DNA of 38,321 bases from assembly GCA_017623615.1 (NCBI GenBank), contig JAGAOT010000002.1, positions 1 through 38,321 of the forward strand. The letters are read 5' to 3'. Origin of the DNA: Clostridia bacterium. Its GTDB lineage: Bacteria; Bacillota; Clostridia; Oscillospirales; Acutalibacteraceae. Under the pieces are notes generated by a model. That model saw only the letters and a program-made list of their open reading frames with translations. It ran no database searches and was not told the DNA's origin. The position numbers and the translations under genes are program-made. Below, piece by piece: positions 1-38,321 of this stretch (positions are counted from its first letter, which is position 1; each line of letters opens with the position of its first letter).

Positions 1-84
1 CAGAATAATGAAGGGTGGCTGACACATTTATCTGCGGGCGTGGTGTCCCAATTCCAAATTCCGTCAGACCGGTCACCTTCATAA
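1..84 (+). CDS. Possible 3' end of a mobile-element gene
   Basis: Frame 1 is open from the window edge to a TAA at 82-84 and encodes about 27 residues ending in QIPSDRSPS. The other two plus frames close within a few codons. I do not recognise the peptide. It could be the C-terminus of an element gene whose body lies to the left, or chance open sequence. No terminator follows directly; the next strong hairpin is at 172-195. Confidence 0.2.
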   Translation, partial: QNNEGWLTHLSAGVVSQFQIPSDRSPS

Positions 85-171
85 TATAGGAAAAGCGAAG
101 GCTGTTAAACCCTCGCTTATATATTACCAATTCCAATTTGTTGGACTGATTAAATATAATCATAAGCACAG

Positions 172-199
172 AGCACTTCACTCCGGTGAGGTGCTTTTG
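172..199 (+). terminator. Rho-independent terminator in the mobile element
   Basis: A ten-pair stem (172-181 with 186-195, one G-U pair) closes a TCCG loop and is followed by TTTTGATTT. It would end transcripts coming from the left, before the SOS-type promoter at 271. Confidence 0.6.
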
Positions 200-240
200 A
201 TTTGCTCTTTTTGCAAATCAGTCTTTAGACGGGAGGTCTA
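198..240 (+). repeat. Cluster of short inverted repeats between terminator and SOS promoter
   Basis: TGATTTGC (198-205) pairs perfectly with GCAAATCA (213-220). It is followed by GTCTTTAGAC (221-230) and by TAGAC/GTCTA arms (226-230 and 236-240). The last two share bases and so are mutually exclusive. This could be a second terminator stem, a protein-binding site or a remnant. The sequence alone does not decide. Confidence 0.4.
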
Positions 241-270
241 GAGTCAAATGAAAAACTTTGAAAAAAATCA

Positions 271-320
271 TTGACGAAGGCGAACATTTGTGCTATTATT
301 ACACACAGGACAAATGTTCG
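271..320 (+). promoter_or_regulatory. SOS-type promoter with two LexA-like boxes
   Basis: TTGACG (271-276), a 17-base spacer and TATTAT (294-299) form a strong sigma-A-type promoter. CGAACATTTGTGC (281-293) fills the spacer, and the inverted copy GACAAATGTTCG (309-320) lies just after the expected start site. Both fit the Firmicutes LexA pattern GAAC-N4-GTTC with one or two mismatches in the second half. The placement is ideal for repression. The only gene directly downstream is the small zinc-ribbon protein at 394. The same CGAACATTTGT half appears in the chromosomal promoter at 12586-12646. Confidence 0.7.
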
Positions 321-393
321 TTTATTAAACCCATACGAAGTATGAAACTGTAAAATCACAGAATATCTGAATACGAAATTTGGAGGGTGAAAA

Positions 394-606
394 ATGTATG
401 ATACCCCAAAAGGAACCTGTGTGAATATCAATGCAAGCTGGCATTGTCTGAACTGCGGAAAAATTCTTACGGCAACTCTTAATGAGCAGGGAAAGGCAAA
501 AACAGTTTGCCCGCTGTGTCACAGCGAACAGATTTATCATAAACTGAGCAGAACCCACCGTCGGGTTGATTCGTATGCTCCTAAAAACAACGGACTGAAC
601 TATTAA
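394..606 (+). CDS. Small zinc-ribbon protein of the mobile element, probably SOS-controlled
   Basis: This 70-residue protein has two CxxC knuckles, C18-C21 (after WH) and C39-C42 (CPLCH), spaced like a zinc ribbon. A basic tail around RTHRR follows. There is no signal peptide or membrane segment. A good ribosome binding site (GGAGGG, 382-387) precedes the ATG. It stands alone behind the LexA-boxed promoter at 271-320 and is followed by a terminator at 715, so it looks like a monocistronic damage-inducible gene. Zinc ribbons of this size often bind DNA or RNA polymerase; that role is inference. I do not recognise a named family. It differs from the cysteine-rich KTR proteins common in Firmicutes elements. 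Confidence 0.75.
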   Translation: MYDTPKGTCVNINASWHCLNCGKILTATLNEQGKAKTVCPLCHSEQIYHKLSRTHRRVDSYAPKNNGLNY

Positions 607-616
607 AACTGAATGC

Positions 617-676
617 GCAAGTGAGCTGTATGGTTCTGATGAAATATGCCCGTAAATCCATATAAGAAACACTTGC
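617..676 (+). repeat. Inverted repeat in the untranslated region after the zinc-ribbon gene
   Basis: GCAAGTG (617-623) pairs with CACTTGC (670-676), and TATGG (629-633) with CCATA (658-662), which would give a long loose hairpin in RNA. It lies between the zinc-ribbon gene and the terminator at 715-773. This may be part of a structured leader for the downstream replication operon. I see no open reading frame of note here. Confidence 0.35.
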
Positions 677-714
677 TTGAATGTAAGGAGTTTTCCAGAC
701 ATATTACGTGAGAG

Positions 715-773
715 ACTACCTGCAAGAACAAGAATCGGATTTGTTTCCGCTTCTTTCTTGTAGGTAGTTTTTT
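715..773 (+). terminator. Strong terminator or attenuator before the replication operon
   Basis: A fourteen-pair stem, 715-728 with 755-768 (one G-U), encloses an inner CGGA/TCCG pairing and is followed by TTTTTTA. It ends the SOS transcript or attenuates read-through into the genes from 824 onward. Confidence 0.8.
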
Positions 774-823
774 ATTTAATACATTACTTTTCGGGAAGCC
801 GAAAAACGGAGGTGAACGTCAAA

Positions 824-880
824 ATGCGGGTGAGAAATCAAGTCTTAGACAACGGTTTTTATCCGTCTGCCGGAACGTAG
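824..880 (+). CDS. Eighteen-residue leader-type ORF
   Basis: ATG at 824 is preceded by GGAGGTG (808-814), as good as any site in the window, and reads MRVRNQVLDNGFYPSAGT followed by TAG. It sits between the terminator at 715-773 and the first replication-operon gene at 936. A CGG/CCG hairpin lies inside it. The strong binding site and position suggest a translated leader peptide, but no obvious run of regulatory codons is present, so its function is unknown. Confidence 0.45.
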   Translation: MRVRNQVLDNGFYPSAGT

Positions 881-935
881 GTGTAAGTATATTAACCTGT
901 CGATAACGGACATATTAAACGAATAAGGAGGTAAA

Positions 936-1226
936 ATGTATCATTTAACCAAGTATGAAAAAGAGAATATACTTCTCTCAAATGCCGATGAAGATTTCTG
1001 GTCTGTTTATATCAATTCCAAACCGCTTAAAAGGCGTTTTGCAGAGTTTGACAGAAAGAATCACGGTGTGCTCCGTCACATACGCACAGACCAGTACGGC
1101 GGAGAGTTTTATGAAGTACCGAAATCAAGCATTGCAATAAAGCTTATTCCGCCAAGGACAAAAGAACAGACGGAAAAGGCGAAAGCTCACGCTGAAAAAG
1201 TCGGTCTCGGAAAGAAAGACGGGTGA
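936..1226 (+). CDS. Conserved hypothetical protein of the element's replication operon
   Basis: This 96-residue soluble, charged protein begins MYHLTKYEKE and ends in a Lys-rich tail. The start is supported by AAGGAGG about eight bases upstream. I see no catalytic motif, membrane segment or signal peptide. The gene ends four bases before the replication initiator, so the two are probably translated together. Small proteins at this position are common in Firmicutes conjugative and mobilisable elements, but I cannot assign a function. Confidence 0.7.
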   Translation: MYHLTKYEKENILLSNADEDFWSVYINSKPLKRRFAEFDRKNHGVLRHIRTDQYGGEFYEVPKSSIAIKLIPPRTKEQTEKAKAHAEKVGLGKKDG

Positions 1227-1230
1227 TTCA

Positions 1231-2046
1231 TTGGGCGATAGGGAACAGTTTTCATTTCTGAAGTTTCCCAGAGCGCTGATTGATTCATCTTTGTTTTCTG
1301 ATTTGTCAGTTGATGCAAAATTGCTTTTTGCTATGATACTTGACCGAACGGGACTTTCGGAAATAAATGCAGACAGATTCACCGATTCCTACGGCAATAT
1401 TTTTGTAGTCTACACAATAAATGAAATATGCGAAAAGCTCGGCTGTGCCCGTGCAAAGGCAGTAAGACTTCTCAAAGAATTGCAGAATTCGGGTCTGATA
1501 GAAAAGTACCGTGACGGCTGCGGAAAGCCTTCGAAAATAATAATTGCACCGTCGGCTTTGTCAATGCTCAAAATCGAACCTTACAAGTATCAAAATCAAA
1601 CTTCCGGAAGTGTTAAAACCGAACTTCGTGAAGTATCAGAATCGAACTCTATCTATAATAAAGAGAATAATAATAATAACATCTACATCAATCCATCTAT
1701 CAGTTATGATGAGCTGATAGAAAGTATTGAAGAACAGATTGAATATGACTGTATCAACGGCGATGCCGAAATGGTCAGAGAGATTATTCTCATAATGGCA
1801 GATGTTATGTCGGGAACAACACCTACCGTCAGAATCGGCGGAAGCGATTTCCCGAGAGAGGTCGTTATTTCACGGTTCAAAAAACTTTCGTCGGAGCATA
1901 TTGAATATGTCATCGGCTGCATTGAAAGTTCCACAACAAAAATTAAAAACATAAAATCATATCTCATATCTGCTTTGTATAACGCACCATCCACAATGGC
2001 AAACTCGGTTTCGGCAGAGTTTGCTTTCTATAACAATACTAACTAA
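1231..2046 (+). CDS. Replication initiator protein A (RepA_N-like, with DUF6017-like C-terminus)
   Basis: This 271-residue protein starts at TTG 1231. The N-terminal 105 residues match the RepA_N type: FLKFPRAL, a core around LSVDAKLLFAMILDR, then a winged-helix-like part (IYTINEI-type, ARAKAVRLLKEL) ending GKPSKIIIAP. After a polar linker of Asn and Glu runs, residues 165-265 resemble DUF6017: IEYDC, TPTVRIGGSDFPREVV, HIEYVI, NIKSYLISALYNAP. Such proteins initiate rolling or theta-like replication of integrative elements after excision, and they sit beside small accessory genes and a recombinase as here. The start codon is unusual and its binding site is weak, so translation may depend on the gene four bases upstream. 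Confidence 0.85.
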   Translation: MGDREQFSFLKFPRALIDSSLFSDLSVDAKLLFAMILDRTGLSEINADRFTDSYGNIFVVYTINEICEKLGCARAKAVRLLKELQNSGLIEKYRDGCGKPSKIIIAPSALSMLKIEPYKYQNQTSGSVKTELREVSESNSIYNKENNNNNIYINPSISYDELIESIEEQIEYDCINGDAEMVREIILIMADVMSGTTPTVRIGGSDFPREVVISRFKKLSSEHIEYVIGCIESSTTKIKNIKSYLISALYNAPSTMANSVSAEFAFYNNTN

Positions 2047-2122
2047 TAAAAGGAGATTGAAAAATTCGTAAGAATAAACAGAAACTTTTGGCAAAAAATA
2101 TCAGAAAGAAAGGGGATGGCTT

Positions 2123-2311
2123 ATGGAGATAGATAACGGACAGAATTCAGGCAGAAAAATGAGTGAAGCGGAAAAACAAAGTGTTATTGAAAAGCTTTGG
2201 CTCATTTATTTCAACGATACTCTTTACGGAAAAGGTCTGATAAGCGAATCTGAAAGAAACCGTATGGCAAACAAGATTCATTCCCGTAAGCCGTCAAACC
2301 AATCAAGATAA
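2123..2311 (+). CDS. Small SHOCT-like conserved protein of the element
   Basis: This 62-residue protein has a C-terminal helical motif (LYGKGLISESERNRMANKI) that resembles the short SHOCT-type helices found at the ends of many Firmicutes proteins. AAAGGGG precedes the ATG. It lies between the replication initiator and the recombinase, a conserved slot in such elements. It may act in oligomerisation or regulation of the recombinase, but that is inference from position only. Confidence 0.65.
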   Translation: MEIDNGQNSGRKMSEAEKQSVIEKLWLIYFNDTLYGKGLISESERNRMANKIHSRKPSNQSR

Positions 2312-2320
2312 ATTTCGCTC

Positions 2321-2373
2321 TTGATTTTCTTTTGCGTTTATGCTAATATATAGATAATGATTTAACGAAATCA
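2321..2373 (+). promoter_or_regulatory. Promoter of the serine recombinase with a palindrome at the start site
   Basis: TTGATT (2321-2326), a 17-base spacer and TAATAT (2344-2349) form the promoter. TGATTT-aacg-AAATCA (2358-2373) is a perfect palindrome over the expected transcription start, a typical operator position. The gene's ribosome binding site GGAGGG is at 2384-2389. Having its own promoter lets the recombinase be switched independently of the replication genes. Confidence 0.6.
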
Positions 2374-2400
2374 TATTCAATATGGAGGGATTGTAGATAA

Positions 2401-4149
2401 ATGGATATACATAGCGTTAGAATGCAAATGAGAATGAAAAGCATATATGAGATTCCGCTCAGGGTAACATATTATGCCCGTGTTTCGACGGACAGCGATG
2501 AGCAGTTGAATTCACTCGGCAATCAGGTAAGCTTTTACGAGAATTTTATCCGTAAGCATCTTCCCTGGACTTTTGTGCCGGGTTACGTTGACGAGGGCCT
2601 GTCGGGTATTTCGGTAAAGAAAAGAGAAAATTTCAACAGAATGATTGATGATGCGGCAGACGGAAAGTTCGATTTGGTTATCACCAAAGAAATCTCACGT
2701 TTTGCAAGAAATACTCTCGATTCGATTCAGTTTACCCGTCAGCTTCTCGGATACGGTGTCGGCGTATTCTTTCAGAATGACAACATAAATACCCTTGAAG
2801 AAGACAGCGAACTCAGACTTTCGATTATGTCCTCAATTGCGCAGGAAGAACTCCGCAAGCTTTCGAGCCGAGTTAAGTTCGGTCATCAGCAGGCAATCAA
2901 GTCAAACGTTGTTCTTGGCAACAGCAATATATTCGGCTACAAAAAACTTGATAAAAGGCTTGTTATTGACGAAGAACAGGCAGAAATGGTAAGAGAATTG
3001 TTTGAACTTTATGCAACCGATCAATACAGCATGAAGCAGATTGAAACAATTTTCTGGGACAAGGGATACCGTAATAACAAGGGCAATAAAATTGCTCACT
3101 CAACAATGTCAAATATGATTTCAAATCCCAAGTACAAGGGATACTATGTCGGCAACAAAGTCCGTGTTGTTGATATGTTCACAAAGAAACAGAAGTTCCT
3201 GCCACCTGAAGAATGGGTTATGTTCAAAGATGAAACAGGTGAAATTGTGCCTGCCATCGTTTCGGAAGAATTATGGGATAAGGCAAATGTGATTCTTCGA
3301 AGAAGAAGCGAAGATGTAAAAGCACGTCAGGGTATTTGTAACCATGCAAATCTGCTGACGGGTAAACTTTTCTGTATGGACTGCGGAACAGCATATTACC
3401 GCCGTGAATCCAAGGACAGAAGCGGAAACAAAAACAGTAAATGGATATGCTCGGGCAAAATCAAAGGCGGTTCCGATTCCTGCGCATCGTTCGCAATTTA
3501 TGAAGAAGAAATCAAACCGGTTCTTTTTGAAGTTTTCCGTGATACAAAAGCAAACGCCGATGCACTTGTTGAAGAATATTTGCGTGATTACGCAGAAATG
3601 ACTGATAACGGGAAATTACCCAAAAGAATAAAAGAACTCGAAAAGAAGATAGATTTTGCTTTGCAGAAAAAAGCAAAGCTGCTTGAATTCAATGTTGCAG
3701 GTCAGATTACCGACAGAGATTTCTTTGAGATGACAGAGCAATGCAACAATGAAATCAAAGAAACGGAAGAACTGATTAGAGAGCTTTCAGAAACACTTGA
3801 ATCAAGCGAAGAATTCAAAAAACACATCAATGCCGTTCGCAGTGCGATTGCCGCAGCTCAGTCTGATGCGAGATGCGGAATAATTTCAAAAGAATTCGTT
3901 GATACCTATATAGATAAGATTTATGTGACTCCCGTTGATGAGAATACGATGAAGTTAAGTATCAAGATTTTCTCAGGAGAATCAACGGAAAAATACCTCG
4001 AAAAGTTCAGACGTCACGTGGGACAAATGAAGTCCGTATCTGACAGCCACACAAAAAATCAAGGAATATCAACGGTTTCAGGCTCTGAAAATTCTGCGGG
4101 TCAAACGAGCAAGAAGATGATTGAGGCTTATGAAAACGGCATGAAATAA
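2401..4149 (+). CDS. Large serine recombinase (integrase/excisionase of the element)
   Basis: This 582-residue protein catalyses site-specific integration and excision of the element. The N-terminal resolvase domain has the nucleophile Ser29 in YYARVST, with the conserved EISRFARN and the E helix around SSIAQEELRKLSSRVK. The Recombinase domain follows (about 175-285, with GYKK and NPKYKGYYVGNK). A zinc ribbon occupies roughly 330-375 (CMDCG and CSGK, with a later Cys). A Lys/Glu-rich coiled coil covers about 405-480. This layout is that of TndX/TnpX-like transposon recombinases. It is the last gene of the element, and the attachment site must lie just beyond its stop codon. The length is normal and I see no disruption. 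Confidence 0.93.
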   Translation: MDIHSVRMQMRMKSIYEIPLRVTYYARVSTDSDEQLNSLGNQVSFYENFIRKHLPWTFVPGYVDEGLSGISVKKRENFNRMIDDAADGKFDLVITKEISRFARNTLDSIQFTRQLLGYGVGVFFQNDNINTLEEDSELRLSIMSSIAQEELRKLSSRVKFGHQQAIKSNVVLGNSNIFGYKKLDKRLVIDEEQAEMVRELFELYATDQYSMKQIETIFWDKGYRNNKGNKIAHSTMSNMISNPKYKGYYVGNKVRVVDMFTKKQKFLPPEEWVMFKDETGEIVPAIVSEELWDKANVILRRRSEDVKARQGICNHANLLTGKLFCMDCGTAYYRRESKDRSGNKNSKWICSGKIKGGSDSCASFAIYEEEIKPVLFEVFRDTKANADALVEEYLRDYAEMTDNGKLPKRIKELEKKIDFALQKKAKLLEFNVAGQITDRDFFEMTEQCNNEIKETEELIRELSETLESSEEFKKHINAVRSAIAAAQSDARCGIISKEFVDTYIDKIYVTPVDENTMKLSIKIFSGESTEKYLEKFRRHVGQMKSVSDSHTKNQGISTVSGSENSAGQTSKKMIEAYENGMK

Positions 4150-4166
4150 GTCCGCTCTCATATAAA

Positions 4167-4198
4167 AAGAACCGTCGCGGGTTTCCGCGGCGGTTCTT
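4167..4198 (-). terminator. Terminator of the plsC operon, abutting the element end
   Basis: A fourteen-pair GC-rich stem (4167-4180 with 4185-4198, one G-U) has a GTTT loop. On the minus strand it is followed by TTTTTATA, so it serves plsC. On the plus strand the tail is poor (GATTTAT). The recombinase stop is only 17 bases away, so the element-chromosome junction must lie in or near 4150-4166. Confidence 0.8.
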
Positions 4199-4201
4199 GA
4201 T

Positions 4202-4855
4202 TTATGCTTCTTTTGATACACAGTATCTTTTGGCTCTTTCAAATTCTTCGGGTGTTCCGTAGCCCTCGGCGAGATTTTCGTTTATAAGCTTTACTATTTC
4301 TGCGTGAAGCCGGTTGTTAGCTTGTTCAACTGTCATTCCCTTTGTTGAAAACGGTTTGCCGATTCTTGAGCAAAGTGTTTTGCTTCTGAACTTATATTCG
4401 CCCGTAACGGCTACCGGCACCATCATTGCCTCGTTTTTGCATGCAAGAGATGCCGCGCCGAATTTAAATTCGCCAAGCAAATTATCGGTTTTGTTTCTTG
4501 TTCCCTCGGGGAAAATGCCCAACACGCCGCCGTTTGAAAGCACGGCGTTTGCAGAATCCTTCGCTTCCTCGTCGTGCCCGTTGCGGTTGACGCATATGCA
4601 GCCTGCAAGCTTGAAAAACCAAGCAAATTTGCCCTTGAAATATTCGGATTTTGCCATGTAGTTTATCGGTCTGTGGGTCGCAGGTGCAGCAAGGCATTGG
4701 TCAAGAACATGCTTATGGTTGCTGCAAACAACAACCGCGCCCTTCTTGGGAATGTTGCCTTTTCCGAACACACGCGGGCTGTAATAGAGATAAAACACGG
4801 GAATAAGCAGGGGAGCAAGCAAACGATAGCCCCATGTTCTCGGCTTTTTGGCCAT
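4202..4855 (-). CDS. plsC: 1-acyl-sn-glycerol-3-phosphate acyltransferase (PlsC family)
   Basis: This membrane-associated acyltransferase adds a fatty acyl chain to lysophosphatidic acid or a related acceptor. The HX4D motif is H47-D52 (SNHKHVLD), and the acceptor-binding FPEGTRN is at 115-121. A hydrophobic N-terminal stretch (about 11-25) may anchor it. The family length is usual (217 residues). I chose the ATG at 4855, which overlaps the TGA of the upstream ligase as TGATG and is ten bases from GGAGG. A TTG two codons upstream is possible but too close to that site. It is the last gene of an operon with an acyl-CoA ligase and an ECF sigma factor, which suggests both enzymes act on the same acyl chains. 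The exact acceptor is unknown. Confidence 0.88.
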   Translation of the reverse strand: MAKKPRTWGYRLLAPLLIPVFYLYYSPRVFGKGNIPKKGAVVVCSNHKHVLDQCLAAPATHRPINYMAKSEYFKGKFAWFFKLAGCICVNRNGHDEEAKDSANAVLSNGGVLGIFPEGTRNKTDNLLGEFKFGAASLACKNEAMMVPVAVTGEYKFRSKTLCSRIGKPFSTKGMTVEQANNRLHAEIVKLINENLAEGYGTPEEFERAKRYCVSKEA

Positions 4856-6564
4856 CAGCAAACAGCCTCCCTTGCGCTTTCCTTCTGGAGCTTCATGAAA
4901 TCAATCTTGTTATAGGCTGTTTTGGGAAGAAGGTCAACAAATTCATATTTATAGGGCACGCTGTAATGCATGAGCTTCTTTTTGCAGTATGCTCGGATTT
5001 CTTCTTTGGTTTCGTCGCTTTTTTCTTTTCCGTTTTTAAGGACGATATATGCTTTTGCAACCTCTTTTTTATACTGATGAGGAACGGAAACAACAACGCA
5101 TTTCTCAACAAAGTCAAGCTCTTCAACAACGCTTTCAATCTGTGTGGGATAAACGTTGAAGCCCGATGTTATCATCATTCGCTTAATTCGGAGCTTGTAG
5201 TGCACAAAGCCGTCCTCATCAATCGCCGCCATGTCGCCCGTATGGAGCCACACCTTGCCGTCGGCATGAACGCACAGAGTATTCTTGGTTTCTTCGGGAT
5301 TGTTTCTGTAGCCTATCATAACAGTCGGTCCGCTCACGCAAAGCTCGCCGTCCTCGCCGGCGGGAAGAACATTGGTTGTGCCGGGCTCGACGACACACAT
5401 TTCTGTGCCGATAAGCGGTTTGCCGATTGTTCTTGACTTGTAGTTTTCGCCAACGGAAAGGCTGAGCGCGGCAAGTCCCTCTGTCATGCCGTAGCCCTCA
5501 CAGATTTTTATGCTTGAATTGTGAGCGGCTAAAAATTCGTTTACGCTGTTTTCAAGCTTTTCAGGCAGGGTATCGCCGCCGCTGACAGCATATTTGAGGA
5601 ATGAAAAATCAATTTTATCCGTACCCTTTGCTTTAAGCAAAGCATCATACAAGGTGGGAACACCGAAAAGCATTGTCGGCTTATATTTTTTGAGAATGCT
5701 GGCGAATTTTTTGGCATTGAACTGCGGAATCAAAACGGAGCATGCGCCGAAGCAGAACGAAACATGAACGCAAACGCCAAGACCGAAGCCGTGGAAAATG
5801 GGCAGAATTGCAAGAATTTTATCGCCTGCTTTTACATCTCTCAAGGTGAGCACGGCTTGAATGCCGAAAGCGTTGAAGTTATAGTTGGAAAGCATTATAT
5901 CCTTCGGAGTACCCGTTGTGCCGCCGCTGTGAAGAATAACGGCAACTTCGCGGTTTTTGCCATCCTTGGGGCTGTATTCCGCAACTGTTCTTGACTTTTC
6001 GGCAAATTCGCTCCATGAAAGATATCTTTTATCCGATTTGTCATATTTGAAGCTCTTTATGCATTTGAGGGCATAGAGCTTTTTCATAACAAAAGGCATT
6101 GAATTGCCTGCGGATGCGACAATCGCCTTTTTAACCGAGGTTTTGTCGATGATTTTTGAGATTTTTTCCGTGCAGATGTCAACGCAAAGCAAAACCTTGC
6201 TTTTAACTCTGTTAATATGATTTTTAATTTCTTCCTGCGCCGAAAGAGGGTGAAGAATATTTGCAACCGCGCCTATTCTGTTGAGCGCATAAATGCTGAT
6301 AACCGCCTCGGGGGTGTTGGGCATGATGATTGTAACAATATCGCCCTTGCGAACTCCCAAAGCGTAATATGCACCCGAAATTTCTTCGATTTTTTTTACA
6401 AGATTGCAAAAAGTGCATTTTGTTCCGAAATACTCATAAGCAAGAGAGTCGGGTTGGCTTTCCGCCGCAATTTTGAGCATCCCGAACATTGAAACGTCGG
6501 GCACTTCAAAACCGAGGGGAAGTTCGCTGTTTTCATACTTAAAAAACGGATTTGCTGATACCAT
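4855..6564 (-). CDS. AMP-forming acyl-CoA (or acyl-carrier) ligase
   Basis: This 569-residue member of the ANL superfamily activates a carboxylic acid with ATP and passes it to CoA or a carrier. Visible motifs are the P-loop HSGGTTGTPK (212-221), GYGMTEG (357-363), TGD (442-444), the hinge region around ITSGFNVYP (465-473), and the C-terminal catalytic Lys at about 553 in AYNKIDF. The overall type is closest to long-chain fatty acid ligases (FadD-like). It overlaps the PlsC-like acyltransferase by one base and follows the anti-sigma gene by 13 bases. It may therefore activate fatty acids for lipid assembly. CoA versus ACP specificity cannot be judged. Confidence 0.85.
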   Translation of the reverse strand: MVSANPFFKYENSELPLGFEVPDVSMFGMLKIAAESQPDSLAYEYFGTKCTFCNLVKKIEEISGAYYALGVRKGDIVTIIMPNTPEAVISIYALNRIGAVANILHPLSAQEEIKNHINRVKSKVLLCVDICTEKISKIIDKTSVKKAIVASAGNSMPFVMKKLYALKCIKSFKYDKSDKRYLSWSEFAEKSRTVAEYSPKDGKNREVAVILHSGGTTGTPKDIMLSNYNFNAFGIQAVLTLRDVKAGDKILAILPIFHGFGLGVCVHVSFCFGACSVLIPQFNAKKFASILKKYKPTMLFGVPTLYDALLKAKGTDKIDFSFLKYAVSGGDTLPEKLENSVNEFLAAHNSSIKICEGYGMTEGLAALSLSVGENYKSRTIGKPLIGTEMCVVEPGTTNVLPAGEDGELCVSGPTVMIGYRNNPEETKNTLCVHADGKVWLHTGDMAAIDEDGFVHYKLRIKRMMITSGFNVYPTQIESVVEELDFVEKCVVVSVPHQYKKEVAKAYIVLKNGKEKSDETKEEIRAYCKKKLMHYSVPYKYEFVDLLPKTAYNKIDFMKLQKESAREAVC

Positions 6565-6577
6565 AGTCTTTTTAACC

Positions 6578-6793
6578 TCACATTATATTTATATCTTGTT
6601 TCATTCCGCGGGCAATCAAAAATGTGCTGACCGCCAAAAAAGCTACGGCAGACGCCGCTGCAAAATATTTGCCCGATATTTCTTTTCTGTCTGCATTTTT
6701 AATCAGACATTCCGTAATGCGGTCTTTACCCGCCTGACTGAGCGAAAGCGAACCGATTATTCTCACATATTCTCGGATATCATGGTCAATCAC
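6578..6793 (-). CDS. Small single-span membrane protein, probable anti-sigma factor
   Basis: This 71-residue protein has a polar N-terminal part of about 40 residues (with SLSLSQAGKDRITECLI), one membrane span (about 43-63, YFAAASAVAFLAVSTFLIA), and a tail of only a few residues. Its start overlaps the stop of the ECF sigma gene by four bases (ATGA), the classic arrangement for a sigma/anti-sigma pair. The soluble part lacks the HxxxCxxC zinc motif of ZAS-type anti-sigmas, and there is no outer sensor domain. The function rests on position and topology rather than on family recognition. Confidence 0.6.
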   Translation of the reverse strand: MIDHDIREYVRIIGSLSLSQAGKDRITECLIKNADRKEISGKYFAAASAVAFLAVSTFLIARGMKQDINIM

Positions 6794-7281
6794 AGTAATT
6801 TCTCCTTTTCAAATTCTTTTTTCAGTAATTCTCTGCCCTTTTGAATGCGTTTTCTGACGGCATCTTCGCTTATGCCGATTATTTCGGCGATTTCCGCGCT
6901 TCGATAGCCCTCAACATAATAAAGAGTCATTACTACCTTGTGTTTTGCAGGCAGACTCATTATGAGCTCAAAGGTTTCGTAATCATTTTCGCCGATTCCG
7001 ATATTTTCGATATCGTCTAAGTTAACCGTTTCTCTTTTCAGCCTGAACATAAGCATGTTTTTGCTGATGTTTGCCGCAACCTTTATCAGCCATGCTTTGC
7101 GGTGCTCTTCACCGTTAAACTCCGGCGCTTTGGTGATATATTTCAACAAAGTTTCCTGAACGGCATCCTCCGCATCCTCCGGATTGCAGAGAATACAGTA
7201 GGATATTCTGAAAATCAAGGAACTGTATTTATCAACAAGCTCTTTTATTTCTTCTTCCGATTTATTTGCTTTTTGCGTCAC
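6790..7281 (-). CDS. ECF-type RNA polymerase sigma factor
   Basis: This 163-residue sigma-70 family protein directs RNA polymerase to alternative promoters. Region 2 is seen in SLIFRISYCILCNPEDAEDAVQET-type sequence with the DAVQE core and KAWLIKVAAN. Region 4 helix-turn-helix is YRSAEIAEIIGISEDAVRKRIQKGRELL. I chose GTG at 7281, eleven bases after GGAGG (7293-7297). The GTG at 7293 overlaps that site and cannot use it. It leads an operon with a small membrane protein, an acyl ligase and PlsC. ECF factors usually activate their own operon; no clear ECF promoter could be picked out by eye upstream. Confidence 0.9.
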   Translation of the reverse strand: MTQKANKSEEEIKELVDKYSSLIFRISYCILCNPEDAEDAVQETLLKYITKAPEFNGEEHRKAWLIKVAANISKNMLMFRLKRETVNLDDIENIGIGENDYETFELIMSLPAKHKVVMTLYYVEGYRSAEIAEIIGISEDAVRKRIQKGRELLKKEFEKEKLL

Positions 7282-7403
7282 GCCCGAAAACACCTCCTTT
7301 TTCGATAATGCCCATTAAAGGAAACAATAAAGAAGCAAAAAATGTGAATTATTTTTTGTTAACAATTTGTGAACTTTAATAAAGCTGCCGTAAATCAGGC
7401 AAA

Positions 7404-7436
7404 AAAGACTTGCATACAGAAAGCATGCAAGTCTTT
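7404..7436 (-). terminator. Terminator of the GH43/GH51 operon
   Basis: A perfect twelve-pair stem (7404-7415 with 7425-7436) is followed on the minus strand by TTTTTT. It lies 12 bases after the stop of the GH51 gene. Confidence 0.85.
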
Positions 7437-7447
7437 GTAACTTTTGT

Positions 7448-10183
7448 TCAGTTTTTCTCCAATCTTATGCAGGTTACCGAATACTGCGGCACGGTGTAGT
7501 TGAATTTATTGGAGAAACCGCTTGCGGTAAACTCTTCCATGATGCAGTCCTCTTTTGCGCCGAGAATGTTATCGTTTGCAAGGCTGTTACCCGCAACCTG
7601 ATTTATAAAGGCAGTGCTTTTAACGCTTGCACCGTTAAGGTCAACCGCAAAAACTCTGCTTGTTTCGGTGACATTGACTATCTTAATAATAACATCGCCG
7701 TTTTTGTCTGTGCTGACAACGTGATAAGCCTCTGCCTCGGCGTTGCTTGTCGTGTCATAGTCAATATAGAGCACATCGTCAATGTAGCACTTAACCTCGG
7801 TGCCCGAAACAACAACCTTGAGGTTATAGGTTTTGCCCGTTTCGATTACGCAGGGCTTTTCGGTGTCGAGTATTTTTGATTTTGCGCCGTTTTCAATCTG
7901 CTGAAGGCAGGAAACCGTGTTGCCCCAGCCGCCGATATTCCAGAACCAGCAGTTCTGCGAATCTTTAACGGCGAACGGAATAATGAAGCCCTCATCGCCG
8001 TCAAGCTTTGTTGCCTCAACGGTGTAGGTATAGTTGCTCCAATCGTCACAGCCGAAATAGGCAACCATGCCCGTTTCCGTATAGGGCATCCATGTGTTGG
8101 TTTGAACAAGCTTGCCGTTCTTTATTTCAAAATCGTTGCTGTCATAGATGTTTTCCCAATTCCACCAGAAGTTGAGCGGGAGCGAAAATTTATCCGAGCC
8201 GAGAGTTTTACCCGTTTCGTTTGAAACAATCTTAACGTTGTCAAACTCTGCGGCGGTGTACCATGTGCCGATGCCTATTCTGCCGCTCAAGGGCTTCTGC
8301 TCAACCTTTGCGCCGTCAAGCGTTGAAGAAAGCAGCTTCGAGCCCGCGTTATTTGAGAAGAGCTTCTGCACATAATAGCTGATTGAGCCCGTAACCTGAT
8401 GATTATTAAACCAAATAAGGTCGGGGGACCAATGGGTTGCGGTCAGATTACCGAAAAGCGGGGCGTACGCCGCCATGCGGACTATATCGCCGTTGCGCTC
8501 AAGGCCCGTCATATATGCCGCCTCTGCAAGCGCGGCCTTAAGTGTGTTGGACTTTGCGGCGTATTCGCCAAGGAAAACCTGAATGCCGCCGCCGTATGGT
8601 GTGTCGGTCATTTCGTCAACGGAGCGTCTGTAGTTCGCCTCGTCATAATAATCGGTGTTTTTCAAAAACCATTCGGGCTGATTATAATAATGCTGGTCGG
8701 TTGCGCCCGCAAAATCCTCCGCAATGTCGGAATTTCCGAGCTGCTCTTTTGCATATTTATATGATTTCAAATAGTTTTCGCCGTGGGTACCGTCCGATGC
8801 ACCGGCGGAATAGATAAGCTCTATTCCTTCATAAAGCTTTGGATTTTGCTTCTTTGCTTCGTTGAAAGAATCAAGGAATACCTGATATCGTTCAAAATAG
8901 ACCTCGCCCTCCTGCTCGTTGCCGATGCAGATATATTTAAGCTCAAACGCAGCGGGGTGACCGAGCGAAACGCGCACCTTGCCCCACGTTGTGCTTTCGT
9001 CACCGCGGCAGAATTCGATAAGGTCATGCATGTCCTGAACATACTGTTTGAACTCATCGGAGTTCATGTCAACGGGTCCTCTGCCCCTCATCTGGCAGTA
9101 AATTCCGCAGTTGATAACGGGGACGCCGATTGCGCCGATATCCTCGGCAAGCTGAAAATATTCATAAAAGCCCAGTCCGTAGCTCATAAAGCAGGGATAC
9201 GGGTCATCGGTTGCGGCAACATTTGTCCAAAGGTTAATTCCTTGCTTTCTTGCGGCAACATCGCCGTAGCCGCCGTTAAATTCAAGGGGCAAGCCGTCGG
9301 GACCCGTGCCGATTGAGTTTTTCCAGTTATATAAAGTTTCGTAGTCATATCCCTCGATTACACAGCCGCCGGGGAAGCGCAGAAACTTCGGCTCAAGCTC
9401 TTCGAGCATCTTGCCCAAATCCTTGCGCATGCCGTTTTCTCTGCCCTTGAATGTGTCATCGGGAAAAAGAGAAATCATATCAAACGCTGCGCTGCCGCTG
9501 TCGATAAGCACCTGAAGCGTGGTGTTTTCAAAATCGGTTTTTCCCGCCGACAGCTCAAGCTCGTATTTCTGCCAATCGGCTGTAAGAGCTTCAATTCTGC
9601 CTTCTGCCACCGTTTCGCCGCCGACAGCAAGGCGCACGGTAACACCGCCGCAGCCGTCAAGGTCTTTTGCGTAAACCGAAAAATTATATTTTGCGTTTTC
9701 TTCAATCGCCATTCCGTCAAGAAAACCGACATTTTCAATGCCTGCGGGCGCGTTTGAGGAATTTGAAAGCACAAGATAATTCGGGTTGTTTTCGTTGAGC
9801 GCATCCTCTGCGCCGGCTTCAACCCTTGCCGATGCACCGCCGACTGTGTTCCAGCCGTAAAGCGCATCGTTTGCGGCAAGCTCGGTGAATTCAAACGAGC
9901 GGTTAACTACCATTTCGGCATAAAGCCCGCCGTCCGCCGCAAAGTTGATATCCTCAAAGAAAACGCCGAAAAGCAGGTCGCTTATATCGTGAATTTCGTC
10001 CTCAACATCAACCGCCAGCGAATAATCAGCCGCCGCGCTGTCATAAGCAGTCACGCTGTTTGCGGCAGGTCTTTCAATTTCATCAGGCTCTTTTTCGGCA
10101 AAAATTCCGCCCGTTGCCGCCATGAAAGCGGAGGTCAGAACTGCTAAAATCTTTTTGAGCACCTGATATATTGCATATTTCAT
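7448..10183 (-). CDS. Exported GH51 alpha-L-arabinofuranosidase-type glycosidase
   Basis: This 911-residue enzyme removes arabinofuranosyl groups from plant polysaccharides or related glycans. It has a signal peptide (hydrophobic 11-28, likely cleavage near 29). The barrel begins at FGVFFEDINFAADGGLY and is interrupted by a CBM4/9-like insert (about 105-240). It continues with LRFPGG (268-273), the acid/base Glu423 in GNEQ, and the nucleophile Glu540 in FLGEYA. A LamG/DUF1080-like beta domain sits around 650-820 within the C-terminal region. It is longer than typical GH51 enzymes because of the two inserts. GGGGAG precedes the ATG. It is the third gene after a GH43 and an oxidoreductase (14-base gap), so it is probably cotranscribed with them. 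Confidence 0.85.
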   Translation of the reverse strand: MKYAIYQVLKKILAVLTSAFMAATGGIFAEKEPDEIERPAANSVTAYDSAAADYSLAVDVEDEIHDISDLLFGVFFEDINFAADGGLYAEMVVNRSFEFTELAANDALYGWNTVGGASARVEAGAEDALNENNPNYLVLSNSSNAPAGIENVGFLDGMAIEENAKYNFSVYAKDLDGCGGVTVRLAVGGETVAEGRIEALTADWQKYELELSAGKTDFENTTLQVLIDSGSAAFDMISLFPDDTFKGRENGMRKDLGKMLEELEPKFLRFPGGCVIEGYDYETLYNWKNSIGTGPDGLPLEFNGGYGDVAARKQGINLWTNVAATDDPYPCFMSYGLGFYEYFQLAEDIGAIGVPVINCGIYCQMRGRGPVDMNSDEFKQYVQDMHDLIEFCRGDESTTWGKVRVSLGHPAAFELKYICIGNEQEGEVYFERYQVFLDSFNEAKKQNPKLYEGIELIYSAGASDGTHGENYLKSYKYAKEQLGNSDIAEDFAGATDQHYYNQPEWFLKNTDYYDEANYRRSVDEMTDTPYGGGIQVFLGEYAAKSNTLKAALAEAAYMTGLERNGDIVRMAAYAPLFGNLTATHWSPDLIWFNNHQVTGSISYYVQKLFSNNAGSKLLSSTLDGAKVEQKPLSGRIGIGTWYTAAEFDNVKIVSNETGKTLGSDKFSLPLNFWWNWENIYDSNDFEIKNGKLVQTNTWMPYTETGMVAYFGCDDWSNYTYTVEATKLDGDEGFIIPFAVKDSQNCWFWNIGGWGNTVSCLQQIENGAKSKILDTEKPCVIETGKTYNLKVVVSGTEVKCYIDDVLYIDYDTTSNAEAEAYHVVSTDKNGDVIIKIVNVTETSRVFAVDLNGASVKSTAFINQVAGNSLANDNILGAKEDCIMEEFTASGFSNKFNYTVPQYSVTCIRLEKN

Positions 10184-10197
10184 ATTTTTCTCCCCGA

Positions 10198-11214
10198 TTA
10201 AAGCAGGTCATCAAAAAGCTTTATGTTGGATTTCTCAAGCTTAAGCTCTCCTGCCTGGATTTTTTTGATAACCTCAACAATCTTATCGTTGATGGGTGTG
10301 GGCACGCCGCACTTTCTGCCCCATTCGCAAACAACGCCGTTGATTGCATCAACCTCGCAGGGCTTGCCGTTGCGAATATCTTGGAGCATTGAAGGCTCGA
10401 TATCTCTGTGTTTTTTCATCGCAATGGGCACAAGAAGCTGTGCGATTGCGCGCTTGAATGCGCCTTTGTAATAGAAAAGCTTTGTGATATCCTTGCCCTG
10501 AACGGGTGCAAATTCCGCACCCGCCGCATGACCTACATCAATGCATTCCTTCATGCAGCGAACGGCAACCTTTTGAGCATCCTTGTTTTCGGAAACATCG
10601 CCGAAGCGGCCGCCGACAACGGTGCCGAGACCAGAGAATGTTGCGTTGATGAGAAGCTTTGACCATCTTGTGCCGAGAAGGTTTTCTTCAATGTGAACGG
10701 GGCACATTTTTTCAAGAAGATTTTTAACCGTTTCAACCTGCGCATCGGTAATGCCGTCCATTTTGCCCATGTGGTATGAAAGGCTGTCAGGCGCGCTGGT
10801 GAGAATGCATTCGCCCGGTGCGGCAAGGGTTGCGCCCCATTCAACCGCGCAGCCCATTGTGTGTTCTTTGCCGATTATCTCGGCGATGCCGGGCTCAGGA
10901 ATGCCGTTCTGAAGAGTTACGATAACGCCGTCATCGGCAAGAAAAGGCTTAAGAAATGTTACAACCTCGGGGTTGTGAAGCTGCTTCGTCATAAGGAAAA
11001 TAACGCTGTAAATTCCGCTCATTTCATCGGGAGTTATTGCCTTTACGGGCACAGTCATTTCAACCGTTCCCGTTATGTGAGCACCCTTTTCATTGAGAGC
11101 GGCAACGTGTGCCTTGTTTCTGTTGACAAGCTCAACGTCAACGCCGTTTTTGGTCATGTATGCACCCAAAACCGTGCCGAGCGAGCCTGCTCCGTAAATT
11201 GCTACCTTATTCAT
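10198..11214 (-). CDS. Ketopantoate reductase-like oxidoreductase (ApbA/PanE family)
   Basis: This 338-residue NAD(P)H-dependent reductase has an N-terminal Rossmann motif GAGSLGTVLGAY and NRNK, which suggests NADP preference. The middle segment has LQNG and the family's GCAVEWGA/N-like region. A helical C-terminal domain follows, with the conserved DIRNGKPCEVDAINGVV. PanE makes pantoate for CoA. However, this gene lies between two arabinan-type glycosidases with gaps of 17 and 14 bases, so it may reduce a sugar-derived 2-keto acid instead. The start is ATG 11214, seven bases after GGAGGG. An upstream TTG overlaps that site and is rejected. Confidence 0.75.
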   Translation of the reverse strand: MNKVAIYGAGSLGTVLGAYMTKNGVDVELVNRNKAHVAALNEKGAHITGTVEMTVPVKAITPDEMSGIYSVIFLMTKQLHNPEVVTFLKPFLADDGVIVTLQNGIPEPGIAEIIGKEHTMGCAVEWGATLAAPGECILTSAPDSLSYHMGKMDGITDAQVETVKNLLEKMCPVHIEENLLGTRWSKLLINATFSGLGTVVGGRFGDVSENKDAQKVAVRCMKECIDVGHAAGAEFAPVQGKDITKLFYYKGAFKRAIAQLLVPIAMKKHRDIEPSMLQDIRNGKPCEVDAINGVVCEWGRKCGVPTPINDKIVEVIKKIQAGELKLEKSNIKLFDDLL

Positions 11215-11231
11215 TGAATATCCCTCCAAAT

Positions 11232-12167
11232 TTATTCAGCAACGCCGTATGCTTTCACAAGGCGTTCATATTCTTCGTCCGTTATCGCAAGCACCGAGCC
11301 GTGGCGAGGTCTTACTCCGTCAAAGCTGTAGTCATTGGGGCTGACAGCCTTGAAATTCTCCATATCCGTTGTCATCTGCATAAAGAATCTGCCCGTGCCG
11401 TATTCATCCATTATCATAATCCATGAATCCGTGCCGGTCACCCGATACATCGAGCTGCCTTCAACCCCCTCTTTTGAGAGAGAAACAACAACGGGAGAAT
11501 CTTCATAAGGACCTGTCAAGGTTTTTGACTTTACATAAGCAATGGTCTGGTCCTCGTCATGCTTGAAATAAAGATAAAAATAACCGTTTTCTTCATTATA
11601 GGTGATGTCGCCGTCAATGGTCTGTATACCTTTGCGCTCATAGAGCAGACGGGGTTCGGTTATCGCTTTGAAATCGGCTGTGTAGGCATAATACATGGCT
11701 GCAACATCATTTTCAATCGTTGAGTTTGCCCAATAAACCATATATGCACCCGCCGATTTATCCCAAATTGCCTGCGGAGCCCAAGCGCGGGTTGTTGCTG
11801 CAAATTCGCCGCCGAAATCGCGCATATCAATAATCGTTTCGTCTGTCCAGTTAACAAGGTCGGCGGATTTCCACGTTACAAGAGCGTGGTTTGAGGTCCA
11901 GCCCTCCGAGCTTTTCATATCTGTGCCGATTATGTAAAAAAAGCCGTCCTGCCCTTTGAGAATATACGGGTCGCGCACGCACTTTTTGCCCTTAGTCTGA
12001 ATTATTATCGGCTCATTGTTGTTGAGCGGCTTGAAATTATAGCCGTCACGGCTGACAGCAAAATGAATCCTTTCCTCTTCGGGTGCATTGCCCACAAACT
12101 GACAGAAAAGATATTTGCCTGAAAGGCTTTTGACAACATCGGCATAACCGCCTGATGAATCCCGCAT
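11232..12167 (-). CDS. GH43-type glycoside hydrolase, cytoplasmic
   Basis: This 311-residue five-bladed propeller enzyme is probably an arabinosidase or xylosidase. A plausible catalytic triad is visible: Asp66 in RDPYI (base), Asp185 or Asp187 in TIDGDI (pKa tuner) and Glu236 in VEGSSM (acid). The family RHGSV segment lies near the C-terminus and TRAWAPQAIWD in the middle. There is no signal peptide, unlike the GH51 partner, so it may act on imported oligosaccharides. GGAGGTG precedes the ATG. It is the first gene of a three-gene operon. Confidence 0.78.
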   Translation of the reverse strand: MRDSSGGYADVVKSLSGKYLFCQFVGNAPEEERIHFAVSRDGYNFKPLNNNEPIIIQTKGKKCVRDPYILKGQDGFFYIIGTDMKSSEGWTSNHALVTWKSADLVNWTDETIIDMRDFGGEFAATTRAWAPQAIWDKSAGAYMVYWANSTIENDVAAMYYAYTADFKAITEPRLLYERKGIQTIDGDITYNEENGYFYLYFKHDEDQTIAYVKSKTLTGPYEDSPVVVSLSKEGVEGSSMYRVTGTDSWIMIMDEYGTGRFFMQMTTDMENFKAVSPNDYSFDGVRPRHGSVLAITDEEYERLVKAYGVAE

Positions 12168-12239
12168 TTTTTCACCTCCGCATCTCTATGGGAAATATTT
12201 TATCATTTATTATTTATTTTGTAAATATATAAAGAAAAA

Positions 12240-12266
12240 ACGAAGTGCCGAAGCACTCCGTTTTTT
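12240..12266. terminator. Bidirectional terminator with UUCG loop
   Basis: Stem 12240-12248 with 12253-12261 closes a loop that reads TTCG on the minus strand. A-runs on one side and T-runs on the other give a U tail in both directions. It ends the SOS-type gene at 12295 and separates it from the GH43 operon. Confidence 0.85.
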
Positions 12267-12294
12267 ATGCAATAAAATTTGAATGAAAGACAAA

Positions 12295-12561
12295 TTAAGC
12301 AACCTGATGTGAGCTGCCGCGAACAACAGTAAGCACGGGAGCCTCTTCATAAATATCTTCGGGGGCTCTTGCCTGAACTCTTGCACGCATTGCGGCCGCT
12401 TCTCTCTGCTTGCGAAGGCGGCGGTTGCGTCTGTGGATTTTAATTGCTCTTGCAAGCTTAACTTCAAAAGCAACAATCTTTTTTTCATTTATAAAGCCGA
12501 CAATCAGCAGCACTACTGCCGCAAATTCGAAAACTGTTTTGATAATCTCTGCAAAATTCAT
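12295..12561 (-). CDS. Small single-span membrane protein behind an SOS-type promoter
   Basis: This 88-residue protein begins MNFAEIIKTV and has one membrane span at about 8-24 (KTVFEFAAVVLLIVGFI). A strongly basic helix follows (about 35-65, with HRRNRRLRKQ and MRARVQAR), then an acidic patch and a short tail ending SSHQVA. I chose ATG 12561, eight bases after AAAGGAGG (12569-12576). A start further upstream would lie before the -10 box. The promoter has three LexA-like boxes, so it should be induced by DNA damage. Topology and control recall SOS cell-division inhibitors such as YneA and SidA, but no LysM domain or sequence match is visible. The small-residue C-terminus could be a proteolysis signal. 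Both ideas are inference. Confidence 0.75.
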   Translation of the reverse strand: MNFAEIIKTVFEFAAVVLLIVGFINEKKIVAFEVKLARAIKIHRRNRRLRKQREAAAMRARVQARAPEDIYEEAPVLTVVRGSSHQVA

Positions 12562-12585
12562 TTTATATCCTCCTTTGAACAGGCG

Positions 12586-12646
12586 AAACATTTGTTCTAT
12601 GTGTTTATTATAGCAGGTGAACATTCGTTTGTCAATACAAATGTTC
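12586..12646 (-). promoter_or_regulatory. Consensus promoter with three LexA-like boxes
   Basis: On the minus strand TTGACA (plus 12630-12635), 17 bases, TATAAT (plus 12607-12612): a perfect sigma-A promoter. Three GAAC-N4-GTNN boxes surround it: plus 12635-12646 at the upstream edge of the -35, plus 12619-12630 in the spacer, and plus 12586-12597 (AAACATTTGTTC) just after the start site. The array is that of a tightly repressed SOS gene. Confidence 0.8.
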
Positions 12647-12750
12647 GATATTTTTGAATTTTTTTACAAGTATTTTTGCATCGCCATTCTACCACAATAT
12701 ATGCTCAAAGTCAAGCATTCAACCACAATAAGTGCTGTTTTGAGTAAAAT

Positions 12751-12787
12751 CGCCGCCTTGTAAAAACATTCGCCGCTATAAAAACAT
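12751..12787 (+). repeat. Imperfect tandem repeat in a gene-free stretch (12647-12902)
   Basis: CGCCGC..TAAAAACAT occurs twice (12751-12769 and 12771-12787). Nearby, ACCACAATA is repeated at 12691 and 12722. The whole stretch 12647-12902 has no credible gene; two tiny ORFs of under 16 codons lack ribosome binding sites. It may be a decayed sequence or a recombination scar upstream of the SOS promoter. Confidence 0.35.
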
Positions 12788-12896
12788 ATGTCAGAACTTA
12801 ATAAATTATTCCGTGTTTGCCTTTGACTATAATATATCATGTTGCATGTCCCAAAAAACGGACTTTCACAGGAGAAAATAAAAAATCAAGCAAAAA

Positions 12897-12914
12897 ATGT
12901 TTGCGGTCTGCCGC
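12897..12914 (-). terminator. Short terminator after the HAD/peptidase operon
   Basis: GCGG-TCTG-CCGC (12903-12914) is followed on the minus strand by AAACATTTTTT. It lies eight bases beyond the HAD gene stop. Confidence 0.6.
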
Positions 12915-12921
12915 CTTGTGC

Positions 12922-13665
12922 TTATGCTTCCAGTTCTTTTTTAATTAATTCGGTTATGCCGGCTGTTTCATAATCCGCAATATCCTTGATGGACTGCACG
13001 GCATTTTCCATGGCGTAGGAGCGGAATTCGGCAATCATGTGAGTGTCGTTTATGTTGTCCCCAACCGTGATAAGGTCATCATATTTCGCACCGATAAGCT
13101 CAAGAAACTTATAAAGCCCTTTCGCCTTGTTCATGTCGGCTGAAACAATGTCAATGCATGTTCCGTTTTGCAGGGGGTTGAGCACTTCGCCGAATTTTTC
13201 GCGGACTGCCCCCGTAACTCTTTCAGCAGCTTCATAATCGGGCAGCGCGGTGTTTATTTGGTTGAAATATGGGATTTCGGGCATTGTTTCAAGTCTGTAC
13301 TCATCGTCGGGGCAGTCTTCATCGCTTCTGTTGATAACGCATTTGAACGCGGTTTGCACCGTCACCCACCTGCATCCGAGGCTGAAAAGAAACTCCGTAA
13401 GCGGTTTTGCCAAATCGCTGCTGCATCGTGACTCCGCCATAACTTCGCCGTTTTGGTTGATAATTACCGCGCCGTTGCAGGCGAGCAGAAAGTCATATTC
13501 AAAATTGTTTCTTTTCGGTATTTCCAAAAGGTCGGCTGCACCCCTGCCGCTGACAATTCCGAAAAGGTTACCCGCTTTCCGCCAGCGTTTTATTGCATTT
13601 CGCTTGGTGTCGTCAATGCCGCCGTGGTTGAGCGTGCCGTCGTAGTCACTTGCAATTATCTTCAT
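12922..13665 (-). CDS. HAD-superfamily Cof-type phosphatase
   Basis: This 247-residue cytoplasmic phosphatase of the IIB cap type dephosphorylates sugar phosphates or similar small molecules. Motif I is DYDGTL (Asp7 nucleophile, Asp9), motif II is the Ser in VSGR, and motif IV is GDNINDTHMI. Its ATG overlaps the stop of the upstream S51 peptidase by four bases, so the two are translationally coupled. The substrate cannot be told from sequence. Confidence 0.85.
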   Translation of the reverse strand: MKIIASDYDGTLNHGGIDDTKRNAIKRWRKAGNLFGIVSGRGAADLLEIPKRNNFEYDFLLACNGAVIINQNGEVMAESRCSSDLAKPLTEFLFSLGCRWVTVQTAFKCVINRSDEDCPDDEYRLETMPEIPYFNQINTALPDYEAAERVTGAVREKFGEVLNPLQNGTCIDIVSADMNKAKGLYKFLELIGAKYDDLITVGDNINDTHMIAEFRSYAMENAVQSIKDIADYETAGITELIKKELEA

Positions 13666-14345
13666 AATCTGTCACCCGAAAACAAGCTCTTTTCAAAGCT
13701 GTTTTTGCTGTCAAAATAATATACGTCGCCGCCGTCATTGCCTTGGATTGTGTAACACTTTTCACCGTCAAAAATAACAGCCGCGCCGTCATCGCAGGCA
13801 ATGCCCGAAAGGCTCTGTGTTTTAACTGCATCGGCGAATGACTGCCAATAGCCGCTTTCAAAGTGAGGGCAGTTGCAATAGTCGAGCAGACCGAGGCAGT
13901 CCACAAACATAAAATCGTGGTTTTCGCCGCAGTCATCATATCCTCTTGAAAACCAGCACATGGAGCCTGAGCTGTAGCCGCTGAGGATTATGCCCTTTTC
14001 GTATGCTTTTTTGAACACTTCATCCGCACCCGTGCGCTTCCATGTATCCATCAAAAATTTAAGGTTACCGCCGCCCGCATACACGATATCGCATGAGAGA
14101 ATTTTTTCTTCAATTTCGGCTTTTGAGAGCGATTCGTCGGTCAGCATGAGCGCGGAAACGCTGCAGCCCAGACCGATAAAAAGCCTGAAAATGTGCTCGT
14201 CGCCGTTAATATCGTCAAAGCCCGCTGTGGGCACAAACAAAACCGACGGGTTTTTCTTTTTTGCGAGCGAAACAATATGCTCGAAAATCGGCAAAACCTC
14301 GTTATCGCTGTATCTTCCTCCGCCTACGCCAACAACAATTCCCAT
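13662..14345 (-). CDS. Peptidase S51 (dipeptidase E / cyanophycinase-like)
   Basis: This 227-residue class I glutamine amidotransferase-like fold has a serine nucleophile in GYSSGSMCW (about residue 124). An N-terminal GGGRYSDNE and the YAGGGNLKFL loop, typical of S51 peptidases, are present. These enzymes cleave Asp-containing dipeptides or beta-aspartyl bonds. It is slightly shorter than cyanophycinase and has no signal peptide, so dipeptidase E-type activity inside the cell is likelier. AAGGA stands eight bases before the ATG. It is coupled to the HAD phosphatase; the pairing has no obvious pathway meaning. Confidence 0.8.
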   Translation of the reverse strand: MGIVVGVGGGRYSDNEVLPIFEHIVSLAKKKNPSVLFVPTAGFDDINGDEHIFRLFIGLGCSVSALMLTDESLSKAEIEEKILSCDIVYAGGGNLKFLMDTWKRTGADEVFKKAYEKGIILSGYSSGSMCWFSRGYDDCGENHDFMFVDCLGLLDYCNCPHFESGYWQSFADAVKTQSLSGIACDDGAAVIFDGEKCYTIQGNDGGDVYYFDSKNSFEKSLFSGDRL

Positions 14346-14394
14346 ATCATTATTCCTTTGCTTTTTTCTTTTATTTTATCATATTAAATACGCC

Positions 14395-14423
14395 TTGACA
14401 ATAAGTTAGTTTTGATTTACCAT
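14395..14423 (+). promoter_or_regulatory. Promoter giving a very short leader
   Basis: TTGACA (14395-14400), 17 bases, TACCAT (14418-14423). The expected start is about 14430, at GGTGATG, only ten bases before the chosen ATG. The same layout occurs at 33003-33048. Confidence 0.55.
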
Positions 14424-14439
14424 TGTATTGGTGATGAAA

Positions 14440-15303
14440 ATGTATAAACAAAAGCTTTGTCTTGCTTTAAATCCGTCTTATAAAATTCCGTATGATGAGC
14501 AAATCCGCCTTTTTAAGGAGGCGGGATTTGAGGGCTTTGCGATAGATTTGAGCGACAGAAGCGCAAATGCCGCAGAGCTTGCCGCAATCGGCAAGGAGGA
14601 AGACCTGATAATCTTATATCTGCATGCTCCGTTCAACAAATCCGATGATATGTGGGCAGAGGGTGAGCTTGGTGACGAGGCTCTTGCAGAATTGCTTGAC
14701 TGCCTTGAAACCTGCTCAAGGCTCGAAATCCCCGCAATGGTTGCCCACACCTTTATCGGCTTTGACAGCGATAATATTCCCACGCAAATCGGCGTTGAGC
14801 GTTACGGTGCGCTTGCGATAAGGGCGCAGGAGCTTGGCGTTACGCTTGCGCTTGAAAATACGGAGGGCGAGGAATATCTTGACGCGCTCATGAAAAACCT
14901 TGGGGATATTCCGAGCGTCGGCTTTTGTTGGGACACAGGGCACGAGCTTTGTTATAATTACGGCAAAGACCTTGTCGCACTTTACGGTGATAAGCTTGCG
15001 GTTACTCATATCAACGATAACCTCGGTATCCGCGATTTTGGCGGAAAGATAACATATATCGACGATTTGCACCTGCTTCCGTTTGACGGGATAACCGATT
15101 GGGCTTCGGTTGCAAAAAGGCTTGTGAATTGCGGGTTTGACAAACCTCTTTCTTTTGAACTGACAACCCGAAGCAAACCCGGCAGGCATGAAAACGATAG
15201 ATATGCGGAAATGCCGATTGAAAGCTTTGTTGCAGAGGCATATAACAGGGCATGCCGCGTTGCAAGCCTTGTAATCAAGGAAAGGGAGGCTCAATTAAAA
15301 TGA
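14440..15303 (+). CDS. Sugar phosphate isomerase/epimerase-like TIM barrel protein
   Basis: This 287-residue protein of the xylose-isomerase-like (AP endonuclease 2) fold has metal-binding segments visible in order: LYLHAPF, MVAHTFIG, LALENTEGEEY, FCWDTGHELCY, THINDN and a late SFELTTR. All the usual acidic and His ligands are present. It is likely an isomerase or epimerase acting on a sugar or inositol derivative. I chose ATG 14440 with GGTGAT as the ribosome binding sequence; ATG 14434 or TTG 14428 are possible. It overlaps the GtrA gene by four bases. Confidence 0.8.
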   Translation: MYKQKLCLALNPSYKIPYDEQIRLFKEAGFEGFAIDLSDRSANAAELAAIGKEEDLIILYLHAPFNKSDDMWAEGELGDEALAELLDCLETCSRLEIPAMVAHTFIGFDSDNIPTQIGVERYGALAIRAQELGVTLALENTEGEEYLDALMKNLGDIPSVGFCWDTGHELCYNYGKDLVALYGDKLAVTHINDNLGIRDFGGKITYIDDLHLLPFDGITDWASVAKRLVNCGFDKPLSFELTTRSKPGRHENDRYAEMPIESFVAEAYNRACRVASLVIKEREAQLK

Positions 15304-15716
15304 GCGAACAAAAATTGACCAAGAAGCAAAATATAATTCAGGTTATCAAATTTGCGCTTTTTTCTGCATCGGCGGGAATTATTCAGCTTGTTTCATTCAC
15401 TCTGCTGTTTGAGGCTGCGGTGCTCAACAACACCGTCAGCTACATAATTTCCCTTGCGCTGTCCGTGCTTTGGAATTTCACCTTCAACAGAAAGTTCACC
15501 TTTAAATCGGCTGCAAATGTGCCCGTTGCAATGCTTAAGGTTGCGCTTTTTTACTGCGTTTTTGCTCCGCTTTCAACCTGGTGGACACACGAACTCACCG
15601 AGCTCGGAATTAACGAATATCTTATTGAAGCGGGCACGATGCTTGTAAACCTTGTTACGGAATATCTCTATTGCCGTTTCGTGGTTTACAGAAATTCAAT
15701 GAACACAGCAAAATAA
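15300..15716 (+). CDS. GtrA-family membrane protein
   Basis: This 138-residue protein has four membrane spans and the GtrA signature: QVIKFALFSASAGIIQ in the first span and SVLWNFTFNRKFTFK after the second. Members help flip or transfer polyprenyl-linked sugars for wall or surface glycans. The ATG overlaps the preceding stop as ATGA and is preceded by GGGAGG. Pairing with a sugar isomerase-like gene fits a surface-sugar role, though no glycosyltransferase is adjacent. Confidence 0.85.
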   Translation: MSEQKLTKKQNIIQVIKFALFSASAGIIQLVSFTLLFEAAVLNNTVSYIISLALSVLWNFTFNRKFTFKSAANVPVAMLKVALFYCVFAPLSTWWTHELTELGINEYLIEAGTMLVNLVTEYLYCRFVVYRNSMNTAK

Positions 15717-15718
15717 AG

Positions 15719-15750
15719 AACAGCTCTGCGGATATTTTCGCAGAGCTGTT
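15719..15750. terminator. Bidirectional terminator between convergent genes
   Basis: A perfect twelve-pair stem (15719-15730 with 15739-15750) separates the gtrA-type gene from the convergent amidohydrolase. T-runs follow on the plus side and A-rich sequence precedes it. Confidence 0.85.
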
Positions 15751-15753
15751 TTG

Positions 15754-16551
15754 CTATTTAAGCACCTTTTCAAGTGTTTTACCCAGAATTTTTTCCTTGC
15801 ATTCCTCGCTGATATCAAGGCTTTTAATTCTTGCTATGTCGGATTTGATGTGTTCAGGCTTTGAAAACGGGAAATCCAAGCCGAAAATGCTTCTGTCTTC
15901 GCCCGTCTGTGCAATAACAATTTCAAGCTCCTCATCGGTCAGCGCCCATTCGTCGCCCTTGCCTTTGCGGTTGCTCACACTTGTCCAGCCTGCAAAAACA
16001 TGGTCCTCTTCGCCCCTTGAGTTGTTGCACATAACGGCAAGAGCCTCTTTGAAAAAGTGATAGCCGCCGATATGCTCCATGCTGAATTTGAGCTTCGGAA
16101 AATTCCATGCAACCTCGTCAAAAAGCAAAACGCGGTTGTCACGGAGCCTGTGCCAATGCATGCCCGAATGGAACGAAATGAAAAGCCCCAGCTCCTGCGC
16201 TCTTTCATAAACCTTAAACGCTTCTTCGCCGTCAATCACAAATTCCTGATAGGGTGGATGAAGCTTGATGCCCTTGAAGCCGAGGTCGGCAATTCTGTCC
16301 ACTTCGTCGCGAAGATTTTGAGTGAAATCAACCGTGCCGAAGCCAACAAGCCTGTCGTTGCCCTTTATCTGCTCCGCAAGCCATGTGTTGGGGCTGCCTT
16401 CAAAGCCGCCCTCGTGAAATCTGTCCGCAAACGGCGCAAAGGCAACCGCTTTGTCAATTTGACACTCGTCGAGAAACTCCATGAGCGATTCAACACAGCC
16501 CGTGGGTCTTATTTCTTTAGGGTAAACATGAGCGTGATTTGCAAAAATCAT
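15754..16551 (-). CDS. Amidohydrolase-2 family metal-dependent hydrolase
   Basis: This 265-residue TIM-barrel enzyme is of the amidohydrolase-related (PF04909) type. Metal-binding and catalytic segments are NHAHVYP (in place of the usual DxHxH), GIKLHPPYQEF, ISFHSGMHWH, FSMEHIGGYH and FGLDFPF (final Asp). Members are decarboxylases or hydrolases. The first motif reads N-H-A-H, a small departure from D-x-H-x-H. GGAGGG precedes the ATG. It appears monocistronic; the substrate is unknown. Confidence 0.78.
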   Translation of the reverse strand: MIFANHAHVYPKEIRPTGCVESLMEFLDECQIDKAVAFAPFADRFHEGGFEGSPNTWLAEQIKGNDRLVGFGTVDFTQNLRDEVDRIADLGFKGIKLHPPYQEFVIDGEEAFKVYERAQELGLFISFHSGMHWHRLRDNRVLLFDEVAWNFPKLKFSMEHIGGYHFFKEALAVMCNNSRGEEDHVFAGWTSVSNRKGKGDEWALTDEELEIVIAQTGEDRSIFGLDFPFSKPEHIKSDIARIKSLDISEECKEKILGKTLEKVLK

Positions 16552-16647
16552 TTTTATCCCTCCTGAAAAAATAATAAATCAATATAAAAAAATTGTCAAT
16601 AAAATCTTCGCTTGGTTTGGTAATACTAAAATCGGGAGGAGATAATT

Positions 16648-17085
16648 TTGAGTAATAATCAAGACACTTTATATTTACTTCGCGAATGCAGCGCAGGCAT
16701 AAGAATGGCTGTTGCTTCGATTGACGATGTTTTGCCCTATCTGAATGACGGCGAAATGGTGCAGGTGCTCAAAGAAAGCAAAACGGAGCACAAGGACCTT
16801 GAAAAGGATATCGATGCAACGCTTCACAAGATGAATTGCGACGGCAAGGAGCCGAATCTCATGGCAAAGGGCATGTCAAAAATCAAAACAAACGCTGAAA
16901 TGGCGTTCAAGCCCACGGCTTCGCAGGCGGCAAGCCTTATTACCGACGGCTGCGGTATGGGAATCAAATCCATTCATAAATATATGAATCAGTATCCCGC
17001 CGCCTCGCATGAGGTTATGAATTTAGCCAATCGAATCAGCAGCCTTGAAGCAAAACTTGAAGAGCAGATGAAGCCTTTTCTGTAA
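16648..17085 (+). CDS. Conserved hypothetical protein, likely helical bundle
   Basis: This 145-residue soluble protein is almost wholly helical by eye, in four long amphipathic segments (about 8-30, 35-62, 85-105, 112-140). The pattern resembles DUF2383 or ferritin-like bundles, but metal ligands are not clear. The start is TTG 16648, six bases after GGGAGGAG. It is monocistronic, with a strong terminator at 17093. No function can be given. Confidence 0.75.
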   Translation: MSNNQDTLYLLRECSAGIRMAVASIDDVLPYLNDGEMVQVLKESKTEHKDLEKDIDATLHKMNCDGKEPNLMAKGMSKIKTNAEMAFKPTASQAASLITDGCGMGIKSIHKYMNQYPAASHEVMNLANRISSLEAKLEEQMKPFL

Positions 17086-17092
17086 AAAAGAA

Positions 17093-17118
17093 GCGGTTTG
17101 CATTTATTTGCAAACCGC
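17093..17118. terminator. Bidirectional terminator
   Basis: A perfect ten-pair stem (17093-17102 with 17109-17118) is followed by GTTTTTT on the plus strand and preceded by an A-run, so it serves the convergent lipoprotein gene as well. Confidence 0.85.
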
Positions 17119-17130
17119 GTTTTTTATTGT

Positions 17131-18021
17131 TTAAAATCCGCCGCCGGTTGTGATTATATAGTCAACCGTGCCGTAGGCGCTTTCAACAGTTGCCGAAAGG
17201 GGAAGCCTTCTGCCGCCGATGTAAAGATTTTCGGCTGTAACATAAACATTGTAGGTCCATGTGCCTTTTTCAATTACGCCGTCTTTGCTGATTTTTACTT
17301 TGAGCGTGGGATTCTTATAATGAAGCTTGATTTCTGCTTCTTCAAATCTTATCTCAAAGTTGGGCAAAGCCTCTTCAACAACTTTGAGGTCGCCGACAAC
17401 GGAAATGGCGTGGCCTACCGTGCCGCTGTGCAAATCGCCGTGAACTCCGTCAATCTGCTCTTTCATTGTCATTTCAACAACGATATATTCTCCGCTTCTA
17501 TATGCCCTTGCGGACTGCGCATCCTCGGGAACAAGCTTTTCATAGCCGCCGGTTATTCCGTCAAATTCCGTTGAACTGTCTTCAAGCGCGGAAATAAGGA
17601 AGGGCGTTATCATTTCAACCAGGTTTCCGAGAAGTCCGTCACCGTCATTAACAACCATTTCTTTAAGGGTCATTTTCTGAACGGATTTTTTGGACTTTGA
17701 GTTGATTGCTGCGTTTCTGTAAAACTCAACAACCTGCTCCTTTGTCCATGTTGCGGGGTCGGAATCGGGCAGGGTTATGGGTGCAATAGTTGTTTCGGGT
17801 GCGGTTGTTTCAATGCCTGCCGCCGTGGTTTCTTCGGAATCAACGGATATTTCCGTGTTTGCCGGCTTTGTAACAACCTTTCCTGCATTGTCTGTAACCG
17901 TTTCGCCTTGGCTGTCGGTTACAACTTCGGGTGTGTTTTGGGGGTTATCGACGCCGTCTTTGCACGAAGCAAATGCAAAAAGCATTGTGAGCGTCAAAAC
18001 CGCTGCAATTAGTCTTTTCAT
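17131..18021 (-). CDS. Predicted lipoprotein of unknown function
   Basis: This 296-residue protein has a lipoprotein signal (hydrophobic 5-18, lipobox FASC, Cys20), then a Thr/Glu/Pro-rich linker (about 25-85) typical of surface lipoproteins of Clostridia. A folded C-terminal domain of about 200 residues is rich in beta strands (VVEMTMKEQID, FEIRFEEAEIKLHY, GTWTYNVYVTAEN). I recognise no family. AAGGAG precedes the ATG. It lies 18 bases after the TVP38-like gene and is probably cotranscribed with it. Confidence 0.8.
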   Translation of the reverse strand: MKRLIAAVLTLTMLFAFASCKDGVDNPQNTPEVVTDSQGETVTDNAGKVVTKPANTEISVDSEETTAAGIETTAPETTIAPITLPDSDPATWTKEQVVEFYRNAAINSKSKKSVQKMTLKEMVVNDGDGLLGNLVEMITPFLISALEDSSTEFDGITGGYEKLVPEDAQSARAYRSGEYIVVEMTMKEQIDGVHGDLHSGTVGHAISVVGDLKVVEEALPNFEIRFEEAEIKLHYKNPTLKVKISKDGVIEKGTWTYNVYVTAENLYIGGRRLPLSATVESAYGTVDYIITTGGGF

Positions 18022-18039
18022 CTTTTGTCTCCTTGTGTT

Positions 18040-18768
18040 TTATTTAAAATCCCTTTCGGATTCTGTAAGCTGCCGTGCCTTGGTTTTTGTGACAAGTCTT
18101 TTGGTTATAAGGCTTGCAATTAAAACAAAAATAACAATTACCGCCACGGGGATTGCCGCTATCCACGGCTGTTCACCGACTCTTTTTAAGGTGCAGCCGA
18201 AGAAGGTATAAACCACTACAAGCGGAAGCATGCCGAGGTTAGCGCCGATGGTGTAATTCTTGAATGAAATTCCCATTGCGCCGAAAAGCAGGCTTGACAA
18301 ATCTCCGGGCATAATGCCGGAAAGCTTTATTGCAAAAGTCATCTGCATTTCGTTTGCGCCTGCAAAATCATCGATTTTTTTGATAGCTTTGAATTTACCT
18401 TTAAGGGTGTTAACCATGCCTGCGCCCGTAAATCTGCCGAGAAAATAGGGGACAGACAAGCTCAAAAAAACCGAAACTATGTTAATTAAAAGAGCTAACC
18501 GGAAATTCGGCATGATGTAGCCGCAAACGGAAAAAACAACCGCAGGCGGGAACACAAGCGCAAATGATTTTACCACCGAAAAGATAATAATTCCGATGGC
18601 GATTGCCGCCGTGCCGCCGGTTATTTTTTGGCTGAGCTCGGGTATGTTTGAAACTTTTATGTTATATTTATGAACTAAAAAAATGCAAAGAACAACCATT
18701 ACAAGCATCAGAATGCCTGCCGCAATCTGAAGAGCTTTAACAAGCTTGGCATAATTCTTTTCAGCCAC
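18040..18768 (-). CDS. TVP38/TMEM64-family membrane protein
   Basis: This 242-residue integral membrane protein of the DedA/VTT superfamily has about six hydrophobic segments. The family core runs from FVFP-like ALVFPPAVVFSVCGYIM through VPYFLGRFTG to a re-entrant region around RLSG-like IKLSGIMPGDLSSLLFGAMG. Members are thought to scramble or flip lipids. The start codon is GTG with AAGGGG upstream. It is first in a pair with the lipoprotein. Confidence 0.82.
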   Translation of the reverse strand: MAEKNYAKLVKALQIAAGILMLVMVVLCIFLVHKYNIKVSNIPELSQKITGGTAAIAIGIIIFSVVKSFALVFPPAVVFSVCGYIMPNFRLALLINIVSVFLSLSVPYFLGRFTGAGMVNTLKGKFKAIKKIDDFAGANEMQMTFAIKLSGIMPGDLSSLLFGAMGISFKNYTIGANLGMLPLVVVYTFFGCTLKRVGEQPWIAAIPVAVIVIFVLIASLITKRLVTKTKARQLTESERDFK

Positions 18769-18924
18769 AAAAAAGCCCCTTCCGACATTTAATCACAGAT
18801 AATTATAAGAGAAAATGTGCAAAAAATCAACATTTTTTAATGATATTATATAAAAACTTTTAATCGCAGATTTGCTGTGCAAATTACATATATATAATGT
18901 ATATTATTATAATACTATATAATA

Positions 18925-19080
18925 TATATTCATGCTGACTGTGCCAAGTGCGGTAAGCATGTTTTTTTGTGCTCTAACATATATTTATCCTATGAATTAA
19001 GGCGGATTTTAAGGTCAATAATAGCAATGCAGGCATTTAATCCCTGTGGCAAAGGCGCGGAATAAATGCCTGCTTTTTTT
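18925..19080 (+). ncRNA. Candidate short RNA with tandem T-tailed hairpins
   Basis: The gap 18769-19380 holds no credible gene. After an AT-rich stretch with several TATAAT-like boxes, a hairpin at 18931-18961 (CATGCT/AGCATG outer stem, ACTGTGC/GTGCGGT inner) is followed by seven T. A second at 19029-19073 (11-pair stem, inner TCC/GGA) is also followed by seven T at 19074-19080. Either a short RNA with two terminators or a leader is encoded. It does not match the 6S, SRP or riboswitch patterns I know. The start site is uncertain. Confidence 0.45.
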
Positions 19081-19094
19081 GCAATTCAGAAAAA

Positions 19095-19131
19095 TGTAAC
19101 CTTTTTTTACGCTTTTGTAACCATTTGTAAC
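19095..19131 (+). repeat. Three TGTAAC direct repeats on one helix face
   Basis: TGTAAC occurs at 19095, 19116 and 19126, spaced 21 and 10 bases, about two turns and one turn. It resembles the WalR box TGTWAH-N5-TGTWAH, but the tight pair has N4. The site is about 170 bases before the start of the G5/3D wall gene, a plausible WalR target. Confidence 0.4.
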
Positions 19132-19264
19132 TTTTTCTGTTTTTCACAAAATATTTACCATTTTTTGACAAAAGCCGCGCTTGTTCGCAAACGGCTTTAT
19201 GCCAAATTTGAAAAAAGAGGAAAAGCTGTTGTGCAAAATGAACAAAAAACTGTTTCAAAAAAAT

Positions 19265-19293
19265 TTGACAAATTGAATTTTTGTCAATATAAT
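19265..19293 (+). promoter_or_regulatory. Perfect consensus promoter of the G5/3D gene with inverted repeat
   Basis: TTGACA (19265-19270), 17 bases, TATAAT (19288-19293). TTGACAAA at the -35 is the mirror complement of TTTGTCAA (19280-19287), which abuts the -10, so an operator palindrome may span the promoter. The leader to the ATG at 19381 is about 80 bases with AAGGAG near its end. Confidence 0.75.
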
Positions 19294-19380
19294 GTCACCC
19301 GTTGCACAAAAGGAAATCGCGGTCTACCCCCAAAATGGGATTCACCAAAAAACTACTAATGCGCAAATAAGGAGAATTTT

Positions 19381-20640
19381 ATGATTACAAATTCATCATC
19401 CGTCGGCAAAACCGGCCGCAAGCACAGCTTCAGAATACTGACGGCTGTCATCACGGTGCTGTTTATCTGTTCGGTAACAATAACAGCTTTTGCGAGCGCA
19501 AACGCCGTTACAAAGGTTACCGTAACTGACGGAGAAAAATCGGTAAGCATATCCACCGAAGAAACTGACCCCCTCCGAATAGCTAAGCTTGCGGGCTTTG
19601 CGGTTGATGCAAACGACGAGCTTAACACAGACGGCTACAATGCCGAAGAGGGCGGCACAATAGTTATTGAAAAAGCAAAGGTTGTCAGAGTTGAAGACAG
19701 CGGCATTATTTCTTATTTTGTCGGATACGGCGACACTCTCGGCAGCATGCTCAATTCGGAAGGCTTCATTTTCGGCAACGACGATGAGCTTGGAACAAAC
19801 CCCGCTCAGAATATTTTTGACGGCATGAGAGTTTTCATCAAGAGAGCTTTCAGCGTTAATATCAGCGCGGACGGCAAAGAAAAAAGCGTTTTCCTCATTA
19901 AAGGCACGGTAAAGGACGCTCTTGATAAAGCAGAAATAACCGTTGATGAGGACGATGTTGTCAGCCCGTCTCTTGACACGCCGCTTAACGGCTTCACCAA
20001 GATTAGAATTTCCAGAGTTAAATATGATATCGGTATTGAAACTCGCGAGATTGAGTTTGAAACAAAAACAATCCCCAGCGCGGATATGTATATCGGCGAG
20101 GAAGAGGTTGTTACCGAAGGCGTAAAGGGCGAAAAGAAAGTATTCTTCACAGAAAAATATGTTGACGGTGAGCTTGCGGAGAAAATTTTCGAAAAAGAAA
20201 CCGTTATCAAAAAACCTGTGACAGAGGTTAAAAAGGTCGGCACAAAGAGGCAGGAAACACTTGCAGCATATAAAAACACAAGCGAGCCTATTTCAGAGCT
20301 TAAAGTGCCTTCCGACTTAAAGCTTGATAAAAACGGTATCCCCGTTGATTATGCTTATTGCGTATCCGCAAAGGCAACTGCTTATACGGGCGACCCCGAA
20401 ACCGCTTCCGGCAGAAAGCCCATGCCCGGTCACATAGCGGTTGACCCCAAGGAATACCCCTACGGCACAGAGCTTTATATCGTTTCGGCAGACGGCAAAT
20501 ATGTCTACGGTTATTGCGTTGCTGCCGACACGGGCGGATTTGTTAAAATGGGCAACACGGATGTTGACCTCTATATGGATAACGAGGATATGTGCTACGA
20601 TTGGGGCAACAGAAACATTAAGATTTATGTTCTTAACTAA
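19381..20640 (+). CDS. YabE-like G5 and 3D domain cell-wall protein
   Basis: This 419-residue exported protein has an N-terminal signal-anchor (about 18-40). Three DUF348 (ubiquitin-like) repeats follow, starting near 45, 100 and 158. A G5 domain covers about 215-295 (EIEFETKTIPSADMYIGEE... KKVGTK). The C-terminal 3D domain (about 330-419) holds the AVDPKEYPYGT core and the three Asp in AADTGG, NTDVDLY and the DVDLY pair. Related proteins (YabE, YocH, Rpf-like) cleave peptidoglycan during growth. It is a single gene with its own strong promoter and terminator. Muralytic activity is inferred from the family. Confidence 0.9.
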   Translation: MITNSSSVGKTGRKHSFRILTAVITVLFICSVTITAFASANAVTKVTVTDGEKSVSISTEETDPLRIAKLAGFAVDANDELNTDGYNAEEGGTIVIEKAKVVRVEDSGIISYFVGYGDTLGSMLNSEGFIFGNDDELGTNPAQNIFDGMRVFIKRAFSVNISADGKEKSVFLIKGTVKDALDKAEITVDEDDVVSPSLDTPLNGFTKIRISRVKYDIGIETREIEFETKTIPSADMYIGEEEVVTEGVKGEKKVFFTEKYVDGELAEKIFEKETVIKKPVTEVKKVGTKRQETLAAYKNTSEPISELKVPSDLKLDKNGIPVDYAYCVSAKATAYTGDPETASGRKPMPGHIAVDPKEYPYGTELYIVSADGKYVYGYCVAADTGGFVKMGNTDVDLYMDNEDMCYDWGNRNIKIYVLN

Positions 20641-20645
20641 GGAAA

Positions 20646-20682
20646 AAGCGAAAACGAGGCCTGCAACACCTTGTTTTCGCTT
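20646..20682 (+). terminator. Terminator of the G5/3D gene
   Basis: A fourteen-pair stem (20646-20659 with 20669-20682, one G-U) is followed by CTTTTTATCTTTTT, six bases after the stop codon. Confidence 0.85.
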
Positions 20683-20775
20683 CTTTTTATCTTTTTCACA
20701 AATATAGAAGCAGTTTTTTGTTGAAAATGATAACAATATGGCGATAAAAGAAACAAACAATATTAGTTTTGTACA

Positions 20776-20804
20776 TTGACTTTTTTGCGTTTCACAATTA
20801 AACT
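20776..20804 (+). promoter_or_regulatory. Promoter of the candidate RNA before ptsH
   Basis: TTGACT (20776-20781), 17 bases, TAAACT (20799-20804). The expected start is about 20811, at the edge of the structured stretch. Confidence 0.5.
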
Positions 20805-20810
20805 AATATG

Positions 20811-20927
20811 CATGAGAGAACCCAAGTGCTGAAAAGAGATGGAACGAAGAAGCGCAGCCTTAAAGACAAAGCTCTTTCGGTTTGCCTTCTTCCGAAACCT
20901 CTCTGTTAACAGACTCGGGGCGTTTTT
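20811..20927 (+). ncRNA. Candidate rod-shaped structured RNA, about 115 nt
   Basis: The gap 20641-21125 has no credible gene. From 20811 the sequence folds into nested stems: CCCaAGT (20821-20827) with ACTcGGG (20913-20919), AGAGA-GG (20835-20842) with CCTCTCT (20898-20904), CGAAGAAG (20845-20852) with CTTCTT-CG (20886-20894), and a cap of AAAGA with TCTTT. It ends in TTTTT at 20923-20927, and CTGTTAACAG (20903-20912) is a perfect palindrome. A rod with internal bulges recalls 6S RNA, but it is shorter than the usual 180-200 nt and I cannot assign a family. Confidence 0.5.
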
Positions 20928-21052
20928 CTTTGTAGCGCAAAAATTCAATTTTGTCTATCGTCAATTTCAACAAAACAAAATTTTTTGACCGCCCGTACTT
21001 TGGCCGACAAGCCGAATTATTCTTAATAAGACCAAAACTGCGGTTAAAAATG

Positions 21053-21080
21053 TTGACGAAGCAAAGTTTTGTGATATAAT
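21053..21080 (+). promoter_or_regulatory. Promoter of ptsH
   Basis: TTGACG (21053-21058), 16 bases, TATAAT (21075-21080). The leader to the ATG is about 38 bases with GGGAG near its end. Confidence 0.7.
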
Positions 21081-21125
21081 AAATAATATATTAATTAGAA
21101 AAATTATTTGTGGGAGTTATAGAGT

Positions 21126-21389
21126 ATGTACGTTAAAGATGTAACAGTTCAGAATCAGGTTGGTCTTCATGCACGCCCTGCAACTTTCTTCATTCAGAAA
21201 GCTAACGAATTCAAATCGTCAATCTGGGTTGAGAAAGAGGAACGCAGAGTTAATGCAAAGAGCCTTCTCGGTGTTCTTTCTCTCGGCATTATGGGCGGCA
21301 CAAACATCCGCGTTATCGCAGGCGGTCCCGACGAGGAGCAGGCGGTTGACGAGCTTGTTAAGCTTGTTGAATCCGGCTTTGCAGAGTAA
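21126..21389 (+). CDS. ptsH: HPr phosphocarrier protein
   Basis: This 87-residue HPr carries phosphate from enzyme I to the sugar-specific EII proteins of the phosphotransferase system. His15 lies in GLHARPA and is the site of phosphate transfer. Ser46 in AKSLLGVLSLG is the HPr-kinase site used for catabolite control in Gram-positives. Both residues mean it can serve transport and CcpA signalling, unlike Crh, which lacks the His. It is monocistronic; ptsI is not adjacent. Confidence 0.95.
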   Translation: MYVKDVTVQNQVGLHARPATFFIQKANEFKSSIWVEKEERRVNAKSLLGVLSLGIMGGTNIRVIAGGPDEEQAVDELVKLVESGFAE

Positions 21390-21400
21390 TTTAAAAATTA

Positions 21401-21434
21401 CCGGCTTGAAGCAAAAGCTTCAGGCCGGATTTTT
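21401..21434. terminator. Terminator between ptsH and the convergent kinase gene
   Basis: A twelve-pair stem (21401-21412 with 21417-21428, one mispair of G-U type) has an AAAA loop and is followed by ATTTTTATTT. An A-run upstream lets it act on the minus strand too. Confidence 0.85.
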
Positions 21435-21993
21435 ATTTGTTGTTTATTATAATATCGCACTTGTCGGATATTCCGAAGGCGGAAAAATATTTGTTTTCAA
21501 AAGGTATCCATTTTGAGGTGAAGGCATCAAGAGCATCCGCTCCGTTTCGAGCGGCAATGCGTTTGAGCTGTGTTTCGGGAGATACCGTAACAAACACTTT
21601 CAAATCATATATATCGCCAAAGCACGGATGCAGGGCGTATGCGCCCTCAATTATAATCGGTTTATCTGCAGATACTGCGTTTTTGCCGATTATACGCATT
21701 TCCTTGCAGCTGAAAACACCGTAGTCAAAATCACTTCCGTTTTTAATTTCTACGGCAACCTCGCTTAAAAAACGCTCATAATGAATGTTTCCTCCCGCCT
21801 CAAGAAAACGCTTTTCCGTGCGCATTTCGGGCGGCAGGAAGAAATCATCCATGTGTATAACCTGCGCATCAAATTTTTTTGACAGCAGCGAAGCAAGCGT
21901 TGTTTTGCCTGAAGCACAGCAACCGTCAATGCCTATGACTGCGTTGGGCTTGTGCGCAAGCAAAGCTGCGATTCTTGTTGTTAATTCTTCCAT
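21433..21993 (-). CDS. Uridine kinase-like P-loop protein
   Basis: This 186-residue cytoplasmic kinase has Walker A GCCASGKTTLAS (about 24-35), then HMDDFFLPPEMR with the catalytic Asp of the uridine/phosphoribulokinase type. A later IIIEGAYALHP resembles the Walker B region, and RDG/R-type lid residues (LKRIAARNG) follow. It is shorter than Udk and is probably one of the many nucleoside or vitamin kinases of this family; the substrate is open. Confidence 0.78.
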   Translation of the reverse strand: MEELTTRIAALLAHKPNAVIGIDGCCASGKTTLASLLSKKFDAQVIHMDDFFLPPEMRTEKRFLEAGGNIHYERFLSEVAVEIKNGSDFDYGVFSCKEMRIIGKNAVSADKPIIIEGAYALHPCFGDIYDLKVFVTVSPETQLKRIAARNGADALDAFTSKWIPFENKYFSAFGISDKCDIIINNK

Positions 21994-22009
21994 AATTCAC
22001 CTATATTTA

Positions 22010-22033
22010 AAGCCCCGACAAAAGTCGGGGCTT
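22010..22033. terminator. Hairpin terminator after the sugar transporter gene
   Basis: A perfect ten-pair GC-rich stem (22010-22019 with 22024-22033) with an AAAA-type loop lies seven bases after the transporter's final stop. The U tail is weak on the minus strand (TTAAATATAG). Confidence 0.6.
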
Positions 22034-22040
22034 GTTTGTT

Positions 22041-23594
22041 TTATGCCTGAGTGTCGCTGCCTGCTGCATCGTTAAATTCCTTAACTTCTGCGGCAATGGC
22101 CTTGCGTCTTTCACGGAGTTCAGCATACATTCTGTTTCTCTTTTCACCCTGAAGGTCATAGAAGAGCTGGGGAACAATGCTGAGAATGCCGGTAACAACG
22201 GGAAGAAGTGTGCACATAAAGAAGAGAGCGTAGCGTGCTTCGGGAGTCTGTGCACCCTGGTTCTTTGTGTTATCATATCCGAATGCCTTGAAGAGAAGAG
22301 GCTGGATAATGCCCTTAACGGTGTTAACCATCTTGGTGATAAGGCTCTTTGCAACGCCTGTCATACCCTCTGAACGGAAGCCGTTCTTCCACTCGCCGTA
22401 GTCGATAGCTTCGTTTCTCATTTCTTCGGGAATAACCTTTCTGATGCCCCAGAAGAACATCCAGATGGTTTCGCGAAGCATGAAGGCGGGAATCATAACT
22501 GCGAGGCTTTCGTAGCCCTTCTTACCGCCGATATTGATAAATTTACCTGCCGCATATACACCGAGCATCAGCACGCTGTCAACATGGGAGCCTGCAATCC
22601 ACAGAGCCTTTGTTGAGAATTTTGAACGTGCCCACGGAACATATGAATAGGAAATGGGGGAAACAACCGCACCGGGAATACCAACGATTGTTGACATTGA
22701 TGCGAGGTTGAGAACTTCAATGTAGTAAAGGTTTGTGCCCGAGTTGAGGCTGAATGCGCCGAGGAACTCGGAAAGAGTGATAAGAAGAAGCGGCTTGTTG
22801 GTGACAACCGACTTGATGCCGCTGAAAACGCTGGGACGGTCAATGGTCTGCATAACTCTTTCTTTTGCAACGAATGCATAGAAGAGAGCAAAGAGACCCG
22901 AAACAACAGCAGTGATAATGCCGCCGAGAACGAACATTCTGTTATAACCCGCCTGATACATATCGGGATTTGTGAGCTCAAGTGCCTGCTTTGCGGGGCT
23001 GTTGATATAAATATCAATCAAAAGACCCATGAGAATTTCGGGTGCCTTTTCAACAAAGCCCGAAAGAAGGTTAGCAGATGTAATCAGCCTTGTTCGGTCA
23101 ATAATATTCGGGGTGATTGTTGATGTCATGCCCTGACGGACAATTCCGATAAGCGAACTTGCAAGGTTTGAAAAAATCTGGAGTACCAGATAAACCGCAA
23201 ATCTCGGAATATTGGAGCCGATACCTTCTGTTCCCATAAATATGGGAAGAGCCCAGTAAACAACGGTAAGGAAAACACCGGGGATGGCGTAAATTACAAG
23301 CCACGGCTTGAACTTACCTCATCTTGTGCGCGTTTTATCAACAATGGCGGCAAGGAAGATATCATTAATAATATCCCATACGCTGATAATGCCGTTGGTG
23401 ATTGACTGAAGCACAAGGTCAATCTTGAGGATGTTCATTTTAAAAACATCGTCATATTTACCGATGTTAAAGCTTTGTGCGATATCATCGAGTATGTAGG
23501 CAAAGGTTTCTTTTGAGCCGACATATCGTCTGTCCTTGGGAACGGCAGACGGAGCCTTCTCTTGAACAACCTTGGCGGTTGATTCAGATGCCAT
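22041..23594 (-). pseudogene. GPH-type sugar:cation symporter interrupted by an in-frame TGA
   Basis: Read in one frame from ATG 23594 to the TAA at 22041, this is a 517-codon transporter of the glycoside-pentoside-hexuronide family with a single TGA at 23321-23319. The bases before it encode VWDIINDIFLAAIVDKTRTR, and those after it GKFKPWLVIYAIPGV. Relatives have Trp between these (KTRTRWGKFRP), so one G-to-A change turns TGG into TGA. Everything else is intact, including about twelve membrane spans and a charged C-tail. Other genes in the window stop at TGA, so recoding is not general. It may be a recent pseudogene, a base error, or a gene relying on read-through. Confidence 0.82.
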
Positions 23595-23634
23595 ATAATC
23601 TCTCCTATCTTAAAATATTAAAACAATATAGATT

Positions 23635-23663
23635 ATATTAACACACCATTAACACTTTTTCAA
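23635..23663 (-). promoter_or_regulatory. Promoter of the sugar symporter gene
   Basis: On the minus strand TTGAAA (plus 23658-23663), 17 bases, TAATAT (plus 23635-23640). The spacer and its flank contain GTGTTAAT twice (direct repeat), a possible regulator site. The promoter looks intact despite the nonsense codon in the gene. Confidence 0.6.
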
Positions 23664-23733
23664 TACTGCAATATTTTTTTATGAAATCTTCACAGTTAAG
23701 CTGGTGTTTTTTTGGTAATAAAGACAACAAAAA

Positions 23734-23757
23734 GGAGCAGAGCCGAAGCCCTGCTCC
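23734..23757 (-). terminator. Terminator of the uracil permease gene
   Basis: GGAGCAG (23734-23740) pairs with CTGCTCC (23751-23757) around an inner GC-CGAA-GC. On the minus strand TTTTTGTTG follows. Confidence 0.8.
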
Positions 23758-23778
23758 AATCAACGGTTTGATTTGAAA

Positions 23779-25167
23779 TCAAACTTTAAAATTAACGGCT
23801 GTGTCGCCCTTTTCATCGGTGCCGAATTCGTAATCCTTGCCGGGAAGAATTGCATTGAGGATGATGCCGACAAGAGCACCGACTGCAAGACCGGAAAGGC
23901 TGATTGTTACGGAGCCGATGGGAATCTGGATTGCGCCCGCGTAGTTAATGCCGATTGAAAGAACAAGAATGATTGCCGCGATGATAACGTTTCTGGTGTT
24001 TTCGAAGTTAACCTTGTTTTCAACAACATTGCGAACACCGACTGCAGAAATCATACCGTAAAGAACGAGTGATGCGCCGCCGATGGTTGCAGTGGGCATA
24101 AGGCTTACGAGTGCCGCAAATTTGGGAGAGAATGAAACGAGAACTGCGAGATAAGCGGCAATTCTGACAACCTTGGGGTCAAAGACCTTGGAGAGCGAAA
24201 GAACGCCGGTGTTTTCGCCGTATGTTGTGTTAGCAGGCGCGCCGAAGAGAGAAGCAAGGATTGTTGCAAGTCCGTCGCCGAGAAGAGTTCTGTGAAGGCC
24301 GGGCTCTGCAATATAATTCTTCTTGCAGGTTGAAGAAATGGCAGAAATATCGCCGATGTGCTCAACCATTGTTGCAAGAGCGATGGGCATGATTGTGATA
24401 ACTGCGGAAACAAGCAGATTCTTGTCAAAATCACTTGCGAACAGACCGAAAACGGTGTCTTTCATCTGGAAGGGGAGACCAATCCAGTCGGCAGTCTTGA
24501 AAGCTTCAAGCTTTGCGGGGTCGAGAACTTCCATTGCGCCCGTGAAATGAAGAATAACCGCAACGAGCGATGAGCCGAGAACGCCGAGCATGATGGGGAT
24601 AATCTTAATCATGCCCTTGCCCCAGATGTTGCAGCCGATGATGATAACGATTGCGATAACTGCGATAAGCCAGTTTGCCTGGCAGTTCTGGATTGCACTT
24701 GAAGAAAGGGTAAGACCGATTGCGATGATGATGGGGCCTGTTACGATGGGCGGGAAGAATTTCATAACTTTCTTTGCACCGAAGGCTTTAATAAGAGCGG
24801 CAAGCACAAGGTAAAGAAGACCTGCGCATGCAACACCGAAGCAAGCGTAGGGAAGAAGGCTGTAGTCGTTTGCGGCATTGCCCGCTTCATCCGTGATTGC
24901 GGTGATTGCCGCATATCCGCCGATAAATGCAAATGAGGAGCCGAGAAATGCGGGAACCTTGCCTTTAGTGAGCAGATGGAAAAGGAGAGTGCCGAGACCT
25001 GCGAAAAGCAATGTTGCCGAAACGCTCAGACCTGTCAGCGCGGGCACAAGCACCGTTGCGCCGAACATTGCAAACATGTGCTGAACTCCGAGCAAAGCCA
25101 TTTTAGGATAGCCGAGCTGTTTGGCATCATAAATGCCGTCGCCGAGTTCAAATTTTTTCTTTGACAT
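23779..25167 (-). CDS. Uracil/xanthine permease (NCS2 family)
   Basis: This 462-residue membrane protein imports nucleobases with protons. Family hallmarks are QHMFAMFGATVLVP in span 1, the core around LGSSFAFIGGY in span 3, and NTTYGENTGVLSLSKV with the Glu of the substrate site in span 10. About fourteen spans are apparent. The sequence is closer to UraA-type uracil permeases than to xanthine ones. GGAGG precedes the ATG. No pyrimidine leader (PyrR) hairpin is seen in the short 5' region. Confidence 0.9.
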   Translation of the reverse strand: MSKKKFELGDGIYDAKQLGYPKMALLGVQHMFAMFGATVLVPALTGLSVSATLLFAGLGTLLFHLLTKGKVPAFLGSSFAFIGGYAAITAITDEAGNAANDYSLLPYACFGVACAGLLYLVLAALIKAFGAKKVMKFFPPIVTGPIIIAIGLTLSSSAIQNCQANWLIAVIAIVIIIGCNIWGKGMIKIIPIMLGVLGSSLVAVILHFTGAMEVLDPAKLEAFKTADWIGLPFQMKDTVFGLFASDFDKNLLVSAVITIMPIALATMVEHIGDISAISSTCKKNYIAEPGLHRTLLGDGLATILASLFGAPANTTYGENTGVLSLSKVFDPKVVRIAAYLAVLVSFSPKFAALVSLMPTATIGGASLVLYGMISAVGVRNVVENKVNFENTRNVIIAAIILVLSIGINYAGAIQIPIGSVTISLSGLAVGALVGIILNAILPGKDYEFGTDEKGDTAVNFKV

Positions 25168-25201
25168 TTTTTAAACCTCCAAAATTTTTATTTTCATTTT
25201 A

Positions 25202-25230
25202 ACTTTATCATATTGTGAACAGTTTGTAAA
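25202..25230 (-). promoter_or_regulatory. Promoter of the permease gene
   Basis: On the minus strand TTTACA (plus 25225-25230), 17 bases, TAAAGT (plus 25202-25207). It is divergent from the VanZ promoter about 60 bases away. Confidence 0.45.
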
Positions 25231-25264
25231 GAAAAAACCGTAAAAAGCAAAAACTAAAATTTTG

Positions 25265-25293
25265 TTGTTTATTACGCGGAAAGATGATATAAT
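25265..25293 (+). promoter_or_regulatory. Promoter of the vanZ-like gene
   Basis: TTGTTT (25265-25270), 17 bases, TATAAT (25288-25293). The leader is only about 14 bases, just enough for GAGGTG (25301-25306). Confidence 0.55.
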
Positions 25294-25313
25294 TCATACT
25301 GAGGTGTAACCGA

Positions 25314-25955
25314 ATGTCTGTAATCATGAATTATTTCGGCAGAATGTCTGTTTGGATGCTTATAACGGCGATAATCTATATAATTATTCGCAAAATATAC
25401 TTTGCCAAAAGCGGCAAAAAGCCCGATATTACGAAAGAAATCTGCACAATGCTGCTTGCCGCGTGTGCTGTCGGCATTTTGTCGGAAACGGTGTTTCCGC
25501 GAATTGCGTTGGGTTTTGCCGGCGGTTTCCGCATACAGCTTAATTTCACTTCGGGGCTTGTTCTGGGCTATGAAAACGGCGATTTTTTTCGCTTTGTTTC
25601 GCAGGGAGTTGAAAGAAGCATAAATCTTGTTCCTTTCAAAACCGTTATGCAGTTTTTCTCCGCTGAGGATGCAAGGTTTTCGCAAGAAGTGTGGAACGTG
25701 AAGCGAATTATCAATCTTTTCGGCAATGTTTTTCTTTTTGTGCCGCTCGGATTTCTGCTTCCCATGGCATATAAAAAGGCAGAAAAATTTTCGAAAATGT
25801 TTCTTATCGGCAGCGCATATGTGCTGTTTATCGAAATAACGCAATATTTTATCTATCGCGCAACTGATATCGATGATTATATACTTAATATGTTCGGCAT
25901 TGTAATGGGATTTTCGGCGTATAAATTAATGAAGAAAAGGCTGCCTGCAGAATGA
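25314..25955 (+). CDS. VanZ-family membrane protein
   Basis: This 213-residue protein has five or so membrane spans and VanZ-type signatures: SINLVPFKTV, NLFGNVFLFVPLGFLLP and the acidic RATDIDDYILNMFGIVMGF near the end. VanZ gives low-level teicoplanin resistance by an unknown route; distant members are widespread and not tied to resistance. It stands alone here, so a housekeeping envelope role is likelier. Its stop codon lies inside the terminator hairpin. Confidence 0.85.
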   Translation: MSVIMNYFGRMSVWMLITAIIYIIIRKIYFAKSGKKPDITKEICTMLLAACAVGILSETVFPRIALGFAGGFRIQLNFTSGLVLGYENGDFFRFVSQGVERSINLVPFKTVMQFFSAEDARFSQEVWNVKRIINLFGNVFLFVPLGFLLPMAYKKAEKFSKMFLIGSAYVLFIEITQYFIYRATDIDDYILNMFGIVMGFSAYKLMKKRLPAE

Positions 25956-25971
25956 TTGCAGACAGCCTTTT
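25935..25971. terminator. Bidirectional terminator overlapping the VanZ stop codon
   Basis: AAAAGGCTG (25935-25943) pairs with CAGCCTTTT (25963-25971), with TGCA/TGCA inside. The stop TGA 25953-25955 is in the loop. It also ends the convergent acyltransferase gene. Confidence 0.8.
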
Positions 25972-25978
25972 AAAATTT

Positions 25979-26893
25979 TTACCAATTATACATCTGCTCG
26001 GGATTTTTGAAAATATCCTCGAGTCTGTTGATGAAGGGAACAAGGTCGCCGAAGTCGCATGCTCTGTGGTCAAAAACAAGGTCAATCGGCATTTCGTTGC
26101 CTACAACGATGATGTCGTTGCCGTTTTCATCCTGCTTAACAACGGGCTTTTTGTTGACTGCGCCGATGCATGCAACAAAAATCTGCGGAGGAATGATTGA
26201 AAGCAGAGCAACTCTGCCGGGGATTCCTCTTGTAACAGAGCCGATGTTGGAAACGGTAACCGTGCCCTGCTCGATGTCGTATTTTGTGAGCCTGTCCTTT
26301 TCGGGGATTGCATAATATTCTTTCTTCGCCTTGCCCGAAAGAGTTTTAACTCTGTGCTTGCCGGTCTTTGAGCCGATAAGACGCTGAAGAACGTTGATAA
26401 TCTTGCCCTTCTTAAGCTTCTTGATTGTGTCGTGCATTGAAACGGAGAACATGACCTCGTTGAGGTCGGTGTTGCCGATTCTTCTGCCGACATCTGCTAT
26501 GTATTCGGTCAGTTCAACAAGATTTTTGTTGCCGATGTCATGCAGGTTGAGGGTCATCATTTCGCCGTTGGGGAGAATCCATGTCATCGAAACGTGGATT
26601 TCGTCAAATTCGGTAATCTTGCCCCTGACAAGCTTGCGGTTGAAATCGATGTGTGCGTTAAGGCAGGGTGCAGCCTTGAATGCCTCGGAAAGAGCCTTGA
26701 GCATGATGGTGTTAACCGTGATTTTTACGGGGAATTTGCCGGAAGCGTTAAGCTCCTTAACAACCTCTAAAAACCTTGAAACCTCGGGCTCATAGATATA
26801 TGAGATGTGAGGAATGGTTTCCCAGCTTTCGGAGGTCATGTTTGCAACGATTTTGCGCTGTATGCCAAAATGGGTTTCTTTGGTAACTTTCAT
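25979..26893 (-). CDS. Stand-alone E2-type acyltransferase domain (2-oxoacid dehydrogenase family)
   Basis: This protein of 304 residues matches the catalytic domain of dihydrolipoamide acyltransferases, related to chloramphenicol acetyltransferase. The C-terminal catalytic motif is DHRACD (His about 276, Asp about 280), though E2 enzymes usually have DHRxxDG. There is no lipoyl or peripheral-subunit-binding domain, and no E1 or E3 gene nearby, so it is not a normal pyruvate dehydrogenase part. I chose ATG 26893, nine bases after GGGAGG; an earlier start upstream lies before that site. Its acyl donor and acceptor are unknown. Confidence 0.75.
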   Translation of the reverse strand: MKVTKETHFGIQRKIVANMTSESWETIPHISYIYEPEVSRFLEVVKELNASGKFPVKITVNTIMLKALSEAFKAAPCLNAHIDFNRKLVRGKITEFDEIHVSMTWILPNGEMMTLNLHDIGNKNLVELTEYIADVGRRIGNTDLNEVMFSVSMHDTIKKLKKGKIINVLQRLIGSKTGKHRVKTLSGKAKKEYYAIPEKDRLTKYDIEQGTVTVSNIGSVTRGIPGRVALLSIIPPQIFVACIGAVNKKPVVKQDENGNDIIVVGNEMPIDLVFDHRACDFGDLVPFINRLEDIFKNPEQMYNW

Positions 26894-26949
26894 TATCGGT
26901 GTCCTCCCAATATTCAAATCAAAAAAATAATAGCATATCAACGCGTTTA

Positions 26950-26972
26950 CTTTTTTCTTGATTAGAAAAAAG
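26950..26972. repeat. Perfect inverted repeat in the divergent intergenic region
   Basis: CTTTTTTCT (26950-26958) and AGAAAAAAG (26964-26972) flank TGATT. It lies between the divergent acyltransferase and ABC exporter genes and may be an operator. Confidence 0.4.
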
Positions 26973-27074
26973 AGGAAATTTTACAAATAACCGCAACTTT
27001 TTTTGCATTATACTTCCAAAAACTATGAAAATATGATAAAATCAAAATAACTATTTTTTAAAGGATTTGCAGAC

Positions 27075-28796
27075 ATGAAAAAACTGTTGGTATATTTGAA
27101 AGGGAGCCGAGTGCAATGCGTGCTTGCTCCGCTGTTTAAAATGTTTGAAGCGATTCTGGAGCTTTTTGTGCCCCTTGTTGTTGCTTCAATAATCGACAAG
27201 GGTATTGCGAATGCAGACCAATCATATATTCTGAAAATGTGCGGCGTGCTTGTTTTGCTCGGCGCAGTCGGTCTTGCGTTTTCAATCACCGCTCAGTATT
27301 TTGCCGCAAAGGCATCAACCGCGTTTGTCAAAAGGCTTAAGCATGCCGTTTTTGCCCGAATCGGCAGATTCTCTTATGAAAAGCTCGATTCCGCGGGCAC
27401 TTCCACCCTTATAACCCGCATGACGGGTGATATGGACAGCGTGCAAAACGGGCTTAACCTCACTCTGCGCCTGCTTCTGCGCTCTCCGTTTGTTGTCATA
27501 GGCGCAATGATAATGGCGTTTACGGTGGACAGCAAATCCGCGCTCACCTTTGTTGTGGTTGTCCCCGCGCTTTCGGTTGTTGTTTTCGGAATAATGCTTT
27601 TGTGCATTCCGCTCCATAAAAAAGTGCGTTCCGCGCTTGATAAGGTGCTCTGTACGGCGAGGGAAAGCCTTGTCGGTGCAAGGGTAATCCGCGCATTCTG
27701 CAAAGAGGATGAGCAGGTTGATGAATTTAACCGGCGCAACGATGCTTTGACGGTTATTCAGGAATACACGGGCAGAATTTCCGCGCTTCTCAATCCCGTG
27801 ACCTGCGTTATCATAAATATCGGCATAGCCGTGCTTATTTACACGGGCGCAATCCGCGTCGAAGCCGGTATCATTACGCAGGGTGCAGTTGTTGCGCTTT
27901 ATAACTACATGTCACAGATTCTTGTTGAGCTTGTCAAATTTGCAAATCTTATTATAAGCATAACCAAATCCGTTGCATGCGCGGGCAGAATAAGCGCCGT
28001 GCTTGATACGGAAATCGAGGACCCGCACAAGGGCGAGGGCGTTATTAACGGTAACAGCGAAAGCCTTGTTGAATTCCGCAACGTATCTTTTGCATATGCG
28101 GGGTCGGGTGAAAATTCGATAGAAAATGTCAGCTTTTCCGTGCGCAAGGGTGAAACCGTTGGCATTATCGGCTCAACGGGTGCGGGCAAAACAACGCTCG
28201 TCAACCTTATTCCGGCATTCTACAGAGCAAGCGCGGGCGAGGTGCTTGTGGGCGGCTCAAATGTTAACGATATTCCGCTTGAAAAGCTTCGTGAGAGGAT
28301 TGCGGTTGTGCCGCAGAAAGCCGTGCTTTTTAAAGGCACGGTCAGAAGCAACATGCTTTGGGGCAACCCCGATGCAAGTGACGAGGATATAATAAAATCG
28401 CTTGAAATTGCGCAGGCGGCGGATTTTATCGCTGAAAAGCAGGGGCTTGACACACCCGTTGAGCAGGGCGGCCGCAACTTCTCGGGCGGTCAGAGACAAA
28501 GGCTCTCTGTTGCAAGAGCTCTCATGAAAAAATCGGATATTCTTATTTTGGACGACAGCTCCAGCGCGTTGGACTATGCAACAGATGCCGCAATGCGCAG
28601 AGCGATAGCCGAAAATCAGGGCGATACCGCAGTTTTCATTGTTTCGCAGAGAACTTCCTCAATTATGCATGCAGATAAAATAATTGTGCTTGATGACGGT
28701 GTTGCCGACGTCGGCACCCATGAACAGCTTCTTGAAAGCAATGCCGTTTACAGAGAAATTCATCTCTCTCAATTTGACGGGGAGGTGAGCGCATGA
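27075..28796 (+). CDS. ABC exporter subunit with degenerate ATP site
   Basis: This 573-residue half-transporter has an N-terminal six-span membrane domain (to about 310) and a C-terminal ATPase. Walker A is GSTGAGKTT (about 365), the signature is FSGGQRQRLS (about 470), Walker B is ILILDDSSSALD, and the H-loop is FIVSQRTSS. The catalytic Glu after Walker B is Asp and the switch His is Gln, so this subunit's own site should hydrolyse poorly. AAGGA precedes the ATG. It overlaps its partner by four bases. Such pairs (BmrCD, TM287/288 types) export drugs, peptides or lipids. Confidence 0.9.
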   Translation: MKKLLVYLKGSRVQCVLAPLFKMFEAILELFVPLVVASIIDKGIANADQSYILKMCGVLVLLGAVGLAFSITAQYFAAKASTAFVKRLKHAVFARIGRFSYEKLDSAGTSTLITRMTGDMDSVQNGLNLTLRLLLRSPFVVIGAMIMAFTVDSKSALTFVVVVPALSVVVFGIMLLCIPLHKKVRSALDKVLCTARESLVGARVIRAFCKEDEQVDEFNRRNDALTVIQEYTGRISALLNPVTCVIINIGIAVLIYTGAIRVEAGIITQGAVVALYNYMSQILVELVKFANLIISITKSVACAGRISAVLDTEIEDPHKGEGVINGNSESLVEFRNVSFAYAGSGENSIENVSFSVRKGETVGIIGSTGAGKTTLVNLIPAFYRASAGEVLVGGSNVNDIPLEKLRERIAVVPQKAVLFKGTVRSNMLWGNPDASDEDIIKSLEIAQAADFIAEKQGLDTPVEQGGRNFSGGQRQRLSVARALMKKSDILILDDSSSALDYATDAAMRRAIAENQGDTAVFIVSQRTSSIMHADKIIVLDDGVADVGTHEQLLESNAVYREIHLSQFDGEVSA

Positions 28797-30544
28797 AAAA
28801 GAAAATAAACAAGAAAACCCTGCAAAAAGTTCTTTTCTATGTAGGCAGATATAAAATACATCTGTTTTTCTCAATCGTTCTTGCGGCGGCAAGCGTTGCG
28901 GCGAGTCTTTATATTCCGGTGCTTGCAGGCGGCGCGATTGACACAATCGTAGGTGCGGGCAGGGTTGATTTTGCCGCGCTGATGCCCTATCTTTATAAAA
29001 TAGGCATTCTTGCTCTTGCGGCGGGTGCGGCGCAATGGATAATGAACACGCTCAACAACAGAATAACGTTCCGCGTTGTGCGCGATATCAGAAACGCCGC
29101 CATGGAGAGAATACAGATTCTTCCTTTGAGCTATATCGATTCAAAGCCTGCGGGCGAAACGGTCAGCCGCGTTATTTCCGATGCAGACCAGTTTGCCGAC
29201 GGCTTGCTCATGGGCTTTACACAGCTTTTCACGGGGGTTATAACCATTCTCGGCACTCTCGGCTTTATGGTTTCCGTCAATTACAAGATTGCGCTTGTCG
29301 TAGTTGTGCTCACTCCGCTTTCGCTTTTTGTTGCAAGATTTATAGCAAAGAGAACGTTCTCAATGTTCCAACTGCAGTCAAAAACAAGGGGAGAGCAGAC
29401 AGCTTTTGTTGAAGAAACCGTAGGCAACGGCAAAATTGTTTCCGCATTTTCGCGCGAAGAAAAAACTCTTGAAGAGTTTGACGAAATAAATGAAAGATAC
29501 GAAAAATATTCGCTCAAGGCAATATTCTTTTCTTCGTTAACCAACCCCTCCACCCGCTTTGTTAACAGCATGGTTTATGCGGCGGTGGGCTTGACGGGTG
29601 CACTTGCGGCGGTTAACGGGTCAATAACGGTTGGCGGTCTTTCGTGCTTTTTGAGCTATGCCAACCAATACACAAAGCCGTTCAACGAGATTTCGGGCGT
29701 TATTGCAGAGCTTCAGAATGCTCTTGCATGCGCGGAAAGGCTTTTCGAGCTTGTAGAGCAGACTCCGCAGACCCCCGATGCCGAAAATGCGGCAGAGCTT
29801 AAAAATGTTAAAGGCAATGTTGAAATTTCAAACGTTGCATTTTCTTATGATAAAAGCAAAGAGCTTATAAAAGACCTTAATCTTTCGGTTGAAAGCGGCA
29901 GCAGAGTTGCGATTGTAGGACCCACGGGTTGCGGCAAAACAACGCTTGTTAACCTGCTTATGCGTTTTTATGATGTTGACGAGGGTGCGATTTCCGTTGA
30001 CGGTGTTGATATTAACGCGGCAACGCGCAGAAGCCTGCGTAAAAGCTACGGCATGGTTTTGCAGGATACCTGGCTGAAAGAGGGCACGGTTAAGGAAAAT
30101 ATTGCAATGGGCAGACCCGATGCAAGTGATGAAGAAATAATCGCCGCGGCAAAGGCATCGCATGCCCACAGCTTTATAAAACGCTTGCCGCAGGGCTATG
30201 ACACACCGATTTCCGACGAAGCATCGGGGCTTTCACAGGGTCAGAAACAGCTTCTCTGCATCGCAAGAGTCATGCTCTGCCTGCCGCCCATGCTGATTTT
30301 GGACGAAGCAACGTCATCAATCGACACGAGAACGGAAATTCGTATTCAAAAGGCGTTTTCAACCATGATGCAGGGCAGAACGAGCTTTATTGTTGCCCAC
30401 AGACTTTCAACAATCAAGAATGCCGATGTTATTCTTGTTATGAAGGACGGCAAAATTATCGAGCAGGGCAGCCACGACGAGCTTATGAAAAAGCAGGGCT
30501 TTTACTGCGAACTCTATAACAGCCGAAGCGATGCAACGGCGTAG
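28793..30544 (+). CDS. ABC exporter subunit with canonical ATP site
   Basis: This 583-residue partner of the preceding gene has a six-span membrane domain and an ATPase with GPTGCGKTT (about 376), Walker B MLILDEATSSID with the catalytic Glu, and His in FIVAHRLS. Its signature is LSQGQKQLLC rather than LSGGQ. That fits a heterodimer in which the degenerate site is built from the first subunit's Walker motifs and this altered signature, while the active site combines this subunit's Walker motifs with the first subunit's SGGQ. A terminator follows at once. Confidence 0.9.
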   Translation: MKKKINKKTLQKVLFYVGRYKIHLFFSIVLAAASVAASLYIPVLAGGAIDTIVGAGRVDFAALMPYLYKIGILALAAGAAQWIMNTLNNRITFRVVRDIRNAAMERIQILPLSYIDSKPAGETVSRVISDADQFADGLLMGFTQLFTGVITILGTLGFMVSVNYKIALVVVVLTPLSLFVARFIAKRTFSMFQLQSKTRGEQTAFVEETVGNGKIVSAFSREEKTLEEFDEINERYEKYSLKAIFFSSLTNPSTRFVNSMVYAAVGLTGALAAVNGSITVGGLSCFLSYANQYTKPFNEISGVIAELQNALACAERLFELVEQTPQTPDAENAAELKNVKGNVEISNVAFSYDKSKELIKDLNLSVESGSRVAIVGPTGCGKTTLVNLLMRFYDVDEGAISVDGVDINAATRRSLRKSYGMVLQDTWLKEGTVKENIAMGRPDASDEEIIAAAKASHAHSFIKRLPQGYDTPISDEASGLSQGQKQLLCIARVMLCLPPMLILDEATSSIDTRTEIRIQKAFSTMMQGRTSFIVAHRLSTIKNADVILVMKDGKIIEQGSHDELMKKQGFYCELYNSRSDATA

Positions 30545-30552
30545 GCATCTTC

Positions 30553-30582
30553 ACGGCGGGGGCTTGCTCCCGCCGTTTTTTG
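30553..30582 (+). terminator. Terminator of the ABC exporter operon
   Basis: ACGGCGGG (30553-30560) pairs with CCCGCCGT (30569-30576), followed by TTTTTGTTTTTT. Confidence 0.9.
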
Positions 30583-30600
30583 TTTTTTAAATAATTGTTA

Positions 30601-30629
30601 TTGACAAAACCGCTTTAGTATGTTAATGT
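30601..30629 (+). promoter_or_regulatory. Promoter of the amino acid importer operon
   Basis: TTGACA (30601-30606), 17 bases, TAATGT (30624-30629). AAAGGAG (30650-30656) precedes the ATG at 30665. No riboswitch-like structure is seen in the short leader. Confidence 0.65.
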
Positions 30630-30664
30630 AATAGCACAATAATAAAATAAAGGAGCAAAAAACA

Positions 30665-31489
30665 ATGAAAAAGATTTTTGCATTGATTCTCGCATGCCTT
30701 ATGATGTTCTCGCTTGCAGCTTGCGGCGGCAACACAGACGGCGAAACAACAACAGCACCCAACGGCAGCGAAGCTAAAGAAACAATCGTTGTCGGCTACA
30801 CAATCTATGAGCCCATGAACTACAAAGACGAAAGCGGCAAGCTTATCGGTTATGACACAGAGCTTGCAGAAAAAGTTTTCGGCAACCTCGGCTATGAAGT
30901 TATCTTCCAGGAGATTGAGTGGAGCAGCAAATACACAGACCTCAACTCCGGCACAATCGACTGCGTATGGAACGGCTTCACCTGCAACACAGCAGACGAT
31001 GACGGCGTTCTCCGCGCTGAAAAGGTTGACTTCTCTTACAACTACATGGAAAACCGCCAGGTAATCGTTGTTAAGGCTGATGCAGGCATCGCTTCTGCGG
31101 CTGACCTTGCAGGCAAAATGGGCGTTGCAGAAAGCGGCTCCGCAGGCGAAGAATATGCAAAATCCTTTGAAGGCACAAGCTTCAAGGGCTTCATCAAGCA
31201 GACAGATTGCCTTATGGAAATCAAGTCCGGCACAGCAGATTTTGCAGTTGTTGACGCACAGCTTGCAAAGAGCTATGTAGGCAACGGCGACTATGCAGAC
31301 CTTGCTATCGTTGATGCTCTTTCCAGCGACGTTGAATATTATGCAATCGGCTTTAAGAAGGGCAGCGACCTCACAGCTAAGGTTAACGCACAGCTTGAAG
31401 CTCTCGGTGCAGACGGCACAATCGCTGCTCTTGCTGAGAAATACGGCGTTGCAAACACAGCCATCACAGATTTCTCCGACCAGAAATAA
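30665..31489 (+). CDS. Polar amino acid ABC transporter, substrate-binding lipoprotein
   Basis: This 274-residue lipoprotein has lipobox LAAC (Cys20) after a hydrophobic leader and a Thr/Asn-rich linker. The type 3 periplasmic-binding fold follows: VVGYTIYEPMNYKDESGKLIGYDTELA-type start, EIEWSSKYTDLNSGTIDCVWNGFT, and GVAESGSAGEEYA. It resembles cystine, glutamine or arginine binding proteins; the Arg that normally holds the ligand carboxylate is not where I expect it (ADDDGVLRAEKVDFS instead). It is the first gene of a three-gene importer. Confidence 0.9.
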   Translation: MKKIFALILACLMMFSLAACGGNTDGETTTAPNGSEAKETIVVGYTIYEPMNYKDESGKLIGYDTELAEKVFGNLGYEVIFQEIEWSSKYTDLNSGTIDCVWNGFTCNTADDDGVLRAEKVDFSYNYMENRQVIVVKADAGIASAADLAGKMGVAESGSAGEEYAKSFEGTSFKGFIKQTDCLMEIKSGTADFAVVDAQLAKSYVGNGDYADLAIVDALSSDVEYYAIGFKKGSDLTAKVNAQLEALGADGTIAALAEKYGVANTAITDFSDQK

Positions 31490-31518
31490 TTTTAAAGACA
31501 TAAAATTGGAGTTTTAAC

Positions 31519-32214
31519 ATGTCCTTTTTAGAAGTCACGGCTTTTTTGTTCGACGGCTTTAAAATATCTTTGCTTATCTTTGCGGTGACGCTGCTTTGCG
31601 GCGCACCGCTTGGTTTGCCTATAGCCTTTTGTTCGATGAGCCGATTCAAAATAGTCAAATCAATTTCCAAGGTGATAGTTTGGATTGTCAGAGGCATTCC
31701 GCTGATGCTTCAAATATTTATCATCTATTATGTGCCCGGTCTGCTGTTCGGTTATCAGCTTTTCGGGCAGATTGACCGATATATGTTCATCGAATACGGC
31801 ATTGCAGATGCAGGCAGAATAACCGCTGTTCTTATTGCGTTTGCGCTCAACTATGCCTGCTATTTTTCCGAGATTTACAGAGGCGGCATCGAAAGCATTT
31901 CCAAGGGTCAGTATGAGGCGGGCTATGTTCTCGGCCTTACCAAATCTCAGATATTCAGGAAAATTATTCTCAAGCAGGTTATTCAGCGCATTGTTCCGCC
32001 CATGTCCAACGAGATTATAACCCTTATCAAGGATACCGCGCTTGCAAACTGCATTATGGTTTGCGAAATTATCAAAAACGCAAAAGAGCTTGCGGCAACA
32101 AAGGCTCTTATATGGCCGCTGTTCTTCACGGGCGTATTCTATCTTGTGTTTGTCGGCGTTCTTACGGTTGTTCTCAACAAGGCGGAAAAGAAGCTGAGCT
32201 ATTTCAGGAGTTAA
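31519..32214 (+). CDS. Amino acid ABC transporter permease
   Basis: This 231-residue inner-membrane protein of the HisMQ/GlnP type has five spans. The EAA loop reads EAGYVLGLTKSQIFRKIILKQ. IVRGIPLMLQIFIIYY is the conserved start of span 2. It lies between the binding protein (29-base gap) and the ATPase (3-base gap). The whole operon is complete and intact. Confidence 0.93.
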   Translation: MSFLEVTAFLFDGFKISLLIFAVTLLCGAPLGLPIAFCSMSRFKIVKSISKVIVWIVRGIPLMLQIFIIYYVPGLLFGYQLFGQIDRYMFIEYGIADAGRITAVLIAFALNYACYFSEIYRGGIESISKGQYEAGYVLGLTKSQIFRKIILKQVIQRIVPPMSNEIITLIKDTALANCIMVCEIIKNAKELAATKALIWPLFFTGVFYLVFVGVLTVVLNKAEKKLSYFRS

Positions 32215-32217
32215 ATT

Positions 32218-32976
32218 ATGGCGATATTAGAAGTCAGTAACATAAAAAAAAGCTTCGGAAAAACCGAGGTTTTAAAGGACATAAGCTTTACTCTCGAAAA
32301 GGGTGATGTTCTTTCTATCATCGGTTCATCGGGCAGCGGCAAAACAACCCTGCTTCGATGCCTCAACTTCCTCGAAACCACGGATTGCGGCAAGATTGTT
32401 GCAGACGGCGAGGTTTTGTTTGACAGCGAGGACAAAACAAAAATGACCGATGAAAAGATAAGGGAAAACAGGCTGAATTTCGGCTTGGTATTCCAAAACT
32501 TTAACCTTTTTCCTCAGTATACGGTTTTGCAGAATCTTACCCTTGCCCCCACTCTTCTGAAAAAGGGCGACGATGTAACCATAAAGCAAAAGGCTCTTGA
32601 GCTTATAAAAAAGGTCGGTCTTGAAGAAAAGGCGGATTTTTATCCGTGCCAGCTTTCGGGCGGCCAGCAGCAGAGAGTTGCCATTGCCCGTGCGCTTGCG
32701 CTTAACCCCAAAATACTTTTCTTTGATGAGCCTACATCGGCTCTTGACCCTGAGCTGACAATGGAAGTTCTCAATGTTATCAAGGGGCTTAAGGAATCGG
32801 GCTGCACAATGGTTATCGTTACCCATGAAATGGCGTTTGCCCGCGATGTTTCGGACAAGGTTATATTCATGGACGGCGGTGTTATCGTTGAGCAGGGCGA
32901 CCCCGAGCAGGTTATCAACAACCCGCAGAACGAGAGAACAAAGCACTTCCTCAACAGATACAAAGAAAACAGTTAA
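32218..32976 (+). CDS. Amino acid ABC transporter ATP-binding protein
   Basis: This 252-residue ATPase of the GlnQ/HisP type has Walker [10 protein letters not shown] (about 36-44), signature [15 protein letters not shown], Walker [16 protein letters not shown] and switch His in [11 protein letters not shown], the last being hallmarks of polar amino acid importers. It energises the permease encoded three bases upstream. A hairpin at 32984 ends the operon. Confidence 0.95.
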
Positions 32977-32983
32977 AACGCAA

Positions 32984-33021
32984 AACAACCTGTGAATTTC
33001 AGTTGAAATCCGCAGGTTGTT
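32984..33021 (+). terminator. Terminator hairpin carrying the next gene's promoter
   Basis: AACAACCTG (32984-32992) pairs with CAGGTTGTT (33013-33021), and ATTTCA (32996-33001) with TGAAAT (33004-33009). The T tail is weak. The -35 box of the next promoter lies in the loop and 3' arm. Confidence 0.6.
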
Positions 33022-33031
33022 GTATTATAAT
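33003..33031 (+). promoter_or_regulatory. Promoter of the phosphodiesterase operon, very short leader
   Basis: TTGAAA (33003-33008), 17 bases, TATAAT (33026-33031). The expected start at 33038 (GGTGATG) is ten bases before the ATG, as at 14430. Confidence 0.65.
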
Positions 33032-33047
33032 CTAATCGGTGATGATT

Positions 33048-33590
33048 ATGAAATTTTTGATTGCATCCGATATTCACGGCTCGGAGTATTATTGCAAAAA
33101 GCTTGTTGAGGCGTACAAAGCCGAAAATGCGGACAGGCTTCTGCTTCTCGGCGATATTCTTTATCACGGACCGCGCAACGATTTGCCCCGTGACTACGCA
33201 CCCAAAAAGGTTATCGAAATGCTGAACGCCTTGAAAGACCGTATTTTCTGCGTTCGCGGCAACTGCGATACCGAGGTTGACCAGATGGTGCTCGATTTTC
33301 CGATTTTGGCGGATTATGCGGTTATCCCCGCGGGCAATTCGCTGATTTATGCAACGCACGGACACAATTTTAACGAAAACAAGCTTCCTCCGCTTCAAAA
33401 CGGCGATATTCTGCTTCACGGGCATACTCATGTGCCAAAATGCGTTGAGCACGAGAGCTATGTTTACATGAATCCCGGCTCTGTTTCAATTCCGAAAGAG
33501 GGTAGTTGGCACGGTTACATGATTTTGGAAAACTGTGATTTCGCATGGAAAAGCTTTGACGGCGAAGTTATGATGCAATACAGGAGGTAA
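33048..33590 (+). CDS. yfcE: YfcE-type metallophosphodiesterase
   Basis: This 180-residue calcineurin-like phosphoesterase has all metal motifs: SDIHGS, LLGDILYHGPRND, VRGNCDTE, ATHGHN and LHGHTHVP. Members hydrolyse phosphodiester bonds of small molecules; the true substrate is unknown. I chose ATG 33048 with GGTGAT ten bases before it. GTG 33039 and ATG 33042 are also in frame. It is followed two bases later by a membrane protein gene. Confidence 0.88.
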   Translation: MKFLIASDIHGSEYYCKKLVEAYKAENADRLLLLGDILYHGPRNDLPRDYAPKKVIEMLNALKDRIFCVRGNCDTEVDQMVLDFPILADYAVIPAGNSLIYATHGHNFNENKLPPLQNGDILLHGHTHVPKCVEHESYVYMNPGSVSIPKEGSWHGYMILENCDFAWKSFDGEVMMQYRR

Positions 33591-33592
33591 TT

Positions 33593-35062
33593 ATGGAGCT
33601 TAAAGAAACAAGAAATCTTTCTGCTGGCGTTAAAGCCCTGCTCGTTCCGCTATTTGCAATTATGTGCGGCTTTATGTGGCGCGTTCGAGGCTCGCACGGC
33701 TGGGGCTCAATGTGGGGCATGTTTGCAGTTGGCGTAATGATGATTTTGGTTGTCTATGCGTTTTTCGGCAACCGCCGCAAAATGAGCTATGAGGCAATTC
33801 CCGCTGCGGTTATCCTGCTTGGCATAACCAACGGCGGCTGGGGCACGCTTAACTCTCAAATGGGCGGTTACCTCGGCAGCACGGCTCCGTTTACGGGCGA
33901 AGAAGTTGCCGCAACCGTTGAGATTAATCCGTATTACGGTTTATGGGTTATGCTGCTTCTCGGCTTCGGCTGGATGCCCCTTTTCTCAATTTTTATCGGC
34001 TCTCTTTTTTCAAAAAGAGATTACAAAATTAAAAATTACATAGCAATCGTTGCTGTTTTCTATGCTTTGGTTGCGGTGTTTATGTTTGTTGTTTCTCATT
34101 TCATTCTGCCCTATATCAGCCCCACGGCTGTTGATATGTTTAAAGATGGTCTTGCCGACAAAGGCATTGAAATGAGCCCGCTCATGGCGTTTATAAAAAA
34201 TCTCGGCTCCGAAGCATGGTTTAAGAAAATTCCTTTCGGCAGAAATTATTATGCAAGCATCAGGGTTATTTCTTATTCGGCAGCAGCTCTTCTGACCTCG
34301 CTGACCGTGCTTGTTGCTTTCCGCGACAAGATAACCGCTTTCATTTCAACGGCAATCAACGCCATCATGGCTTTTTCAATTACTCTTGCCGATGTTTTTC
34401 TTATTATCGATTCCGACAAAGGTTTTCTTGCAGGCATTACCCCGCCGGCATTCCTTGCGCAGGGTTCATGGTCGCTCTGGGAATATTTCACGGGCTTCCT
34501 CATGGGCTTTGGCGTTATGCTTCTGCTTGTCTGCCTGCCCAAGAAAATTACGCAGGGTGAGGGCAGGTTTGAATACACCGAGCCTTTCGGCAAAAAATGG
34601 ATTTTTGCCGCATACAGCGCAGTTCTGACCCTCTTTTTCACCTTTGTTCTGACCGTTGCAAGACCTGCAGGCATGCGCATTGCTGAAATGCTTGCCGCAA
34701 GGGGAATAATAGGTGAAACCGATGTTGTTGAGATTGTTATTATGGCGGTTATCGGCGTTATCGGATTTGCCGCATGCATACCCGTTGTCAAGAAAAACGT
34801 TGTTGCAAAGGCTCTGCCCGTTCCCGTGCCCAAGAGGGCGGAGGATTTCTGCATGAGCGCGGCACCGCTTTATTTCCTTGTTACTGCACTTATGTATTTC
34901 TTCACCGATGAAGCATGCCTTGTTCAGCTTATAAAAAATCCCTCGTCACTTTTGAATGTGACAAGGGACAGCGGTGTTGTTTTGGTGCTTCTCATGCTCG
35001 CAAGCTTCATTCTGTTTTATGTGCTTTATCTTGCGGCATCAAAGAAATCTAAAAAAATATAA
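33593..35062 (+). CDS. Unrecognised polytopic membrane protein
   Basis: This 489-residue protein has eleven or twelve hydrophobic spans. A striking N-terminal motif, FMWRVRGSHGWGSMWGM (about 27-43), lies across the end of span 1, with NGGWGTLNSQMGGYLGS following span 3. The Trp, Arg, His and Gly richness suggests a functional core rather than simple membrane filler. I do not recognise the family; a lipid- or polyprenol-linked enzyme or a transporter are both possible. AGGAGG precedes the ATG two bases after the phosphodiesterase stop, so the two are cotranscribed. Its last 14 bases overlap the convergent HAD gene. Confidence 0.8.
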   Translation: MELKETRNLSAGVKALLVPLFAIMCGFMWRVRGSHGWGSMWGMFAVGVMMILVVYAFFGNRRKMSYEAIPAAVILLGITNGGWGTLNSQMGGYLGSTAPFTGEEVAATVEINPYYGLWVMLLLGFGWMPLFSIFIGSLFSKRDYKIKNYIAIVAVFYALVAVFMFVVSHFILPYISPTAVDMFKDGLADKGIEMSPLMAFIKNLGSEAWFKKIPFGRNYYASIRVISYSAAALLTSLTVLVAFRDKITAFISTAINAIMAFSITLADVFLIIDSDKGFLAGITPPAFLAQGSWSLWEYFTGFLMGFGVMLLLVCLPKKITQGEGRFEYTEPFGKKWIFAAYSAVLTLFFTFVLTVARPAGMRIAEMLAARGIIGETDVVEIVIMAVIGVIGFAACIPVVKKNVVAKALPVPVPKRAEDFCMSAAPLYFLVTALMYFFTDEACLVQLIKNPSSLLNVTRDSGVVLVLLMLASFILFYVLYLAASKKSKKI

Positions 35063-35702
35063 TTTTATCAATCTCGTCGGCGCTGCCTGCTATATAGGTT
35101 GCGCCGGCTTTTTTTAGCTCTTCCTCGCTGCCGTAGCCAAAGGTTACGCCAACGCTTTCAACCCCCGCAAGGCTTGCGCCGTCAATGTCAAAATGGCGGT
35201 CGCCGACCATGAGGATGCGTTCTTTGTTTACTCCGAGTTCATCAACGGCGTTCAGAATCAGCTCTTTTTTGCTCTTATGGTCGTTGTCAAAATCGGGGCA
35301 TGAAACGCAGTCAATAATATCGCCGAAATCGAGAAAATCGATTATTCTGTTAATGAATACTGCGGGCTTGGAGCTTGCAATCGCAATTTTTACGCCGTTT
35401 TCGTGAAGCTTTCTGAAAAGGGCTTCAATTCCGTCATACAGCCTGAATTTATAAATTCCGCCTGCGCTGTATGCCTTGCGGTATTCCGCAACAGCCCTTT
35501 CGCTCTGTTCGTCACTCATGCCGGCGGTGAATTTAAACGAATCGAATATGGGCGGGCCGATAAAGGTGCGAATCAGCTTTTCGTCAAGCGGCGCAAAGCC
35601 GACCTGCTCTATTGCGATTTTAACGCAGGAAAAAATGCCCTCGCCCGTGTCGGCAACCGTGCCGTCAAAATCAAAAAGAACGGCATCGTATTTTGCTGTC
35701 AT
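35049..35702 (-). CDS. HAD-family phosphatase (phosphoglycolate phosphatase-like)
   Basis: This 217-residue enzyme has motif I DFDGTVADTGEG, motif II IASSKP, a Lys-rich motif III (DHKSKKELI) and motif IV MVGDRHFDIDGA. The alpha-helical cap is of the Gph/PpaX type. I chose ATG 35702, behind AGGAGTG; an upstream in-frame start lacks a site. It clears phosphoglycolate, pyrophosphate or similar products in relatives. Its end overlaps the convergent membrane protein gene by 14 bases with no terminator between. Confidence 0.85.
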   Translation of the reverse strand: MTAKYDAVLFDFDGTVADTGEGIFSCVKIAIEQVGFAPLDEKLIRTFIGPPIFDSFKFTAGMSDEQSERAVAEYRKAYSAGGIYKFRLYDGIEALFRKLHENGVKIAIASSKPAVFINRIIDFLDFGDIIDCVSCPDFDNDHKSKKELILNAVDELGVNKERILMVGDRHFDIDGASLAGVESVGVTFGYGSEEELKKAGATYIAGSADEIDKIIFF

Positions 35703-35763
35703 ACAATCACTCCTAACATTCTTGATTATATCATAAAAACTTGCCATTTCAACATTATTTTGA

Positions 35764-35792
35764 TTTACAAAATAATTTTTATATGTTATAAT
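35764..35792 (+). promoter_or_regulatory. Promoter of the aminotransferase gene
   Basis: TTTACA (35764-35769), 17 bases, TATAAT (35787-35792). The leader to ATG 35832 is about 33 bases with AAAGGA. Confidence 0.65.
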
Positions 35793-35831
35793 ACTATGGA
35801 TTATTTAACTAATACCGAAAGGACGGTAAAA

Positions 35832-37010
35832 ATGACCTATAAGTTTGCAAAGGGCGTTGCATCGTTAAAGCCCTCTATAATAAGAGAAATTCTCAAAAGC
35901 TCGGGTAACACAATCCCCCTTGCCGCGGGCAACCCCGCACCCGATGCTTTCCCCGTTGACGATATCAAAGAAATTGTTAACAGCGTTTTTGAAAGCAACC
36001 CCGTGCTTGCTTTGCAATACGGCATCAGCGAGGGCTATGCACCCCTTGTTGAAAAGCTGACCGAGCTTGCAAAGACCCGCTACGGTGTTGGCGCAGACAG
36101 TGATGCTCTCATCATCACAAGCGGCGCACAGCAGGTTATGAGCCTTATGAGCCAATGCTTTGTTAACCATGGCGACTGCGTTATCTGCGAGGAGCCCTCG
36201 TTTATCGGCGCACTCAACTGCTTCAGAAGCTTCGGCGCAAGGCTTTCGGGCGTTCCCGTTGACAGCGACGGCATCAACATCGAGGCTCTCGAAGAAAAAC
36301 TTAAAACGGAAGAAAACGTTAAGTTCATTTATACAATCCCCAATTTCCAGAATCCCGCGGGCATCACAATGTCGCTCGAAAAGAGAAAGGCTGTTTATGA
36401 GCTTGCAAAGAAATACGGCGTTCTGGTGCTTGAGGATAACCCCTACGGCGATTTGCGCGTTTCGGGCGAGCCCGTTCCCGCCATCAAGAGCTTTGACGAG
36501 GAGGGCGTGGTTGTTTATTCCGGCTCTTTCTCAAAGATTGTTGCTCCCGGCATAAGAGTGGGCTTTGTGCTTGCAAACAAAGAAATTATTGCAAAGCTGA
36601 CCGTTGCAAAGCAGACGCAGGATGTTCACACCCCGCTTCTTTCACAGCTTATTGTTTATAAGTGGCTTACGGAATATGATTTTGAAGCTCACATAAACAA
36701 GATTGTTGAGATATACAGACGCAAGCTCAATCTGCTTTGCGACTGCATCGATAAAGAGCTCGGCGATTTTCTTACATACCACAGACCCGAGGGCGGTCTT
36801 TTCGTCTGGGCAAAGCTCAATGACGGCATTGACATGCTTGACTTTGTTAAGAAGGCAAGCGCGGCGGGCGCATCGGTTGTTCCCGGCAATGCAATGATGG
36901 TTGACGGCGAGGCTGAATGCAGCTACATCCGCCTCAACTTCTCAACTCCCTCCGACGAGGATATCGTTAAAGGTGTTAAGATTCTCGGCGAGGTTGCCCG
37001 CTCACTTTGA
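35832..37010 (+). CDS. PLP-dependent aminotransferase, class I/II (LysN/MocR-domain-like)
   Basis: This 392-residue fold-type I aminotransferase has the cofactor Lys in SGSFSKIVAPGIRVGF (about 235), NFQNPAG for the pyridine-side contact, EDNPYGDLR and the terminal Arg in SYIRLNFS. It resembles 2-aminoadipate or branched-chain aminotransferases. There is no N-terminal DNA-binding domain, so it is a plain enzyme rather than a MocR regulator. I chose ATG 35832 (AAAGGA upstream) over a much longer open frame that has no binding site. trpS follows 19 bases later. Confidence 0.88.
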   Translation: MTYKFAKGVASLKPSIIREILKSSGNTIPLAAGNPAPDAFPVDDIKEIVNSVFESNPVLALQYGISEGYAPLVEKLTELAKTRYGVGADSDALIITSGAQQVMSLMSQCFVNHGDCVICEEPSFIGALNCFRSFGARLSGVPVDSDGINIEALEEKLKTEENVKFIYTIPNFQNPAGITMSLEKRKAVYELAKKYGVLVLEDNPYGDLRVSGEPVPAIKSFDEEGVVVYSGSFSKIVAPGIRVGFVLANKEIIAKLTVAKQTQDVHTPLLSQLIVYKWLTEYDFEAHINKIVEIYRRKLNLLCDCIDKELGDFLTYHRPEGGLFVWAKLNDGIDMLDFVKKASAAGASVVPGNAMMVDGEAECSYIRLNFSTPSDEDIVKGVKILGEVARSL

Positions 37011-37029
37011 TACAGAAAGGTAATTTACT

Positions 37030-38040
37030 ATGGAAAATACAGCTCCCGAAAAAAAGCCGATAGTTCTGAGCATGATTCAGCCCACGTCAATCCCCACTTT
37101 GGGCAACTATCTCGGTGCGCTTAAAAACTGGAAAGCCATGAGCGAGGATTACAACTGCCTTTATGCCGTTGCAGACCTCCATGCGCTGACAGTTCACCCC
37201 GACCCCGCAAAGCTCCGTCAGCAGATTCTTGAAATGTATGCAATTCTGCTTTCGATAGGTCTTGACCCCGAAAAGAACATTGTTTTCATTCAGAGTCAGG
37301 TTGCCGCTCATGCAGAGCTTGCATGGATTCTGGATTGCTACACGCAGTTCGGCGAGGCATCAAGAATGACGCAGTTCAAAGAAAAGTCGCAGAAGCATGC
37401 GGATAACGTTAACGTCGGTCTTTTTGCATACCCCGTGCTCATGGCGGCGGATATCCTGCTTTATCAGGCAAACTTTGTTCCCATAGGCGCTGACCAGAAG
37501 CAGCATCTTGAAATTGCAAGAGATATCGCAACCCGCTTTAATACCCTGCGCGGCAACACCTTCACCCTGCCCGAGCCGTTTATCGGCAAGGTGGGCGCAA
37601 GAGTTATGAGCCTGCAGGACCCCAAGCAGAAGATGTCCAAGAGCGACCCCAACCCCAAGGCTTCGGTTTCGCTGCTTGACACTCCCGAGGCAATCCTCAA
37701 AAAGTTCAAGTCTGCCGTTACAGACAGCGAAGCATGTGTCAGATATGCGGACGGCAAGGACGGCATAAACAACCTTATGTCAATCTATTCCTGCTGCACG
37801 GGTCTTGACTATGCTGCGATAGAAAAGGAATTTGAGGGCAAGGGCTACGGCGACTTCAAAGTTAAGGTTGCGGAAGCGGTTATCGAAGAAATCCGCCCCG
37901 TTCAGGAAGAATATAAACGCCTTATGGCTGACAAGCAGTATCTTCTTGACACAGCCGCCGCGGGAGCCGAAAAAGCGGCGCGCATTGCAAACAGAACTTT
38001 AACAAAAGCAAAGAAAAAAGTGGGTCTTTTGCTCGGTTAA
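37030..38040 (+). CDS. trpS: Tryptophanyl-tRNA synthetase
   Basis: This 336-residue class Ic enzyme charges tRNA-Trp. The HIGH-equivalent is PTLGNYLGA (22-30, as in other TrpRS), and KMSKS is at 201-205 followed by DPNPKAS. The length is normal for bacteria. GAAAGG precedes the ATG. No T-box leader is seen, which fits its position behind the aminotransferase in one transcript. Confidence 0.96.
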   Translation: MENTAPEKKPIVLSMIQPTSIPTLGNYLGALKNWKAMSEDYNCLYAVADLHALTVHPDPAKLRQQILEMYAILLSIGLDPEKNIVFIQSQVAAHAELAWILDCYTQFGEASRMTQFKEKSQKHADNVNVGLFAYPVLMAADILLYQANFVPIGADQKQHLEIARDIATRFNTLRGNTFTLPEPFIGKVGARVMSLQDPKQKMSKSDPNPKASVSLLDTPEAILKKFKSAVTDSEACVRYADGKDGINNLMSIYSCCTGLDYAAIEKEFEGKGYGDFKVKVAEAVIEEIRPVQEEYKRLMADKQYLLDTAAAGAEKAARIANRTLTKAKKKVGLLLG

Positions 38041-38079
38041 CAGCTCAAAAAACTCAATTTTTTGTTGAATACGCCAAAA

Positions 38080-38140
38080 ATGCATAAATATTCAAAACTT
38101 ACTTGATTTTTTGAATATTCGATGTATAATTAATGCATAA
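38080..38140 (+). promoter_or_regulatory. argG promoter with ArgR-like boxes
   Basis: TTGATT (38103-38108), 16 bases, TATAAT (38125-38130). Near-palindromic AT-rich boxes of the ARG type (TGNAT-N-ATNCA) lie at 38080-38096 (TGCATAAATATTCA core), inside the spacer (TGAATATTC, 38112-38120), and over the -10 (TGTATAATTAATGCAT, 38123-38138). ArgR/AhrC control by arginine is the likely reading. Confidence 0.6.
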
Positions 38141-38167
38141 ACTAACAAACAGAACGGAGATATCACC

Positions 38168-38321
38168 ATGAAAAAAGAAATTAAAAAAGTTGTTCTTGCC
38201 TATTCGGGCGGCCTCGATACATCAATCATCATTCCTTGGCTTAAGGAAAACTACAATAACTGCGAGGTTATCGCTGTTTCCGGCGACGTAGGTCAGGGCA
38301 CAGAGCTTGACGGTCTTGAAG
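38168..38321 (+). CDS. argG: Argininosuccinate synthase, partial
   Basis: The first 51 codons show the ATP-pyrophosphatase signature AYSGGLDTS (14-22), KEN-type sequence and SGDVGQG, diagnostic of ArgG. It joins citrulline and aspartate in arginine synthesis. GGAGA precedes the ATG. The gene runs off the window, and argH is not visible. Confidence 0.93.

Follow-up and report, generated by a model that had tools for sequence, protein, structure and literature searches.

A family of small single-span membrane proteins with LexA-type operators in gut Clostridia: candidate SOS checkpoint proteins and probable division inhibitors

Our analysis of a 38,321-nucleotide stretch of DNA from a Clostridia bacterium (the window hereafter) revealed an 88-codon gene on the minus strand that encodes a single-span membrane protein, the promoter of which is packed with LexA-type boxes. 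That the gene belongs to the LexA (SOS) regulon is well supported by sequence comparison across the lineage, and on balance we favor the view that its product is a membrane checkpoint protein under LexA control that is rapidly degraded and probably inhibits division.

The gene and its flanking signals are located as follows.

12295..12561, minus strand: 88-aa ORF, SOS-type single-span membrane protein (from homologues and dN/dS)
12569..12576, minus strand: Shine-Dalgarno sequence AAAGGAGG (read from sequence)
12235..12266, minus strand: intrinsic-terminator-like hairpin, 3' of the gene (sequence reading)

The 88-codon frame extends from an ATG at 12561 to a stop at 12297-12295. The mechanically called ORF opens at 12624 and would yield 109 aa, as against 88 aa from 12561; we preferred the latter start because a Shine-Dalgarno sequence is found there and the homologues begin there. 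For family-wide counts, 130 of 131 members were read, with start codons picked by script; the weakest match (G713) was left out and second matches per genome were not counted. When compared with seven named relatives, the 88-aa ORF displayed a dN/dS of 0.13-0.24, and it was intact (at least 50 aa, with a stop) in 128 of the 130 members, the exceptions being G591 (only 32 aa) and one other member without a stop within the fetched stretch. The dN/dS values and the conservation in relatives rule out a chance or non-coding ORF, and by these comparisons the 88-aa ORF is a real gene. Thus, the clean 88-residue ORF of the original prediction held at 12561-12295 of the minus strand, as did its presence in close relatives, which had been named beforehand as a test.

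Upstream of the gene, the promoter and the boxes are arranged as follows, with box scores given as matches to GAAC-N4-GTTC.

12630..12635, minus strand: -35 hexamer TTGACA (consensus match)
12607..12612, minus strand: -10 hexamer TATAAT, with TG before it (consensus match)
12635..12646, minus strand: LexA-type box 1, GAACATTTGTAT, abutting the -35 hexamer (6/8)
12619..12630, minus strand: LexA-type box 2, AAACGAATGTTC, within the spacer (7/8)
12586..12597, minus strand: LexA-type box 3, GAACAAATGTTT, directly after the -10 hexamer (7/8)

The promoter matches the consensus at 12 of 12 positions, with a 17-nt spacer and a TG ahead of the -10 hexamer, so that both the perfect TTGACA-17-TATAAT promoter and the three packed boxes that had been described beforehand were confirmed. 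In box 2, the initial GAAC appears on the plus-strand reading only, and the site of box 3 is the commonest box position across family members. Within the window, single boxes are no better than chance: GAAC-N4-GTTC with at most one mismatch occurred 14 times versus 13.6 expected, and the tighter pattern GAACAWWTGTTY occurred 8 times versus 3.1 expected, a count reached in 3 of 100 shuffles. What makes the boxes significant is their clustering on a perfect promoter and, chiefly, their conservation in relatives.

We therefore give most weight to the upstream regions of the family. A box matching at 7/8 or better was present within 200 nt upstream in 115 of the 130 members read (64 of them perfect), versus 9 of 127 (none perfect) in the 220 nt downstream that served as a control; in a reduced set of 81 members sharing less than 55% similarity, 72 retained an upstream box. 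Boxes lay on the promoter in all 15 strong genus loci (own genome included) and in all 28 named loci, these two sets being partly the same contigs. The usual layout was nearly fixed, with GAACATTTGT fused to TTGACA and GAACAAATGTTT, or its variant ending in C, right after TATAAT, and a promoter of 11 or 12 matches out of 12 was found in 116 of 130 members versus 5 of 650 shuffled sequences. That the boxes would stay with the gene had likewise been named in advance as a test, and it was borne out at each of these three scales.

Fifteen of the 130 members had no box of at least 7/8. In five of these (G438, G496, G470, G544 and G597), LexA was absent or weak (no match, or E above 1e-8), and four others (G610, G632, G537 and G591) carried 6/8 boxes at the promoter. 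In the remaining six (G646, G492, G692, G516, G575 and G494), we found no box at the promoter, weaker ones included, despite the presence of LexA. Loci L283, L290 and L266, which lack a promoter LexA box in genomes with LexA, have in common ACATCTTGTG between the hexamers; L273, another such locus, carries ATATCTTGTG, and L236, likewise box-less, differs. Perhaps the operator has changed at box-less promoters in LexA-bearing genomes.

As for the distribution of the gene, a protein search of the genus returned 15 strong loci, own genome included, at E 1.7e-8 or better. A 23-sequence profile detected the gene in 28 of 45 genus genomes, and with a 31-sequence profile, matches came from 131 of the 345 GTDB-family genomes, spread over 41 of the 107 genera sampled. 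The 28 named loci belong to metagenome-assembled genomes labelled Clostridia, Oscillospiraceae, Ruminococcaceae or Clostridiaceae, many of them from the ruminant gut, and one is a Candidatus Onthovicinus (NCBI Oscillospiraceae). No convincing match was found outside the GTDB family in an order search of 394 genomes and a class search of 206. More specifically, the order search gave 18 matches at E ≤0.01, of which 14 (own genome included) were in the same family and four were marginal (E 9.5e-4 to 0.0099), and the class search gave three, two in the family and one marginal (E 0.00998). Genus-search matches at E 0.05-1 were taken as chance; the one that was read (L018) had no box. Second, box-less ORFs resembling the span and an EDKL-x-x-FE motif were also seen at L160 and L161 (G253, contig C36) and L159 (G348, contig C7); they are perhaps mobile or older copies.

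The gene and LexA occur together. In the genus, 27 genomes had both, 16 had neither, one had the gene only and one had LexA only (Fisher p 4e-10), at a LexA cut-off of E<1e-12 that was chosen after the table was seen; at a cut-off of 1e-3, LexA was present in 27 of 28 carriers versus 9 of 17 non-carriers. Family-wide, LexA was matched in 128 of 131 carriers versus 165 of 214 non-carriers (p 2e-8). Both p values are too small, because the genomes are related, and the direction is clear. The profile had no match to the gene in 165 of the 293 LexA-bearing family genomes, a figure to be read with the promoter search below, according to which the profile misses some members. The LexA of the window's own genome is complete, having the Ala-Gly cleavage site and the catalytic Ser and Lys, which we take to be the diagnostic residues of a cleavable LexA, and the same kind of box precedes lexA, uvrB and dinB in that genome (gene names from reading the translations). 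A perfect box also occurs at L028:1015-1026 (G000, contig C14:22414), flanked by dinB and by a divergently oriented ORF whose start is signal-like and whose sequence is peptidoglycan-binding-like by reading; this ORF could be a second SOS envelope gene.

We also searched 200 family genomes with the promoter signature GAACATTTGTNTTGACA, without using the protein. The signature was written from promoters already seen, so the search is blind to the protein and not to the family. By comparison of positions, 31 of the 35 exact sites lay directly upstream of members found by the profile. Two more (in G521 and G523) led to short, single-span-like proteins with E-x6-E and an ending in -AA that the profile had missed; these are apparently divergent family members, their kinship resting on plan and promoter rather than on score. 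The remaining exact sites stood one before a VanZ-like ORF (L312, G316) and one before nothing recognizable. Among 23 one-mismatch sites, three were at members (G330, G462 and G537); 13 others were read and seven were left out. Of those read, two (G577 and G579) led to further apparent divergent members, two preceded RadC-like (L345, G542) and SRAP-like (L344, G336) ORFs, named from reading their translations, and nine looked like chance. The VanZ-like, RadC-like and SRAP-like ORFs behind the signature are possible further SOS genes. Thus, a promoter signature can find fast-evolving members that a protein profile misses.

The protein itself has three features that recur across the family.

12490..12546, minus strand: membrane span, residues 6-24, with the acidic residue E12 (hydropathy)
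12463..12489, minus strand: juxtamembrane motif NEKKIVAFE, residues 25-33 (E-x6-E; conservation)
12298..12303, minus strand: C-terminal Val-Ala, candidate protease degron (family conservation)

The one membrane span that had been predicted was found at residues 6-24 (19 residues, mean Kyte-Doolittle 2.4), and a span was present in all 128 members, with no second span in members longer than 64 aa. E12 was at least 90% conserved in the closer-member alignments (A2, A3 and A4) and not in the wider alignment A5; 112 of 128 members had an acidic residue somewhere between residues 7 and 15. The E-x6-E at the membrane edge was present in 122 of 128 members, and both of its glutamates, E26 and E33, were at least 90% conserved in A5. 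A basic segment follows next, and thereafter the tail is variable, members being 54-137 aa long. The mean net charge of the 30 residues behind the span was +4.6 versus -0.1 before it, and the charge was larger behind the span in 114 of 128 members, this excess being absent in 14. According to the positive-inside rule, the basic side of a span faces the cytoplasm, and the excess over 30 residues would therefore place the tail in the cytoplasm. This call depends on the more distant basic segment, because the first 15 residues behind the span average -0.1, the same as before the span; we accordingly regard the N-outside, C-inside topology as a prediction of moderate strength.

The small-residue C-terminus noted at the outset was found across the family, with Ala as the last residue in 106 of 128 members and in 67 of 81 non-redundant ones, versus 15 of 234 neighboring ORFs taken as background. 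(These counts cover 128 of the 130 members, the 32-aa ORF and the ORF lacking a stop having been left out.) The next-to-last residue was V in 56 cases, A in 27, C in 14 and I in 8, and tail positions -14 to -3 were about 7% identical between member pairs. Ala ended 90 of the 96 members of at least 69 aa and 16 of the 32 short members (50-68 aa). The C-terminus thus has the hydrophobic or small residue followed by Ala of an ssrA-like C-degron, a pattern that fails in 16 of the 32 short members. The tmRNA tag of the window's own genome reads DNNKVALAA, with VALAA endings in 11 of 14 genus tags; we considered identity of the C-terminus with the tag and rejected it, as the two are similar and not the same. 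In the sections covered of the respective reports, ClpXP depends chiefly on the final two Ala of the E. coli tag (PMC7652416), E. coli also degrades tags ending in LVA (PMC3511798), and the ClpX of Streptococcus mutans is served by hydrophobic C-terminal tripeptides (PMC10782952). The conservation of the C-terminal Ala is well supported by these alignments, and the protease is one that we infer.

Taken together, these features suggest how the protein might act. LexA, occupying as many as three operators at a promoter close to consensus, would keep the stand-alone gene off, and DNA damage, through RecA-driven cleavage of LexA, would lead to strong transcription. The span, with E12, and the E-x6-E would bind a membrane partner, with the septal peptidoglycan synthase complex (FtsW and its associated proteins) as the likeliest candidate, and this binding would hold back division; the free cytoplasmic -VA or -AA end would serve as a tmRNA-tag-like degron through which ClpXP could clear the protein once LexA is restored. 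In this scheme, the topology (from charge), the protease, the partner and the effect on division are all predicted. Tight repression combined with a strong promoter would fit a growth-stopping gene. Moreover, the multiple operators, the tracking of LexA, and the conserved span and last residue point to a protein that would be harmful in normal growth, useful in damage and quickly removed; by analogy, since the known membrane proteins of this kind are division inhibitors, we read it as a probable division inhibitor.

The same anatomy bears on two other readings. TisB of E. coli is a small SOS-induced membrane peptide that belongs to a toxin-antitoxin system with antisense RNA control. A TisB-type membrane toxin or dormancy factor, whose span and cationic helix insert into and depolarize the membrane, arresting growth instead of blocking division specifically, would likewise be small and basic, with one span and a tightly controlled promoter. 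We nevertheless consider it rather unlikely: the conservation of E12 in closer members and of E-x6-E throughout, together with a tail that varies except at its end, speaks for a partner and a degron more than for a bare pore. In addition, the gene seems to be transcribed alone, since across 29 loci no partner gene recurs save one divergent neighbor in 12. Likewise unlikely, in our estimation, is an SOS membrane anchor or adaptor with another job, such as envelope synthesis, sporulation control, chromosome segregation, or bringing a repair or protease factor to the membrane. Nucleic acid, lipids or a protein could be ligands of the basic tail, and the very different tail lengths (members of 54-137 aa) would suit such a role, but the tail is hardly conserved except for its end, which is unexpected for an adaptor, and it is the span and its edge that are conserved.

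Genomic context was examined at the same 29 loci, where no operon was found; the divergent neighbor present at 12 of them is metallophosphoesterase-like from reading its translation. The annotated neighbors in the window are ordinary chromosomal genes, and neighbors vary between loci. At the window's left end, an apparent mobile element carries a RepA_N/DUF6017 protein gene at 1231-2046 and, at 2401-4149, an ORF that reads as recombinase-like; at the edge of this element, two LexA-like boxes at 282-319, GAACATTTGTGC and GGACAAATGTTC, lie ahead of a small CxxC-containing ORF (394-606), and the element may be SOS-induced. Because that element has LexA-like boxes of its own, we also considered whether the 88-aa protein might be an accessory protein of a prophage or mobile element, induced through the host's LexA. 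We judge this very improbable, given that the neighbors are ordinary chromosomal genes that differ between loci and that, throughout one bacterial family, the gene goes together with LexA. A direct search also led us to reject an origin in phages, plasmids or viruses, as it returned no relatives from IMG/VR (query A1) or from phage or plasmid records (P0001, E 0.1).

Division inhibitors of the SOS response have arisen repeatedly, and their tiny size and lack of kinship make them difficult to recognize. We compared 67 members with Pfam, NCBIfam and PADLOC and 23 with PHROGs; the matches were scattered, weak and different from one member to the next, the best library E being 0.0045 among the matches listed. 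We found no fitting family in these four libraries, one search being judged on 25 of 28 families, and no LysM, either in the matches of the window protein or, for 67 members, among the matches listed (25 of 28 families); the original prediction of an unknown family lacking LysM is consistent with both results. A search of solved structures gave five matches (E 0.16-7.2), all to ribosomal proteins and all in the basic part, and these were not taken as relatives. Nor was sequence similarity to a known division inhibitor found in the library searches, SosA and SidA being compared by description. A literature search of titles and abstract starts, with subscription literature mostly outside its scope, found no account of such a protein in this lineage, and a gut SOS meta-regulon study that used COG-assigned genes does not mention one in the parts covered (PMC3998124). 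With the family present in 41 of 107 sampled genera of one gut lineage, and its operators and candidate degron mapped, both the proposed checkpoint and the release from it are directly testable.

Judged from sequence, the protein is small, single-span and LexA-controlled, which are the features of the functional class of SOS membrane division inhibitors, and a comparison with known systems shows how far the likeness goes. TisB resembles it in being a small SOS-type membrane protein and differs in having antisense RNA control, whereas here there is no partner ORF. SidA, at ~29 aa, is also small and membrane-bound, and by description is far shorter and without such a tail. The yneA gene lies next to lexA; in contrast, and as the original prediction had noted, the window gene does not, since the two are on different contigs in 26 of the 27 genus genomes with both and 119 kb apart in the other (G047). 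YneA of Bacillus subtilis and ChiZ of Mycobacterium tuberculosis resemble the window protein in being small, single-span and of SOS type, and the window protein differs from them in having no LysM, no place beside lexA, a tail predicted to be cytoplasmic, a degron-like Ala and no library match. As described in the excerpts covered, the SOS response induces YneA and ChiZ, both of them small proteins that span the membrane once, and YneA binds FtsW through its span (PMC13396833) and is cleared by CtpA and YlbL (PMC6051672); SidA of Caulobacter is a small membrane inhibitor acting on FtsW/N (PMC6051672; AF3 model in PMC13396833).

A further system of similar plan is SosA of Staphylococcus aureus, which, in the portions covered of its report, has 77 aa, a single span and no LysM, is SOS-induced and blocks division; it is conserved just behind the span and somewhat at the extreme C-terminus, which lies outside, with CtpA as the proposed protease (PMC6851548). 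The window family is likewise short, with a single span, no LysM, and conservation in a stretch behind the span and at the C-terminal end. In contrast, the C-terminus of the window protein is predicted to be inside from overall charge, and its gene has no fixed location, whereas SosA has one chromosomal location in staphylococci. In the accounts covered, the working parts of YneA and SosA are extracellular and needed for inhibition; given the predicted reverse topology, a shared mechanism is therefore not assured. The separate checkpoint of the original prediction is plausible. Tentatively, we suggest an undescribed SOS checkpoint of one gut Clostridia family in an N-out/C-in orientation, in which the span would stop the septal machinery and a tmRNA-tag-like end would bring about self-removal through ClpXP, replacing the extracellular proteases of YneA and (as proposed) SosA; we hold this reversed arrangement to be a doubtful one because the charge just behind the span fails to support a C-inside tail. 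In our estimate, the window gene represents a new protein family with a known type of regulation and probably a known type of job, one in which membrane orientation would be opposite to that of YneA and SosA and clearance would follow another route.
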